Shown: piece after piece, positions 1 through 62,080 of the stretch
Layout: every line of letters begins with the position of its first letter
Numbering within the stretch: position 1 is the stretch's first letter
Assembly: GCF_004362975.1 (NCBI RefSeq)
Contig: NZ_SNXO01000010.1
Coordinates: forward strand, 1-62,080
DNA length: 62,080 nt
Source: Aminicella lysinilytica
Lineage (GTDB): Bacteria; Bacillota; Clostridia; Peptostreptococcales; Anaerovoracaceae
Direction of reading: 5' to 3'
Program-made: the position numbers and the translations under genes
The notes under the pieces: model-generated
What the model saw: the letters and a program-made list of their open reading frames with translations, nothing else
Told to the model about the DNA's origin: nothing
Databases searched by the model: none

Positions 1-112
1 TTATATTTTCAATTTCAATTATACTTGAAAGTGGAGCATTTGGCTCTATATTTTTTTGATCTCTCCAATTCTCTCTTTTACACCATTATACGGACTCAAT
101 CCGAGGGCAATC

Positions 113-266
113 GTTGAAATTTCAATATGCGCACCTCCATGCTCTGAGAATCACAGATAAGTGCGGAAAACTAATTGGGGCCGGCCAAAATGCACCTTCC
201 TTTCGAAATAGGGGGGCATAAGTGCGGGCGCGCACGTATACGACCAAATCAATAATATATGGTGCG
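113..266. repeat. 31-bp-phased CGCAC/GTGCG half-site array, first locus
   Basis: Half-sites lie at 130 (CGCAC), 161 (GTGCG), 191 (TGCAC, one change), 222 (GTGCG), 231 (CGCAC) and 262 (GTGCG). The steps are 31, 30, 31, 9 and 31 bp. Several sites extend to ATAAGTGCG or ATACGTGCG. The 29 bp at 113-141 recur inverted at 54122-54150 with two mismatches, which ties this locus to the larger array before the SseB-like gene. No convincing gene lies in 1-873. The stretch 1-112 shows nothing I can name. Confidence 0.6.
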
Positions 267-374
267 CGACACACGGATCGTACCACTGATGGAGCCATAC
301 CCTACAGGTGATACATTTTAACTGAAGTGAATTTACACTCAAATATGAACTTGACAATCTCTATGGACGCAGCG

Positions 375-731
375 CGCAAGAATTACCCTGAAATTATAGT
401 CACTGTGGCATTATCCAATTTTTGAAATCAATGAAACGCAAGAACCGGCCCGATAATTGGACCACTGTGGCGGATATCGGATTTCAGAACAGGTTCCGTG
501 CAAGAATCAACCAAATAATTGATCCATTGTGGCGAGTACAGGCCTCTACGGCAGTGTTTCCAATGGCTGCACGCCACATTGCTTATGGAATTTACCTGAT
601 TCTTGCGTGTGACTCCCCTATATTTTGGTGAAACGCCACAGTGCCTTCAATAATCCAAGGATCCGTGCACACAAGCCCTTCAACTTGGTTTGATGCGCCA
701 CATTGCTTGTGGAATTTACCTGATTCTTGCG
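375..731. repeat. 62-bp-period inverted array of 34-nt GCAAGAATC...CACTGTGGC units
   Basis: Three 34-nt units read forward at 376, 438 and 500, and three read in reverse at 573, 635 and 697. Every step within a half is exactly 62 bp. Each unit begins GCAAGAAYC and ends CAYTGTGGC; the middle is AT-rich and variable, and the 28-nt gaps are not conserved. As half-sites, CGCAA/TGGCG (or reverse) recur every 31 bp at 375, 406, 437, 468, 499, 530, then 572, 603, 634, 665, 696, 727. The two halves are separated by a 42-bp step. Units at 573 and 697 differ at one base. Confidence 0.75.
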
Positions 732-755
732 GGGGACCGGGATGCCCTCTCTTTG

Positions 756-802
756 CTATCCTGTTTTCCATTGCGGCTCAAGCCGCGGTAAACAGGCGAT
801 AG
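756..802. other. Long imperfect hairpin
   Basis: CTATCCTGTTT (756-766) pairs with AAACAGG and CGATAG (790-802), and inside it GCGGCT-CA-AGCCGC (773-786) forms a tight stem. No T-run follows on either strand, so this is not an obvious terminator. It lies between the 62-bp array and the tRNA-Gly terminator. Confidence 0.4.
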
Positions 803-837
803 AATCTCACCCCGTTCGATTCTTTACCATTCATTCC

Positions 838-871
838 AATATAATAGCACCCTGAAGGGTGCTATTATATT
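838..871 (-). terminator. Terminator after tRNA-Gly
   Basis: A perfect 15-bp inverted repeat (838-852 with 857-871) around a TGAA loop, with stem core TAGCACCC/GGGTGCTA and AT-rich ends. It begins 2 bp past the 3' end of the tRNA-Gly gene on the minus strand. There is no long T-run outside the stem; the AT-rich outer stem may substitute. Confidence 0.6.
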
Positions 872-873
872 GG

Positions 874-944
874 AGCGGGCGATGAGAATCGAACTCACAA
901 CTTAGCCTTGGGAAGGCCACGTTTTGCCACTAAACTACGCCCGC
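874..944 (-). tRNA. tRNA-Gly (CCC anticodon)
   Basis: The minus strand folds as a 71-nt cloverleaf: acceptor GCGGGCG pairs with CGCCCGC, the D arm is GTTT/AAAC, the anticodon stem is TGGCC/GGCTA, and the loop TTCCCAA gives anticodon CCC (reads GGG glycine codons). The T arm is GTGAG-TTCGATT-CTCAT. The discriminator base is T and CCA is not encoded. It stands alone, with a hairpin just downstream. Confidence 0.93.
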
Positions 945-1071
945 ATATATGAACTGTCTTATAGTTAACAGTTATTTGTCTTTATTATTGGGAAGGCACC
1001 GTTCACAAGCCTACAATCGGCGTGCTCGCTACGCTGTCCTGTTTTTATATGTGGGCCGCCGGCCGGAAGGC

Positions 1072-1160
1072 CAGCGGCCATTTATTTCATTGCCAGGCAC
1101 GCATCATACAGCGGCCATTTATTTCATTGCCAGGCACGCATCATGCAGCGGCCATTTATT
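1072..1160. repeat. 37-bp tandem repeat, about 2.4 copies
   Basis: Copies begin at 1072, 1109 and 1146 (the last partial); each starts CAGCGGCCATTTATT. The first two differ by one base. It lies just past the stop codon of the aminotransferase at 1169. I see no gene in 945-1168. Confidence 0.85.
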
Positions 1161-1168
1161 ACTATCTG

Positions 1169-2401
1169 CTATTCCATTGCTGCTTTAATCTTGGCCGGCA
1201 GCATTCTGCATTTGTCGGCGGAGATGGAAGCTACTGATACGCGGAGGCCTTTGGCCAGAGGTACCAGGAAGATTCCTTCCTTTTCCAGCTTGGCGCTGAT
1301 CGCGGCCGGGTCGTCGCATGGGATAGATGCGAAAAATCCAGCATCATATGGGAGGATAGTCAGGCCAACCTTTGCGGCCTCTTCCTCGAAAGCATGACCA
1401 CGCTCCAGGAGCATGTTGCGGATCTCAGCTCTTTCATCAGATACTCTCTGAAGAAGATCCGGATCAGCATAGATATTCGCAATTATGCTCTGACCGGCCT
1501 TAGGGCTGTTGGACCAGGTGCCGCGGGCGGAAAACTCGCAGACACGGACGAACTCGTCAGCGATCGCTTCATCCGGTGCCAGACAGATCATTGCTCCACA
1601 GCGAAGGCCGTAAAGAGTGAACGTCTTAGACATGCTGAATGCGATTATCGGAAGGACATTAGCCGGCAGAGTTTCAAGGATCGGCAGGAATTTCCTGTAC
1701 TCATCCTCGTCTCCGGCGAAGTCGATATATGCTGTATCAACAAGGAGTGCGACCCTCTTCTCAGGCGGCAGATCTGCCAGGAAGCCGGAAACTCCCTTCC
1801 AGTCCTCCACAGTCAGAGAATAGCCTGTAGGATTCTGAGCCGGCGTGTTTATGATTATCACCAGCCTGTCCTGATTTGCCAGGATCTCCTTGACGCGCTT
1901 GCTGAAATCTTCAATGTTGAATTTTCTCTTATCGTCGAAGAGTTTGAAAGTAGCAAGTGTTCTTCCAAGCTCCTGAGCGATGGTTTTATATGGGCCCCAG
2001 AACCAGTCCGTCGTCAGGATCTGATCTCCCGGGCATGAATAATTCGAAACCGTGTTTCTGATGGAACCGGTGCCGCCCGGCGTTGCCACTGCGCGAACCT
2101 GTCCCTTAGGAACATAACTCCTGAGAGCTGCCTTGATAGCCGCTGTCCGGAAAGCCGGCGTACCACCTATCGGCGCATACTGGGCATATTCCACAGGCTC
2201 AAGTCCCATAAATGTATCGTCTACCGATGAGAGCACCATTAAGTCGCCGTCGTCATCCAGCAGAGCTCCTATAGTAGCATTTACAACGTTCTCATCGCCT
2301 ACTTCAGCGATCATCTCGTTCGCTCTTCTGCTAATACCAAATATGACATCCTCTTTCGGGATCTCTCTTCCATTCTGTGCAGCCATAATGAAATCCGACA
2401 T
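1169..2401 (-). CDS. PLP-dependent class I/II aminotransferase
   Basis: A fold-type I pyridoxal-phosphate aminotransferase of about 410 residues, cytosolic, moving an amino group between an amino acid and a 2-oxo acid; the substrate cannot be read from sequence. The glycine-rich GGTGSIRNT segment fits the cofactor phosphate-binding region, NTPAQNPTG is the family's NxPxNPTG-like motif, and SMSKTFTLYGLRCGAM carries the expected Schiff-base lysine. It resembles aspartate/aromatic aminotransferases of the TyrB type. The start at 2401 is chosen because GGAGG precedes it by 9 bases and a longer frame to 2446 lacks a site. It is a single gene with its own promoter at 2449-2477. A branched-chain or aromatic specificity is equally possible. 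Confidence 0.85.
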   Translation of the reverse strand: MSDFIMAAQNGREIPKEDVIFGISRRANEMIAEVGDENVVNATIGALLDDDGDLMVLSSVDDTFMGLEPVEYAQYAPIGGTPAFRTAAIKAALRSYVPKGQVRAVATPGGTGSIRNTVSNYSCPGDQILTTDWFWGPYKTIAQELGRTLATFKLFDDKRKFNIEDFSKRVKEILANQDRLVIIINTPAQNPTGYSLTVEDWKGVSGFLADLPPEKRVALLVDTAYIDFAGDEDEYRKFLPILETLPANVLPIIAFSMSKTFTLYGLRCGAMICLAPDEAIADEFVRVCEFSARGTWSNSPKAGQSIIANIYADPDLLQRVSDERAEIRNMLLERGHAFEEEAAKVGLTILPYDAGFFASIPCDDPAAISAKLEKEGIFLVPLAKGLRVSVASISADKCRMLPAKIKAAME

Positions 2402-2448
2402 ACTTAACGCCTCCTCTACGTGTGTATTTTTAAAAATTAACACCATTA

Positions 2449-2477
2449 ATTATAGACTTAACCTGGCGCTATTACAA
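2449..2477 (-). promoter_or_regulatory. Promoter of the aminotransferase gene
   Basis: Minus strand TTGTAA (2472-2477), a 17-bp spacer and TATAAT (2449-2454), about 47 bp before the start codon. The -35 overlaps the last codons of trmB, so the aminotransferase can be transcribed apart from the ecf-trmB operon. Confidence 0.75.
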
Positions 2478-3116
2478 GTTTTTTATCTGTATATAGTTGA
2501 TTTTTTTGCCTTCGCCGGCGAACTTGTCCTCATACTCCGTAGTGACGAAGGAACCCGCCGGAAACTCCCCGTGAAGGTCGCGGCTCAACTCTGTGATCTC
2601 GAATAAATCCAGGTTCTGAACCTGTTCGACGGTATATTCGAACAATCCGACATTATCCGTCTTAAACTCTATCAAACCGCCTTTTTTCACCACGCTGGCG
2701 TACTCTCTGAGCCTTGGCCCACAGGTCAGGCGCCGTTTCTCGTGGCGGGCCTTAGGCCAGGGATCGCTGAAGTTCAGAAACATACCGTCAACCTCTCCGG
2801 GCTGGAATATATCGGCCAGGCTTTTTACATATTGTAGTACAAAACGCACATTGTCGCAGTCGGCCGTCCGGGCTTTTTCCAGGGCGTGCAGCGCTACGCT
2901 TTTATGGCCTTCAAAGGCTATCAGCTTCCAGTCGGCATGCCTGGCGGCCGTGCCGCAGACGAACTGACCTTTGCCGCAGCCGATCTCTGTATATAATGGT
3001 CCGCGGCTGGGCAAAACCTCCGCCCACCTGCCCTTCATACCGGCAGGATCCGCCACGATCTGATCTTTGTGCGCTGTTAACTTCTCGTCTAAATTCTTGA
3101 TCTTTCTCTGCCTCAA
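2472..3116 (-). CDS. trmB: tRNA (guanine-46-N7)-methyltransferase TrmB
   Basis: TrmB methylates N7 of G46 in the variable loop of many tRNAs, using S-adenosylmethionine. The 214 residues match the family length. Visible are the AdoMet-binding region TEIGCGKGQF near residue 40, the family signature FLNFSDPWPKARHEKRR near residues 113-130 and a C-terminal FVTTEYEDKF. The likely start is TTG at 3116: GGAGG formed by the last codons of ecfT lies 5 bases upstream, and the conserved N-terminus MRQRKIKN begins there. The gene follows ecfT by 1 bp, so it is the last gene of the ecf operon, perhaps translationally coupled. Confidence 0.95.
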   Translation of the reverse strand: MRQRKIKNLDEKLTAHKDQIVADPAGMKGRWAEVLPSRGPLYTEIGCGKGQFVCGTAARHADWKLIAFEGHKSVALHALEKARTADCDNVRFVLQYVKSLADIFQPGEVDGMFLNFSDPWPKARHEKRRLTCGPRLREYASVVKKGGLIEFKTDNVGLFEYTVEQVQNLDLFEITELSRDLHGEFPAGSFVTTEYEDKFAGEGKKINYIQIKNL

Positions 3117-3117
3117 A

Positions 3118-3933
3118 TCAGCCTCCGACCTTCGTCATGTAGATTCGTTCCAATATGATAAACACCAGGAAGGCATTGAGGGCGATCAGCGCCCAGATGT
3201 CCTTGGCTTTGAATTTCATTTCGTGGAGTCTGGTCCGGCCTTTACCGCCGCGATAGCACCGGGCTTCCATGGCCATAGCCAGATCCTGGGCTATTCTGAA
3301 AGCGCTGACGAAAAGCGGTACCAGTATCGGTATCAGGGATTTCGCCCGCTTGAAGATGTTGCCGCTTTCGAAGTCGGCTCCTCTGGCCTGCTGAGCTTTC
3401 ATTATCTTGTCCGTTTCCTCCAGGAGGGTCGGGATAAATCTCAGGGCAATGGACATCATCATGGCGATCTCGTGAGTCGGCACTCCGATTTTCTGCAGAG
3501 GCGTCAGGAGCCTCTCTATGCCGTCCGTCAGGCTGATGGGCGTGGTTGCCAGGGTCAGCAGTGATGATCCGATTATGAGAAGCAGCAGTCTGATACTCAT
3601 GAATACAGCCGTGTACAGACCGTTATCAGTGACTTTCAGAAAGCCTATCTTCCAAAGCACCCTTCCATCTACCATAAAGATATTCAGGAAAAATGTGAAC
3701 AGCAGTATCAGCAGTATCGGCTTGAGGCCTCGCATGATGTAACTTATAGGCACTTTGGAAATGGCTACAGTCACGAAAAGAACGCCTGCGCAGATGCCAA
3801 AGCCAATGAATGAGTTCACTATGAACAGCTCGACGATATAAAGCACCGTAGCTATTATTTTGATTCGTGGATCCAGCCTGTGAATAGGCGAATCCCCAGG
3901 GTAATACTGACCCAGGGTAATATCTCTGATCAT
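3118..3933 (-). CDS. ecfT: ECF transporter transmembrane subunit EcfT
   Basis: EcfT is the membrane scaffold of group II energy-coupling-factor transporters; it couples the two ATPases to interchangeable vitamin- or metal-binding S subunits. The 271 residues start MIRDITLGQYYPGDSPIHRLDPR, a typical EcfT N-terminus, followed by hydrophobic segments at about 25-65, 70-90 and 105-130 and one near the C-terminus. The ATPase-coupling region holds ARGADFESG (about 180-190) and EARCYRGGKGRTRL (about 222-236), the two Ala-Arg-Gly-like coupling sites. Its start overlaps the ecfA2 stop by 4 bases (ATGA), a sign of coupled translation. Confidence 0.95.
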   Translation of the reverse strand: MIRDITLGQYYPGDSPIHRLDPRIKIIATVLYIVELFIVNSFIGFGICAGVLFVTVAISKVPISYIMRGLKPILLILLFTFFLNIFMVDGRVLWKIGFLKVTDNGLYTAVFMSIRLLLLIIGSSLLTLATTPISLTDGIERLLTPLQKIGVPTHEIAMMMSIALRFIPTLLEETDKIMKAQQARGADFESGNIFKRAKSLIPILVPLFVSAFRIAQDLAMAMEARCYRGGKGRTRLHEMKFKAKDIWALIALNAFLVFIILERIYMTKVGG

Positions 3934-4793
3934 TTAGCTTTCTTTCCTCGCAAATATCTGTATAATTCTTCCTCGGCATCCTTCAGGTTCAGCACGTTGG
4001 TGCTGACCTCGACGCCGCGGTCTTTCAACTCGTACATCATTTCCGTCACAGGCGGCACGTCCAGACCGATGGCTGCAAGCCTGTTCCTCCGCGTGAACAC
4101 CTCGGCAGGAGTCCCCACAGTGATCATTTTGCCCCTGTCCATGACCATGACTTTGTCGGAAAGTTCGGCTACGTCGGCCATGTTATGAGAAACAAAAATT
4201 ATTATATTGTTTTCCGTGCGGTGTATCTCACGGATCATCTGCATTATTTCTTTGTGGGCGCCCGGGTCCAGGCCGGCTGTCGGCTCGTCAAGAATGAGGA
4301 CCTGGGGTTTCATGGCTATGACTCCCGCTATGGCTACACGCCTTTTCTGGCCTCCCGATAGATCAAAAGGCGACCTGTCTTTGACCTCTTCGTAATCCAG
4401 GCCTACAAGTTCCAGGGCTTCCTCGACTCTGTCGTCCACCTCGTCCTGACGGAGCCCCAGATTCTTCGGCCCGAAGGCCACATCCAGGGCAACGGTCTCT
4501 TCAAACAGCTGGTATTCAGGGTACTGGAAAACCAGGCCTACCCTCCTGCGTATATCGCGCATGGATACGCCGGGTTTGGTTATGTCCACGTCGCCGATTA
4601 TGATAGTACCTTCATCGGGCTTCAGCAGACCGTTCAGGTGCTGAAGGAGCGTGGACTTTCCGGAGCCTGTGTGACCGATGATACCCACCACCTCGCCATC
4701 GTAAATGTCGAAGTTGATGTTATCCAGAGCCAGCTGCTCATCCGGCAGACCTTTGCTGTATATATGTGATACGTTTCTTACTTGTATTGACAT
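3930..4793 (-). CDS. ecfA2: ECF transporter ATPase EcfA2
   Basis: One of two ABC ATPases powering EcfT. The 287 residues show the Walker A GHTGSGKST (about 40-48), Q-loop QYPEYQLFEETV, signature LSGGQKRRVAIAG, Walker B VLILDEPTAGLDP and the switch histidine in VSHNMADV. It overlaps ecfA1 upstream by 16 bases and ecfT downstream by 4, as expected for subunits made in fixed ratio. The YPEYQLFEETV form of the Q-loop is typical of EcfA2 (formerly CbiO2). No S subunit is encoded in the window, consistent with a shared group II module. Confidence 0.94.
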   Translation of the reverse strand: MSIQVRNVSHIYSKGLPDEQLALDNINFDIYDGEVVGIIGHTGSGKSTLLQHLNGLLKPDEGTIIIGDVDITKPGVSMRDIRRRVGLVFQYPEYQLFEETVALDVAFGPKNLGLRQDEVDDRVEEALELVGLDYEEVKDRSPFDLSGGQKRRVAIAGVIAMKPQVLILDEPTAGLDPGAHKEIMQMIREIHRTENNIIIFVSHNMADVAELSDKVMVMDRGKMITVGTPAEVFTRRNRLAAIGLDVPPVTEMMYELKDRGVEVSTNVLNLKDAEEELYRYLRGKKAK

Positions 4794-5617
4794 ACGAATT
4801 CAACCATTTCCTCAATAGTAACTACTTCTTCCGGGACTTTGATCCCGCGGCTCCTGAGTTTGGCGCCCAGTTCAACAGCCATAGGCACATCCAGGTTGAC
4901 GGACCTGATCAGCTCGTGTTCCTTGAAAACTTCCTCCGGCGTGCCGTCCAGAAGTACAGTGCCTTTGTTCAATATTATGACCCGCTCTGCTCTGACTGCC
5001 TCATCCATAAAGTGAGTGATCAGAACTACGGTTATTCCTTCTTCGTGGAGTTCCTTGATTATGTCCATAATGTCGTTGCGGCCTCTTGGATCAAGCATAG
5101 CTGTCGGCTCATCGAAAATGATGCACTTAGGCCTCATGGCTACAACTCCGGCAATGGCTATCCTCTGCTTCTGTCCGCCGGACAGAAGGTGTGGTGCCTT
5201 CCGCTTGTATTCGCCCATGTTGACCGATTCGAGGGCTTCATCTACGCGCTTTCTGATAAGCTTAGGTTCTACGCCAAGATTCTCCGGCCCGAAGGCCACA
5301 TCATCCTCGACTATAGATGAAACCAGCTGGTTGTCAGGGTTCTGAAAAACCATACCCGCAGTCTGGCGAACGTCCCAGATATGCTCGTCGTCTTTGGTAT
5401 CCCAGCCGTTGACGTAAATGGCGCCGCCGCTTGGCAGCAGCAGACCGTTCAGGTTCTTGGCCAAGGTCGATTTGCCGGAACCGTTCTGTCCGATAATTGC
5501 CGTGAAACTTCCCTCTTCTATGTCCAGAGAAATGTTGTTGATGGCTTTGACCGGCTCCTGGTCTTCCTCGCCCATATATTCAAATATCAAGTTTTCTATT
5601 TTGATGATACTCTTCAT
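4778..5617 (-). CDS. ecfA1: ECF transporter ATPase EcfA1
   Basis: The partner ABC ATPase of EcfA2. The 279 residues show Walker A GQNGSGKST (about 42-50), Q-loop QNPDNQLVSSIVEDDVAFGPENLG (the PDNQ form typical of EcfA1), signature LSGGQKQRIAIAG, Walker B CIIFDEPTAMLDPRGR and switch histidine LITHFMDEA. AAAGGAAACCT precedes the ATG. It is the first gene of an operon ecfA1-ecfA2-ecfT-trmB, with its promoter inside the argD terminator (5643-5687). Confidence 0.94.
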   Translation of the reverse strand: MKSIIKIENLIFEYMGEEDQEPVKAINNISLDIEEGSFTAIIGQNGSGKSTLAKNLNGLLLPSGGAIYVNGWDTKDDEHIWDVRQTAGMVFQNPDNQLVSSIVEDDVAFGPENLGVEPKLIRKRVDEALESVNMGEYKRKAPHLLSGGQKQRIAIAGVVAMRPKCIIFDEPTAMLDPRGRNDIMDIIKELHEEGITVVLITHFMDEAVRAERVIILNKGTVLLDGTPEEVFKEHELIRSVNLDVPMAVELGAKLRSRGIKVPEEVVTIEEMVEFVCQYK

Positions 5618-5642
5618 AGGTTTCCTTTCGCGTAACTGTAAT

Positions 5643-5672
5643 ATTATACTACAAAACCCCCTTAGTTCGCAA
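5643..5672 (-). promoter_or_regulatory. Promoter of the ecf operon
   Basis: Minus strand TTGCGA (5667-5672), an 18-bp spacer and TATAAT (5643-5648), about 25 bp before the ecfA1 start. The -35 lies in the loop of the argD terminator hairpin and the -10 immediately beyond its stem. Confidence 0.65.
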
Positions 5673-5687
5673 CTTTTTGGGGGTTTT
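5653..5687 (-). terminator. Terminator of the arginine operon
   Basis: The stem AAAACCCCC/GGGGGTTTT (5653-5661 with 5679-5687) closes a 17-nt loop; the descending stem supplies TTTT followed by GTAGTATAA. It starts 9 bp past the argD stop. Confidence 0.8.
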
Positions 5688-5695
5688 CAGACCTT

Positions 5696-6856
5696 TTATA
5701 TGCAATTCTCCAGTATCTTCAGGCCGGCATCGATCTCATCGTATGTAATCACCAGTGGTGGCAGCAAGCGTATCCTGCCCTTGGCTGTCAGCATCATGAG
5801 GCCTTTCCCCAGGGCCTCCTGGACCACATCGGCCGAATCCCGGCCGGAAATTTTGAAGCCTATCATGAGCCCACGGCCGGAAATATCCGTGACCCCGTCC
5901 ATAGCCGCCAGCCTGGAACGTATATAGTCGCCCTTTGCGCTGACCGACTCCAGGAACTCCGGCGTCATGCGTGCCAGGACAACTTTTGCGCCGGCACACG
6001 CCACAGGATTTCCGCCGAAAGTCGTACCGTGATCGCCGGGCCCGAGAATGCCGGCAGTCTTCTCATTGAACAAAACCCCGCCCACAGGCAGGCCCGCACC
6101 GATGCCCTTGGCGAAGGTGACCATGTCCGGCTCGATGCCGTACTGCTCGTATGCGAAGAAGGTCCCCGTGCGGCCGATGCCCGTCTGGACTTCATCGACA
6201 ATGAACAGCATGTCGCGATCTGCGCAAAGCTCAGCACAGCCCTTGACAAAAGCCTGATCCATGTCCAGTACTCCGCCCTCGCCCTGGATCATCTCCATCA
6301 TGATGGCGCAGGTGTCGTCGTCTGCCAGCGCTTTCATAGCGGACAGATCTCCCGGCTGGCAGTACTTGAATCCCCCCAGGAATGGCGCAAAATGCTCATG
6401 GTAGTGATCCTGGCCCGTAGCCGTGATGGTAGCCACGGTGCGGCCGTGAAACCCGTTAGTGAGAGTTATGATGTCATGCTTCCTGCCTTCCGTTGCGTCA
6501 TTTCCCCATTTGCGCGCGGCCTTGATGGCGCACTCGTTGGCCTCGGCGCCGGAGTTGGCAAAAAACACCTTGGCCATGTCTGCCTTTGTTGTAAGCATGT
6601 CGGCCAGTTCTATCTGTGGCTTCGAATAATAAAGGTTGGATGTGTGCTGGACCTTGCTCAGCTGGTCCGTGACCGCAGCCACCCACTGATGATCGCAGTA
6701 ACCCAGGCTGTTGACGCCGATGCCAGAAGTGAAATCTATGAGCCTGGCGCCGTCCTCATCCGTTGCCGTAGCCCCGTGGCCCCTGGCAATGACCCTGTCA
6801 AACCTGTTGTAAGTCCCGACGATTTTTTCTCTATCTGTATTCCTGTAATCAATCAT
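5696..6856 (-). CDS. argD: Acetylornithine aminotransferase ArgD
   Basis: ArgD converts N-acetylglutamate semialdehyde to N-acetylornithine with glutamate as donor and PLP as cofactor. The 386 residues are standard for this class III aminotransferase. Motifs include [16 protein letters not shown] (about 100-115), [24 protein letters not shown] (about 215-235), the lysine-bearing [13 protein letters not shown] and [13 protein letters not shown]. The start overlaps the end of argB by 8 bases. It is the last gene of argC-argJ-argB-argD; context favours arginine synthesis over the related succinylornithine or GABA enzymes. Confidence 0.95.
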
Positions 6857-7751
6857 TGTAATATTTACTCTCCTTGCTGTTTAATATCGCGGTGCCGACA
6901 CCGCGGTTGGTAAAAAACTCCAGAAGCAGGCAATGTGGTATGCGCCCGTCGATAATATGGACTCGTGACACGCCTGCGTCGATGGCCTCTATGCAGTTCT
7001 TCAGCTTCGGCAGCATGCCGCCGTCGATGAGTCCGTCTGCGATGAGCTTCTTGGCGTCCTCCGCGTAAAGCTCGGCCATGAGAGTATCCGGGTCGTCTTT
7101 ATCCTCGTATACTCCCTCAATATCCGACAAAAATGCCAGTTTCTCGGCGTCCATGGCTTCGGCAATGGCCGTGGCTGCGTCGTCGGCATTTATGTTGTAG
7201 CTCTGGCCTTTCTCATCGATTCCTATGGGGAAAATCACGGGCAAAAGATCGTTCTTCAGCATGTCGCTGATGACTCTGGTGTTGACCTGCTTCACGTCGC
7301 CGACAAAGCCGATGTCCTTGCCGCCTGGCTTTTTCCTGCTGGCCAGCAGCATGTTGCCGTCCTTGCCGCACATGCCAATGGGCTTGACCCCCAGTTTGCA
7401 TATCATAGAAAGCAGATCCTGATTGACCTTAGAAAGAGCCATCTCCGCCACTTCCAGTGTTTCTTTGTCTGTGACCCGAAAGCCATCGACAAATTTCGGC
7501 TTCAATCCGACCTTTCTCGACCATTTGCTGATCTCCTTACCGCCGCCGTGAACGATGATGGGCTTGAACCCCACCAGTTTCAAAAGCACCACGTCCTGCA
7601 TGACTTTCTGCTGCAGTTCTCTGGATTCCATGGCGCTGCCGCCGTATTTGATCACCATTATTTTCCTGTTGAATTTCTGTATGTATGGCAGGGCCTCGAT
7701 GAGGATCTCCGCCTTGTCCATGGCTTTCTGCATGTTCAAAGTATTCGTCAT
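6849..7751 (-). CDS. argB: Acetylglutamate kinase ArgB
   Basis: ArgB phosphorylates N-acetylglutamate with ATP, the second step of arginine synthesis and often the point of arginine feedback inhibition. The roughly 300 residues show the family's KYGGSAM (about 36-42), [29 protein letters not shown] (about 68-97), a middle [30 protein letters not shown] and a C-terminal [28 protein letters not shown]. The ATG at 7751 has AGGAGG 5 bases upstream; an in-frame GTG one codon earlier is too close to that site. The N-terminal helix ([27 protein letters not shown]) is the kind seen in arginine-sensitive hexameric enzymes, so inhibition by arginine is plausible. Confidence 0.95.
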
Positions 7752-7760
7752 CACGCCCTC

Positions 7761-9062
7761 CTATGATCTGTAACTGGCATTGATAGTAACGTATTCATAG
7801 GTCAGGTCGCAACCGTAAGCCTCGGCTGTCTGGTCGCCGTCATTCATGTCGATGTCGATGGTTATTTCGTCTGCTCCCAGAATCTCCAGGGCCTTTTCTT
7901 CACTGAATTCGACCATTGCCGACTTCTTACATACCTGGATATGCCCAGCCTCCGAGCCCAGGCAGATGTCTATGTCCGACACATCGAAATCTCCCGGCGT
8001 ATACCCTACGGCGCAGATTATCCTGCCCCAGTTGGCGTCTTTGCCGAAGATGGCTGCCTTAGTCAGGTTGGAGCTGATGACGGACTTAGAGATTAGTCTG
8101 GCATTTGCCTTAGTGTCTGCGCCTTTTACCTTACATATTATGAGTTTAGACGCCCCCTCGCCGTCCCCGGCGATTTTCATGGCCATGGTTTTCGTGACCG
8201 CCCGCAACGCCTCACAAAACTTATCGTAGTCGGCACCCTCGCCTGTGATTTCTCTGTTGCCGGCGAGTCCGTTGGCCATGACTACGGCCATGTCGTTGGT
8301 GGATGTATCTCCATCAACGGAGATCTGATTGTATGTGTCATCGACATCATATGATAGTGCCTTCTGCAGCATTTCCGGACTTATGGCCACATCGCCTGTA
8401 ATGAAGCTGAGCATGGTTGCCATGTTAGGGTGTATCATACCGCTGCCCTTGGCGATGGCTCCGAGTCTGCATTCCTTCCCTCCGATGTGAAAGCTCACTG
8501 CAACTTCCTTGCAGACTGTGTCCGTTGTCATTATGGCTCCGGCTACGGCCTGTGAGTTCTCGTCGGCGTCCCCCAGGTTCGAGACAAGACTGCCTATTCC
8601 CTTTTCAAAGGGCTTCATTGTCAGCGCCTCGCCGATGACGCCGGTGCTGGCCACGATCACGTTTTCCGGAGTTATGCTCAGGGCCTTGACGTTACTGGCA
8701 CCTACAATGTAGTCAGCCGCCCCGCTTCCGCCGGCTGCTTGATTCCCTGCCGCCTTACTTAATGCCCTGGCCGCCAGCCTGCATGTGTCCTCCGCTATCT
8801 CCGGTCCATTAGGCGCGCATGTATTCGCGATTCCGCTGTTACAGATGATCACCTGTGCATGGCCATCGGCCAGATGCTTTTGGTTCACGGTGATCGGCGC
8901 CCCGTAAACCTTGTTGGTCGTGTAAACTGCCGCCGCCGCACAAAGCCTCTCGCTGACTATGATCCCCAGATCTTTTTTGTTTTCGTCTTTATAAAACCCG
9001 CAGTGGACGCCGTTGCCCTTAAATCCCTGCGGGGCGCAAATACCTCCTGTTATATATTCCAT
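7761..9062 (-). CDS. argJ: Glutamate N-acetyltransferase / ornithine acetyltransferase ArgJ
   Basis: ArgJ recycles acetyl groups from N-acetylornithine to glutamate; bifunctional forms also use acetyl-CoA. The 433-residue precursor cleaves itself before a conserved threonine: KGSGMIHPNMATMLSFITGD (about 205-225) holds the MATML cleavage motif that gives alpha and beta chains. GFKGNGVHCGFYKDENKKDLG near the N-terminus and a C-terminal AYGCDLTYEYVTINASYRS are also family-like. With argJ and no argA or argE in the window, the cyclic arginine pathway is indicated. It lies 9 bp before argB and 81 bp after argC. Confidence 0.95.
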   Translation of the reverse strand: MEYITGGICAPQGFKGNGVHCGFYKDENKKDLGIIVSERLCAAAAVYTTNKVYGAPITVNQKHLADGHAQVIICNSGIANTCAPNGPEIAEDTCRLAARALSKAAGNQAAGGSGAADYIVGASNVKALSITPENVIVASTGVIGEALTMKPFEKGIGSLVSNLGDADENSQAVAGAIMTTDTVCKEVAVSFHIGGKECRLGAIAKGSGMIHPNMATMLSFITGDVAISPEMLQKALSYDVDDTYNQISVDGDTSTNDMAVVMANGLAGNREITGEGADYDKFCEALRAVTKTMAMKIAGDGEGASKLIICKVKGADTKANARLISKSVISSNLTKAAIFGKDANWGRIICAVGYTPGDFDVSDIDICLGSEAGHIQVCKKSAMVEFSEEKALEILGADEITIDIDMNDGDQTAEAYGCDLTYEYVTINASYRS

Positions 9063-9143
9063 TTCTGCCTCCTGTTGTTTGCTCTATTCTGCCGCGCCGG
9101 CGCCTCTGTCACTGTTCAGCAGACACCCGGCATTATCATTTTC

Positions 9144-10118
9144 TTATGCTTCTCCGAAGCCCAGCATGATGTTCATGTTCTGGATAGCCGCCCCACAGGC
9201 GCCTTTGCCCAGATTATCAAAACGTACGCCTATGACCGGCCGCTGGTCGTTTCCGTAAATTATAATTTCAACTTTATCCGATCCCGCCAGCTTGTCGCTA
9301 TATATGAATTTCTCGTCCTCGGCGGCAAGCCTGACGCTGATCAGGTTTTGGTCAGAGTGGCTCCCATCGCCTGCGCGATTATCACGGCCCGCACAACCTT
9401 CATAATATGAACGGTACAAGTCGGTCAATTCCCTTAAACCGAGCTTTTTCCCCATATACTTTTCTTGTAGCGGAATCGTCACATACATTCCTCTGTAATA
9501 GTCTGCCACGATGGGCTGGAAAGACGGCGCCAGAGTCACGCCGGTCATGGCCATCATCTCCGCCAGATGCTTGTGATTCTGGCCTAAAGCATAGTGTGCC
9601 GGGCTCCTCAGCTGCCGGTTTATCTGCGCCGCGTCGTCATCGTAGTTGTTTATCATAGCCTTGCCGCCACCGCTGTAGCCGGTGATAGACGTTGCAACCA
9701 GCGGATAATCCGCAGGGATGATTTTGTTCACTATCAAAGGCCTGACTGCAAGAATAAATCCGGTGGCGTGGCAGCCCGGGTTTGCGACTCTGTTGGATCG
9801 TCGGATTTTCTCACGCTGGCCTGGCTCAAGCTCAGCCATTCCGTAGACCCAGGCGGGGTCCGTTCTGTGGGCGGTGCTGGTGTCTATGATTCTGCAATCT
9901 TTCGGGATACGGTCGGCGATTTCCTCCGCCGCCTCGTCTGGCAGGCACAAAATCGACAGGTCCGCTTGTCGGATTTTCTCAAGTCGCTTGTCTATATTCT
10001 TATGATCCTCGGCGCTGATAGTCAGCTGATCGACATAATTTAAGCGGCTCAAAGACTGGCTTATTGTAAGCCCCGTGGTCCCTGAACCGCCATCTACAAA
10101 TATATTAAAAATTTCCAT
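9144..10118 (-). CDS. argC: N-acetyl-gamma-glutamyl-phosphate reductase ArgC (type 2)
   Basis: ArgC reduces N-acetylglutamyl phosphate to the semialdehyde with NADPH. The N-terminal FVDGGSGTTGLTISQSL and the 324-residue length match the shorter 'type 2' ArgC rather than the longer GASGYTG form. ANPGCHATGFILAVRPL (about 105-120) holds the catalytic cysteine; a conserved histidine lies in QNHKHLAEMMAMTG. The ATG at 10118 follows GGAGG by 11 bases; a TTG six codons earlier overlaps that site and is less likely. It is the first gene of the operon, under the promoter at 10215-10243. Confidence 0.93.
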   Translation of the reverse strand: MEIFNIFVDGGSGTTGLTISQSLSRLNYVDQLTISAEDHKNIDKRLEKIRQADLSILCLPDEAAEEIADRIPKDCRIIDTSTAHRTDPAWVYGMAELEPGQREKIRRSNRVANPGCHATGFILAVRPLIVNKIIPADYPLVATSITGYSGGGKAMINNYDDDAAQINRQLRSPAHYALGQNHKHLAEMMAMTGVTLAPSFQPIVADYYRGMYVTIPLQEKYMGKKLGLRELTDLYRSYYEGCAGRDNRAGDGSHSDQNLISVRLAAEDEKFIYSDKLAGSDKVEIIIYGNDQRPVIGVRFDNLGKGACGAAIQNMNIMLGFGEA

Positions 10119-10214
10119 TGATTGTTGTACCTCCAAGAAAATAAGTCGGGCCCGTTTCGCAGTTCCGAAAACCCCCCGGACCTGCTTTGCAGCCCCCGAA
10201 AAGATTTTAGGCCT

Positions 10215-10243
10215 ATCTTACTACTTTAGTACGTTAATGTCAA
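10215..10243 (-). promoter_or_regulatory. Promoter of the argCJBD operon
   Basis: Minus strand consensus TTGACA (10238-10243), a 17-bp spacer and TAAGAT (10215-10220), about 97 bp before the argC start. The spacer holds a 15-bp box also present in the lysO-like promoter. Confidence 0.85.
10219..10233 (-). promoter_or_regulatory. Candidate operator shared with the lysO-like gene
   Basis: Minus strand CGTACTAAAGTAGTA lies between -35 and -10 of the arg promoter and contains the dyad TACT-AA-AGTA. The same box with one change (CGTACTAAAGTGGTA) occupies the equivalent place at 52218-52232. It does not resemble the usual ArgR box (TGAAT...ATTCA). A binding site for a repressor sensing basic amino acids is an inference. 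Confidence 0.5.
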
Positions 10244-10418
10244 TAGAAATTTGTATGTTTTCACAATTTATTTTATTTTTATTCGTTTATGGCGCTTGAA
10301 CTTCCGCAAATTAGCAGTTGTTATGCTTTTTAAAATGCATAAATTCCGAGTTATATGCATCATTCATGAAACTAATACTGATCCGCGTAATGGGGCAGTA
10401 ATTGACCCGGCGCCGTGG

Positions 10419-10521
10419 TTCTGTCGGGCACTTGGGTTATATGGATGTTGCCGTAAAGTGCCACGTGCTAAAGCACTGCACTTCTGACAGGGGGTGCTTT
10501 ACGGCTGATTGCCCGACAGAA
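10419..10521. repeat. CTGTCGGGCA palindromic element A
   Basis: Twelve-base perfect terminal inverted repeats (TTCTGTCGGGCA at 10419 and its complement ending 10521) enclose a second inverted pair, GCCGTAAAG and CTTTACGGC. The whole can fold as a cruciform or long hairpin. Element B and a decayed copy at 53911 share its ends. Together with element B and the arg promoter it accounts for most of the gene-free 10119-10832. Confidence 0.75.
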
Positions 10522-10540
10522 TGCTTACCTTTCTCCCGAT

Positions 10541-10612
10541 TTCTGTCGGGCACTTCGGCTATATGGTCCCCTGTCTCAAGACTGATGTGCTTTACGGCCA
10601 GTTGCCCGACAG
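10541..10612. repeat. CTGTCGGGCA palindromic element B
   Basis: A shorter relative of element A, 20 bp downstream in the same orientation. It shares the left end CTGTCGGGCACTT-(G/C)GG-like plus TATATGG, and the right end GATGTGCTTTACGGC followed by GTTGCCCGACAG, but has lost the internal GCCGTAAAG arm. Confidence 0.75.
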
Positions 10613-10721
10613 CAAGTTCCACCAGATTATTTTCTGATAATGTCCCGGACGGCTGGCGCACTGATGTTTCGTGGCCGAAGTCCCTTATCCGATAAGCGGC
10701 CGCAGCTCGGAGCCGCGGCCA

Positions 10722-10750
10722 TAAAAATAGCAGGGCGCGATGCCCTGCTA
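10722..10750 (-). terminator. Terminator of the fusA-tuf1 operon
   Basis: The stem TAGCAGGGC/GCCCTGCTA around a short loop is followed on the minus strand by TTTTTAT. A copy with one changed base follows the second tuf (28972-29000). Confidence 0.9.
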
Positions 10751-10832
10751 CTTGTTTCCATATTGTCCGCTCTGCCCTTGACGGCCGATCGGATGCTGGC
10801 TATGCCAGTGTCTCGTCGTTCTTCTTGTCGAA

Positions 10833-12026
10833 CTACTCGATGATCTCTGTTACGACTCCGGATCCTACTGTTCTTCCACCTTCTCTGATGGCGAATCTCA
10901 GTCCTTCTTCGATAGCGATTGGTGTGATCAGGTCGATCTCCATTACTACGTTATCTCCAGGCATGCACATCTCTGTACCTTCTGGCAACTGCAGATCTCC
11001 TGTTACATCTGTTGTTCTGAAGTAGAACTGTGGTCTGTATCCGTTGAAGAATGGTGTGTGGCGTCCGCCCTCTTCCTTCTTCAGTACGTATACCTGACCC
11101 TTGAACTTTGTATGCGGATGGATAGTTCCCGGTTTTGCCAGTACCTGTCCTCTTTCGATCTCATCTCTCTGTACGCCTCTCAGCAGTGCTCCGATGTTAT
11201 CGCCTGTCTCTGCATCGTCCAGAATCTTTCTGAACATCTCCAGTCCTGTTACTACGACTTTTCTCTTCTCATCTGAAAGTCCTACGATCTCTACTTCGTC
11301 GCCGACCTTCAGCATTCCTCTTTCAACTCTTCCTGTTGCTACTGTTCCACGTCCTGTGATTGAGAATACGTCCTCTACTGGCATCAGGAATGGTTTGTCG
11401 TTTGCTCTCTGTGGCTCTGGGATGTATGAATCTACTGCTTCCATAAGCTCTACGATTCTGTCTCCCCACTCACTTGATGGATCTTCCAGTGCCTTGAGGG
11501 CTGATCCTCTGATGATAGGTGTGTCATCGCCTGGGAAGTCATACTCTGAAAGAAGTTCTCTTACTTCCATCTCTACCAGATCCAGAAGCTCGTCATCGTC
11601 TACCATGTCACATTTGTTCAGGAATACGATGATGTATGGTACTCCTACCTGTCTTGAAAGCAGGATGTGCTCTCTTGTCTGTGGCATTGGTCCATCTGTT
11701 GCTGCTACTACCAGGATAGCTCCGTCCATCTGAGCTGCTCCTGTGATCATGTTCTTTACATAGTCAGCATGGCCCGGGCAGTCTACGTGAGCATAATGTC
11801 TGTTTGGTGTTTCATACTCTACGTGAGCTGTGGAAATTGTGATTCCTCTTTCCTTCTCTTCTGGTGCCTTATCGATCTGATCGAATTCAACATCTGATCC
11901 CAGAGAATATCTGTTATGCAGTACTTTTGTGATCGCTGCTGTCAGCGTTGTCTTACCATGGTCTACATGGCCGATAGTACCGATGTTGATATGCGGCTTG
12001 TTTCTTTCAAATTTCTGTTTTGCCAT
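10833..12026 (-). CDS. tuf: Elongation factor Tu, copy 1
   Basis: EF-Tu carries aminoacyl-tRNA to the ribosome as a GTP complex. The 397 residues show G1 GHVDHGKT (about 19-26), DCPGH and NKCD, then domains 2 and 3 ending [14 protein letters not shown]. It closes the str operon after fusA (50-bp gap). The second copy at 29083-30276 differs at only two residues here: Asp in LLSEYDFPG and Val in DRIVELMEA, where copy 2 has Glu and Ile. The 3' flanks are collinear without gaps back to 10702, evidence of recent duplication or gene conversion. Confidence 0.98.
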
Positions 12027-12076
12027 TTTAGTTTCCTCCTTATGAGTATCCGCATCTGTGCGGAATATTTTTACTT

Positions 12077-14146
12077 TTATTTGCTGTTGATCTTCTCTAT
12101 CAAGCTATCCGGCAACTTCTCGAAGTGGTCGAACTGCATTACATAGATACCACGTCCCTGAGTCTTGGATCTCAGGTCTGTTGCGTAACCAAACATTTCT
12201 GAAAGTGGAACCATTGCTCTGATAGCAACTGCGCCATTGTTCATGTCTGATCCTTCGATCCTGCCTCTTCTTCCGGAAATGTCTCCGATAACGTCTCCCA
12301 TGTACTCCTCAGGAACTGTTACCTCAACCTTGAAGACTGGCTCAAGCAGTACTGGCTTAGCCTTTTGTGCTGCCTCTCTGAATGCCATAGATGCGGCAAC
12401 CTTGAATGCCATCTCAGATGAATCGACTTCGTGGTAAGAACCGTCGTACAGCTCTACGCCTACATCGACAACCTGATATCCTGCAACAGGACCGGTTTCC
12501 ATAGCTTCTTTGATTCCCTCTTCGATAGGGTTGATGTATTCCTTAGGGATAGCTCCGCCGACGATTGAATTAACAAATTCGAATCCTTCGCCCGGCTCTC
12601 TCGGGTATACTTTGATCTTAACATGACCGTACTGTCCGTGGCCGCCTGACTGCTTAGCATACTTGTGGTCCACATCAGCTGTTGTCGTGATGGTCTCCTT
12701 ATATGAAACCTGAGGTTTACCAACATTAGCCTCCACTTTGAATTCACGGAGAAGTCTGTCTACGATGATCTCCAGGTGCAATTCTCCCATACCGGCGATG
12801 ATAGTCTGTCCGGTATCTTCGTTAGTGTAAGTCTTAAATGTAGGGTCTTCCTCTGCCAGTTTGGCAAGGGCAATGCCCATCTTTTCCTGACCGGCTTTAG
12901 TCTTAGGCTCGATGGCGATCTCGATTACCGGATCCGGGAATTCCATGGACTCAAGAAGAATCTCATGTTTCTCGTCACAAAGAGTATCACCTGTTGTCGT
13001 GTTCTTCAGACCTACCGCGGCCGCGATGTCTCCGGAATAAACCGTCGTTATCTCCTGCCTTTTGTTAGCGTGCATCTGAAGGATCCTGCCGATCCTGCCT
13101 TTTTGTCCCTTTGTTGAATTATATACGTAGGAACCTGAATCAAGGGTTCCGGAGTATACTCTGAAGAATGCCAGCTTTCCAACAAAAGGATCTGCCATGA
13201 TCTTGAATGCCAGGGCTGCGAACGGCTCGTCGTCGCTTGCTATCCTGTCTTCTTCCTCGCCTGTGTCAGGGTTAGTACCCTTGATGGCAGGGATGTCGAT
13301 AGGTGCAGGCATGTAATCGATGATACCATCCAGAAGCATCTGCACTCCCTTGTTTTTATAAGCTGAACCACACATTACAGGAACCATCTGATTGGCGATC
13401 GTCTGTTTTCTGATCGTGCTCTTGATTTCCTTTTCTGTGATTTCTTCGCCTTCCAGGAACTTCATCATAAGATCCTCGTCGCATTCTGCGACTGATTCGA
13501 GCATCTTCTCTCTCCATTCCTTAGCTTCATCAAGCATGTTCTCCGGAATCGATTCCTCATCGATTACAGTTCCCAGCTCGTCTTCATATATCTCTGCTTT
13601 CATAGTGATAAGGTCGATGATTCCTTTGAAATCCTCTTCCTTACCGATTGGCAACTGAACAGGTACAGCGTTAGCCTTCAGCCTGTCCTTTACCATGTCT
13701 ACAACTCTGTAAAAATTAGCTCCCATGATATCCATTTTGTTGACAAATATCATCCTAGGAACTCCGTAGCCTTCAGCCTGTCTCCAGACTGTCTCTGACT
13801 GTGGCTCTACTCCGCCTTTAGCGCAAAGTACAGTTACAGCACCGTCTAAAACTCTAAGTGATCTTTCTACTTCAACTGTAAAGTCAACGTGTCCCGGTGT
13901 ATCAATGATATTGATTCTGTGACCCTTCCACTGAGCTGTAGTAGCAGCAGAGGTAATAGTTATACCACGTTCCTGTTCCTGTTCCATCCAGTCCATCTGG
14001 GAAGCTCCATCATGAGTTTCTCCGATCTTATGGGTTTTACCGGTATAGAAAAGGATACGTTCTGTGGTAGTGGTTTTGCCCGCGTCTATGTGGGCCATGA
14101 TTCCGATGTTTCTTGTTTTCTCTAACGGAAATTCTCTACCAGCCAT
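12077..14146 (-). CDS. fusA: Elongation factor G
   Basis: EF-G drives translocation and, with ribosome recycling factor, ribosome splitting. The 689 residues are canonical: G1 AHIDAGKTT (about 18-25), switch [27 protein letters not shown] and [10 protein letters not shown], then the domain III-V motifs [21 protein letters not shown] and GRRGRIEG. It sits between rpsG (33-bp gap) and tuf in the str operon. A second, divergent EF-G-like gene lies at 49125-51086; this one matches the housekeeping form. Confidence 0.98.
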
Positions 14147-14179
14147 TGTTCCTCCATTCTACTCTACTGAATAAGTCGA

Positions 14180-14773
<594 letters not shown>

Positions 14774-14775
14774 AA

Positions 14776-14851
14776 CTGCGCGAACTTAGTAACAAGTTTA
14801 CTCTGCGCGAACTTAGTAACAAGTTTACTCTGCGCGAACTTACTAAATATG
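14776..14851. repeat. 27-bp tandem repeat in the rpsL-rpsG spacer
   Basis: Copies start at 14776, 14803 and 14830 (partial, diverging); each begins CTGCGCGAACTTAGTAACAA. The rest of the gene-free 14651-15108 shows no convincing reading frame or known RNA. Confidence 0.85.
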
Positions 14852-15108
14852 TTCATGGTTTTTCTCACCTATGGCGGTTTCCATTGTAAAATTAATGCAA
14901 TTTCGTTTTAACGTCTTAATTGCGCTTCTCTCTTCACCCGTGGCAAAACACGGATTACTCTGCACGGCCCGGCAATTGTTGTGGTCGTTCAGTCTGCACG
15001 GGGGTACTCGACATCTGTCATTTGCTTGTTCTGAGATGCCGTGCGCGCTCAATATATCATATATATCAAGGGCAACTTCGTTTCCCGATTACTCGAATAA
15101 TGTTTTAA

Positions 15109-15525
15109 CTATTTTTTCTTAGGTCTCTTAGCTCCGTACTTGGAACGAGCCTGGCCTCTTTCTGCTACTCCGGCAGTATCAAGAGTTCCTCTGACAATAT
15201 GATATCTTACGCCTGGAAGGTCTTTGACTCTTCCGCCTCTGATGAGGACAACACTATGCTCCTGAAGGTTGTGACCAATTCCAGGGATATATGCTGTAAC
15301 TTCGATACCGTTAGTCAAACGTACTCTGGCAACTTTTCTAAGAGCTGAATTAGGCTTCTTAGGTGTAACAGTTTTAACAGAAGTGCATACGCCTCTCTTC
15401 TGCGGTGAATTGTTGTCTGTTGACGCGCGTCTGAGTGAGTTCATACCCTTTCCCAGAGCAGGTGCATTAGACTTCTTCACTGAGCTTGTTCTGCCTTCGC
15501 GTACTAACTGATTAATAGTAGGCAT
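15109..15525 (-). CDS. rpsL: Ribosomal protein S12
   Basis: S12 monitors codon-anticodon fit at the decoding centre. The 138 residues begin [12 protein letters not shown] and carry the conserved [28 protein letters not shown], with the usual lysine at the classical streptomycin-resistance site (TPKKPNS), and [34 protein letters not shown]. It is the first gene of the str operon. Clostridia and bacilli often have an L7Ae-like gene between rpoC and rpsL; here there is none. Confidence 0.98.
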
Positions 15526-15566
15526 TATTTTCTCCTTTCTTCATGAAATTTATTGTGACAGCCAAA

Positions 15567-15593
15567 CTGACCCTGTATATTTCTCAGGGTCAG
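15567..15593 (-). terminator. Hairpin in the str-operon leader
   Basis: CTGACCCTG (15567-15575) pairs with CAGGGTCAG (15585-15593); the minus strand continues GTTTGGCTG, only weakly T-rich. It lies about 20 bp downstream of the promoter at 15614-15642, so it may terminate rpoC read-through or attenuate the str operon. Confidence 0.55.
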
Positions 15594-15613
15594 AATTGCT
15601 GAAACCAAACTTA

Positions 15614-15642
15614 AGTTTATCATATCACAACCGGTATTGCAA
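15614..15642 (-). promoter_or_regulatory. Promoter of the str operon
   Basis: Minus strand TTGCAA (15637-15642), a 17-bp spacer and TAAACT (15614-15619), just past the rpoC stop codon. The gap from here to rpsL is about 90 bp and includes the hairpin at 15567-15593. Confidence 0.6.
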
Positions 15643-15658
15643 CTGATTTTTTCAGCTA

Positions 15659-18600
15659 TCAATCCAGCTCTACGAGCTCTGATTCTGTACCAACATCGGG
15701 AGTATCCTCCTTATGGTCTCTATCTTCATCAGAAAACTTTTCATCTATTTCGAAATCTTCGTAACGGGATTCCGGTTTGTTTGAATCGAACTTGACATGC
15801 TCTGTATTCTCAGGCTTTTTATCGAAGGAATTCATATAATCTGCATTCTCACCGTAATCGATCTTGATATTCTTATATCTCTTCATTCCGGTACCAGCCG
15901 GTATGAGCTTACCGATTATTACATTCTCCTTCAGGCCCTGCAGCCTGTCTGTCTTACCCTTGATAGCCGCATCTGTCAGAACTCTTGTAGTTTCCTGGAA
16001 TGATGCTGCCGACAAGAATGAGTTCGTTGCAAGTGAGGCCTTGGTGATTCCCAGCAACAGCTGTTTGCCGTTAGCCGGAGCTCCATCCTTTTCCTCAGCT
16101 TCCTTATTGGCATCTGAGATCTCGGCTACGCTGTACATTCCGCCCGGAAGCAGATCTGTATCGCCCGGATCCTCGATCTTGTATTTTGAAAGCATCTGGC
16201 TGACGATGATCTCGACATGCTTGTCATTGATATCAACACCCTGATTCTTATATACACGCTGTACCTCCATAAGAAGGTAATCGTATACGCCTTCAACACC
16301 TTTAAGTCTGAATATATCATGAGGGTTCAAAGGACCACTGGTTATGTTGCCTCCGGCCTTGACTTCCTCGCCTTCTCTGACTGCTATTCTCGCGCCGTAA
16401 GGTACGATATATTCCTTCTCACCGTCTTCTCCGAGAACTATGACTTCCGTCTTGTTATCAGGTCTGACTGATATTTTCTGAACCGTTCCATCTTCCTCGC
16501 AGATTTCAGCAAGTCCTTTAGGCTTTCTGGCCTCGAACAGCTCCTCTACTCTCGGAAGACCGTGAGTGATATCGCTTCCTGCGACACCGCCTGTATGGAA
16601 TGTTCTCATTGTCAGCTGTGTGCCCGGTTCTCCGATGGACTGAGCAGCTGTGATACCAACAGATTCTCCTATGTTGACCTCTTCACCTGTAGCCAGGTTC
16701 CTGCCATAACATTTAGCGCATATTCCGCTTCTGCTCCTGCAGGTCATGACTGATCTGATCTTAACGGATTCGATACCGCTGACTTCGATCTCGTGAGCCT
16801 GTTCATCGGTGATTTCTTCATTCTTGGCAACTATCAGTTCGCCTGTAGTAGGATTCTTCACATCCTCAGCAGCTGTTCTGCCGGCTACACGCTCCTCCAA
16901 ACGCTCAAGGACTTCCTTGCCGTCTGTGAATGCTGATACTTCAACGCCTTCGCCAGTTCCGCAATCATAATCTCTTACGATAACATTATGAGATACGTCT
17001 ACAAGTCTTCTGGTCAGATAACCTGAGTCTGCTGTACGCAGAGCGGTGTCTGCCAGACCTTTTCTGGCGCCGTTGGATGAAATGAAGTACTCCAATATGG
17101 ATAGTCCTTCACGGAAGTTGGCCTTGATAGGAATTTCTACAGTTTTACCTGTAGCAGTAGCCATCAATCCACGCATTCCGCCGATCTGTCTGATCTGGTT
17201 CTTACTACCTCTAGCTCCCGAAGTAGCCATGATGTTCAGGTTGTTGTCCGGCTCCAGTGAATCCATCAGAGCGTCAGCGACATCATCTGTAGCTTTGTTC
17301 CAAACCTCTACAAGTTTATCGAATCTCTCTTCATTAGAAATGAGTCCGACTCTGTATGCCTGTTCATATTTATCGATCTCAGCCTGAGCTGCATCTACGA
17401 TCTCCCATTTGTTATCAGGGATCTTCATGTCATCGATACCGATGGAAACAGCAGCCTTGGTGGAATATTTGTATCCCATGGATTTAATATAGTCCAGCAT
17501 GATAACAGTGCCTGTGTTTTCATGAGCCCTGTAGCATTTGTCTATGATCTCTCCAAGTTTCTTTTTGCCGCAAAGGAAATCTATTTCCAGTCTGTATTTA
17601 TCATTGTTTCTGTCAACAAAACCGATGTCCTGTGGTATTCCCTGGTTGTAAATGAATCTGCCGACGGTAGACTCTACCAGCTTGCCGCGGGTGTCGTTTT
17701 CGTCCAGATACCTTCTGACCTTGACCTTGGCGTGAGTCTTAACAACTCCGTTCTGATAGGCCATGATCATCTCGTCCATATCTGTGAAGACTTTGCCGTC
17801 TCCCTTTTCAGGGACTCTCTCAAAGCCTGCTTCTTTATTAGCCTTGGCGATCGTTCTATCGTTGAACTCGTCCATAGCGTAAGCGACTTTTTCTTTGCCA
17901 TCTTCTTCTGTAACCTTCTTGCAGGTGCCAGGATAAGTCAGGTAGTACGCTCCCAGGATCATATCCTGTGTAGGCGTAGTAATAGGCGATCCATCCTTAG
18001 GTGCCAGAATGTTGTTTACTGACAGCATGAGGAATCTTGCCTCTGCCTGCGCCTCTACTGAAAGTGGCACATGGACAGCCATCTGGTCTCCGTCGAAGTC
18101 GGCGTTGAAGGCGGTACATGCCAGTGGATGCAGCTTGATAGCCTTGCCTTCCACCAGTACCGGCTCGAATGCCTGTATTCCCAGCCTATGAAGGGTCGGG
18201 GCACGGTTCAGCATTACAGGATGCTCTTTGATAACATCCTCCAGTACGTCCCATACTTCCGGCTTTACCTTCTCGACCATACGCTTGGCGTTCTTGATGT
18301 TATGAGCGTAGCCCTTCTCAACAAGCTCTTTCATAATGAAAGGCTTGAACAATTCCAGCGCCATCTTCTTAGGAAGACCACACTGATAGAACTTGAGTTC
18401 AGGTCCTACGACGATAACCGAACGGCCTGAATAGTCGACACGCTTGCCCAGCAGGTTCTGTCTGAATCTGCCCTGTTTACCTTTCAGCATATCCGAAAGG
18501 GATTTCAGAGCTCTTCCGCCAGGACCTGTAACAGGTCTGCCGCGTCTGCCGTTATCTATAAGAGAGTCAACTGCTTCCTGCAGCATTCTCTTCTCATTTC

Positions 18601-19480
18601 TTACGATGATATCAGGAGCTCCCAGTTCAAGGAGTCTCTTCAATCTGTTGTTTCTGTTTATTACTCTTCTGTAAAGATCATTCAGGTCAGATGTGGCGAA
18701 CCTGCCACCATCTAACTGGACCATAGGGCGAAGATCCGGTGGTATTACAGGTACTACTTCCAGTACCATCCACTCAGGTCTGTTCCCTGAAAGTCTCAGA
18801 GCTTCAACGACTTCAAGTCTTCTGATAACTCTGACCTTCTTCTGTCCTGTGGAATTCTTCAGTGCTTCGCGCAGTTCTGTTGACAAAGCATCCAGATCTA
18901 TCTTCGCAAGCAGCTCTCTGACAGCCTCAGCTCCCATAGCAGCTCTGAATTTATTTCCGAACTGATCTTTCTTCTCCCTGTATTCCTGCTCGCCCAGGAT
19001 CTGCTTCTCCACGAGGCCTGTTTCATCAGGATCGCCTGCATCCAGAACGATATATGAAGCGAAATACAGTACTCTTTCAAGGTTTCTCGGCGTAATGTCA
19101 AGAATCAGTCCCATTCTCGATGGGATTCCCTTGAAATACCAGATATGAGAAACCGGGGCAGCAAGTTTGATGTGTCCCATTCTCTCTCTTCTGACTTTGG
19201 CCTTGGTTACCTCTACGCCACAACGGTCGCAGACGATACCCTTGTACCGGATCCTTTTATACTTTCCGCAATGACACTCCCAGTCCTTCATAGGTCCGAA
19301 GATCCTTTCGCAGAAGAGTCCGTCCCTTTCAGGCTTCAGGGTTCTGTAATTGATAGTTTCCGGCTTAGTGACCTCTCCGTGAGACCATTCAAGGATCTTA
19401 TCGGTTGAAGCCAGCTTGATCTGTAATGATTCGAAATTGTTCAGTTCGAAATCTCCGTTATTATTTGTGTTTTCAGCCAC
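15659..19480 (-). CDS. rpoC: RNA polymerase beta' subunit
   Basis: The beta' subunit holds the catalytic magnesium of RNA polymerase. The 1273 residues show the N-terminal zinc site [20 protein letters not shown] (about 68-90), the active-site NADFDGDQM (about 455-463), the bridge-helix and trigger-loop region ending [18 protein letters not shown], and a second zinc site [13 protein letters not shown]. The C-terminus has an acidic tail. The start is GTG at 19480 with GGGGAG 8 bases upstream. It lies 17 bp after rpoB and is co-transcribed with it. Confidence 0.98.
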
Positions 19481-19497
19481 AGATTAACTCCCCTTCC

Positions 19498-22400
19498 TTA
19501 ATACTCTTCTTCTACAGGTTTATCTTCTACTACTGAGCCATCGTTGTTCTTTTCTTCACTGAATCCGTTAGCAAAGAGATCCTCTTCGGTCTCATGTCTC
19601 GAATTCATTTTGATGATGCTATCTATGCCCGTTGGCTCGTCATACTCTGACATTTCCTTCAACTGCATTTCCTCGTCATTGTCCGTCAGCACCCTGACAT
19701 CCAAAGCCAGACTCTGCAGCTCTTTGATAAGTACCTTGAAGGATTCCGGTATGCCCGGTTCAGGTATGTTCTCGCCCTTTACGATTGCTTCATAGGTCTT
19801 GACTCTTCCAACGATATCGTCGGATTTCACAGTCAGGATCTCCTGCAAAGTATAGGCTGCGCCATAGGCCTCCAGGGCCCAAACTTCCATCTCTCCGAAA
19901 CGCTGTCCGCCGAACTGAGCTTTACCGCCCAACGGCTGCTGCGTTACCAGGGAGTACGGTCCCGTACTTCTCGCATGGATCTTATCATCGACCAGATGAT
20001 GCAGTTTAAGCATGTACATATATCCGACGGTTACAGGTTTCTCGAAATACTCACCTGTTCTGCCGTCTCTGAGTTTCAGCTTGCCGGTCTCGGAATATCC
20101 GCATTCTTCCAGCATAGCTCTGATGTCTTTCTCTGTAGCTCCATCGAATACAGGCGTAGCAATGTACCAGCCCTTCGTTTTGGCAGCTAATCCAAGATGT
20201 ACCTCCAGGACCTGTCCAACGTTCATTCGCGAAGGAACGCCCAGTGGATTCAACATTACCTGCAATGGTTGTCCGTTCTCCATGAACGGCATATCCTCCT
20301 CAGGCAATATCCTTGAAATTACACCCTTATTTCCGTGACGTCCGGCCATCTTATCTCCAACCTGGATCTTTCTCTTGGTGGCGATATATGTACGTACCAG
20401 TTTGGATACGCCAGGTGGCAGCTCATCTCCGTTTTCACGGGTGAACACCTTCACGTCTACAACGATGCCGGTCTCTCCATGAGGAACTCTCAGGGAAGTA
20501 TCTCTTACCTCTCTGGCTTTCTCACCAAAGATGGCTCTCAGCAGTCTCTCCTCAGCTGAAAGGTCGTTCTCTCCCTTAGGGGTGACTTTACCTACCAGGA
20601 TGTCTGTGGAGCTGACTTCAGCGCCGACTCTAACGATACCTTCCTCATCAAGATCCTTAAGTGCCTCATCGCCGACATTAGGAATGTCACGCGTGATTTC
20701 TTCAGGACCCAGCTTGGTATCTCTGGCTTCCGACTCGTATTCGACAATGTGCAGTGATGTCAGCACATCGTTCATGATGAGCTTCTCGTTCAGGACGATA
20801 GCATCCTCGTAGTTGTATCCTTCCCAGGTCATGAATCCTATGAGCAGATTCTTGCCCAGAGCGATCTCGCCCAGGTCTGTGGAAGGTCCGTCAGCGATGA
20901 CTTCTCCTTCTTCAATATGCTCGCCATGGCTTACTATAGGCCTCTGGTTGATGCATGTTCCCTGGTTGGAACGTTTAAATTTCAAAAGTTTATATGTGTC
21001 AAGGCCGTTATCTTCGTCTCTTCTGATAGCGATGTTCTCGGCATCGACAGACTCAACAGTACCCGTATGCTTAGCAAGTATCACGACGCCGGAATCTCTG
21101 GCTGCCTTGTACTCTATACCGGTACCTACGATAGGCGCTTCTGTTACCAGAAGTGGTACTGCCTGACGCTGCATGTTGGAACCCATCAACGCACGGTTGG
21201 CGTCGTCGTTCTCCAGGAAAGGTATCATAGCTGTAGCTACAGATACTACCTGCTTAGGAGAAACGTCCATCATATCTGCCTGCTCCTTAGGGAACATGGC
21301 GATCTCGCCGCCTACGCCTCTGGCTGCGACCTTATCATTGACGAAGTGACCTTCTTCATCCAAAGGCTCGTTGGCCTGTGCGATGATCATAAGCTCTTCT
21401 TCATCAGCGGCAACGTATCTGATTTCCTTAGTTACGATGCCCGACTCTTTATCTACAACTCTGTACGGAGTCTCGATGAATCCATACTCGTTGATTATTC
21501 CATATGTAGTAAGCGAACCAATCAGTCCGATGTTAGGTCCTTCAGGAGTCTCTATAGGGCACATCCTGCCATAGTGAGACTGATGTATGTCTCTGACCTC
21601 GAAACCGGCTCTCTCACGGGACAAACCTCCAGGTCCAAGGGCAGACAGCCTTCTCTTATGAGTCAGCTCTGCCAGAGGGTTATTCTGATCCATGAACTGT
21701 GACAGCTGGGAACTTCCGAAGAACTCCTTGATAGCGGCCGTTACAGGTCTGATGTTCATCAAAGCCTGCGGGGTCGTCGCTTCCATGTCCTGAATGGTCA
21801 TTCTCTCTTTAACTACTCTCTCCATCCTAGCCAGACCGATCCTGAACTGGTTCTGAAGCAGTTCTCCCACGGTTCTGAGTCTTCTGTTGCCCAGGTGGTC
21901 TATGTCATCGGTGTTGCCGATGCCATAATTGAGGTTCAAAATGTAACTTACGGAGGCGATGATGTCAGACATGATTATGTGCTTAGGTGACAGATCATGC
22001 TTTCTTCTGACAAGTTCCTTCTCCAGGTCTTCCTGAGAAAGGTCCTGATCAAGGATCTCCTTAAGTACAGGGTAATAGCCCTGCTCCTCTATTCTCAATT
22101 TCTTAGTATCTACATTTACATAGCAGGAAAGATCTACGAACTGACTTCCGATGATCTTGGTTTCAATAGAATCATCAGTCTTTCCGTATCCCATTACATA
22201 TTCCACGCCTGCATTTTCTATGGTCATACCCATATCTCTGTCGATGTTCTGTCCCTTTTCCACAAGGATCTCTCCTGTGTTAGGATCCACTACATCCTCA
22301 GCAGCTACAACATCGATCAGCCTGTTATGCAGGCCGAGCTTTTTGTTATATTTATATCTGCCAACGCGAGCAAGGTCGTATCTCTTAGCATCAAAGAAAA

Positions 22401-23169
22401 GAGAATTCAAAAGTGACTTGGCGCTGTCCACTGTAGGCGGCTCGCCAGGTCTGAGTTTCTTATATATTTCCTTCAGGCCGCTTTCATAGTCGTTTATGGC
22501 ATCCTTTTCCAAGGTTTTCATAAGCCTCTCGTCTGCGCCGAAGGTATTGAGTATTTCTTCATTACTACCCATGCCCAAAGCTCTGAGCAAGGTTGTCAAA
22601 GGCTGCTTCCTGGTTCTGTCGACTCTGACGGAAATAATTCCGTTGGAATCGGTCTCATACTCGATCCAGGCACCTCTGTTAGGAATGATCTGGGATGAGT
22701 AAAGTTTCTGGTTGGACTTATCCGTTTCCACATCAAAATATGGCCCCGGCGAACGTACCAGCTGTGTGACAATAACTCTCTCAGCACCATTATAGATGAA
22801 AGTTCCCTTTTCAGTCATCAAAGGGAAATCTCCCATGAACACTTCCTGTTCCTTGACCTCGCCTGTCTCTCTATTGACAAGTCTGACCTTTACTTTTAAC
22901 GGAGCTGCGTATGTTACATCCCTCTCCTTACATTCCTCCTGTTCATACTTAGGAAGATCGTTCAGAGAATAATCAATGAATTCCAGACTGAGGTTTCCGG
23001 CATAGTCCTTAATAGGTGATATGTCCTCAAATACCTCCTGGAGCCCTTCTTTAATAAACCAGTCATATGACTTCGTCTGAATGTCTATGAGGTTAGGCAT
23101 AGTTCCAACTTCATTGATTTTGGCGAAAGACATACGTTCTTTCCTACCAACTTGTATTGGTTTTGGCAT
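19498..23169 (-). CDS. rpoB: RNA polymerase beta subunit
   Basis: The beta subunit forms the other half of the polymerase cleft and is the rifampicin target. The protein is 1223 residues from ATG 23169, which has AAGGAG 8 bases upstream; a GTG three codons earlier sits inside that site and is rejected. The rifampicin region [31 protein letters not shown] is intact and shows no common resistance change. The C-terminus has [18 protein letters not shown] and an acidic tail. It has its own promoter (23220-23248) after the rplL terminator. Confidence 0.98.
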
Positions 23170-23219
23170 TCTTATCACTCCTTATTATCTATCTGATTAC
23201 ATTTGCATGGCAGTCTATT

Positions 23220-23248
23220 ATTATACCTCTAATCGGTCAAATGGTCAA
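23220..23248 (-). promoter_or_regulatory. Promoter of rpoBC
   Basis: Minus strand TTGACC (23243-23248), a 17-bp spacer and a perfect TATAAT (23220-23225), about 50 bp before rpoB. It lies just beyond the rplL terminator, so rpoBC can be controlled apart from rplJL. Confidence 0.88.
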
Positions 23249-23259
23249 GGATAAATACG

Positions 23260-23293
23260 AAAAAAAACCGACGCAAATTTTTGCGTCGGTTTC
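23260..23293 (-). terminator. Terminator after rplJL
   Basis: The stem ACCGACGCAAA/TTTGCGTCGGT is followed on the minus strand by eight T residues. It is strong and lies about 25 bp past the rplL stop. Read-through or the separate promoter must supply rpoBC. Confidence 0.93.
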
Positions 23294-23315
23294 ATAGTCG
23301 TAAATTGTCGCCTGA

Positions 23316-23678
23316 TTATTTAAGCTCAACTGTTGCGCCGACTTCTTCAAGCTTAGCCTTAAGCTCGTCTGCCTCAGCCTTCTCAACGCCTTCTTTAACG
23401 TTTGAAGGAGCTCCGTCAACTAAGTCCTTAGCTTCCTTAAGTCCAAGTCCTGTGATTTCTCTTACAGCCTTGATGACTTTGATCTTCTCTCCGCCGATCT
23501 CCTTAAGTACTACTGTGAACTCTGACTGTTCCTCAGCTGCGCCGCCTGCTGCTGCGCCTGCTGCTGCTACTGGAGCTGCTGCTGAAACGCCAAACTCTTC
23601 TTCACATGCTTTAACTAACTCGTTCAATTCAAGAACTGACATGCCCTTTATGGCTTCAATGATTTTATCTTTATCCAT
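23316..23678 (-). CDS. rplL: Ribosomal protein L7/L12
   Basis: L7/L12 forms the stalk that recruits translational GTPases. The 120 residues have the N-terminal dimerisation part ([32 protein letters not shown]), an Ala/Gly-rich hinge (about 33-50) and the C-terminal [41 protein letters not shown] precedes the ATG. It follows rplJ by 35 bp. Confidence 0.98.
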
Positions 23679-23713
23679 TTTATTTCTCCTTATAAAATTT
23701 TGATTATTATCTA

Positions 23714-24325
23714 TTATTCTGCATCAGGGGTAGCTTCTGCTGCCGGTGCTTCTTCAGCAGGGGCTTCAGCAGGTGCTGCCTCGGCAGGTGCTTCTGCAGG
23801 GGCTGCTTCTGCTGCAGGAGCTTCAGCTCCATCTGCAGGCTTAGCCTCAGCAATAGCTGCCAGAGTTCTGACAAATTTTCCAATAGGTGACTGAATGCTT
23901 CCCATGAATTTTGCGATGAGTTCATCTCTTGATGGGATAGATGCGATCTGCTCGATTCCATCCTTATCATAGAATTCGCCTTCTACGATTCCGGCTTTGA
24001 ACTCCATCTTCTTATATGATGTGATAGCCTCTTTCAGTACTCTTGCCGGTGCTGTAGCATCGTCTTTACTGATAGCGATAGCACTTGGGCCCTGCATAAC
24101 ATCACCCAGCTTCTCGAATTCAGTTCCTGCTATGGCCCTCTTCATCAGAGTGTTCTTGTAAACGCTATAGTCTACATCAGCTTCGCGAAGTTTCTTTCTC
24201 ATAGCATCAGCTTCAGCTACTGTAGTTCCCATGTAGTCAATAACTACAGCTGACTGCGCGCCTTCAAGTTTAGCTTTTATTTCGTCAATTACTACTTGTT
24301 TCTCTTTTTTTGCTTCTTCAGACAT
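23714..24325 (-). CDS. rplJ: Ribosomal protein L10
   Basis: L10 anchors L7/L12 dimers to 23S rRNA and represses its own operon through the leader. The start at 24325 ([17 protein letters not shown]) has AAAGGAG upstream; a longer frame to 24376 runs through the leader. The 203 residues exceed the usual 165-175 because the C-terminus carries a low-complexity tail of about 30 residues built from EAAPAEAP repeats (23714-23830). The tail follows the stalk-binding helix and may be a disordered extension. Confidence 0.95.
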
Positions 24326-24339
24326 TGTATCTCCTTTCT

Positions 24340-24475
24340 GGAACCGATGAACGGTTCGCGAATGATTGGTACTCAATAAGAAAACCTTGCCTCATAGACA
24401 GAAGCAAGGTCAATATCTTTATATATTGTACCTCGGCGGGAAATTAAGCTTTCGCACCCGCTGTCTACGGTTTTA
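24340..24475 (-). promoter_or_regulatory. L10 leader (ribosomal autoregulatory RNA)
   Basis: The minus strand carries the Firmicute L10 leader hallmarks: ACCGTAGACAGCGGGTGCGAAAG, then CTTAATTTCCCGCCGAGGTA, and a hairpin ACCTTGCTTC...GAGGCAAGGT (written on the plus strand around 24381-24410). In this family L10(L12)4 binds the leader and lowers rplJL expression. It fills the 176 bp between rplA and rplJ. Confidence 0.88.
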
Positions 24476-24501
24476 GTGTCAAATTCAATTGTTTAGCTGC
24501 A

Positions 24502-25197
24502 TTAACCGATAAGAGCTGTGTTGATTTTTACTCCAGGTCCCATAGTTGATGTAACTACCACGCTCTTCAGATACTGTCCCTTGGAGCTGGCTGGTTTTGC
24601 CTTAACGATGGCTTCCATAAGAGCATTGAAGTTCTCTTCAAGCTTCTCAGGTCCAAATGAACTTTTTCCTATAACAGTGTGGATGATGTTCTGCTTGTCA
24701 AGACGATACTCGACTTTACCGGCTTTAATGTCTTCCAGAGCCTTAGTAAGGTCCATAGTAACTGTTCCTGATTTAGGATTTGGCATCAATCCCTTAGGTC
24801 CCAGAACTTTACCAAGTCTTCCAACGACACTCATCATGTCCGGGGTAGCTACTACTACGTCGAAATCGAACCAGTTCTCTGACTGTATCTTCTGTGCCAG
24901 CTCTTCAGCTCCTACGAAGTCTGCTCCAGCTGCCTCAGCCTCTTCAGCCTTAGGTCCCTTAGCAAATACCAAAACCTTTACGCTTTTACCAGTTCCGTGT
25001 GGAAGAACCATAGCTCCTCTTACCTGTTGGTCTGCGTGTCTGCCATCTACGCCCAATCTGATGTGCGCTTCAATGGTCTCATCGAACTTAGCCTTTGAAG
25101 ACTCAGTTACGATTTTCATTGCTTCTGTTACTTCGTGCATTTCTGACTTATCGAATTTCTCTACAGAAGCTCTGTAATTCTTTCCGTGTTTAGCCAT
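24502..25197 (-). CDS. rplA: Ribosomal protein L1
   Basis: L1 forms the mobile stalk at the E site. The 231 residues begin [23 protein letters not shown] and include [53 protein letters not shown] and [22 protein letters not shown], all conserved. It lies 68 bp after rplK and precedes the L10 leader. Confidence 0.98.
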
Positions 25198-25265
25198 TTT
25201 TCTACCTCCTCGTGGTTCTATCGAATTTCTTCAGCGGCTGGCCTCAGATATTCTCCCACAAAAAA

Positions 25266-25691
25266 TTACTCTTCTACTACGATACCCATGCTTCTAGCTG
25301 TTCCTGAAACCATGCTTACAGCAGCGTCCAGATCAGCGGCATTTAAATCAGGCATCTTTACTTTTGCGATCTCTTCTACCTGAGCCCTGGTGAGTGTCGC
25401 AACTTTCTTCTTGTTTGGCTCTCCGGAAGCGGTATCCAGTCCAGCTGCCTTTTTCAAAAGAACTGCTGCAGGTGGTGTCTTCGTGATAAATGTAAACGAT
25501 CTGTCTGCATAAACCGTGATTACTACTGGAATGATCATTCCCGGCTGATCCTGAGTCTTGGCATTGAACTGTTTACAGAAATCCATAATGTTGACTCCGT
25601 GCTGTCCTAATGCAGGTCCTACAGGTGGTGCTGGTGTTGCTCCTCCGGCTGGAATCTGAAGTTTTATATAACCTTCGATTTTTTTTGCCAT
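25266..25691 (-). CDS. rplK: Ribosomal protein L11
   Basis: L11 binds the GTPase-associated centre of 23S rRNA and is needed for the RelA stringent response. The 141 residues show [37 protein letters not shown] and the C-terminal [24 protein letters not shown] precedes the ATG. It follows nusG by 17 bp. Confidence 0.98.
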
Positions 25692-25708
25692 GGTGCTCCT
25701 CCTTCCTC

Positions 25709-26293
25709 CTAAAGTTTGTCTACCTGATTGAACTCAAGTTCAACAGGCGTATCTCTACCGAACATAGAAACCTTGACGGTCAGTACCTGCTTATCTTTGT
25801 TGATATCGAGGACTTCTCCCATGAAGCTCTCGAATGGTCCATTGATAACTCGTACTGTGTCGCCGACTTCAACGTCCAGATCGATATCGATCTTCTCTAT
25901 TCCCATACGCGCTACTTCTTCAGGCGTAAGTGGAACCGGCTCTGAGCCGTGCCCTACGAATCCGGTAACTCCCTGTGTATTTCTGACAAGGTACCATGAT
26001 TCATTGGTGACGATCATCTTGATGATGACATAGCCCGGGAACATCTTTCTCGTCTTGATCTTCCTCTGTCCATCCTTGATTTCTACTCTATCTTCAGTAG
26101 GAACAATGATCTCCAGAATAGTATCCTGCATTCCACGGTTTTCCACCATCTTCTCAATATTTACTTTTACTTTGTTCTCGTGGCCAGAATATGTATGTAC
26201 TACATACCACTTAGCCTGGCCGTCGCCTCTGATACCTTCCTCCGTAAGCGGTGAAAAGATATTGGCCGTGCCTTTGTTATCTGTCTCTGACAT
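25709..26293 (-). CDS. nusG: Transcription termination/antitermination factor NusG
   Basis: NusG binds the polymerase clamp and couples it to pausing, termination or ribosomes. The 194 residues have the NGN domain ([40 protein letters not shown]) and a KOW domain ([26 protein letters not shown]). About 25 extra residues ([26 protein letters not shown]) precede the NGN domain; GAGATTGAAGAAGG-type purines precede the start. It is in the rpmG-secE-nusG operon. Confidence 0.97.
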
Positions 26294-26323
26294 TTAAAAT
26301 ACCTTCTTCAATCTCTTGGGGAA

Positions 26324-26620
26324 TTAGCTCAAAGTAATGCCCAATACTGCCTTCAGTATAGCAAGGAATCCTGAGTCGATACCCCAGAAAGCCAGCGCAA
26401 AGAAAGCACAGGTGCAGATAACAACAACTGTAAATGCTCCTAATTCCTTCTTAGTAGGCCATACTACCTTGCCCATTTCCTGCTTGACGCCCTTCCAGTA
26501 TTCCTTGGTGGAACCCTTTTTCTTTTTCTGGGAGTTCTTGGCAGCAATTTTCCTGGCCTGTGCTACTGAAGCTGTAGTTTGCTTCTCGTTAGATTTTTTC
26601 TTATCGTTTCCTTTTGCCAT
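26324..26620 (-). CDS. secE: Preprotein translocase subunit SecE
   Basis: SecE clamps SecY in the protein-conducting channel. The 98 residues have a lysine-rich N-terminal extension of about 45 residues, then the family motif EYWKGVKQEMGKVVWPTKKEL and one membrane segment (FTVVVICTCAFFALAFWGIDSGFLAIL). The start at 26620 has AAGGAG 8 bases upstream; three codons further out there is no better site. It lies 30 bp before nusG and 12 bp after rpmG. Confidence 0.95.
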   Translation of the reverse strand: MAKGNDKKKSNEKQTTASVAQARKIAAKNSQKKKKGSTKEYWKGVKQEMGKVVWPTKKELGAFTVVVICTCAFFALAFWGIDSGFLAILKAVLGITLS

Positions 26621-26632
26621 TTCAGACACTCC

Positions 26633-26782
26633 TTATTTAGTCTCTTTGTGAAGAGTTTCTTTTCTGCAGAACGGGCAATACTTCTTAAGCTCGATACGAT
26701 CAGGATCGTTCTTCTTGTTTTTAACAGTATTGTAGTTTCTCTGCTTGCATTCCTGACATGCTAATGTTACTTTAACTCTCAT
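26633..26782 (-). CDS. rpmG: Ribosomal protein L33
   Basis: A 49-residue reading frame translating as [18 protein letters not shown]..., then [17 protein letters not shown]. CxxC pairs at about 9-12 and 36-39 make this the zinc-binding form of L33. AAACGGAGGACTATCATA precedes the ATG. It is the first gene of rpmG-secE-nusG, as in Bacillus, where L33 also precedes secE. Confidence 0.96.
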
Positions 26783-26812
26783 TATGATAGTCCTCCGTTT
26801 TTTAACCAAAAT

Positions 26813-26838
26813 TCAGAGCTGGTCGGCCAGCTCTGTAG
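26813..26838 (-). promoter_or_regulatory. Leader hairpin before rpmG
   Basis: AGAGCTGG-loop-CCAGCTCT lies between the promoter at 26864-26892 and rpmG, flanked by AATTC and GAATTTTGG on the minus strand. It could be an attenuator, or a terminator for the LCP gene upstream. Confidence 0.5.
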
Positions 26839-26863
26839 AATTTTCTCATAAAGTCGCCTATTA

Positions 26864-26892
26864 AGTGTACAACAAGGTTCTGTCAATGTCAA
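26864..26892 (-). promoter_or_regulatory. Promoter of rpmG-secE-nusG
   Basis: Minus strand TTGACA (26887-26892), a 17-bp spacer and TACACT (26864-26869). A second overlapping TTGACA (26881-26886) with TAATAG, also at 17 bp, gives an alternative register. Confidence 0.8.
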
Positions 26893-27014
26893 CATTTTTT
26901 CTGAGATTCGACGGTGATATTTTCTCTTCCCAGACTTTCCTGGCAGCCTAGCCTGGGATTCCTTCAACCTTGCCTGTTTTCCCTGCCAGCCACATTGCCG
27001 GCGACCCCACGTCA

Positions 27015-28688
27015 CTACTTCAACGTTCCGTCCATAACTGCAGCAATTTTGTCCACGGCCTTGACCACCTGATCCTCTGACGGCTTCATGACATAGACAG
27101 AATAATCACCTGTGGAATAGCAGGTCTCGTATGTGCCCGAACCTGTCATATTCTGTTTCTTGATAGTCCAGCTTCCGCCGTCGTTGATCTGCTGCTTGAC
27201 TATGGCCTTGATCTCCTTGCTGGTCATATTGATTTCCATATAATCCTTGCAAGCCGCCAATATGGAGGAATACTTCGTCAGAATAGTTTTGCTCGACGAT
27301 GCCTTCTTGATGACTGCCTCGACAATCTTAGCCTGATCTTTGTTCCTCTGCACATCCCCCGACGCGAAAGACTTGCGCTCTCTGGCAAAAGCCAGCGCCT
27401 TAGCCCCGTCAAGATGATTTTTGCCCTCGTAGAATGTATAGTATACGCCCTGACCGTGGGTGGTAAAAGTGAAGTCCGAGTTCACGTCAACACCGCCAAC
27501 GGCATCGATGAACTTGGTCACCGTGGTGTAATTCACCTTCAGATAGTAGTTCATGTCCACGCCGGTGAGCTTTTCTACGGATTTGATGGTCTGCTGGATG
27601 CCGTAGATCCCCGTGTGGGTCAGCTTGTCCGTGGCGTTGTCCTTGCTGGTTAGCTTGATCTCATAGTCACGCGGGATCGATGTCAACAAAACAGTCTTGG
27701 TCTTTGGGTTGACTGTGACGATCATGTTGACGTCGGACCTGGATGCTGTGTCGATGGTGCCGCTGGTATCCAATCCGCTGATGTACACGTTATATGATTC
27801 CTTGGTCACATCGACATTCTTAGACAGATCCTCGGAGGATATCTTGACTTTGACCACATGTATGATCCGGGTCTTGCTCTTGAAATCGCTTTCCTGGTCG
27901 CAAATGGTCTTATAATGGCTGGCGCTTATGAGTATAGCTTCATATTTCTTGCTCAAAAGCCCGCTCCCCAGTTTTGACAGGCTGGCTACTCTGGCGTATG
28001 TCACGTTTTCATTTGAAGCCAACTGACCCTTGGCTTTGGAATAATTCAGTTCGTTGGTCAGATATGTGGCGACTTCCTTGCCCTTGATGTCATCTTCCTT
28101 CTCGTAATCGCTGCTCTTGTTCACGATTACGTAGTAGTTCTCCGTCTGCTCATTTACGCTTGTCACCTGGGAGAAGAACCCCACTGTATCGCCTAGGTTT
28201 ACTATTGCAAAGGCGAATCCGCCCATGAGCAATATGGAAGAAATCAGTGCCACGATTTTCTTCCACCGTTTGAATCCATAGAAATAAAGGGTCGGAAAAA
28301 TTGCTAGACTGATGAGCCCTACGATGGCCAGCGCAATGTACATAATCTTGGCAGGCAGTATGTCTGCGTAGACAAGCATTACAACAAAAGCTACTAAGGC
28401 GAAGAAGTACATGATCGACCATACTCTGGTGAATATGCCGAACTTAGTACGACCGGCCTGGGCTTTGGTTGCCGTGGCAGTCTGGGCGGCATTGGCTGCC
28501 GTGGCGGCCTGGGCGGCATTGGCTGCCGTGGCGGCCTGGGCGCTCGACGCCGGAGAGCCTTGGGCGGCTTGGCCCTCCGGGCCGCCGCTTACTTGATTGC
28601 CAGCCCGGTCCTCCGGGCCGCCGCTTGCTTGGTTGCCAGCCCGGCCCTCCGGGCCTTGGCTGCTGTGCTTGTATTTATCACTTCTCAT
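27015..28688 (-). CDS. LCP (LytR-CpsA-Psr) family wall-polymer transferase
   Basis: LCP proteins attach teichoic acid-like or capsular polymers from lipid carriers to peptidoglycan, outside the membrane. After a low-complexity cytoplasmic N-terminus (about 1-80) come three membrane segments (about 92-112, 116-137, 143-163). The extracellular part holds the LCP domain: RSDVNMIVTVNPKTKTVLLTSIPRDYEI (about 328-355), DKLTHTGIYGIQQTIKSVEKLTGVDMNYYLKVNY and FARERKSFASGDVQRNKDQAKIV. The N-terminus is made of two tandem repeats, 27 bp (28474-28550) and 36 bp (28572-28655). A promoter and GAGG site precede the ATG. It separates tuf2 from the rpmG operon, an insertion relative to Bacillus order. Confidence 0.9.
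   Translation of the reverse strand: MRSDKYKHSSQGPEGRAGNQASGGPEDRAGNQVSGGPEGQAAQGSPASSAQAATAANAAQAATAANAAQTATATKAQAGRTKFGIFTRVWSIMYFFALVAFVVMLVYADILPAKIMYIALAIVGLISLAIFPTLYFYGFKRWKKIVALISSILLMGGFAFAIVNLGDTVGFFSQVTSVNEQTENYYVIVNKSSDYEKEDDIKGKEVATYLTNELNYSKAKGQLASNENVTYARVASLSKLGSGLLSKKYEAILISASHYKTICDQESDFKSKTRIIHVVKVKISSEDLSKNVDVTKESYNVYISGLDTSGTIDTASRSDVNMIVTVNPKTKTVLLTSIPRDYEIKLTSKDNATDKLTHTGIYGIQQTIKSVEKLTGVDMNYYLKVNYTTVTKFIDAVGGVDVNSDFTFTTHGQGVYYTFYEGKNHLDGAKALAFARERKSFASGDVQRNKDQAKIVEAVIKKASSSKTILTKYSSILAACKDYMEINMTSKEIKAIVKQQINDGGSWTIKKQNMTGSGTYETCYSTGDYSVYVMKPSEDQVVKAVDKIAAVMDGTLK
28474..28655 (-). repeat. In-frame tandem repeats in the LCP gene N-terminus
   Basis: Two adjoining minisatellites with units divisible by three: 27 bp at 28474, 28501 and a partial at 28528 (AAQAATAAN-type peptide), and 36 bp at 28572, 28608 and a partial at 28644 (GNQ(A/V)SGGPE-type peptide). 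Neighbouring units are nearly identical, so the expansion is young. Confidence 0.85.
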
Positions 28689-28731
28689 TTGATTTCCTCG
28701 ATTAAATTTCTTAATTGTCAGTAATATACAT

Positions 28732-28760
28732 AACCTATATATTTTACTATTATTTCTGTG
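28732..28760 (-). promoter_or_regulatory. Possible promoter of the LCP gene
   Basis: Minus strand TCGACA, a 17-bp spacer and TAAAAT, roughly 45-75 bp before the start codon. The -35 is one base off consensus; coordinates are approximate. Confidence 0.45.
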
Positions 28761-28839
28761 GTTTGTCGATGTATATCGCTAAATCTACACATTTGGAAGA
28801 TGCGTATCGGGGTAGTAGCAGATGATTAAGGGCCGAAGG

Positions 28840-28971
28840 GCATTATTTGATAAGCTGACACGAATCCGAAGCCGCGGCCAGCCGATCGTTCAAATAGCAC
28901 AAGCGCACCGGCTGACACGGATCCGCCTAGAATCACGGCGCACCGGCGGCTGCAGCTCGGAGCCGCGGCCA
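28840..28971. other. Spacer between LCP gene and tuf2
   Basis: No gene is visible in 28689-29082. The part nearer tuf2 has short direct repeats: CTGACACGAATCCG and CTGACACGGATCCG; GCGCACCGGC twice; AGCCGCGGCC twice. From 28952 on it is collinear with the 3' flank of tuf1 (10702 on). Confidence 0.55.
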
Positions 28972-29000
28972 TAAAAATAGCAGGGCACGATGCCCTGCTA
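28972..29000 (-). terminator. Terminator of tuf2
   Basis: TAGCAGGGC/GCCCTGCTA stem followed by TTTTTAT on the minus strand, a near-identical copy of the tuf1 terminator with one loop change. Confidence 0.9.
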
Positions 29001-29082
29001 CTTGTTTCCATATTGTCCGCTCTGCCGTCACCGGCCGATCGGATGCTGGCTATGCCAGTGTCTCGTCGTTCTTCTTGTAGAA

Positions 29083-30276
29083 CTACTCGATGATCTCTGT
29101 TACGACTCCGGATCCTACTGTTCTTCCACCTTCTCTGATGGCGAATCTCAGTCCTTCCTCGATAGCGATTGGTGTGATCAGGTCGATCTCCATTACTACG
29201 TTATCTCCAGGCATGCACATCTCTGTACCTTCTGGCAACTGCAGATCTCCTGTTACATCTGTAGTTCTGAAATAGAACTGTGGTCTGTATCCGTTGAAGA
29301 ATGGTGTGTGGCGTCCGCCCTCTTCCTTCTTCAGTACGTATACCTGACCCTTGAACTTTGTATGCGGATGGATAGTTCCCGGTTTTGCCAGTACCTGTCC
29401 TCTTTCGATCTCATCTCTCTGTACGCCTCTCAGCAGTGCTCCGATGTTATCGCCTGTCTCTGCATCGTCCAGGATCTTTCTGAACATCTCCAGTCCTGTT
29501 ACTACGACTTTTCTCTTCTCATCTGAAAGTCCCACGATCTCTACTTCGTCGCCGACCTTCAGCATTCCTCTTTCAACTCTTCCTGTTGCTACTGTTCCAC
29601 GTCCTGTGATCGAGAATACGTCCTCTACAGGCATCAGGAATGGTTTGTCGTTTGCTCTCTGTGGCTCTGGGATGTATGAATCTACTGCTTCCATAAGCTC
29701 TATGATTCTGTCTCCCCACTCGCTTGATGGATCTTCAAGTGCCTTCAGGGCTGATCCTCTGATGATCGGTGTATCATCGCCTGGGAATTCATACTCTGAA
29801 AGTAGTTCTCTTACTTCCATCTCTACCAGATCCAGAAGCTCGTCGTCATCTACCATGTCGCATTTGTTCAGGAATACGATGATGTATGGTACTCCTACCT
29901 GTCTTGAAAGCAGGATGTGCTCTCTTGTCTGTGGCATCGGTCCGTCTGTTGCTGCTACTACCAGAATAGCTCCATCCATCTGAGCTGCTCCTGTGATCAT
30001 GTTCTTTACATAGTCAGCATGGCCCGGGCAGTCTACGTGAGCATAATGTCTGTTTGGTGTTTCATACTCTACGTGAGCTGTGGAAATAGTGATTCCTCTT
30101 TCCTTCTCTTCAGGTGCCTTATCGATCTGATCGAACTCTACATCTGATCCCAGAGAATATCTGTTATGCAGTACTTTGGTGATTGCTGCTGTCAGCGTTG
30201 TCTTACCATGGTCTACATGGCCGATAGTACCGATGTTGATATGCGGCTTGTTTCTTTCAAATTTCTGTTTTGCCAT
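29083..30276 (-). CDS. tuf: Elongation factor Tu, copy 2
   Basis: A second complete EF-Tu of 397 residues, with the same GTPase motifs as copy 1 and only two substitutions (Glu in LLSEYEFPG, Ile in DRIIELMEA). Nucleotide differences are scattered and nearly all synonymous. Homology with copy 1 ends at the start codon; leaders and promoters differ. It lies 37 bp downstream of tRNA-Thr and is expressed with it from the promoter at 30407-30435. This echoes the tRNA-Thr/tufB linkage known from other bacteria. Confidence 0.98.
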
Positions 30277-30313
30277 TTTTCATTACTCCTTTTATAATAA
30301 TTACTAAACTTTT

Positions 30314-30390
30314 TGGAGCTGTTGAGCAGATTCGAACTGCCGAACCTCTTCCTTACCAAGGAAGTGCTCTACCTACTGAGCTACAACAGC
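30314..30390 (-). tRNA. tRNA-Thr (GGT anticodon)
   Basis: The minus strand gives a 77-nt cloverleaf including encoded CCA: acceptor GCTGTTG/CAACAGC, D arm GCTC...GAGC, anticodon stem CTTCC/GGAAG with loop TTGGTAA (anticodon GGT, reads ACC and ACT) and T arm GGCAG-TTCGAAT-CTGCT. Cotranscribed with tuf2. Confidence 0.96.
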
Positions 30391-30406
30391 CTGTCGCAAT
30401 ATTGTA

Positions 30407-30435
30407 ATCGTACTATATTTTGCGCTTGTTGTCAA
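30407..30435 (-). promoter_or_regulatory. Promoter of tRNA-Thr-tuf2
   Basis: Minus strand TTGACA (30430-30435), a 17-bp spacer and TACGAT (30407-30412), 17 bp before the tRNA 5' end. Confidence 0.85.
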
Positions 30436-30486
30436 TTGATTTAGGCACTTTTCGCCATGACATTTATCGACATTTTCGAACCCGGC

Positions 30487-30770
30487 GCGCGAGCGCTCAG
30501 GCCGCAGGGGTATGGCAAGCCGGAAAGCACTCAGGCCGAGTGAACTAAACGCTCAGGCCGCAGGGGTATGGCAAGCCGGAAAGCACTCAGGCCGAGTGAA
30601 CTAAACGCTCAGGCCGCAGGGGTACGGCAAGCCGGAAGGCGCGCGGGCACTCAGGCCGCAGGGGTACGGCAAGCCGGAAGGCGCGCGAGCGCTCAGGCCG
30701 TAGGGGTACGGCAAGCCGAAAAGCGCGCAGGCCGAATGAACTAAACGCGCCGGCCGGCAGTTTCCCGCCT
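30487..30770. repeat. GC-rich minisatellite upstream of tRNA-Thr-tuf2
   Basis: Five copies of a core CTCAGGCCGCAGGGGTA followed by (C/T)GGCAAGCCGGAA begin at 30496, 30552, 30608, 30650 and 30692. The step is 56 bp for the first three and 42 bp for the rest; the 14-bp difference is a GAGTGAACTAAACG segment present in the longer units. Open frames through it are repeat artefacts. It fills the space between sigH and the tRNA promoter. Confidence 0.88.
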
Positions 30771-30795
30771 TCGCAAGCATCATTCCCCCGCAAAC

Positions 30796-31479
30796 TTAGT
30801 ATTCCAGGAAAGTGTATATCTTCTTTTTGATACGTTGAATGGCATTATCGATAGCCTTAGGCGACTTGCCCAGGGAGGCAGCGATCTCCTTGTAAGTCAG
30901 GCCTTTGCGCATCTCCATCCACACCCGGCTCTCGAAGTCGCTGAAGTCGGCCAGCCCGTCAGCCTGCAGATATGTCGCCACCTCATTCATGAGTGCCAGG
31001 GTCTCCGGGTTGAGATTTTCGTCAGCAGCCACTCGCTCCATAGGCGAAGGCCCCTCGCCGTCGGTTTTGTCCTCGACACTGAGAGACAGCGAATCGTTGA
31101 GGATCTGGTGTTTCTTACGGTTGGCGCTTTTAATGGCGGTGATGATCTGCCGGCTCATGCAAAGCTCCGCAAAAGTCCTGAAGGATGCGGCGCCGTCTAC
31201 ATCGTAATCGCGGATGGCCTCAAAAATCCCTATCATGCCTTCCTGTATGACGTCTTCGTTGTCCCCGCCAATGATAAAATACTGGCGTGACTTGGTCTTG
31301 GCCAGACCTTTGTACTTGCGGATCAGAAATTCCTCGGCCGTCGCACTGCCTTCCTGGGCCATTTTCACCAGTTCCTCATCGCGAAGAACATTCAGATCGT
31401 CAGGCGAAGATGTATGACTGCACGCTGCGTCATCAGGCGACAAGCCGATCTTGCCGATTGCGTCACTATTTTTCTGCAT
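30796..31479 (-). CDS. sigH: RNA polymerase sigma factor SigH
   Basis: A sigma-70 family factor of the SigH/Spo0H type, which directs early stationary-phase and sporulation genes in Bacillus. The 227 residues show region 2 (EEFLIRKYKGLAKTKSRQYFIIGGDNEDVIQEGMIGIFEAIRDYD, FRTFAELCMSRQIITAIKSANRKKH) and region 4 (ESRVWMEMRKGLTYKEIAASLGKSPKAIDNAIQRIKKKI). Position between rlmB and the rpmG-nusG block matches sigH of Bacillus and Clostridium. It overlaps rlmB by 14 bases. About 30 acid- and serine-containing residues precede region 2. Its presence does not prove sporulation. Confidence 0.92.
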   Translation of the reverse strand: MQKNSDAIGKIGLSPDDAACSHTSSPDDLNVLRDEELVKMAQEGSATAEEFLIRKYKGLAKTKSRQYFIIGGDNEDVIQEGMIGIFEAIRDYDVDGAASFRTFAELCMSRQIITAIKSANRKKHQILNDSLSLSVEDKTDGEGPSPMERVAADENLNPETLALMNEVATYLQADGLADFSDFESRVWMEMRKGLTYKEIAASLGKSPKAIDNAIQRIKKKIYTFLEY

Positions 31480-32314
31480 CTCTCTGTTTCCTCACCTCAT
31501 ACATAAGAATTGCCGCCGCGTTGGAGGCATTCAGTGATGATATTTTCCCGACCATGGGAATCGAAATGCAATAGTCGCACTTTTCCCTTACAAGTCGGCT
31601 GATGCCGGAGCCTTCGTTGCCGATGACCAGGGCCACGCCGCCGGTCATATCCTGTTCATAATAGCAGGTGCCGCCCATGTCGCAGGCGTAGACCCAGACT
31701 CCGCGTTTTTTCAAGGCGTCTATAGCTTGGCCGATGTTGGCCACCCTGGCGCATGGCAGGTATTCCACGGCTCCCGCCGAAGTTTTGGCCACGGTCTCGG
31801 TAATGCCGCTGGCCCGCCTTTTGGAGATTATCACTCCGTGGGCGCCGGCGCATTCGGCCGTACGCATGACAGCCCCTAGGTTGTGGGGATCCGAGACTTC
31901 GTCAAGGATCACAACAAAAGGATCCTCGCCGCGCTCTGCAGCCAGGTTTAATATATCGTCTAACGTTGCGTATTCGTGGACCGACACAAAGGCTATGACG
32001 CCTTGATGGGAACCGCCTCCGGCGGTCCTATCCAGAATATCCTTATCCACCATCCTGGTGACAATGCCCCGGGACTTGGCCAGAGACAGTATTTTCCCCA
32101 TAGACCCTGTGGCACCCTTCTGTACCATAAGTTTTTCCATGTCGCGACCGCTTTTCAGGGCCTCGATCACAGGATTGCGACCAATGACCATATCGCTATG
32201 GGAATTGTCAGCCTTTTCCCCTTCGCCGAGGTTACGCTGGCCGAGGTTACGCTGGCCGAGGTTACGCTGGCCGTGATCTCTTCGGCGTGCATCTTTTTTA
32301 TTTGACTCTTTCAT
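31466..32314 (-). CDS. rlmB: 23S rRNA 2'-O-methyltransferase RlmB/TrmH family
   Basis: A SPOUT-class enzyme of the TrmH family; family members in this position methylate the 2'-OH of G2251 in 23S rRNA. The 282 residues have the substrate-binding N-domain (VIGRNPVIEALKSGRDMEKLMVQKG) and SPOUT motifs ILDEVSDPHNLGAVMRTAECAGAHGVII (about 136-163), VALVIGNEGSGISRLVREKCD and ISIPMVGKISSLNASNAAAILMYEV. The N-terminus carries a GQRNL peptide three times, from a 15-bp tandem repeat at 32228-32272. It overlaps folA by 17 bases and sigH by 14. Confidence 0.93.
   Translation of the reverse strand: MKESNKKDARRRDHGQRNLGQRNLGQRNLGEGEKADNSHSDMVIGRNPVIEALKSGRDMEKLMVQKGATGSMGKILSLAKSRGIVTRMVDKDILDRTAGGGSHQGVIAFVSVHEYATLDDILNLAAERGEDPFVVILDEVSDPHNLGAVMRTAECAGAHGVIISKRRASGITETVAKTSAGAVEYLPCARVANIGQAIDALKKRGVWVYACDMGGTCYYEQDMTGGVALVIGNEGSGISRLVREKCDYCISIPMVGKISSLNASNAAAILMYEVRKQRDAEK
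32228..32272 (-). repeat. 15-bp in-frame tandem repeat in rlmB
   Basis: Three perfect copies (32228-32242, 32243-32257, 32258-32272) encode GQRNL repeats in a charged N-terminal extension ahead of the RNA-binding domain. Confidence 0.9.
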
Positions 32315-32792
32315 ACTTGAAAAAACGGTACTGGATACCGTTGTCCTCCTTCATATCGCTCTGCCAGGTCACCTGGAAATCCTTGTCGGCGTCCAGATCT
32401 ACGAAGTACCGGTCCGCCGGAAAGCTTGCGTCTATTTTGGTTATGTAACAGGTGTCGCATAATGGCAGCAACATCTTATACACGCTGGCGCCGCCGATGA
32501 CGAAAACGTCGTCGCCCGGGTCCTTTGCCAGTTCGTCCTTCAGATGATCCAGGTCATGAATAAACATCTGAACACCCTCCGCAGTGAAATTCCGGTTTCC
32601 CGTGAGAACGATGTTCCTCCTGCCGGGCAGACCTTTGTGCCCAGGAAGACTTTCCAGCGTAGCCCTGCCCATGACGACAGTCTTGCCCTGAGTCTTCTCT
32701 TTGAAAAACTTCAGATCCCCCGGGATGTGGCACAAAAGCTCGCCTTTGTTGCCTATGGCCCAGTTCTTGTCTGCTGCTAATATCAGATTCAT
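32298..32792 (-). CDS. folA: Dihydrofolate reductase
   Basis: Reduces dihydrofolate to tetrahydrofolate with NADPH, regenerating the cofactor consumed by the neighbouring thymidylate synthase. The 164 residues show LILAADKNWAIGNKGELLCHIPGDLKFFKEKT (substrate loop, catalytic Asp in PGDLKFF), VVMGRATLESLPG, FVIGGASVYKMLLP and the C-terminal YRFFKYERVK. AAGGAGG precedes the ATG. It lies 11 bp after thyA; the thyA-folA pair inside the cysS-rlmB cluster is an addition to the Bacillus order. Confidence 0.95.
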   Translation of the reverse strand: MNLILAADKNWAIGNKGELLCHIPGDLKFFKEKTQGKTVVMGRATLESLPGHKGLPGRRNIVLTGNRNFTAEGVQMFIHDLDHLKDELAKDPGDDVFVIGGASVYKMLLPLCDTCYITKIDASFPADRYFVDLDADKDFQVTWQSDMKEDNGIQYRFFKYERVK

Positions 32793-32803
32793 AGTTAGCC
32801 TCC

Positions 32804-33634
32804 TTACACGGCGATGGGTATGTTCTTGATCTGTGGACCGTGCTGATAATCCTCCACAGTAATATCGTCCGTGGTAAAATCGTAGAAATCTTTAATGTCC
32901 GGGTTCAGGGTAAACTTCGGCGCCGGGTACTGGGGCCTGGCGATGAGTTCCTCTATGACCGGAACGTGTTTGTCATAAATGTGGGCGTCGGCAATGACGT
33001 GAACCAGCTCCCCGGCCTTGAAGCCGCAGACCTGAGCCAGCATCATGACCAGAACTGAATACTGGACCACATTCCAGTTGTTTGCCGCCAGAATGTCCTG
33101 GGAACGCTGATTGAGAACGGCGTTGAGCCTGTCCCCTGTCACGTTGAAAGTCATACTGTAAGCGCAGGGCTCCAGATTCATCTCCGAAAGATCTGCGAAA
33201 TTGTAGATATTCGTCATTATGCGACGTGACTGCGGCGTGTTTTTCAGCTGCCAGATAACATTATCCACCTGATCCATAAGGCCCTGGTGGAATTTATATT
33301 TCACGGCCATCTGATAACCGTAGGCCTTGCCGATGGAACCATCTGCATCGGCCCATTCATCCCAGATGCCGCTCTTGAGGTCGTTGATATTGTTTGACTT
33401 TTGCTGCCAGATCCACAACATCTCGTCTACGGCAGACTTGATTGCCGTGTGGCGCAAAGTGATTGCCGGGAATTCCTCCGACAGGTCGTACCTGTTGACG
33501 ACGCCGAAGTTTTTGATGGTGTAGGCCGGGGAGCCGTCTTCCCAGCGGGCTCTGACCTCCTGGCCTTCTGTGGAATACCCATTGTCCAGGATACCGCGGC
33601 ACATGTTCACGAATAATTTATCTGCTTTACTCAT
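32804..33634 (-). CDS. thyA: Thymidylate synthase ThyA
   Basis: Methylates dUMP to dTMP using methylene-tetrahydrofolate and yields dihydrofolate. The 276 residues contain SRRIMTNIYN (dUMP phosphate-binding arginines), the catalytic cysteine in LEPCAYSMTFNV and RSQDILAANNWNVVQYSVLVMMLAQVCGF, then HVIADAHIYDKHV. The residue after the catalytic Cys is Ala; many ThyA proteins have His there, but a PCA form occurs among Firmicutes. It overlaps mrnC by 8 bases and precedes folA. Confidence 0.94.
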   Translation of the reverse strand: MSKADKLFVNMCRGILDNGYSTEGQEVRARWEDGSPAYTIKNFGVVNRYDLSEEFPAITLRHTAIKSAVDEMLWIWQQKSNNINDLKSGIWDEWADADGSIGKAYGYQMAVKYKFHQGLMDQVDNVIWQLKNTPQSRRIMTNIYNFADLSEMNLEPCAYSMTFNVTGDRLNAVLNQRSQDILAANNWNVVQYSVLVMMLAQVCGFKAGELVHVIADAHIYDKHVPVIEELIARPQYPAPKFTLNPDIKDFYDFTTDDITVEDYQHGPQIKNIPIAV

Positions 33635-34028
33635 GGGACTCCTCCTCTATGATTTTCATTGCTTCAGCCACTACCTGATCCAGGCGCTGTGTATCGCCGT
33701 GAAGATACAAAAACCCCACCAGCGCCTCGAATCCTGTAGCCAGCTTGTATGCTATAGGCGTGGATCCTCTGGGTTTGTTGGTGTTAGTGTGATTTCTGCC
33801 CCGCTTGAGCAGGCTGACCTCTTCCTCAGTCAGGAAGCCCTTCATGAGCTCCCGGGCCGCCTTGGCCTGGCCATCAGCGCAGACATAGGAAATAGCCAGG
33901 CTGTTCATTTTGTCCACCCTGACCATGCCCTTTCCCATGACATATTTTCTTACATATACTTCATAGACGGCATCCCCAATATATGCGAGTGCCGTCGTAT
34001 TGCTTGCCTTAGAATTTACTTCTATCAT
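33627..34028 (-). CDS. mrnC: Mini-ribonuclease III
   Basis: MrnC matures the ends of 23S rRNA precursor; it has the RNase III catalytic domain without the double-strand RNA-binding domain. The 133 residues show LAYIGDAVYEVYVRKYV (catalytic Asp and Glu) and a second acidic cluster KLATGFEALVGFLYLHGD. It directly follows cysS (2-bp gap), as in Bacillus. Confidence 0.93.
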   Translation of the reverse strand: MIEVNSKASNTTALAYIGDAVYEVYVRKYVMGKGMVRVDKMNSLAISYVCADGQAKAARELMKGFLTEEEVSLLKRGRNHTNTNKPRGSTPIAYKLATGFEALVGFLYLHGDTQRLDQVVAEAMKIIEEESHE

Positions 34029-34030
34029 AA

Positions 34031-35440
34031 TTACTCTTTAATGATCTGGACGCCCTGGGGAGTGTCCTTCAAAGTTATACCTTTCGCCTTCAGTTCATCG
34101 CGGATCTCATCGGCCCTTGCAAAGTTCTTGGCCTTGCGGGCTTCCTGTCTCTCATCGACCAGCTTCTGGATCTCAGGATCCACTGACTCGTCTTCCTCTT
34201 CAGCCTGAAGGAGTCCGAGAATGTCGCAGAATTCCATAAGGGTATCCAGGGATTTCTGAGCGAATTCCCTGGTGCTTCCACCTGCCACCGCCGTATTGAT
34301 AGCCGTGATCAATTCGAATACTGCGCTGATGCCGTCAGCTGTGTTCAGATCGTCATCCATTACCTTAATGAAGCTCTGTCTGTATTTATCGTATCCGTCA
34401 AGAGCCGCTTTTTCCTCGTCGGTCATGGAGCCCTCTTCGCCGTTCTTAATAAGGTACAGCAGGTTTTCCTTGCAGTTGCTCATTCTCTCCAGGCTGGCCC
34501 TGGACTGCTGCATAAGTGCCTCGCTGAAGTCTATCGGACTTCTGTACTGGCCTGACAAAAGGAAAAATCTGATTTCTTCGCCTGTGTAGGTCTTGCGGAT
34601 GTCGCGGACCGTGAAGAAATTGCCCCTGGACTTGGACATTTTCTCTCTGTCCATGGTGATGTATGCGTTATGCATCCAGTAGTGCGCAAAAGGCGCGCCG
34701 TTGCAGCACTCCGACTGAGCGATCTCGTTCTCATGATGGGGGAACTGCAGATCCTGACCGCCGGCGTGAATGTCGATGGTGTTGCCAAGGTGCTTTTTGC
34801 TCATGGCTGAGCATTCTATATGCCAGCCCGGTCTACCCATGCCCCAAGGGGACTCCCAGGCAATCTCGCTTTCCTCTTTCCTTGCCTTCCAGAGAGCAAA
34901 ATCCAGAGGATCCTTTTTCACCTCGCCTATGGCAATGCGTGCGCCTGATTCCAGGTCGTCTATGTTTTGTCCCGAAAGCTTGCCATACTCAGGGAATTTA
35001 CGCGTTGAGAAATATACGTCGCCGTCAGCCTCGTAAGCAAAACCTTTGTCTATAAGGGTCTGAATGAACGCTATGATCTCCGGAATGTGCTCGGAAACCT
35101 TAGGGTGTACGTCGGCCACGCGAACATTCAGGGCCTTGGTGTCATTGAAGTATTCCTTGATGTACTTCTCGGAAACTTCCGGGGCCGTGATGCCCTCTTC
35201 CTTGGCTCTGTTGATTATCTTATCGTCTACATCTGTGAAGTTCTGTACGTATTTGACCTTGTATCCTCTGTACTCCATATATTTTCTCAGAGTATCGAAT
35301 ACTACCAGAGGCCTTGCGTTTCCAATGTGGAAGAAGTTATAAACCGTGGGACCACATACATACATGGACACCTGTCCTTCCTTGATCGGAACGAATTCCT
35401 CTTTCTGTCTACTTAGCGTATTGTAAATCTTCATGGTCAT
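34031..35440 (-). CDS. cysS: Cysteinyl-tRNA synthetase
   Basis: A class I aminoacyl-tRNA synthetase. The 469 residues hold the HIGH-type [21 protein letters not shown] (about 29-49), zinc ligands in WHIECSAM and [10 protein letters not shown], and KMSKSRGNF (about 268-276). The start is within the end of cysE, giving a roughly 30-base overlap; GAGGAAG precedes the first ATG, and a second ATG two codons later is also possible. No T-box leader is present because it is read from the cysE transcript. Confidence 0.97.
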
Positions 35441-36164
35441 TTTCTTCCTCTTCCTTCTTATCCTTATTGCTATCCTCTTTACCTGCCTCCGGGCTCTTGA
35501 CTTCCTTCAGGCCAGGTTTCTGGCTATCCTTAGCCAGCTGATTGATCTTATTCTCCAGCATGACGATACGCCTTCTCAGGCATTCCATCTCAACATCGAC
35601 TGGATCCGGAAGATCCACCTGATTGAGATCATCTGTGTTCTCGCCGTATCTTCTGACTATCTTTCCCGGTACGCCGACTACTGTGCAACCGTTAGGTATT
35701 TCCTGAAGTACTACTGAACCGGAACCGATCTTAACGTCGTCTCCGACTTTAAACGGTCCCAGGACTCTGGCTCCCGAACTTACTACTACCCTGTTTCCAA
35801 GGGTCGGATGCCTCTTGCCCTTCTCTTTTCCTGTGCCGCCCAGAGTTATGCCCTGGTATAATGTGCAGTCGTCGCCGATTTCAGTTGTCTCGCCTATGAC
35901 TACGCCCATGCCGTGATCGATGAAACATCTTCTGCCGATCTTGGCTCCGGGATGTATTTCTATTCCTGTGCTCTTGCGTGCTTCCTGGGATATAAGTCTT
36001 GCCAGCAGCTTCAGGTTATGATCATATAACCAATGAGCCGGCTTGTGCCATATAAGGGCCCAGACTCCCGGATAACACATCAGGACTTCCAGCTCGTTTC
36101 TGGCAGCCGGATCTTTCCTGACCACAGTCTGTATGTCTTCGTGAACTTCTTCAAGGAACTTCAT
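35409..36164 (-). CDS. cysE: Serine O-acetyltransferase CysE
   Basis: Makes O-acetylserine from serine and acetyl-CoA, the first step to cysteine. The N-terminal helical part is short, as in other Gram-positive CysE, followed by the left-handed beta-helix ([66 protein letters not shown]). The conserved His-Gly ([13 protein letters not shown]) is present. About 60 residues extend beyond the usual end, with a Lys/Glu/Asp-rich tail ([24 protein letters not shown]) whose codons overlap cysS. Confidence 0.95.
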
Positions 36165-36236
36165 TTGTGTATCATCCTTTCGTTTTTTAGAATTACCCTT
36201 ATATATACCCGAAAAACCGTACTTTATTCAGCTAAA

Positions 36237-36713
36237 TTACTCTACTGTGATAGTTTTTATAACTACCGGAGTAAGCGGTTTGTCCATTGGGTCTGTCTCG
36301 ACTTTAACTATATCCTGTGCTACGTCAAGGCCTTCGATGATCTTTCCGAAAGCAGCATACTCGCCGTCCAGGTGTGGTGCGTCTGCAACCATAATGAAGA
36401 ACTGCGAACCTGCTGAATCAGGTACCATAGTTCTTGCCATGGACAAAACGCCCTCTGTATGTTTCAGATTGTTTTCCACTCCGTTGGAGCGGAACTCTCC
36501 CTTGATAGTGTAGCCCGGGCCGCCCATGCCTGTGCCGTCAGGACAACCTCCCTGGATCATGAATCCCGGAATGACTCTGTGGAATGTGAGTCCGTCGTAG
36601 AATCCGTCTTTAGCCAGTTTTTCAAAATTTTCAACTGTAATAGGCGCGATGTCATCGTAAAGTTCGCCTGACATTACTCCGCCGTTTTCCATTTCGATAG
36701 TTACTTTCTTCAT
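36237..36713 (-). CDS. Cyclophilin-type peptidyl-prolyl isomerase
   Basis: Catalyses cis-trans isomerisation of Xaa-Pro bonds. The 158 residues show the cyclophilin active site FHRVIPGFMIQGGCPDGTGMGGPGYTIKGEF (about 46-76), SMARTMVPDSAGSQFFIMVADAPHLDGEYAAFGKII. It has no signal peptide, so it is cytosolic. AGAGAGGAAAC precedes the ATG. It lies 28 bp downstream of the NUDIX gene. The symbol ppiB would fit but several paralogues may exist. Confidence 0.93.
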   Translation of the reverse strand: MKKVTIEMENGGVMSGELYDDIAPITVENFEKLAKDGFYDGLTFHRVIPGFMIQGGCPDGTGMGGPGYTIKGEFRSNGVENNLKHTEGVLSMARTMVPDSAGSQFFIMVADAPHLDGEYAAFGKIIEGLDVAQDIVKVETDPMDKPLTPVVIKTITVE

Positions 36714-36740
36714 GATATTGTTTCCTCTCTTTATTTCTGT

Positions 36741-37229
36741 CTATTTAGATTTAATATTTACTCTCTGACACCATGGCTCTCTGAGTTTGTAATAAGTCAT
36801 GCCGTTCAGGTCGCTTTTCAATATATCCCAGATCTCGTCATTGAAGAACTTGGGATATATGTTTTCCAGTTTTCCTATTTCTTCCCGGGACAGAAATCTG
36901 ATCTCCCGCAGTACCTGGGCGTCTTCCGCCAGTTCCGGATCTGAACCCAGTCCCAGCTCGCCGCCTATGATGTCGCCGATCATATAATTGACGAACCGCT
37001 GTCCTCTTTCAGGTGAGACCTCTTCAACATGCCAGGCCACGCCCCTGATCTTGATATCAAGGCCCGTTTCTTCCTTGGCCTCGCGCACAGCCGCCTCCAC
37101 GGAATTTTCTCCATCCTCGATAGCGCCCCCCGGCACCATCCAGATATCCTTATCCTCGTGATGCTGCTTGACCATGAGGATCTCATTTTTTTCGTTGGCT
37201 AATATTACTCTTACTCCGCCTACCCACAT
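36741..37229 (-). CDS. NUDIX hydrolase
   Basis: A 162-residue NUDIX-fold protein with a complete box GAIEDGENSVEAAVREAKEETGL (about 36-58) that binds magnesium for cleavage of nucleoside-diphosphate linkages. The substrate cannot be read from sequence; the fold resembles small ADP-ribose or nucleotide-cleaning enzymes. It overlaps the chromate-transporter gene upstream by 10 bases. Confidence 0.88.
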   Translation of the reverse strand: MWVGGVRVILANEKNEILMVKQHHEDKDIWMVPGGAIEDGENSVEAAVREAKEETGLDIKIRGVAWHVEEVSPERGQRFVNYMIGDIIGGELGLGSDPELAEDAQVLREIRFLSREEIGKLENIYPKFFNDEIWDILKSDLNGMTYYKLREPWCQRVNIKSK

Positions 37230-37744
37230 AAAAACGCTCCTATCACGCCGGAACCGATCACGATAAAGATCGGATTCAGCTTAAACTTCCCTATCAACAC
37301 TATGCTTGCGACACAGATAATGACAGGCACGGGCGCCAAAGTCGCAAATGCGCTTTGTCCCATGAATACTACTGCTGAAGCGAGCAGGCCGACCGTCACA
37401 GGCCTTATGCCTGCGAAAGCCCCCTCAACGGCTTTGCTCTCTCTATATTTATTTATGAAATAACATGTTATCAATACCAGTATAAACGATGGTAATGCTT
37501 CCCCGAAGGTAGCAACCAGCGCTCCCGGAAGCCCCGCGCTGTAATAGCCCACATAGGTGGCCGCATTAACAGCCAGCGGTCCCGGCGTCACCTGAGATAT
37601 GGCAACCAGATTGGAGAACTCGTCTCCGCTCATAAGCTGGAAATCCCTGGCGCCCTGATATATCATCGGCAACATGGCCAGTCCGCCTCCGAATCCGAAG
37701 AGGCCTATTTTCGCAAATACCAGAAAAAGTTTCAGATAGATCAT
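37220..37744 (-). CDS. Chromate transporter half (ChrA family), downstream
   Basis: One half of a split ChrA: 174 residues with about five or six membrane segments and the family motif FGFGGGLAMLPMI, then QVTPGPLAVNAATYVGY. In short-chain ChrA two such half-size proteins pair in opposite orientation to form the transporter. Overlaps the upstream half by 4 bases (ATGA). Chromate may not be the native substrate; sulfate-like anions are possible. Confidence 0.88.
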   Translation of the reverse strand: MIYLKLFLVFAKIGLFGFGGGLAMLPMIYQGARDFQLMSGDEFSNLVAISQVTPGPLAVNAATYVGYYSAGLPGALVATFGEALPSFILVLITCYFINKYRESKAVEGAFAGIRPVTVGLLASAVVFMGQSAFATLAPVPVIICVASIVLIGKFKLNPIFIVIGSGVIGAFLCG

Positions 37745-38346
37745 GACTGATCACCTGCTTTCTCTGACTCGCCTGTTCCCTTCCGGCCGTCTCCTGTAAA
37801 GTGCTCATAAACAAGTCCGATAACCATGCCGCCGATAATTACATAAACGGCGTTTACATTCAGGACTGCTATAAGCAGAAATGCTGCCATTGCCAGGATC
37901 CACGGGAACCATCCCTTAAGGATCTGTTTTCCGACTTTATATGCCGAGTATGCGATGAGGCCCGTGGCCGCCGCCTTGACGCCGGTCAGAGCTCCGTTGA
38001 CATACTTGTTGTCGCCGATTCCATTGAGCAACTCGATGATTGCAATTATTATGACCAGGCTGGGAAGCACCACGCCGATAGTTGCGACGATAGCGCCAAG
38101 CACGCCCTTCTTGTAGTGGCCGATATATGTAGCCATATTAATGGCAATGACCCCCGGAAGTCCCTGGCTGACAGCTAAGCAGTCAACTATTTCCTCCTCG
38201 GTCATCCATTTCTTCTGATCTACTATGATCCCCTGCATGAGAGGTATCATAGCCATGCCGCCGCCTATAGTGAACAGGCCCAGCTTGAAAAATGTCCAGA
38301 AGAGCTGAAGATACATATTCCCTTCGCGTCCTTCTTTCGCGCTCAT
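37741..38346 (-). CDS. Chromate transporter half (ChrA family), upstream
   Basis: The other half of the pair: 201 residues with FTIGGGMAMIPLMQ (about 25-38), AVSQGLPGVIAINMATYIGHYKKG and about five membrane segments, ending in a charged tail. GAGG provided by the end of proS lies 7 bases before the ATG; an internal ATG ten codons in is the alternative. It follows proS by 3 bp. Confidence 0.87.
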   Translation of the reverse strand: MSAKEGREGNMYLQLFWTFFKLGLFTIGGGMAMIPLMQGIIVDQKKWMTEEEIVDCLAVSQGLPGVIAINMATYIGHYKKGVLGAIVATIGVVLPSLVIIIAIIELLNGIGDNKYVNGALTGVKAAATGLIAYSAYKVGKQILKGWFPWILAMAAFLLIAVLNVNAVYVIIGGMVIGLVYEHFTGDGRKGTGESEKAGDQS

Positions 38347-38349
38347 ATA

Positions 38350-40086
38350 CTAGCCTCTACGTTCTTTGTTTACGATTTCCACAGCCCGGGATACAGCCTC
38401 TTCAGCTGTGATTTCTTCCTTGTCAGCGTCGCGGCGCAGCTTGTACTCCACCTTGCCTTCAGACGCCAGCTTGCCCACTGTGATCCTGACAGGGATCCCC
38501 AGCAGATCGGCATCCTTGAACTTGACTCCCGGTCTCTCTTTTCTATCGTCCAGGAGAACCTCTACGCCGGCCTTTTCCAGTTCGTCATAGATCTTCTCCG
38601 CCATTTCCTTCTGTACAGGGTCGTTGTCCTTGACCAGCGTCACGATCACGTGATACGGCGCTATAGCCATAGGCCAGATTATTCCGTTATCATCGTGGTT
38701 CTGCTCTACGACAGCCGCCAGAGTTCTGGTGACTCCAATGCCGTAGCAGCCCATGAGAAGCGGATGCTCCTTCTGGTTCTCGTCCAGGTACGTCGCATGC
38801 ATGGACTCCGAATACTTGGTGCCCAGCTTGAATACCTGCCCGACCTCTATGCCTCTGGCGTGCTTGATCGGCGCACCGCATACAGGGCACGGATCTCCGG
38901 CTTTCAGAAGCTTGATATCTGCAACTATGTCGCCTTTATAGTCTCTGCCATAGTTGACATTCTTCAAATGATAATTTTCCTTGCAGGCTCCTGCGCAAAG
39001 ATTCTTCAGTCCCGGCAGTTCGCTGTCTACGACTATCTTGCAGTCGTGAAGTCCTACAGGTCCTGTGAATCCGCCTACGCAGCCTGTAGCCGCTGACATT
39101 TTCTCTTCGTCCGCGAACTCTATCTGGTGCTCGGCGATGCCCAGGGCGTTGACCAGCTTGATCATGTTAGCGTCTCTGTCGCCTCTGACGAAGGCCGCAA
39201 CATAGCCGTCTTCCTTGCCTTCGGCGTCGTATGTAACAAAAAGCAACGCTTTCATGGTTTCCTTTGCGTCCATGTGCAAAAAGTCCGCTACTTCTTCGAT
39301 GGTCTTGGTTCCCGGGGTGTTGACCTCTTCCAGAGGAAGCATGTCTACATCATCCTGGGCTTTAGCGTCTACACATTCAGCCCTCTCGACAGTGGCAGCC
39401 ATAGAGCACTTCTCGCAATAAGCGATCTCGCTTTCGCCGACCTCTGACAAAGCCGTGAATTCGTGGGAATTACTTCCGCCGATGGCTCCCGTATCAGCCT
39501 CTACCGGTCTGAATGTCAGCCCGCAGCGGGTGAAAATCTTGTCGTAAGCATCGTACATAGCCTTATAGCTTATATCCAGTCCCGCCTCATCGGCGTCAAA
39601 TGAGTACAGATCCTTCATTATGAACTCTCTGCTCCTCATGAGACCGAAGCGCGGTCTGGCTTCATCTCTGTATTTAGTCTGGATCTGGTACAGCAGCACC
39701 GGAAGCTGACGATAGGATGATACATCATTTCTGATCAGATCTGTGAAGACCTCTTCATGAGTAGGTCCAAGGCAGAAATCTCTGCCGTTCCTGTCTTTGA
39801 TCCTCCACAGTTCCGGGCCATAGGCCTCCCATCTGCCCGATTCCTGCCACAATTCAGCAGGCTGGATAGCAGACATATGTATCTCTTCTCCGCCGGCCGC
39901 GTCCATTTCCTGTCTGATGATCTCCTCGATCTTCCTGACTGAGCGCCAGCCCATAGGCATGAATCCGTATACTCCGGAAACCAGTTTCCTGATCATACCC
40001 GTGCGGAGAAGCAGTATATGGCTTGGTATTTCTGCCTCTGCCGGTACCTCTCTCAATGTTTTCAAATGCATTTTAGATAACTTCAT
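38350..40086 (-). CDS. proS: Prolyl-tRNA synthetase
   Basis: A class II synthetase of the bacterial type. The 578 residues include motif 1 ([26 protein letters not shown]), motif 2 ([27 protein letters not shown]), an editing INS domain of about 180 residues (roughly 230-390) and motif 3 ([19 protein letters not shown]), then the anticodon-binding C-terminus. AAGGAG precedes the ATG. It lies 17 bp downstream of ispDF. No T-box leader exists ahead of it. Confidence 0.97.
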
Positions 40087-40103
40087 TTTCGTCTCCTTAA
40101 TAT

Positions 40104-41258
40104 TTATGCTTCAGTTCCCGGATTTCCACCCTTGGGAACTTCCCGTATCAAACAGATCGCCTCGGCGGCGATACCCTCGCCCCGGCCGGTGAATCCGAGT
40201 TTTTCAGTAGTCGTGGCCTTAACGCTTATCACGGCCATGTCAACGCCTGTTGCCTTGGCGATATTTTCTCTCATAGCCTGTATATAGCCGGCCAGCTTCG
40301 GTTCCTGGCAAATGACTGTGACGTCTGCATTCACCAGTTCGTAGCCTTCATCGTTTAATAACGATGCGACCTTTTTCAACAAAATAATACTTGATATGCC
40401 TTCATACTTCGGCGAGCTGTCGGGAAACCATTTCCCTATATCGCCCAGAGCCGCAGCCCCCAGCATGGCATCCATGAGGGCATGAGTCAGCACGTCCGCG
40501 TCAGAATGGCCAAGCAGACCTTTGTTCCAGGGGATAAGCACCCCGCCAAGGACAAGTTTCCTACCTGGATCCAGCCTGTGCACATCGTATCCTGTTCCTA
40601 CTCTCATTTCTCTCCTCAGATCTCTCGGTGTGGTGATCTTGATATTTTCCTCGCCGCCTATGACGACCTCCGGCACCACGCCCATTCTCTCTACAAGTCC
40701 GGCGTCGTCGGTACCGTAGTACTTTTCCGCAAAAGCCTTCTCGTAGGCCTCTCTGATCAGGGATAGTCTGAAGCCCTGAGGCGTCTGTACGTTGTACAAT
40801 TTGCTCCGGTCCAGGGTTCCCTCGTCAATGTGACGGATGGTGTCTTTAGTGTGTACGGCCGCTATGGCTGCGCCTTTTTCAAAGGCTTTCTCCGTGACGG
40901 CCCGTATAGTGTCCTGTGTGACAAAGGGTCTTACCCCGTCGTGTATCAGGACGATGGTATCTCCCTCGGGGTCTTCTCTGTCCAGCTGTCTTATGGCCGC
41001 AAAGATAGAGTCCTGACGTTCTTCCCCTCCGGGGATTATCCTGACACCGGGCAGAAGCTTTCTGCAGCCATCAACATAGTCAGGCGGAACTACAGCCATT
41101 ACTTCATCCACGAAATCACAATCCGTGAATTTAGACACTGTGGTCTCCAATATGGTCCTGCCCTGCTGCTTGATAAATTGTTTAGGCACTGACGCCGCCA
41201 TCCTCTTCCCGGATCCGGCAGCGCCTATAACTGCCACTACTCTGCTATTGCTGTACAT
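40104..41258 (-). CDS. ispDF: Bifunctional IspD/IspF
   Basis: A fusion of two MEP isoprenoid-pathway enzymes. Residues 1-225 are IspD (CDP-ME synthetase: [32 protein letters not shown]-like [19 protein letters not shown]). Residues about 226-384 are IspF (MECDP synthase: [81 protein letters not shown]). It overlaps the PIN/TRAM gene by 14 bases. In Bacillus ispD and ispF are separate neighbours in the same place. Confidence 0.97.
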
Positions 41259-42393
41259 GTGTGTTCTTCAACCTTCCAAATATCATTCTTCCTGCAGAAG
41301 TCTGCAGAACGCTGGTTACGTTGATCTTGGTGGTCTTCCCTATCTGCTTGCGTCCGTCTTCTACTACTATCATAGTGCCGTCGTCCAGATAACCTATAGC
41401 CTGGCTCTGATCTTTGCCCTGTTTCACAAGGCTCACAGTCATTTCCTCACCAGGCAGTACTACAGGTTTCAGGCAGTTAGCCAGCTCATTGATATTCAGT
41501 ACGCTGACTCCGTTTATAGCCGCTACCTTATTCAGGTTGAAATCGTTGGTAACTACCTTACCGTTGATCAGCTGAGCCAGTTTCAACAGTTTCACGTCTA
41601 CTTCCGGTATTTCCTTGAGAGCCTTCTCGGTATCGGTATTATAGATTTCTACTCCGTAATCCTTCTGGATCTTATTGAGTATGTCAAGACCTCTTCTGCC
41701 TCTCGTACGTTTCAGAGAATCAGAAGAGTCTGCAATGTGTCTCAATTCTACCAGAACAAATTCAGGTATGACGATAGGCCCCTCCAGGAAGCCTGTCTTC
41801 ATTATCTCGGCGATCCTGCCATCGATAATGACACTGGTGTCGAAGATCTTAGGAATGGCGTCGCTTTTCTTCTTGCCTGCCCTGGCGAACCTGCTGCCGC
41901 CTTGGCTCTGGTTCTGGTTCTGGTCCTTACCCCGGGGAGCCAGAATATTGCCTGCCATTTCCTTGCCCTTGCTGGTTGCTATGACCACGCCCAGATACCC
42001 GAAAATAAAGTAAGTGATCACTATTATGAACGAATACACATACTTGTTGGTGATGAAGGTAAACATCTGAGTCAGAAGCAAGGCTATGAGAAGTCCTGCT
42101 ATGAGGCCGATAGTGCCTGCGACTATAACATTGCCGGAAATGCCCTGCAGATCACTTTCAATGTTATTGGCAACCTTAGTGCTTTGTCTACTCAGTACAG
42201 GTGTCAGCTTGAAAAAAATAATTCCAAAAATAATAGCGAATGCAATAGCTATACCCATCTGCTGTCCCGAAGAGAAATATTCATCTACGTTTCCGCCACT
42301 GTGATTGATCCAGTAGCCAATCAGCAGGCAACAGCCATAACCAAAAGCCGCACCGATAATAGTGACCAAGCCCCTTATTAACTTTTTGATCAT
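41245..42393 (-). CDS. PIN/TRAM-domain membrane protein (YacL-like)
   Basis: 382 residues with four membrane segments (about 5-25, 45-65, 85-105, 110-135), then a PIN ribonuclease-like domain ([43 protein letters not shown], about 190-235; [11 protein letters not shown]) and a C-terminal TRAM-like domain ([27 protein letters not shown]). The PIN acidic residues are present. It matches Bacillus YacL, next to ispD, whose RNA target is unknown. GGAGG stands 12 bases before the start. It is the first gene of a minus-strand operon, divergent from the two-component system; the 294 bp between show no clear element. Confidence 0.9.
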
Positions 42394-42687
42394 TTTATAA
42401 CTTGTCCTCCTTTCCAGTAATCTTGCATTATAACGCTAATGCCGCGTCAACAGATCCTGCGAGGGGAAAATTTCTGTATGCTTCCTGCACAAAATCTTTG
42501 ATACCAAATAGTATAATCTAACAAGTTAAACACGTCAACCCTTGTGAGAATTAGTTTTTTCTTCCTAAAAAAACCCATTTGTGTTAAAATCATTATAAGG
42601 ATTTCATATTATCCACACAGTTAATAATTAATATGTAACAAACAGTGTAATAAATTCGAATACTAAGGTTCAAAGGAGGAACGATAT

Positions 42688-43365
42688 ATGTATAAGTTGC
42701 TGGTAGTAGATGACGAACCGAAAATCAGAGAGGTCATCAAGGAATATGGGGAGTTCAACGGTTATGAAGTCTCTGAGGCGTCTGACGGCATGAGTGCTGT
42801 CGGTCTCTGTAAACTCAACGATTATGATCTGATCATCCTGGACATTATGATGCCTAAGCTTGACGGATTCTCCACTTGTAAGGAAATAAAGAAAATCAAA
42901 GATATACCTATTATAATGCTTTCAGCTCGCGGTGAGGAATATGATAAGCTCTTCGGCTTCGAACTGGGCATCGATGATTACATCGTCAAACCATTCAGCC
43001 CTAAGGAACTCATGGCAAGAGTCAATGTAGTTCTGGCCCGCAGGAGCAGCGGCGTTCAGAGCAAGACCGATGTGATGAATTTCAACGGTCTGGAAATCAA
43101 CATCGCCGCAAGGACAGTATCTGTAGACGGCGAGAGGATCGAGCTTACTCCTAAGGAGTACGACCTTTTATTCTACCTGATTGAAAACAGGAATATCGCC
43201 CTGTCCAGAGACAAACTGCTGTCAGACATCTGGGGCTACGACTTCTTCGGCGACGACAGAACCATCGACACGCACATCAAGAATCTCAGGAACGCCCTGG
43301 GACCATACCGTGACTACATCGTCACTCTAAGGGGAGTAGGATATAAATTTGAGTTCGACGAATAA
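42688..43365 (+). CDS. OmpR-family response regulator
   Basis: 225 residues: a receiver domain with acidic pocket DDE (8-10), phosphorylated Asp52 in DLIILDIMMPKLDG and conserved Lys in DDYIVKPF, and a winged-helix DNA-binding domain (ELTPKEYDLLFYLIENRNIALSRDKLLSDIWGYDFFGDDRTIDTHIKNLRNALG). AAAGGAGGAACGATAT precedes the ATG. It overlaps the histidine kinase by 17 bases. Targets are unknown. Confidence 0.93.
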   Translation: MYKLLVVDDEPKIREVIKEYGEFNGYEVSEASDGMSAVGLCKLNDYDLIILDIMMPKLDGFSTCKEIKKIKDIPIIMLSARGEEYDKLFGFELGIDDYIVKPFSPKELMARVNVVLARRSSGVQSKTDVMNFNGLEINIAARTVSVDGERIELTPKEYDLLFYLIENRNIALSRDKLLSDIWGYDFFGDDRTIDTHIKNLRNALGPYRDYIVTLRGVGYKFEFDE

Positions 43366-44839
43366 TAACAGTAGAAAAAAGACCGGCAAACAAGGCATAG
43401 ATCTTCATAGCATCAAATTCAAACTGTGGGCGTATTTCATCACTTTCGCAGTGATTTTGCTGTGCCTCATATGGCTTCTTCAGATATTCTTCCTGAATAC
43501 CTATTACGAAGAAATGAAGTCCAACGAGACCAGCAAGATCGCCAACCACATTACAGAGTCCTTTGCTTCCAATGACTACGACTTCGATTCACTTAAGTCC
43601 ATGATCAAGACCGTGTCTTCATATAACGACCTGACCATAATGGTATCCAACACCACGGGAGCCTTTGTTATAACCTCGGAATCCTCCGACGAAATGGGGC
43701 CATCCCGAGGCATCAGCGGGAAGTACGCCATGGACATAGTGACGCTGGACCAGAAACTGGCCAGCAGCGCCATCAATGACGGCGTGACCAATATCAGCGT
43801 AGGCCGCGGCAGCAACCGGACCATGGAGTTCGCCTGCTACCTGCGAGACAAGGACGATAACATCGTGTACACCCTGTACATCTTCTCGCCTTTGTTCCCG
43901 GTGCAGTCCACAGTGAACATTCTGCGGTCCCAGCTTGTCTACATTACCATAATCGCAATTCTCCTTTCCCTGGCTCTGGCCCTTTACCTGGCAAACAGGA
44001 TATCCAAGCCCATCAAGGACATCACCAATTCGGCGGCAGAAATGGGCAAGGGCAACTACAGCGTCAAGTTCAAAGGCGGTCATTATTCAGAGACCCGCGA
44101 ACTGGCGGACACTCTGACGGCAGCCGAAGGTGAACTTGAGAAGACCGATATGTATCAAAAAGATCTTATTGCCAATGTTTCTCACGATCTGCGGACGCCG
44201 CTGACTATGATCAAGTCCTACGCGGAGATGATTCGCGACCTGTCGGGGAACAACCCTGTCAAGCGCAGCGCTCATCTGAACGTTATTATTGAGGAAGCCG
44301 ACCGGCTGAACTCTCTGGTAAACGACATGCTGAATCTGTCCAGAATGCAATCCAAGCGGATCAAGCTTGAGAAAACCAAATTCGATTTCTGCAAGGCCGC
44401 AGCATCTATAATGTCGTCTTATGACATATTAAATGAAAGCGACGGTTACGATATTCAGTTCCACTGCAACGGTGATGAGGCTGTGGTCTACAGCGATGAA
44501 GCTAAGATCAAGCAGGTCATGAGCAACCTGATCAACAACGCCGTCAAATACTGCGGCGCCGACAAACAAATCCTGGTGGATCTGAAAAAGTCCGGCAAGA
44601 ACATCCGCTTCTCCGTAACAGACCACGGCAAAGGCATAGCTCCGGACGAGGTCGCCCATGTATGGGAAAGGTATTACAAATCCAGCACACACCACGTAAG
44701 ACCTACTGATGGCAGCGGTCTGGGGCTTTCCATAGTCAAAGAGATACTGAACCTGCATAAGGCAGACTTCGACGTAACGAGCGAACTTAACAAAGGAAGT
44801 ACCTTCTGGTTCGAGTTGCCGATTCTGAAAAACAAGTAA
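43349..44839 (+). CDS. Sensor histidine kinase
   Basis: 496 residues: a membrane segment (about 26-48), an extracellular sensor of about 135 residues, a second membrane segment (about 186-207), a HAMP linker (ANRISKPIKDITNSAAEMGKGNYSV), the phosphoacceptor helix NVSHDLRTPLTMIKSYAEM (H-box), then N-box (MSNLINNAVKYCG), G1 (VTDHGKGIAPDE) and G2 (DGSGLGLSIVKEI). The start is taken as TTG at 43349 because AGGA lies about 7 bases upstream and no Met occurs before the first membrane segment. It pairs with the overlapping regulator. Confidence 0.92.
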   Translation: MSSTNNNSRKKTGKQGIDLHSIKFKLWAYFITFAVILLCLIWLLQIFFLNTYYEEMKSNETSKIANHITESFASNDYDFDSLKSMIKTVSSYNDLTIMVSNTTGAFVITSESSDEMGPSRGISGKYAMDIVTLDQKLASSAINDGVTNISVGRGSNRTMEFACYLRDKDDNIVYTLYIFSPLFPVQSTVNILRSQLVYITIIAILLSLALALYLANRISKPIKDITNSAAEMGKGNYSVKFKGGHYSETRELADTLTAAEGELEKTDMYQKDLIANVSHDLRTPLTMIKSYAEMIRDLSGNNPVKRSAHLNVIIEEADRLNSLVNDMLNLSRMQSKRIKLEKTKFDFCKAAASIMSSYDILNESDGYDIQFHCNGDEAVVYSDEAKIKQVMSNLINNAVKYCGADKQILVDLKKSGKNIRFSVTDHGKGIAPDEVAHVWERYYKSSTHHVRPTDGSGLGLSIVKEILNLHKADFDVTSELNKGSTFWFELPILKNK

Positions 44840-44907
44840 AGTCTTATTCGGGATTTCTTATAGGTTTTGCATACATATTCAGAATTTTGAATTAGATAAT
44901 TATGTCT

Positions 44908-45048
44908 TATAGGTTTACGGTGACCTATACATCTTTAGCCTTGTATACATGAGTTGAATCTGGTTCAAAGGGTAAATTGTGACATTTCATCAAGGGCTTA
45001 TATACCTTGAACCCCTGTTATTGCAGGTGGTTCAAGGTTTTTTATTTT
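44908..45048 (+). promoter_or_regulatory. Candidate attenuator or riboswitch in the permease leader
   Basis: A hairpin TATAGGT-8 nt-ACCTATA (44908-44929) is followed by a terminator at 45005-45037 (CCTTGAACC/GGTTCAAGG, inner CCTG/CAGG, then TTTTTTATTTTT). GGTTCAA at 44962-44968 can pair with TTGAACC (45007-45013), the left arm of the terminator, so two exclusive structures are possible. I do not recognise a known class. It lies between the histidine kinase and the permease; the 213 bp from 45049 to 45261 hold no further element I can name. Confidence 0.5.
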
Positions 45049-45261
45049 TCATGGTGTCAGGTCGTCAGCTGCCCCATTTCTTCCATTTTATGGTATTTTC
45101 CCAGTTGTACGATAATTGTTTTTCCTGTTGCCTATTGATATTCATAGTGTTAAAATCCTTCTGTAATTTGAATAAAGGATGATTGTTCTGAGGGTTTATC
45201 GATGCTAATGTAGGGATTGTTTCGCGAGACCTGAGGCAACCACAGACTAAGGAGGACTATT

Positions 45262-46542
45262 GTGGAACAAGAAATTATTGCCATTGTGATCTTCGTCGTA
45301 GTAATCGGCGCGATCATGACGGAGAAGGTACACAGAGCCGCAGCCGCACTGGCAGGTACTGTAGCTTTACTTCTGACCGGTGTCCTGACTTTCGATGAGG
45401 CAGTCAGTTACATCGACTTTAACACTTTGGGCGTACTGGTAGGCATGATGATGTTCGTTGCTGTCGTCAAACACAGCGGACTATTCGAATATGTTTCTAT
45501 CAAATCTGCTAAGATGGCTCACGGAGATCCCTGGAAGATCATGGTCATGTTCATGATCATCACGGCGTTCTGTTCAGCTTTCCTAGACAATGTAACAACT
45601 GTATTGCTCATGGGACCAATGACTCTGACTATAGGTAAGATGCTTAAGATCAACCCGGTACCTATTCTGCTCGGTCAGATTTTCGCTTCTAATATCGGAG
45701 GCACCATGACACTTATCGGCGACCCACCGAATATTATGATAGGAAGCGCCGCAGGTCTGGACTTCCTTGACTTCGTCGAGAATACAGGCGTTGCCTGCAT
45801 CATCGGTCTTATAGCAGTTATCTTCTTCATGAAGTTCGCCTATAAGAAAAAGCTTCTGGCGGATCAGGATGCTATCAAAGATGTTATGGAACTTGACGAG
45901 AGCAAGGCTATAACCGACAGGCGACTTCTTCACGAAAGTGTTGTAATGATTGCTCTGGTCATAGTGGCATTCATTCTCCATGGACACTTTGGAATCCAGA
46001 CTGCAACAGTTGCTCTGACAGCAGCGGCTATAATGATGGTCATCGGCGGTCAGGACATCGACGAAGTTGTAGGCGATGTAGAATGGCCTACACTGGTATT
46101 CTTTACAGGTTTGTTTATAGTAGTAGGCGGCATGGTCAAGACCGGCGTCATCAAACAGCTCGCCACATTGATAATGCAGGCTTCCGGTGGACATCTGGTA
46201 GCAACTATGATGATACTGCTGTGGGCATCAGCATTCCTGTCTGCGATACTTGATAATATACCTTTTGTTGCTACACTGATACCTCTGATTCTGGCCATGG
46301 GCCAGCAGGGCATGGACATCACACCCCTATGGTGGGCAATTTCACTGGGCGCATGCCTAGGCGGCAACGGCACTCAGATCGGTGCGTCTGCTAACGTAGT
46401 GCTCTCCGGAATATCCGGCAGACACGGCTACCCTATCTCATTCAACGACTACACCAAGGTGGGCATGCCGGTAATGCTGATTACCGTATTCATAGCTATG
46501 ATATTCCTGTTGCTGAAGTATCAGGTAGGTTTACCTATCTAA
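45262..46542 (+). CDS. NhaD/ArsB-type ion permease (IT superfamily)
   Basis: 426 residues, nearly all hydrophobic, with about 11 membrane segments and two homologous halves. Signature pieces are FLDNVTTVLLMGPMTLTIGK, NIGGTMTLIGDPPNIMIGSAAGLDF in the first half, and LDNIPFVATLIPLI and GACLGGNGTQIGASANVVLSGIS in the second; these match NhaD sodium/proton antiporters and ArsB/P-protein anion carriers. The substrate is open. The start is GTG with AAGGAGG 7 bases upstream. It is followed by a small unknown gene after 18 bp and preceded by a candidate attenuator. Confidence 0.88.
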   Translation: MEQEIIAIVIFVVVIGAIMTEKVHRAAAALAGTVALLLTGVLTFDEAVSYIDFNTLGVLVGMMMFVAVVKHSGLFEYVSIKSAKMAHGDPWKIMVMFMIITAFCSAFLDNVTTVLLMGPMTLTIGKMLKINPVPILLGQIFASNIGGTMTLIGDPPNIMIGSAAGLDFLDFVENTGVACIIGLIAVIFFMKFAYKKKLLADQDAIKDVMELDESKAITDRRLLHESVVMIALVIVAFILHGHFGIQTATVALTAAAIMMVIGGQDIDEVVGDVEWPTLVFFTGLFIVVGGMVKTGVIKQLATLIMQASGGHLVATMMILLWASAFLSAILDNIPFVATLIPLILAMGQQGMDITPLWWAISLGACLGGNGTQIGASANVVLSGISGRHGYPISFNDYTKVGMPVMLITVFIAMIFLLLKYQVGLPI

Positions 46543-46560
46543 TCTGGAAAGGATAATAAT

Positions 46561-47019
46561 ATGTTACAAGATACTATAACGGATAACATGGTCAACACCG
46601 TGTTGAAACAGATGGGGGCTACGTCAATCAAGACGAAGCCCGCCTATATAAATATCGTGAAGTTCGAATTGACTGACTCGGTCAGGCTGATTTATCTCTA
46701 CGAGATCAAAGAGAATGAATCTATTTACCTGCAAAGGCTTGAGCCTTACCGTCGCTTTATCGGCGAACCTGGCAATGAGGACGAGCTTATTCGTCTGATC
46801 AAGCACGATCTGGACAGATTCAAAGATGCGCTTGTCAGTGATAACTTCTCGCGGTTTATTATAATGTCTGACAAGCTTAACATAGTCAACAACAAAATCG
46901 AGGCTCTGCTGTTGAGTCCTAAGTTTGTTGAGGCTGAGGATCTGACTCAGATCGAGGCTGATCTGGATCATACGGAGATGGATATTGATACTATGGCCTC
47001 CAATGCAAAGCTGAAGTAA
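46561..47019 (+). CDS. Hypothetical protein paired with the permease
   Basis: I do not recognise this family. The 152 residues are soluble, without signal or membrane segment. The N-terminal half looks alpha/beta (VKFELTDSVRLIYLYEIKENESIYLQRLEPYRRFIGEPGNEDELIRLIKHDLDRFKDAL) and the rest helical and acidic. GGAAAGGATAATA precedes the ATG. Co-transcription with the permease is likely (18-bp gap, shared terminator at 47286-47318), so a cytosolic regulator or accessory factor is possible, but this is inference. Confidence 0.8.
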   Translation: MLQDTITDNMVNTVLKQMGATSIKTKPAYINIVKFELTDSVRLIYLYEIKENESIYLQRLEPYRRFIGEPGNEDELIRLIKHDLDRFKDALVSDNFSRFIIMSDKLNIVNNKIEALLLSPKFVEAEDLTQIEADLDHTEMDIDTMASNAKLK

Positions 47020-47174
47020 ATCCCGGGCCCACTGACCCAGCCACTTGTCCTCGTGTACATACAGCCCCTGCGGAACGGCAGGTGTGCGTAATGCCTACTT
47101 CTACTGGTTGGGTATTGTTCCATCAATGGTACAGTTATGCATAAGTTTATGCACCGATTCTATTCTTGTGGCCA

Positions 47175-47283
47175 CGCAAGAATCCCCGAAGTAATTCAGG
47201 ATATGAGGCGTGAAATCATTGGTATACCTTGCTCTCGACCCAACATCCGCCACAGTGGTTCTATAATAATGTCGATTCTTGCG
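47175..47283. repeat. Minimal inverted pair of the 34-nt array units
   Basis: Unit 47176-47209 reads forward (GCAAGAATC...GAGGC) and 47249-47282 in reverse (GCCACAGTGG...GATTCTTGC). Half-sites fall at 47175, 47206, 47248 and 47279, i.e. steps of 31, 42 and 31, the same geometry as the centre of 375-731. Lies between the permease pair and radA. Confidence 0.7.
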
Positions 47284-47285
47284 CA

Positions 47286-47318
47286 CAGTCCGAGCAAATA
47301 AAATGCTCGGACTGTTTT
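47286..47318 (+). terminator. Terminator of the permease operon
   Basis: The 11-bp stem CAGTCCGAGCA/TGCTCGGACTG with an AT loop is followed by TTTTT. It is about 265 bp beyond the hypothetical gene, so the transcript would include the inverted pair at 47175-47283. Confidence 0.9.
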
Positions 47319-47405
47319 TCCGATCACCAAAATATGCTTGGAGCACTTTTTGGTTCTCCTAAAATGTATAGAAACGAAAATATTACTGAAAAAATGCTAG
47401 GATAT

Positions 47406-47427
47406 TTACAGCCGTTAACGGCTGTAA
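47406..47427. other. Perfect 22-bp palindrome
   Basis: TTACAGCCGTT and its exact complement meet without a loop at 47416/47417. No gene or T-run adjoins it. It could be a dimeric protein-binding site or a short terminator remnant. Confidence 0.5.
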
Positions 47428-47487
47428 GCCAGTATCTACCTCAAATATCTCCAAATTCATGACGCTGATATGACAAATTTAACCTAA

Positions 47488-47535
47488 ATAAAAAATGCAT
47501 GGTATCGTTCCATTGATGGAACAATACCATACATG
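47488..47535 (-). terminator. Terminator of radA
   Basis: ATGGTAT(T)GTTCCAT / ATGGAAC(G)ATACCAT forms a 15-bp stem with a two-base loop, followed on the minus strand by GCATTTTTTATTT. Confidence 0.85.
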
Positions 47536-47557
47536 TCTAAACAGATATTCCAAGGGC

Positions 47558-49057
47558 CTACCCTTTGAATGCGTTGACGGCATCGAAGATATTTCTGGCG
47601 CCGATGATGCGACAGCCGCCAGCGGATGCCGAAGAACCGGCAGATGCCGAAATCCCGGCGGAGGCAGAAGAACCAGCGGAGGCAGAAGTCCCAGCGGAGG
47701 CAGAAGAGCCGGCAGATGCCGCCTTACGGTCAGCGCCAATAATCCCCCCTAGATGGGCAGCGTTTTTCTCGGGCATTATTACCTGCTCATAGCCCATGCG
47801 GGCTGCTTCAGTGGCTATGCGGTCGGCATTCTGGACCGAACGCAGATCTCCGGTTAGTCCGACCTCGCCAATGACTACAGTTCTCTTAGGACAGACTATA
47901 TCTCGGATCGACGAATAGACTGCAAGGGCTACTCCCAGATCCACGGAAGTGCTATCGGGGCGAAGGCCGCCGACTACATTAACATAGACATCCTGATTCA
48001 GGAGAGTCATGCCGAGTTTTTTCTCCAAGACGGCCAGGATCATGCTCAGGCGCTGATAATCAACGCCTACAGCTGTTCGGCGAGCGAATCCCACATTTGC
48101 CGGGGCCGTCAACGCCTGTACCTCCATGAGAACAGGGCGGCTGCCTTCGTAAACGGCAGTAATGACGGAACCCTCTGAACGTTCTTCATTACTGTCGATG
48201 AAACTGCCGGAAAGGTCATGTATCTCTATAAGACCTTCCTCCTCCATATGAAAAGCTCCGATCTCGCTGGTAGTTCCGAAACGGTTTTTATAGGCCCGGA
48301 GTATGCGGAAATCGTGGTCACGCTCTCCTGTAAAATTAAGGACGCAGTCCACCAGATGTTCCACGATCTTAGGGCCGGCCAGATCGCCGCTCTTGGTCAC
48401 GTGAGCCACGATAAAAATAGGGATATCCTCAGTCTTTCCCAGTTTCATGAGCATGTTTCCGCAGGCTCTCACCTGAGACACACTGCCGGGAACCGAATCC
48501 AGTTCCTGGGTGTACATAGTCTGAATCGAATCTATTACAAGAAACTTTGGTTTGATAGTGTCGCAGACTGTGACTATGTTTTCCATATTAGTCTCCGCCA
48601 GAACGAATAACTGATCACTGAGATCAGGGCAGACACGGTCGGCACGCATTTTTATCTGTTCCTCTGATTCCTCGCCGGAAACGTAGAGGACAGGACCTAT
48701 GGTCTTGGCCATATTAGCCGCAGCCTGAATTATGATCGTAGACTTGCCAATGCCCGGTTCGCCGGAAATCAACACTAGGGACCCTTTGACCAGCCCCCCG
48801 CCCAGCACACGATTCAGTTCGCCTATACCAGTATCTATGCGGACATGATCCGCCGAGCCAACCTTTGTTAGCGGTGAGGCTACAGCCCCAGCTCCGGCCG
48901 GTGCCGACGACCGACGACGATTATCATTCTCCGGCGTATCAACTATTTTCTCCTCGACCATGGAATTCCACGCGCCGCAGATACACTGGCCCATCCACTT
49001 AGGACTTTCATAGCCACACTCCTGACAGACGAAGACCGTCCTTGATTTTTTCCCCAT
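47558..49057 (-). CDS. radA: DNA repair protein RadA
   Basis: RadA is a DnaB-type helicase that extends recombination intermediates. The 499 residues have the zinc finger CQECGYESPKWMGQCICGAW (about 11-30), Walker A GEPGIGKST (about 98-106), the RadA motif RAYKNRFGTTSEIGAF and a Lon-like C-terminal domain (VYVNVVGGLRPDSTSVDLGVALAVYSS). Near the C-terminus a Ser/Ala/Gly segment of about 35 residues from an 18-bp tandem repeat interrupts the domain just before GCRIIGARNIFDAVNAF. AAGGAGGGAAAGT precedes the ATG. Confidence 0.95.
   Translation of the reverse strand: MGKKSRTVFVCQECGYESPKWMGQCICGAWNSMVEEKIVDTPENDNRRRSSAPAGAGAVASPLTKVGSADHVRIDTGIGELNRVLGGGLVKGSLVLISGEPGIGKSTIIIQAAANMAKTIGPVLYVSGEESEEQIKMRADRVCPDLSDQLFVLAETNMENIVTVCDTIKPKFLVIDSIQTMYTQELDSVPGSVSQVRACGNMLMKLGKTEDIPIFIVAHVTKSGDLAGPKIVEHLVDCVLNFTGERDHDFRILRAYKNRFGTTSEIGAFHMEEEGLIEIHDLSGSFIDSNEERSEGSVITAVYEGSRPVLMEVQALTAPANVGFARRTAVGVDYQRLSMILAVLEKKLGMTLLNQDVYVNVVGGLRPDSTSVDLGVALAVYSSIRDIVCPKRTVVIGEVGLTGDLRSVQNADRIATEAARMGYEQVIMPEKNAAHLGGIIGADRKAASAGSSASAGTSASAGSSASAGISASAGSSASAGGCRIIGARNIFDAVNAFKG
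47613..47720 (-). repeat. 18-bp in-frame tandem repeat in radA
   Basis: Six units in exact 18-bp register (47613, 47631, 47649, 47667, 47685, 47703), the last five closely alike. On the coding strand they give (A/G)(S/T/I)SASAG repeats inserted in the C-terminal Lon-like domain. Confidence 0.88.
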
Positions 49058-49080
49058 ACTTTCCCTCCTTATGTAGTCTA

Positions 49081-49108
49081 AAACCGGGACAGATCACTCC
49101 ATCCCGGC
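49081..49108 (-). terminator. Terminator of the EF-G paralogue
   Basis: CCGGGA (49084-49089) pairs with TCCCGG (49102-49107); the minus strand continues TTTTAG. It lies between the EF-G-like gene and radA. Confidence 0.65.
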
Positions 49109-49124
49109 GTAGTTTAAAGTCTGA

Positions 49125-51086
49125 TTATTTGTCCTGTGCGGCCTGATGCTCAGCGATGATTTTCTCAGCCATCTGCTTAGGCACCTCCTGATATCTGTCG
49201 AAAGTCATTTCGAAAGTTCCGCGGCCCTGTGTCATTGAACGCAGTCCCAGAGAATAATCGAAAAGCTCAGCCTGAGGTGCTTCTGCCAGCAGTTTCTGCT
49301 CGCCGTTGGCCTGAGGCTCCATGCCCAGGATCTTACCGCGGCGCTTGTTCATGTCGCCCATTACGTCGCCCATGTTATCGTCCGGTACGAAGATTTCCAT
49401 GTGCATGATAGGCTCCAGCAAACAAGGTTTGGCTTCAACGATGCCCTTCTTGAATGCCAGCGCGGCAGCCATCTTGAAGGATACCTCGTTGGAATCTACT
49501 TCATGATAAGAACCGTCGTAGAGAACAGCCTTGACATTAACTACCTTGCAGCCTGCAAGAGGTCCCTTGGACATACATTCCTGAAGTCCCTTCTCAACGG
49601 CAGGCACGTAGTTTCTTGGAATGGATCCGCCGAATAGTTCTTCGGAGAATTCCAGACCGTCCTGCTGTGAAGGCGAGAATCTGATATGAACGTCACCGTA
49701 CTGGCCGGCTCCGCCTGACTGCTTCTTATGCTTGCCCTGAACATCAGAGCTACCCTTGATGGTCTCTCTGTAAGCTATTTTCTGAGGCACGATGTTGACT
49801 TCAACGCCGAACCTGTCCTTCAGCTTAGCCAGGATTATATTCAACTGGATGTCTCCCTGCCCGCCGAGGAGAGTCTGATGAGTCTCAGAATTTCTCTCGA
49901 TCATGAAGGAAGGATCCTCTTCTCTCAGTCTGTTAAGACCTGTTCCGATCTTCTCCTCATCGTTCTTATCCTTAGCCTCGATAGCTATGAAATAGTTCGG
50001 TGCAGGGAAGTCCAGCGGCAGGTATCTGATTATGTCACTCTTATCACAAAGTGTATCGCCTGATGTTGTGTACTGGAGTTTGGCAACTGCTACGATATCG
50101 CCGGCTTCGGCGTAATTCAGCTCAGTCTGCTCTTTGCCCCTCATGAAGAACAGCTTGCCCAGTTTCTCGGACTTGCCGGCTCTCTCATTATATACTTCTG
50201 TGCCGGAATTCATCTTGCCTGTAACGACCTTCATCAGAGAAATCTTTCCAACGAACGGGTCGACTATAGTCTTGAATACGAACGCCGACATAGGCGCGTC
50301 TGTTACGCAGAGTCTTTCAACAGGCTCATTGGAGTCGTTGAATCCCTGATACGGTCCGTGCTGCAACGGAGTAGGTACATAAGTCAGCAACAGGTCCAGA
50401 AGGCCTTCAACACCTTCACCGATCTGGAATGCCGATGAACATACAGGAACGATATTGCCCTCTGAAATGCCCTTGACCATGCCCTTCTTGATCTCTTCAT
50501 CAGTGAACTCGTCACCATTGAAATACTTCTCCATAAGCTCGTCATCTGCAGAAGCGATGGCTTCCTTAAGATCCTCGTCGATCTCTGCAGACAGAGGCCA
50601 GCTCAGTGGAACCAGGGTCGATCCGAACTTAGCCTTCAGCTCCTCGAAAGTCTTATAGAAATCGAACTCGTCCTTATCTCTCTTATTTATAACTATGAAG
50701 CGCGGTGTCTTGTATCTTTCACAAGCCTTCCAAGCAGCCTCTGTTCCTACCTGAATACCCGAACCGGCGTCTACCATAATAACGGCAGCCTCGGCAGCTC
50801 TCAGTGCTGCATTTACTTCGCCGATAAAATCAAAATATCCCGGTGTATCTATAAAATTGATCTTGCTATCCTTCCATTCGATTGGAACGATAGAAGTATT
50901 AATTGAATAACCTTTTTCAATTTCCATCTTATCATAATCGGAAACAGTATTACCATCTTCGACTTTACCAAGTTTCTTGATAACTCCTGTTGTCAGAAGT
51001 GCAGCCTCCAGGAAAGTGGTCTTTCCGCAGCCGCCGTGTCCCAGCAACGCAACGTTTCTAATAGTTTCGCTTGTATAGCCCTTCAT
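49125..51086 (-). CDS. EF-G-like translational GTPase (second paralogue)
   Basis: 653 residues with EF-G architecture: G1 GHGGCGKTT (about 16-24), a diverged switch region KMEIEKGYSINTS in place of [27 protein letters not shown], then domains III-V (GGQGDIQLNIILAKL, KKQSGGAGQYGDVHIRFSP, DNMGDVMGDMNKRRGKILGM). The DTPGY in place of DTPGH removes the histidine that activates GTP hydrolysis in EF-Tu and EF-G. Several Firmicutes carry such a second EF-G of unclear role; translocation, recycling or stress-related activity are all possible. Confidence 0.9.
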   Translation of the reverse strand: MKGYTSETIRNVALLGHGGCGKTTFLEAALLTTGVIKKLGKVEDGNTVSDYDKMEIEKGYSINTSIVPIEWKDSKINFIDTPGYFDFIGEVNAALRAAEAAVIMVDAGSGIQVGTEAAWKACERYKTPRFIVINKRDKDEFDFYKTFEELKAKFGSTLVPLSWPLSAEIDEDLKEAIASADDELMEKYFNGDEFTDEEIKKGMVKGISEGNIVPVCSSAFQIGEGVEGLLDLLLTYVPTPLQHGPYQGFNDSNEPVERLCVTDAPMSAFVFKTIVDPFVGKISLMKVVTGKMNSGTEVYNERAGKSEKLGKLFFMRGKEQTELNYAEAGDIVAVAKLQYTTSGDTLCDKSDIIRYLPLDFPAPNYFIAIEAKDKNDEEKIGTGLNRLREEDPSFMIERNSETHQTLLGGQGDIQLNIILAKLKDRFGVEVNIVPQKIAYRETIKGSSDVQGKHKKQSGGAGQYGDVHIRFSPSQQDGLEFSEELFGGSIPRNYVPAVEKGLQECMSKGPLAGCKVVNVKAVLYDGSYHEVDSNEVSFKMAAALAFKKGIVEAKPCLLEPIMHMEIFVPDDNMGDVMGDMNKRRGKILGMEPQANGEQKLLAEAPQAELFDYSLGLRSMTQGRGTFEMTFDRYQEVPKQMAEKIIAEHQAAQDK

Positions 51087-51140
51087 ATATGAGACCTCCT
51101 ACTTAATAATACGTCTGACGCTCTCCGCGCCAACAACATA

Positions 51141-51169
51141 AGTATAACAAAAAAGCCGCCTGTGTACAA
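51141..51169 (-). promoter_or_regulatory. Promoter of the EF-G paralogue
   Basis: Minus strand TTGTAC (51164-51169), a 17-bp spacer and TATACT (51141-51146), about 55 bp before the start. The -35 and most of the spacer are the loop and 3' stem of the terminator at 51149-51178. Confidence 0.65.
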
Positions 51170-51178
51170 CGACTTTTT
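51149..51178 (-). terminator. Terminator of the LysO-like gene
   Basis: AAAAAGTCG/CGGCTTTTTT with an 11-nt loop; the descending arm is itself the T-run. It lies 28 bp past the gene's stop codon. Confidence 0.75.
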
Positions 51179-51205
51179 GAATAGTTTGAAAATACAAATT
51201 TTTTA

Positions 51206-52189
51206 TCAGAATATGCTGCACAATATCGGCAGTATCACAGGCACGCCGAAGGTCAGCACTATGCCTATTATCAGGGCGATGAGCCCGATCTCCCTGCCCA
51301 TGACTCTCGTCACCGGCACCAGCATGGTGTCCATGCAACCGGCTGCCGCCGATGCGAAGGCCGCGCTTTTGTTCAATCTGGCGTACAGTGGCAAAAGCAT
51401 GACTGTGAAAATGTCGCGGAATACGTTGACCATGAAGCCGTAAACGCCGGCTTCGGCGCCGTAGGCTGACAACATGGTAGCCCCGGTCAGGCTGTAGTAG
51501 CCAACGCCGCTGGTGGAAATGACTGCATACTTCATTGGCATGCCCGTCACGAGGGCCGACAAAGCACCCCCTGCCATGCTTCCTATGAATATAGCCAGCA
51601 CAAAAAGCAGCACGCGGAAGCCAACTTTTTTCATATAGCGGAATACGGTCTTCTGCTGACCCATGCCTATGCCTACGCTGGTGTAGAGGACTATGAGCGA
51701 TATGGCCAGGGCTTTGTCCAGGAAAGGCGGCAGCCATGATGCGCCGGCCTTTGCCATGAAGTAGCAGGCCACGACGCCAACGATGACGCTGACTATAATG
51801 ACTATGAGGATCGGATCAACCTTGTAGCCGGACTTGCCTGATCCTGCATCTCCTTCAGCTCCCTCGACCATTTCCTCCGCTTCATCGTCGTCCTTCAACA
51901 TTTCCTGATATTTAGATAAGGGTACGAACAATTTTTCCACAATTGCACAGACAACTATGCTCCCTGCAATAGCGCAGAGTATGGTGATTATGCAGTTCAA
52001 GCCCACAACGCCTATTTCCGATATGACTTCTTTATTAGTGCCTACATTTCCGCCAATGACGAACATAAGCAATATAAGAGCGATCGTGGTGATTTTATCC
52101 ACGACCTTGTAGGCCACGGCCGGCAGATTCTGAAATCCTATGATCAGGCCTGTTCCCATGCATACAAATGGCATTAGAGTGTAGAACAT
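51206..52189 (-). CDS. LysO-type lysine exporter
   Basis: 327 residues with eight or nine membrane segments in two halves. The first half (MFYTLMPFVCMGTGLIIGF, ITTIALILLMFVIGGNVGTNKEV) and the second (SLIVLYTSVGIGMGQQK, STSGVGYYSLTGATMLSAYGAEAGVYGFMVNVFRDIFTVMLLPL) match the LysO/YbjE (DUF340) family that exports lysine and thialysine. An acidic loop (DDDEAEEMVEGAEGD) separates the halves. GGGGAGG precedes the ATG. The promoter shares a box with the arg operon, which supports a role in basic-amino-acid balance. Confidence 0.88.
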   Translation of the reverse strand: MFYTLMPFVCMGTGLIIGFQNLPAVAYKVVDKITTIALILLMFVIGGNVGTNKEVISEIGVVGLNCIITILCAIAGSIVVCAIVEKLFVPLSKYQEMLKDDDEAEEMVEGAEGDAGSGKSGYKVDPILIVIIVSVIVGVVACYFMAKAGASWLPPFLDKALAISLIVLYTSVGIGMGQQKTVFRYMKKVGFRVLLFVLAIFIGSMAGGALSALVTGMPMKYAVISTSGVGYYSLTGATMLSAYGAEAGVYGFMVNVFRDIFTVMLLPLYARLNKSAAFASAAAGCMDTMLVPVTRVMGREIGLIALIIGIVLTFGVPVILPILCSIF

Positions 52190-52212
52190 CGCTAACCTCC
52201 CCGTTATATTGC

Positions 52213-52241
52213 TAAAATACCACTTTAGTACGCCAGAATCA
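52213..52241 (-). promoter_or_regulatory. Promoter of the LysO-like gene with arg-type box
   Basis: Minus strand TTGATT, a 17-bp spacer and TATTTT, about 25 bp before the start codon. The spacer holds CGTACTAAAGTGGTA (52218-52232), 14 of 15 bases identical to the box at the arg promoter and in the same place relative to -35 and -10. Confidence 0.65.
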
Positions 52242-52256
52242 ATAGACCCACGCAGA

Positions 52257-52304
52257 AAAAAACCGGCGCGACAGAAGTAATTCCGAAGCGCCGATTGCGG
52301 TTCA
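52257..52304 (-). terminator. Terminator of asnS
   Basis: AACCG...CGGCGC pairs with GCGCCGGTT across a long imperfect hairpin, followed by TTTTTTT on the minus strand. About 33 bp past the asnS stop. Confidence 0.8.
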
Positions 52305-52336
52305 ATATTTTATTAAATCCAGTACGTTTTGTTCGC

Positions 52337-53737
52337 CTAAAACTCCGATGTTTTCGGCGTCCTCGGGAACGGCAGCACATCGCGGATGTTGCTCATGCCC
52401 GTTACATACATTATCATGCGCTCGAAGCCAAGGCCGTAGCCTGCGTGCTTGACGCCGCCGTATTTACGCAGCTCCAAATACCACCAGTAATCCTTTTCGT
52501 TGAGGCCCATTTCCTTCATGCGGGCCTGTAGAACATCCATGCGCTCTTCTCTCTGACTGCCGCCGATGATCTCGCCAACGTCCGGAACCAGCATATCGCA
52601 TGCCGCCACGGTCTTGCCGTCATCGTTGAGCCTCATGTAGAAGGCCTTGATGTCCTTAGGATAATCCGTCACGAATATCGGCTTCTTGAAGACTTCCTCG
52701 GTCAGGTATCTCTCATGCTCGGTCTGCAGGTCGATGCCCCACTCTACAGGGTACTGGAATTCCTTGTCGGCCTTCTGCAGGATCTCCACGGCCTTAGTGT
52801 ACGGCACTCTGTCGAAATCCGAATTTACCACATGGTGAAGCCTGTCCAGCAAGCCCTTGTCTACGAATTTATTGAAGAACTCCATCTCTTCAGGAGCGTT
52901 TTCCAAAACATAGTTGATGATGTATTTGACCATGTCTTCGGCTACCTGCATATCGTTGTCCAGGTCGGCGAAGGCGATTTCCGGCTCGATCATCCAGAAC
53001 TCAGAGGCGTGTCTTGCCGTGTTGGAATTCTCCGCTCTGAAGGTCGGTCCGAAGGTGTAGACGTTTCTGAAGGCCAGGGCGAATATCTCCGCTTCCAGCT
53101 GTCCGCTTACGGTCAGGTTGGTCTCCTTGCCAAAAAAGTCCTGGGAATAATCTATCTTGCCATCCTCCGTAAGAGGCGGGTTTTTCATGTCCAAAGTTGT
53201 CACCTGGAACATTTCGCCGGCGCCCTCGGCGTCGCTGCCCGTGATTATCGGGGTGTGCACGTAAACAAAATCCCTCTCCTGGAAGAATTTATGTATGGCG
53301 TAGGCTACCAGTGATCTCACGCGGAAAACTGCCGCAAAGGTGTTGCTCCTCGGCCTCAGGTGTGCGATCTCGCGCAAAAACTCCATTGAATGTCTTTTGT
53401 TCTGCAAAGGGTAGTCTGCGGCGGAGTCTGCCTCCATGGTTACTTCCTCGGCGTGGATCTCAAAGGGCTGCTTGGCGTCTGGCGTCATTAGCATCGTGCC
53501 CTTGATGAGCAATGCCGACGACAAAGGCGCCTTGGCTACTTCTTCGAAGTTGTCGAGTTTGTCTGCCTCGTAAACTATCTGTACCGGCTGGAAAAATGTT
53601 CCGTCATTTAGATTGATGAAGCCAAACTTGTTGGAATTCCTGTTCTGCCTGACCCATCCTCTCACGACGACTTCCTTACCGGCGTATTTTTCTGTGTTTC
53701 TGAAAAGTTCTCTCAGTTGAATATCTTTAGTGACCAT
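52337..53737 (-). CDS. asnS: Asparaginyl-tRNA synthetase
   Basis: A class IIb synthetase of 466 residues. The N-terminal OB fold ([35 protein letters not shown]) binds the anticodon; class II motifs follow: motif 2 ([28 protein letters not shown], with asparagine-type features) and motif 3 ([29 protein letters not shown]). The start at 53737 has AAAGGAATAAG upstream; a longer frame adds 33 residues with no family resemblance. Its own promoter is unclear. No T-box found upstream. Confidence 0.96.
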
Positions 53738-53910
53738 CTTATTCCTTTCCGTGAAGATCCGGTGGCTGGGCGGCACGCAGTACGGTGCCTGGTGCTGGAC
53801 GCGGCGCCACTTGGGCTTTCCGGCACTGCTGGCCATGTCGCCACCTTCTCACGTTTTTATTTCATTGTTTTGTATTATATCACAGGTTCGTACCCGTTGC
53901 AAATACAGAA

Positions 53911-53947
53911 CTGTCGGGCACTTCAATTATTTTGGCAGTTGCCCACT
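53911..53947. repeat. Decayed CTGTCGGGCA element
   Basis: CTGTCGGGCACTT (53911-53923) and GTTGCCC-ACT (53938-53947) match the ends of elements A and B at 10419-10612, with the interior shortened to about 15 bp. Confidence 0.6.
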
Positions 53948-54020
53948 ATTCCGTCTTACAGATATTTCTAGCCCCAAGTTCTGACCCAATGCCGCGCACC
54001 TCTTTAACTGATTTTTAGGC

Positions 54021-54351
54021 AATACGTGCGGGGGTCGCACGTATTGGCCCTGTTTCTAGACCCGAGGTGCGATTTTAGGATTTGAAAAAAATAATACGCA
54101 CTTATTTGAGGTTTTGGCGACCATGAAAGTGCGCATATTGAAATTTCAACATTTTATCTGCGTACTTATATACTATTTCAGAACAAAAACAGTGTTCTTA
54201 AGGCCTAATTCGCTACCATTAAATCCCATTTATGTGTGCCTGCCCCATCAGCGCGCACCTCGGTCTGTTTGATTCAGTCAATAAGTGCGAATTTGGTTTA
54301 CAATAAAATAAAATACGCACTATCATCTCTGATATTTGATCAATACGTGCG
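54021..54351. repeat. 31-bp-phased CGCAC/GTGCG array before the SseB-like gene
   Basis: Half-sites: GTGCG 54026, CGCAC 54036, GTGCG 54067, CGCAC 54097, GTGCG 54129, CGTAC 54161 (one change), GTGTT 54192 (weak), none clear at 54223, CGCAC 54254, GTGCG 54285, CGCAC 54316, GTGCG 54347. From 54036 on all keep a 31-bp register within one base and alternate in orientation. Sites read AATACGTGCG or ATAAGTGCG on one flank. The array ends 27 bp before the -35 of the next gene and accounts for much of the gene-free 53738-54436. Confidence 0.75.
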
Positions 54352-54377
54352 CAACCTCTTCCAAGCCATAATATCGA

Positions 54378-54406
54378 TTGCATTTCTCCCCAATCCTTGT
54401 TAGAAT
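54378..54406 (+). promoter_or_regulatory. Promoter of the SseB-like gene
   Basis: TTGCAT (54378-54383), a 17-bp spacer and TAGAAT (54401-54406), 30 bp before the start codon, immediately downstream of the half-site array. Confidence 0.8.
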
Positions 54407-54436
54407 AAATTCACCTATATAAAGGAGGATAAAATC

Positions 54437-54871
54437 ATGACAGATAATATGAAGCCTATGAACGAGGAAGGCTATACAGAGCAAATGCTCCAGGACGGCA
54501 GCACACTGGTATACCTGAAGCACAGGTTCATGGAAAAGAAAACCAAGGAACAACTTGACTGGATCTACAGCTGCATCCGTGATTCCAAGCTTATCGTTCC
54601 ACTGATTCCCATCAGCAAGAAGCCGGACATGCTCGAAGACGATGACGGCACCAAGTACCTGGCAATCTTCTCACAGGAAGAACAGATGCCGGAGGACTAC
54701 CGCGATGAATTTATTTTAGAGTCCATGACCTTCGAAGCCTGCCTTGAACTGGCCAGAAGCAATCCTGAAATCGATTCCATGGCCCTTGACGGATTCACGG
54801 AAACTATGGTAATAGATTTTCCTTTGGCCGAGGTCATTCTGCAAACGCCATCAAGATCGCACAAAGAGTAG
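54437..54871 (+). CDS. SseB-like domain protein
   Basis: 144 residues, soluble. The middle resembles the SseB N-terminal domain: LIVPLIPISKKPDMLEDDDGTKYLAIFSQEEQMPED, then MTFEACLELARSNPEIDSMALDGFTETMVIDFPLAEVI. SseB-type domains are of unclear function, sometimes linked to secretion or enhanced serine sensitivity. AAAGGAGGATAAAATC precedes the ATG. It is a single gene under a good promoter and next to the phased array, convergent with the large GGDEF/EAL gene. Confidence 0.75.
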   Translation: MTDNMKPMNEEGYTEQMLQDGSTLVYLKHRFMEKKTKEQLDWIYSCIRDSKLIVPLIPISKKPDMLEDDDGTKYLAIFSQEEQMPEDYRDEFILESMTFEACLELARSNPEIDSMALDGFTETMVIDFPLAEVILQTPSRSHKE

Positions 54872-54923
54872 CTCGTCAGGCTGCCGCTCCAGCCGTCGGC
54901 CTGCTCGCAGGAATCAGGCCATT

Positions 54924-57900
54924 TCACTGGCAGATAACATCTGCGTAAAATGCGATGCAGCCTTTTCCGTTGCGCTTGGCTGTGTACAGAGCCATATCCG
55001 CTTTCGGATACAGGGCTTCGAAGCTATTGCCGTCAGCCGGCGCAGTGGCTATACCGATGCTGGCCGACAGTGAAATGCCTTTGGCTGCTGTCGGTTCCGA
55101 ATCGCTGGCCGACAGTGAAATGCCTTTGGTCTTAGATAAAGTCTCGCTATAGTTACACGGCTTGGACAGCTCCGCGAAGAACTGCTCCGCCTTAGCTGCG
55201 ATGGCAGATTTGTCCGGCATATTGCAGAGGAATACGATGAATTCATCTCCACCCAGTCTGCCAACCAGATCATCCACACGGAAAACATCCTGAAGACTTT
55301 TTGCCACATCTACCAGGACCTTATCGCCGGTTATATGGCCGTAGCTGTCATTCAGGCCTTTGAAATTATCGATATCTATGACCAGTAACGCGTTGATGTC
55401 CCGCGTCGTACCGGCGGCACCTGACGATATTGGCTGGCAGGCCTGATCCGCCGCGGTAATAGTGCTATTCATCTTCTCAGCGAACACTACCCTGTTCAGC
55501 AATCCTGTAAGGGCGTCAGTCTCAGCACGCAGCCTGATATCCATATCCTCGCGCTTGATTTTGTCTATGTCCTCGAAAGTCAGATAAGCTTCCACGTCGG
55601 CAGTGCTAGGATACTTCATCAACTCCACAGTCAGCCTCAGCCAGCGAGTACCGCCATCAGGGAGACACTCGCGGTAATCCAGAGTTTTCTGGCCGATGCC
55701 CCTGTAATAATCACCCAGCAGCGCCGCAGAATTAGCAATAGCCTCATAAGCCGGCCTGTCCTCTTCACAGACATGCTCAGCAGCATATTTTTTCATTCTG
55801 CCGTTAAAGTTCCGCAGGTTTTCATCGAAATCCATATTAAGCAAATTGCCTTCCTGAATATCCTTAGTGACTGATTTACTTATATTGCAGCGCAACAATG
55901 TATATGATTCAGGGACCCTGTTTTCCAATGACTGACGCCATCGGCTGTAAATCATTTCCTTCTCCATCTGCCCCGTAATATCCTCGTGGGATACTATAGC
56001 AAACACAGGGCGGCCTGTAGAGAAAATCGTAGAGAACCCTGCTTTGATCCAACGGTACCCGACAGGCAAACGCAACTGAAATACCTGGTCGCCATTTTTG
56101 GCACCGCCAACAATATTCTCATAGAATTCTCTTACTTTCGGAATACTGTCATCAGGTACTACCCCAGCCTCTATCATGCCATCGGGCATATTCTCCACCC
56201 TCTCCGGCAAGCCACAGTCAACAGCCAGATTTGGCGGCACTATCAGCACCCTTTCATCTACCATAAAATGGCAGACCTTATTCCCGGCGTTCTGCATAGC
56301 CAGCTTGTAGCCGGCTTCGCTTAAGCGCAGATGCTCTATCGTCGACTGCTGTTCTCTTACATCTGTCATAATTGTATCTATGAGATCCACTTCCGAAGAC
56401 ATATCGTTGACATGCTCCTCAGCAGTATTCCCTTGGTATGCAGGCGCCACAGCACTGGTGAAGAAGATATTCAGATATCTTTCCCCCGTAATTGTCTTGC
56501 GCATATTTCCATTTATCATGACCCACACATAGCCGCCATCGCAATGGCGCAGGCGATATCTGGCATCACGTATATGTTCCCCCCGCAAGAGTGCGGCGGC
56601 AATGTTTCCCACATACTCCTTATCATCAGGATGAACGCCTTCCATTACATCTTCCTTATATGAAAACTCCTGTTTAACGCCCGGCTTCATGCCCACCAGA
56701 TTCATGAACCCCTCGCTGCGATAGGATGGCTCAATTGAATCGTCATCCTGCACCTTCATGCGCACCAGCCCTCCCGGCACGCTGTCCATAATGGCATTCT
56801 TCTCCTCATTATCGCTTGCTATGACACGGTTAAGCTCGCGGCGGGTGATCAGCACGGTCACGTAATCGCCAAGGGCCGACAGGCCGCCTATAAGGTCCGC
56901 CTTTTGTGCGGGGTTGTTCAGACCAACTATGCCTATGATCTGTCCGTCCTTTTTCAGTGGTATGGCTACCAGGGACTTTATGGACAAAGCCTGAAAAACC
57001 TCTTTTTCCCTGGCGCCGACAACCAGCACGCTTACATCTTCGATGCTGACATAGTCTTTGTCAGCAAGGGCCTGCAGCAAAAAATCCGCCGTCGGCAGGG
57101 GCAGATCCCTGACGATATTTTTGTTCCCTGCGACTCCATGAGCGCAAACCTCGTAGGTACTGCTGACAGTGTCTTGACGCCTGTCGAACTCCAGCACGTA
57201 TGACCTGTCGCCGTGGAAGAACGCCAGCATTTTGCTCAGTATGGCGCGGACGCCTGCATCGGCATCAGCCTGGCCGAGAAGTTGGTGGGCCACGCCGTCC
57301 AAAAATCTCAACTGCTCTATAGTCTCCGAGCGCTTAAGCTCGGATATTTTTTGTTCCGTTATGTTCTGATTGATGCAGTAGACCAGGCAACGGGCCTCGG
57401 CCGTGGCTATGACGCGCATTGTCACTCGCAGGTAGACCTTCTCGTCGCAGCCGGGCAGACCCACGAAAATACACTCCAGGGTCTTCTCCACGCCTGTTTT
57501 CATGTTGTCGCGCAAAAATGACAATATAGTCCTGCGGCTCTTTTGATCCAGGTGTTTCATCCAGTCCAGCTTAAGAGCATCGTCCAGCGTCATTCCCGTG
57601 CTGCCTATTACTTCCATATATTTGTCGTTGGCGCGCAGGAGTTCTATGCGGTCGTTATGGTATTCATATACGCAGGCGCCACCGATGTAACTGTTGAAAA
57701 TCAATATATCCATAGACTCAGGATCCCAGAACTCATTATTATCCAGATTCTCCACTGTCTCGACAGCCATGATTTTCTGCTGCTTGCTGCTATCCCTTAG
57801 CAGTTCTTCGAAATCTTCCTTAGCCATAGGTTTGGCATAGAGATAGCCCTGCACATAAAAGCATCCTATAGACTTGAGGAAATCCGCCTGGCGGACAGTT

Positions 57901-59440
57901 TCCACTCCCTCGGCGATTATAGTCATATCCAGCCATTTGGACATGCGCACCATGGATTCTATAATATCTCCGCCCCTCGATGTATCTCCCTCTGAATCCA
58001 AAAATCCCATATCCAGCTTGATTATCTGAGCAGGTACATCCTTAAGGGTATTAAGAGATGAATAGCCGCTGCCGAAATCATCGATTTCTACGGTGAAGCC
58101 CATATCAACAAGTTCCTGAACGATGTCGATTATCTTCTTATCGTCAATAGCGAAGGCGGATTCCGTGATTTCAAGCCGCAACAGGTCGACAGAAATACCA
58201 TACTTGCTGACAAGGTCGGAAATAGTCGGAATAAGGTCTTCCTTGTACACATCATATCTGGATATGTTGACGGACACAGGCAGGACTTCTCCTCCTTGAT
58301 CCATCCACCTGCGCATATCCGCGCATACCTGTTCCCAGATGTACTTGTCCAGTTCGTATATGAATCCATTTCTCTCAAATATGTGAACGAAGGTCCCCGG
58401 CGACAGTATTCCCCTCTCAGGATGCCTCCACCGTACCAAGGCTTCGGCGCCTATAAGGGCTCCCGTGTTATGGTTATACTGAGGCTGGAACCAGGGTTCG
58501 AACTGTCCCTCCTCCAGGGCAGTTCCCATTTCGCTTACTATCTGCTGCTCAGCCATCTCTGCATCTTTCATTGAATCGTTGAAATAGGCCACATTCGTAT
58601 TGAATCTGCCCTTAACAGTACTGCAGGCCGTAACAGCCCTGTCGTACATGGTGCTCACAGACAGTGAAAGATCGTCTACAACATATCTTCCTATGCTGAA
58701 TGACAAGGGCCTGATAGATCCGTCAAAGGCAGCCACGCTTTCCTCGCATTTACGTAGTTCTTCTGACTGGGCATATTTGGCAGGATAGAGAGCAGAGAAA
58801 TTATCCGCCATCATACGACCGGATATTCCTTCCATCTGCATAAATGCCGGCTTGGCTATTCCTGCAACGAACCGCAGGACTTCGTCACCCTTGACCGTTC
58901 CATACTGATCATTTATCATTTTGAAATTGTTGATATCCAGGCAAGCCATAATATAATAGCCCGGCTCCTTTTCCACTATCATTTTCTCTGCCTTCTGCAG
59001 GAAAGCATAGCGGTTGTAAAGCCCCGTAAGTACGTCTATCTGCAGTTCGTCTACAGTAATCGCGGACTCATGAAGATTTATTATATTCCTGACTCTCTGC
59101 CTGATGATCAGAGGTTTATACGGCTTGGAAACATAGTCGCCTGCCCCCATCATAAAGGCCTTGACTTCAGACGCATCCTCATTCTTGGCCGTAGCCACCA
59201 CAACGGGTATGTGCTTCAGCTTCTCATCAGCCTTCATTTGCTCCAGGGCCTGAAATCCATCCATTACAGGCATTATAAGGTCAAGAAGTACAGCGGATAT
59301 CCTAACCCGTGTTTCCTCATAACATCCAGTGCCTCTGCTCCATTGGCAGCTTCCAGAATATCATAGTCACTGTCCAGGATCACCTTAAGCATTTTCCTGT
59401 TAGACTCCACATCGTCAACTATCAACAAAGTGCGTCTCAT
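54924..59440 (-). CDS. Giant REC-EAL-PAS-GAF-GGDEF cyclic-di-GMP protein, apparent frameshift
   Basis: Restoring one base gives about 1505 residues. The start MRRTLLIVDDVESNRKMLKVILD (ATG 59438-59440, AGGAGG upstream) and the receiver's LLDLIMPVMDGFQAL are in different frames; a GGG at 59306-59308 probably lacks a fourth G. Domains (restored numbering): receiver 1-125; degenerate GGDEF about 130-295 (RMMADNF in place of GGDEF); EAL about 300-550 with AEALVRW, LEITES, IDDFGSGYSSL, EGVET, so likely an active phosphodiesterase; PAS about 580-710; GAF 720-870; PAS domains 880-1280; C-terminal GGDEF with intact RLGGDEF, likely an active cyclase. A 45-bp duplication lies in the final domain. It is soluble and follows the M6 protease by 22 bp. 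Confidence 0.85.
55059..55129 (-). repeat. 45-bp in-frame duplication in the GGDEF domain
   Basis: A 26-bp core at 55059-55084 recurs at 55104-55129, a 45-bp step. It duplicates the KGISLSAS strand, giving KGISLSASDSEPTAAKGISLSASIGIA inside the C-terminal GGDEF domain. Confidence 0.88.
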
Positions 59441-59462
59441 TTGTCTTTCCTCCTGCTTACTT

Positions 59463-61745
59463 CTATTTATTAGCCTTAGCGGATACTATTGCCGTGTAGC
59501 TTTCACTGGCTGTAGTACCGTTATATGAGCGAATTTTGTAATAGTATCTCTTTCCCGCTTTCAGGGAACTGTTGGTATATGAAGTAATCTTGGTAGTCTT
59601 GATTCTCGTATATTTGCCATTCTTGGACGTTGCCCGGTAAACCTTGAAAACCTTGCCGTTGATACCTTTGTTCCAAGAGACGCGGATGGCCCGGCTGCCC
59701 TTTGCGACAGCTTTTACCTTAGTCGGCGCCTTGACCTGCAGAGGCATCTTCACGGTGACCTTCATGCAGTCAGCACCCTCCACATCAGCCGTGACGCTGA
59801 TACCGCTGTCGACACGGTTTTTGATCAGGTCGCCCTTGTAAAGCTGGGTGTTGAACTTGAAGTTCGGATACTTGTTGACAACTGCGGAATTCATGGCCGG
59901 ATAATCTATCAGAGGCGTGTTGACGCCGGTAGTTTCCGCATCGACTGCTGCGTCTGCCGCCGGTTCTTCTTCATAATATGCTTCCATTATGCCCGGGCTG
60001 TGGTCGATGGAGTTGATGGTGTTAGACGCGCTGCCGCCGGACGCATCGGTTATGCCGCGCTCGGTGACTGTAGCCTTGTCAACATGCCAGACAACTACGC
60101 CGAAAAGTCCCTTGGAGTAATCGTTCCCGTAAAGCCCGGCAAGTCCCCTGTCAAAGCCCTGGAACTGGCGATTCTCTATGAGGAATATCTGATTCTTATC
60201 TTTCGACTGGATGAGCAGTGCGTTATAGCCGTGACCGCTCTTCTCGCTGTTTACACTGTAAGTGCCGCTGTTGTAGATTCTGGTCGGCGTTATATAGCCG
60301 AGAAGGATCCTGCAGTAAGGGTCCAGGTATGTTGGATAGAAATCCTTACTGGTGTTCTCGAAGGGATCGCCGTCATTGCCCCAGCTACCATAAGCCATAA
60401 GTGACATTCCGCTAACGGAATAATTCTTCCATTCCTTCACGTTGCTTTCGCCGTAATATGGATCGTAGAGATCAGGCAATCCCAATATGTGTCCAAGTTC
60501 ATGGCATACGACGTTGGTACCGTTCTGGAGTCTGACAACTGTTCCCGCGGAATTCTTTCCGGCCATAGTCTCCCCCATGGCGATGTAGTGGCCGACGCTG
60601 ACGCCGTCAACTGAAATGTATGGGTCCAGGTCGTACTGGTGGGCCCAGATAGCGGCCTGATCAGTGTAGCCTGAGGACGATTCCTGTCCTGCCACAATGA
60701 AAAGCACGCTGAGTTCCTGGGCTGATATTTCGCCATCGCCGTCAGTATCGTAGACTCCGTAATCCACATATGATTCCGAAGCCTTGACCGCATCGCTTAG
60801 GGCCGAATTCAGGTCCGCCATGACGCTCTCATCATCGAAGTTTCCCTGCCAGTTGCCGTGGCTCCTGTTCAATGTCACGTGAACGACGCCGTCGTTGACT
60901 GTGTCATTCTGGTTGTTGTTCCCATCGGCTCCTGTCAAAGATGTCTCTCTGGCCGGCGCAAAGGTAAACTGCCCTTGTGATACGTCGCTATAGTAGTCGG
61001 CTACGCTGTTGCTGCCGTTAAATATCTTATCGTTCCAGTCGTAGTCATTATTGTACGCCACGTCGGAAAAGCCAATGACGATGGCCAGCAGTGGAATTGC
61101 CGTGTCGGCGTCAACGGACTGGGCCGTAAGCTTTTTCATGGAAGTAAGTGAATTGCTCTTCCGGATTGAGCTCAAAGAAACGACTTTCCGAGCCGGTGCT
61201 GTCTTGCCGCTGTATTTCAGCCCGCCCAAAGCGTAGTACCTGGCTTTATAGGTGCTGCTGCTCAGGCTGCTTGCCTTGCACAAAGAACTTGCCTTGGCGG
61301 CCGCGGCTTTCTTGCCTGCGGTTTTGCCGGTCTCGGCTCTGACGCCCATGTACAGTTTGCCGCCTTTAACAAAAACCTGCTTCCAGGTTTTGCTGTCCTG
61401 GTCTTTCTGTATGACGGTTCCGTCGTCGTTGACATAGTAGTGGAAGTACTCATCGCCGCTCATGCGAGCCGTGAATGTGGTCCCGTCGGGCTGGCTTAAG
61501 TGTATGTCGCCGTTGTAAGCCGGCATGGCATATACGCTTGTAGCGCTCATGGAGATGATCACGCACGCACAAAGGATGACGATCAGGGCTGCTGCCAGCA
61601 TCCTGCCGATGCCGATGCTGGCGCCGGCTGGCCTTGCTGCCTGCTGTATGCCGACTGGCCTTGCTGCATGCTGCATGCCGGTGCCGATGCTGGTGCCGGC
61701 TGGCCTTGCTGCCTGCTGCCATCCGCTAAAATCCAACTTTCTCAT
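59463..61745 (-). CDS. M6-type secreted zinc metalloprotease
   Basis: 760 residues of the immune-inhibitor-A-like M6 family, which degrade extracellular proteins. The zinc motif and its extension are intact in NVVCHELGHILGLPDLYDP (about 405-423). A signal-like membrane segment (MLAAALIVILCACVIISMSA, about 49-68) follows an unusual 48-residue N-region built of Q(Q/H)AARP(A/V)G repeats. The propeptide-like part (about 75-190) includes PDGTTFTARMSGDEYFHYYVNDDG, common before M6 domains. The C-terminus has a fibronectin III domain (KAVAKGSRAIRVSWNKGINGKVFKVYRA). AGGAGGTCCTT precedes the ATG; it heads a likely operon with the GGDEF/EAL gene. Confidence 0.9.
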   Translation of the reverse strand: MRKLDFSGWQQAARPAGTSIGTGMQHAARPVGIQQAARPAGASIGIGRMLAAALIVILCACVIISMSATSVYAMPAYNGDIHLSQPDGTTFTARMSGDEYFHYYVNDDGTVIQKDQDSKTWKQVFVKGGKLYMGVRAETGKTAGKKAAAAKASSLCKASSLSSSTYKARYYALGGLKYSGKTAPARKVVSLSSIRKSNSLTSMKKLTAQSVDADTAIPLLAIVIGFSDVAYNNDYDWNDKIFNGSNSVADYYSDVSQGQFTFAPARETSLTGADGNNNQNDTVNDGVVHVTLNRSHGNWQGNFDDESVMADLNSALSDAVKASESYVDYGVYDTDGDGEISAQELSVLFIVAGQESSSGYTDQAAIWAHQYDLDPYISVDGVSVGHYIAMGETMAGKNSAGTVVRLQNGTNVVCHELGHILGLPDLYDPYYGESNVKEWKNYSVSGMSLMAYGSWGNDGDPFENTSKDFYPTYLDPYCRILLGYITPTRIYNSGTYSVNSEKSGHGYNALLIQSKDKNQIFLIENRQFQGFDRGLAGLYGNDYSKGLFGVVVWHVDKATVTERGITDASGGSASNTINSIDHSPGIMEAYYEEEPAADAAVDAETTGVNTPLIDYPAMNSAVVNKYPNFKFNTQLYKGDLIKNRVDSGISVTADVEGADCMKVTVKMPLQVKAPTKVKAVAKGSRAIRVSWNKGINGKVFKVYRATSKNGKYTRIKTTKITSYTNSSLKAGKRYYYKIRSYNGTTASESYTAIVSAKANK
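61617..61725 (-). repeat. In-frame repeats in the protease N-region
   Basis: A GGCCTTGCTGC(C/A)TGCTG(T/C)-type unit recurs three times, encoding Q(Q/H)AARP(A/V)G, two of them followed by (T/A)SIG(T/I)G. They lengthen the positively charged segment before the membrane helix. Confidence 0.75.
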
Positions 61746-61787
61746 AAGGACCTCCTCGCACTGAAAGAGACGAATAACTTCAGAATA

Positions 61788-61816
61788 ATTATATCATATC
61801 TAACAATTATTGGCAC
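61788..61816 (-). promoter_or_regulatory. Promoter of the M6 protease operon
   Basis: Minus strand TATAAT (61788-61793) preceded by TGA as an extended -10; the -35 position, 17 bp further, has GTGCCA, a weak match. Confidence 0.6.
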
Positions 61817-61865
61817 TTGATTTTAGCAATTTAAACAGATAATGTAAATAGGGCCCTGGGCAGTG

Positions 61866-61951
61866 TCGGCCGCCGGCTTAGCGTGGGACGGCGCGGTCCG
61901 GTCCCAATCTCGGCCGCCGGCTTGGCGTGGGCCGGCGCGGGCCCGCGAGCG
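61866..61951. repeat. 44-bp GC-rich tandem duplication
   Basis: Copies start at 61866 and 61910 with TCGGCCGCCGGCTT and continue GCGTGGG(A/C)CGGCGCGG. The rest of 61746-62080 holds a promoter and a terminator and no gene I can see. Confidence 0.8.
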
Positions 61952-62013
61952 CCAGACATGGTTTCACCCAAAACGCCGTTTCATAGTAAGCATCAAAACA
62001 TAGGCACATAGGT

Positions 62014-62045
62014 AAAAAAACAGAGCAGTTCGCAACTGCCCTGTT
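62014..62045 (-). terminator. Terminator of a minus-strand gene beyond the window
   Basis: AACAG(A)GCAGTT-CGC-AACTGC(C)CTGTT with one bulged pair, followed on the minus strand by seven T residues. The gene it serves must begin upstream on the minus strand, past 62080. Confidence 0.8.
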
Positions 62046-62080
62046 ATAGCTTACAGTGTTTGTTTACATTCTTCTGGAAT

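Follow-up and report, generated by a model that had tools for sequence, protein, structure and literature searches.

Short, non-coding, multicopy elements that lie between genes and have inverted-repeat-like ends are familiar in bacteria as MITEs and Correia elements. Closer in form to the element described here are the REP/BIME repeats, which are extragenic, dispersed and built of regularly spaced units that alternate in orientation, and for which protein binding and a part in chromosome organisation have been proposed (PMC2817692, in the sections cited). These repeats are also described as targets of insertion sequences (PMC1525189). Some of the REPs in the table of PMC2817692 begin with GTGG, and the GTAG/CGTC tag is not absolute. 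At the protein level, the cited passages on Lrp/AsnC octamers (LrpC of B. subtilis and, among archaeal Lrp-like regulators, Ss-LrpB and BarR) describe sites on one face of the DNA, two or three turns apart when measured between centres, with the DNA wrapped and the DNA-binding domains of the oligomer facing outward (PMC2995911, PMC10201364). RemA is an octameric ring that is proposed, in the relevant part of PMC8481266, to wrap regularly repeated upstream DNA.

The locus discussed here lies in the window, which is the whole stretch of DNA analysed (62,080 nucleotides), from a source genome of 2.29 Mb in 91 contigs (G000). It was brought to attention by an original prediction of CGCAC/GTGCG half-sites alternating every 31 bp. 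Ten exact GTGCG or CGCAC 5-mers are found at 53995-54351 (starts and strands 53995-, 54026+, 54036-, 54067+, 54097-, 54129+, 54254-, 54285+, 54316-, 54347+), and they form seven opposed-orientation pairs at 30-32 bp. The array is real: none of 5000 dinucleotide shuffles of 53951-54400 reached seven opposed pairs (mean 0.001, maximum 1), which rules out a chance origin. It begins at 53995 and not at 54021, as had been claimed, and of the claimed register the alternation and the 31-bp spacing stand, while the sites at 54026 and 54036 are only 10 bp apart. The 125-bp gap in the array holds two decayed sites (54161 and 54192) that are exact in most copies of the element. Elsewhere in the 62-kb window the only opposed pairs at 30-32 bp are 130/161 and 231/262, both inside a second, partial copy. 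The features are as follows.

53992-54361, plus strand: complete copy of the dispersed element, with a length of 370 bp and 12 half-site slots; a row in the alignment with 22 other full copies (nhmmer match 53981-54368)
53995-53999, minus strand: half-site 1 (CGCAC)
54026-54030, plus strand: half-site 2 (GTGCG), forming a tight palindrome with site 3
54036-54040, minus strand: half-site 3 (CGCAC)
54067-54071, plus strand: half-site 4 (GTGCG)
54097-54101, minus strand: half-site 5 (CGCAC)
54129-54133, plus strand: half-site 6 (GTGCG)
54161-54165, minus strand: half-site 7, decayed here (CGTAC), exact in 19/23 copies
54192-54196, plus strand: half-site 8, decayed here (GTGTT), exact in 21/23 copies
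54254-54258, minus strand: half-site 9 (CGCAC), two 31-bp steps past site 8
54285-54289, plus strand: half-site 10 (GTGCG)
54292-54306, plus strand: TTTGGTTTACAATAA, the spacer with the strongest conservation in the element, with 1 terminal change in 15 columns across 23 copies
54316-54320, minus strand: half-site 11 (CGCAC)
54347-54351, plus strand: half-site 12 (GTGCG)
102-278, minus strand: second copy in the window, left half only (nhmmer model positions 8-184, 137 bits), truncated at about 100 bp from the end of the contig
1-101, no strand assigned: end of the repeat that interrupts the second copy, probably an insertion sequence, also present at the cuts on C13 and C39 (by eye)
52337-53836, minus strand: class II (D, K and N) tRNA synthetase gene, a neighbour only, start codon uncertain (Pfam PF00152, E 2.3e-67)
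54437-54871, plus strand: gene for an SseB N-terminal domain protein of 144 aa, a neighbour only (Pfam PF07179, E 4.9e-9)

The array is one of many. A blastn search with 53850-54436 found at least 19 places in its own genome including itself, the other 18 at 70-75% identity, and nothing in 30 other genomes. Allowing up to 3 mismatches, the core AMGTGCGNNTTTGGTTTACAATAA matches the source genome 28 times (exactly in 26 cases, with a single mismatch in 2), where the reversed control has no match, and it matches nothing in 60 relatives, which include 16 congeners. A profile search recovered 29 pieces, 23 of full length and 6 partial, a number that is a lower bound because the profile was run on the stretches around core-pattern matches and on the window. 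The window copy has no ORF of at least 60 aa overlapping the array by at least 80 bp. Such overlapping ORFs in other copies mostly vary in length (63-131 aa) and strand, and one copy (L063) has a 390-aa ORF across it. The element is thus a dispersed, non-coding, intergenic one of about 370 bp, with about thirty copies in the genome.

The six partial copies (C10, which is window 102-278, C13, C17, C39, C58 and C60) all end some 93-102 bp from a contig end. By eye, those on C10, C13 and C39 are cut beside one common foreign sequence, probably an insertion sequence, and that on C17 beside another. Five of the six interrupted copies break near model positions 177-206, and at least two different insertion-sequence-like ends are involved; the elements seem to attract insertions, or the assembly breaks there. 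The GC skew flanking the 29 pieces is above 0.01 in 16, below -0.01 in 8 and between these values in 5, which is suggestive at most of an orientation bias with respect to replication.

Other repeats are found close by. At one locus (L053) two copies in opposite orientation (2033-2417 and 5129-5511) lie about 2.7 kb apart, with a 435-aa ORF between them that we take to encode a permease-like protein and, just outside, a presumed thiamine-phosphate-synthase-like ORF. The inverted repeat TTCCATCAATGGTACCTTTATGCATA has 23 matches with up to 3 mismatches in the source genome and none in 20 relatives. It brackets some copies of the element (L052, L056, L066, L068 and L073), is also present on contigs that have no core-pattern match, and is a separate repeat family, perhaps a larger mobile unit. 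In the right flanks of L056, L057, L052 and L067, tandem repeats of about 15-25 bp start at the element end and differ in sequence from copy to copy. A GC-rich, hairpin-like repeat, GCGGGCGAGCCTACCCAAAGGGCT...GCCCGCGG, occurs with its variants near L052, L056, L062, L063 and L068. The intergenic space of this genome is a mosaic of repeat families.

Structurally, the element is uniform, although the median pairwise identity of its copies is 71%. Between equal model positions, 14 of the 23 full copies measure 367 bp and the rest 368-370 bp. Single damaged sites apart, all 23 hold 12 AVGTGCG half-sites that alternate in orientation on a 31-bp register, with consensus start-to-start steps of 31, 9, 31, 30, 31, 31, 31, 62, 31, 31 and 31 bp, so that each copy has one tight step (9-10 bp) and one long step (62 bp). 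GTGCG is exact in 261 of the 276 half-sites, and the base before it is A, C or G, never T. The motif pooled from these 276 sites is one-sided: GTGCG is preceded by A at -2 (0.86) and a weaker A at -4 (0.64), with G at -9/-8 (0.53/0.57) and T at +15 (0.73). The window copy is the most diverged of the 23, with the longest branch (0.43) and damage to sites 7 and 8, and is therefore a poor choice for bench work.

Changes were counted by Fitch parsimony on a FastTree tree of the 23 full copies. On terminal branches the half-sites show 0.23 changes per column (60 columns) and TTTGGTTTACAATAA shows 0.07 (15 columns), compared with 2.48 elsewhere (292 columns); on internal branches the corresponding values are 0.03, 0 and 1.50. 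Because terminal-branch changes are about 11-fold rarer in half-site columns than in the rest, the copies appear to be constrained individually and not merely as a family.

The spacers carry a signal of their own. With the half-sites masked, the strongest period in A+T content is 10.3 bp. Its mean power is 5.8 in the copies and 1.4 in the controls, 102 flanking stretches, whose 95th percentile is exceeded by 22 of the 23 copies. A second peak at 8.7-8.8 bp has a power of 3.8 and becomes the largest when 8 bp around the sites are masked. Permutations equalled or exceeded the observed power in 0, 1, 0 and 9 of 2000 cases with 2, 4, 6 and 8 bp, respectively, masked on either side of the sites. 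Across these masks the power was 0.2-1.1 for the 31-bp fundamental, 1.4-6.2 for the 15.5-bp harmonic and 4.5-13.6 at 10.3 bp. Since the fundamental is weak and the harmonic smaller, the 10.3-bp signal is not a mere by-product of the bases next to the sites. Measured from a site, A+T content has its minima at 0, at about 9 and at about 21 bp, with the maxima between them. Phasing of this kind suggests that the DNA between the sites is bent, and it is from base composition that we infer wrapping.

Outside the source genome the sequence itself is hard to find. One copy of the element had no match among plasmids and phages, and the exact core was not found in GTDB species contigs or viral contigs, sets in which records very near the source genome may be absent. 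A generic five-site GTGC register pattern, of low sensitivity (17/229 loci recovered), had 0 matches in viral contigs. A sequence model applied to 349 genomes of the family, with the best 10 candidates per genome scored so that weak relatives were possibly missed, found only the source genome and a weak match in G217 (E 5.8e-4), which on inspection of its sequence has no array. Judged by this distribution, the element does not serve a conserved function essential to the group: it was found in none of the 16 congeners searched and had no convincing match in the other genomes searched.

The arrangement of the sites has a wider distribution. Among 344 other genomes of the family, a pattern of three alternating half-sites matched 11 times, in 8 genomes, hardly more often than the control with 7 matches. 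The three-site case in G330 and the single matches in G170, G177, G274, G368 and G370 are not above chance. Two genomes, G194 and G331, were accepted as real because of their further copies and register, not because of the match count, and G328 was found starting from G331. G331 and G328 belong to one genus (g98). Their element is a different one, about 350 bp long and with the core TGGTGC, and a query copy of it has no blastn match to the source genome. Nine copies were examined, five in G331 and four in G328, a count that excludes a partial match without a three-site chain (L222, G328:C15:72701-72866) and further short G328 matches (C104, C15:19302 and C82). The -+-+ / -+-+ chain of 8 GTGC sites is complete in seven copies, and the other two have 7 sites. 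Every one of the 34 inward (- to +) steps within chains measures 31 bp in CGCAC-to-GTGCG terms, and the two blocks lie 146-159 bp apart. The spacers of this element again peak at 10.3-10.4 bp (power 6.2-6.4; away from the peak and its shoulders, the power at 9-12 bp does not exceed 2.9). In a pair of copies that share a flank in the two species, none of the 48 core positions differs, whereas 52 of the 294 others do (Fisher p = 3e-4), the core positions having been defined from one of the two sequences.

In this pair (L198 2413-2773 and L197, on G331:C39 and G328:C15), the element is in the opposite orientation relative to the shared flank, at 84% identity with the flank at 86%, as if the element had inverted between its own inverted repeats.

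In a further genus (g73), two loci of G194 carry shorter arrays, whose arms resemble TGTGCGTTTTTG / CAAAAACGCACA and are spaced at 30 and 32 bp. One of them (L179) has an additional tight inverted pair and inverted-repeat ends, and no blastn match to the source genome. As the same alternating 31-bp GTGC register is found without detectable sequence similarity, it is the plan rather than the sequence that recurs across genera.

Several explanations can be weighed against these data, and the most local is that the array is an operator for the sseB promoter. The last half-site of the window copy ends 85 bp upstream of the sseB start codon, and the original prediction had placed a good promoter 27 bp past the array. 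A consensus scan of 53700-54500, which weaker promoters would escape, gave five promoter-like sites, none of them in 54352-54436 between the array and sseB. The genes next to the other copies are various and apparently unrelated when predicted ORFs are compared by eye, and no shared neighbour gene is evident in the ORF listing inspected in the same way. Because the other copies adjoin such various genes, the link between array and promoter looks incidental. At the sseB orthologues of four congeners (G002, G006, G007 and G008), 1.5 kb on either side holds no opposed 30-32 bp pair and no profile match, so the check on relatives proposed with the original prediction comes out negative at the orthologous region, while the spacing is kept in the other copies of its own genome. 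Given also that the longest branch is that of the window copy, in which two sites are damaged, we consider a role as sseB operator extremely improbable. The possibility of a structured RNA, or of a REP/BIME-like hairpin series acting in RNA or single-stranded DNA, arises because alternating CGCAC and GTGCG can pair, and BIMEs likewise hold regularly spaced, alternately oriented palindromes (PMC2817692, in the section cited). The window copy (plus strand) and copy L057 (both strands) also fold better than shuffles, with z of -3.7, -5.5 and -6.1. These folds are stable, yet covariation is absent: the RNAalifold covariation term is -0.74 of -45.2 kcal/mol, any double change is seen in 3 of 52 predicted pairs, and base pairing in at least 80% of the weight is found for 11% of the 300 column pairs that covary most strongly, versus 18% of all column pairs. 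The A or C beside facing half-sites matches in 7-17 of 23 copies, close to the 8-14 expected under independence (6 site pairs). A period of 10.3 bp, that of the DNA helix, is unexpected for RNA, and Rfam at gathering thresholds has no match in 53990-54361. The phased RNA hairpin series that had been proposed is thus already disfavoured and strikes us as very unlikely. Elsewhere in the window, Rfam matches only two tRNAs and a ribosomal protein L10 leader (24369-24488, minus strand; RF00557, 76 bits).

The main rival is a non-autonomous, MITE-like transposon whose sites bind a transposase supplied in trans, their conservation reflecting what the transpososome requires. In its favour, the copies are dispersed beside various genes, as judged by eye, and the element is present in the source genome and was not found in congeners. 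The g98 copies are likewise absent beside matching flanks in other species, and one of them has 43-nt inverted repeats that are 88% complementary. The ends of the element resemble a short inverted repeat, CCGCGCAC...GTGCGCGG, which overlaps the half-sites themselves, and some copies lie within larger units bounded by inverted TTCCATCAATGGTACC repeats. The 10.3-bp periodicity could also arise if bendability aids a transposase. Against this, none of the three g98 loci compared between species offers a clean empty site; at one locus homology ends on either side of the element, and at the other two on a single side, in each case within tens of bases. Target duplications, sought by eye only, were not seen, nor was an autonomous copy among the sequences inspected. 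Among the 253 pairs of the 23 full copies one is more than 95% identical and two more than 90%. The half-sites are also constrained on terminal branches (0.23 versus 2.48), unlike those of dead copies, although the long terminal branches could partly conceal active lineages that are missing from the sample, and the case for selection on individual copies would then be weaker. We hold it to be rather unlikely that the element is such a transposon, and note that this origin is compatible with a later or simultaneous role for the host.

The reading that we favour, with a probability of roughly 0.58, is that the element is a dispersed, non-coding platform acting at the level of DNA for a putative multimeric GTGC-binding protein that would wrap DNA on one helical face. 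The original prediction had likewise offered a cooperative DNA-binding protein on one face of the helix, and it gains indirect support from the 31-bp register, the 10.3-bp phasing of the spacers and the constraint on the half-sites. In the proposed mechanism, each AVGTGCG half-site would be contacted by one subunit. Two-fold axes would relate adjacent subunits, as they do in dihedral rings or filaments, and such axes would give sites that recur every 31 bp (three turns) on one face of the DNA and alternate in orientation; opposed half-sites at three-turn steps thus point to successive contacts that are two-fold related and on the same face. The alternation of A+T and G+C every 10.3 bp in the spacers would exist because the DNA between the sites curves around the protein. 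About thirty such complexes between genes would stud the chromosome and may serve chromosome organisation, local topology and transcription, or both.

A bolder and more tentative proposal, to which we give somewhat less than an even chance, is that this represents a new class of element. It would act as a "wrapping address", in effect a nucleosome-like positioning signal written into the sequence, whose alternating GTGC half-sites three turns apart and 10.3-bp phased spacers would guide a dihedral ring of protein to assemble in dozens of places between genes. It would have arisen, or been re-invented with unrelated spacers, in at least two, probably three, genera of one clostridial family. If so, some clostridia encode dozens of sites at which one protein imposes a set fold on about 300 bp of DNA. 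This would be the bacterial equivalent of programmed nucleosome positioning, and one DNA fragment would be enough to test it. It would also provide a clean case for how a spreading repeat becomes, or serves as, chromosome architecture. Even if the element proves to be mobile, the retention of 12 phased sites by almost all full copies, which diverge by about 29%, would make an unusual design for a transposon end.

How, then, does the element compare with known systems? An open-access literature search with few terms named no described element of the same form, in agreement with the original prediction, and the nearest analogue is the REP/BIME group. MITEs resemble it in being short, non-coding, multicopy and intergenic with inverted-repeat-like ends, but differ from it in that twelve internal phased sites are conserved here copy by copy, and no target duplication is shown. 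Like the operators described in the cited parts of the Lrp/AsnC reports, the present sites are phased on one face, with 31-bp steps and 10.3-bp spacers. The Lrp sites described there, however, are imperfect inverted repeats of 13-17 bp, bound by dimers in regulatory regions, whereas here single one-sided half-sites alternate within a dispersed multicopy element, to which no Lrp was linked. RemA, in the corresponding part of its report, protects AT-rich 7-bp direct repeats at 3-bp intervals, unlike the alternating GTGCG found every 31 bp. We claim neither an Lrp/AsnC protein nor RemA as the binder of the element. With REP/BIMEs the element shares extragenic dispersal, targeting by insertion sequences and half-sites that alternate, here on a 31-bp register in 23/23 full copies. 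It differs in that its unit is a one-sided half-site of 5-8 bp and not a hairpin of 20-40 nt, in that stem covariation is absent, and in that its core, AVGTGCG, lacks the GTAG or CGTC tag described in the cited parts of PMC2817692 and PMC3733652. Its copies number about 30 (29 pieces and 28 core matches) where REPs usually exceed 100, and its form is fixed at 12 slots, 367 bp, 31-bp steps and spacers phased at 10.3 bp. Because the traits of BIMEs are shared in part and fail on hairpin covariation, tag and copy number, we rate the element as a variant of interspersed repeats, one that would work more like a wrapped operator than like a REP.
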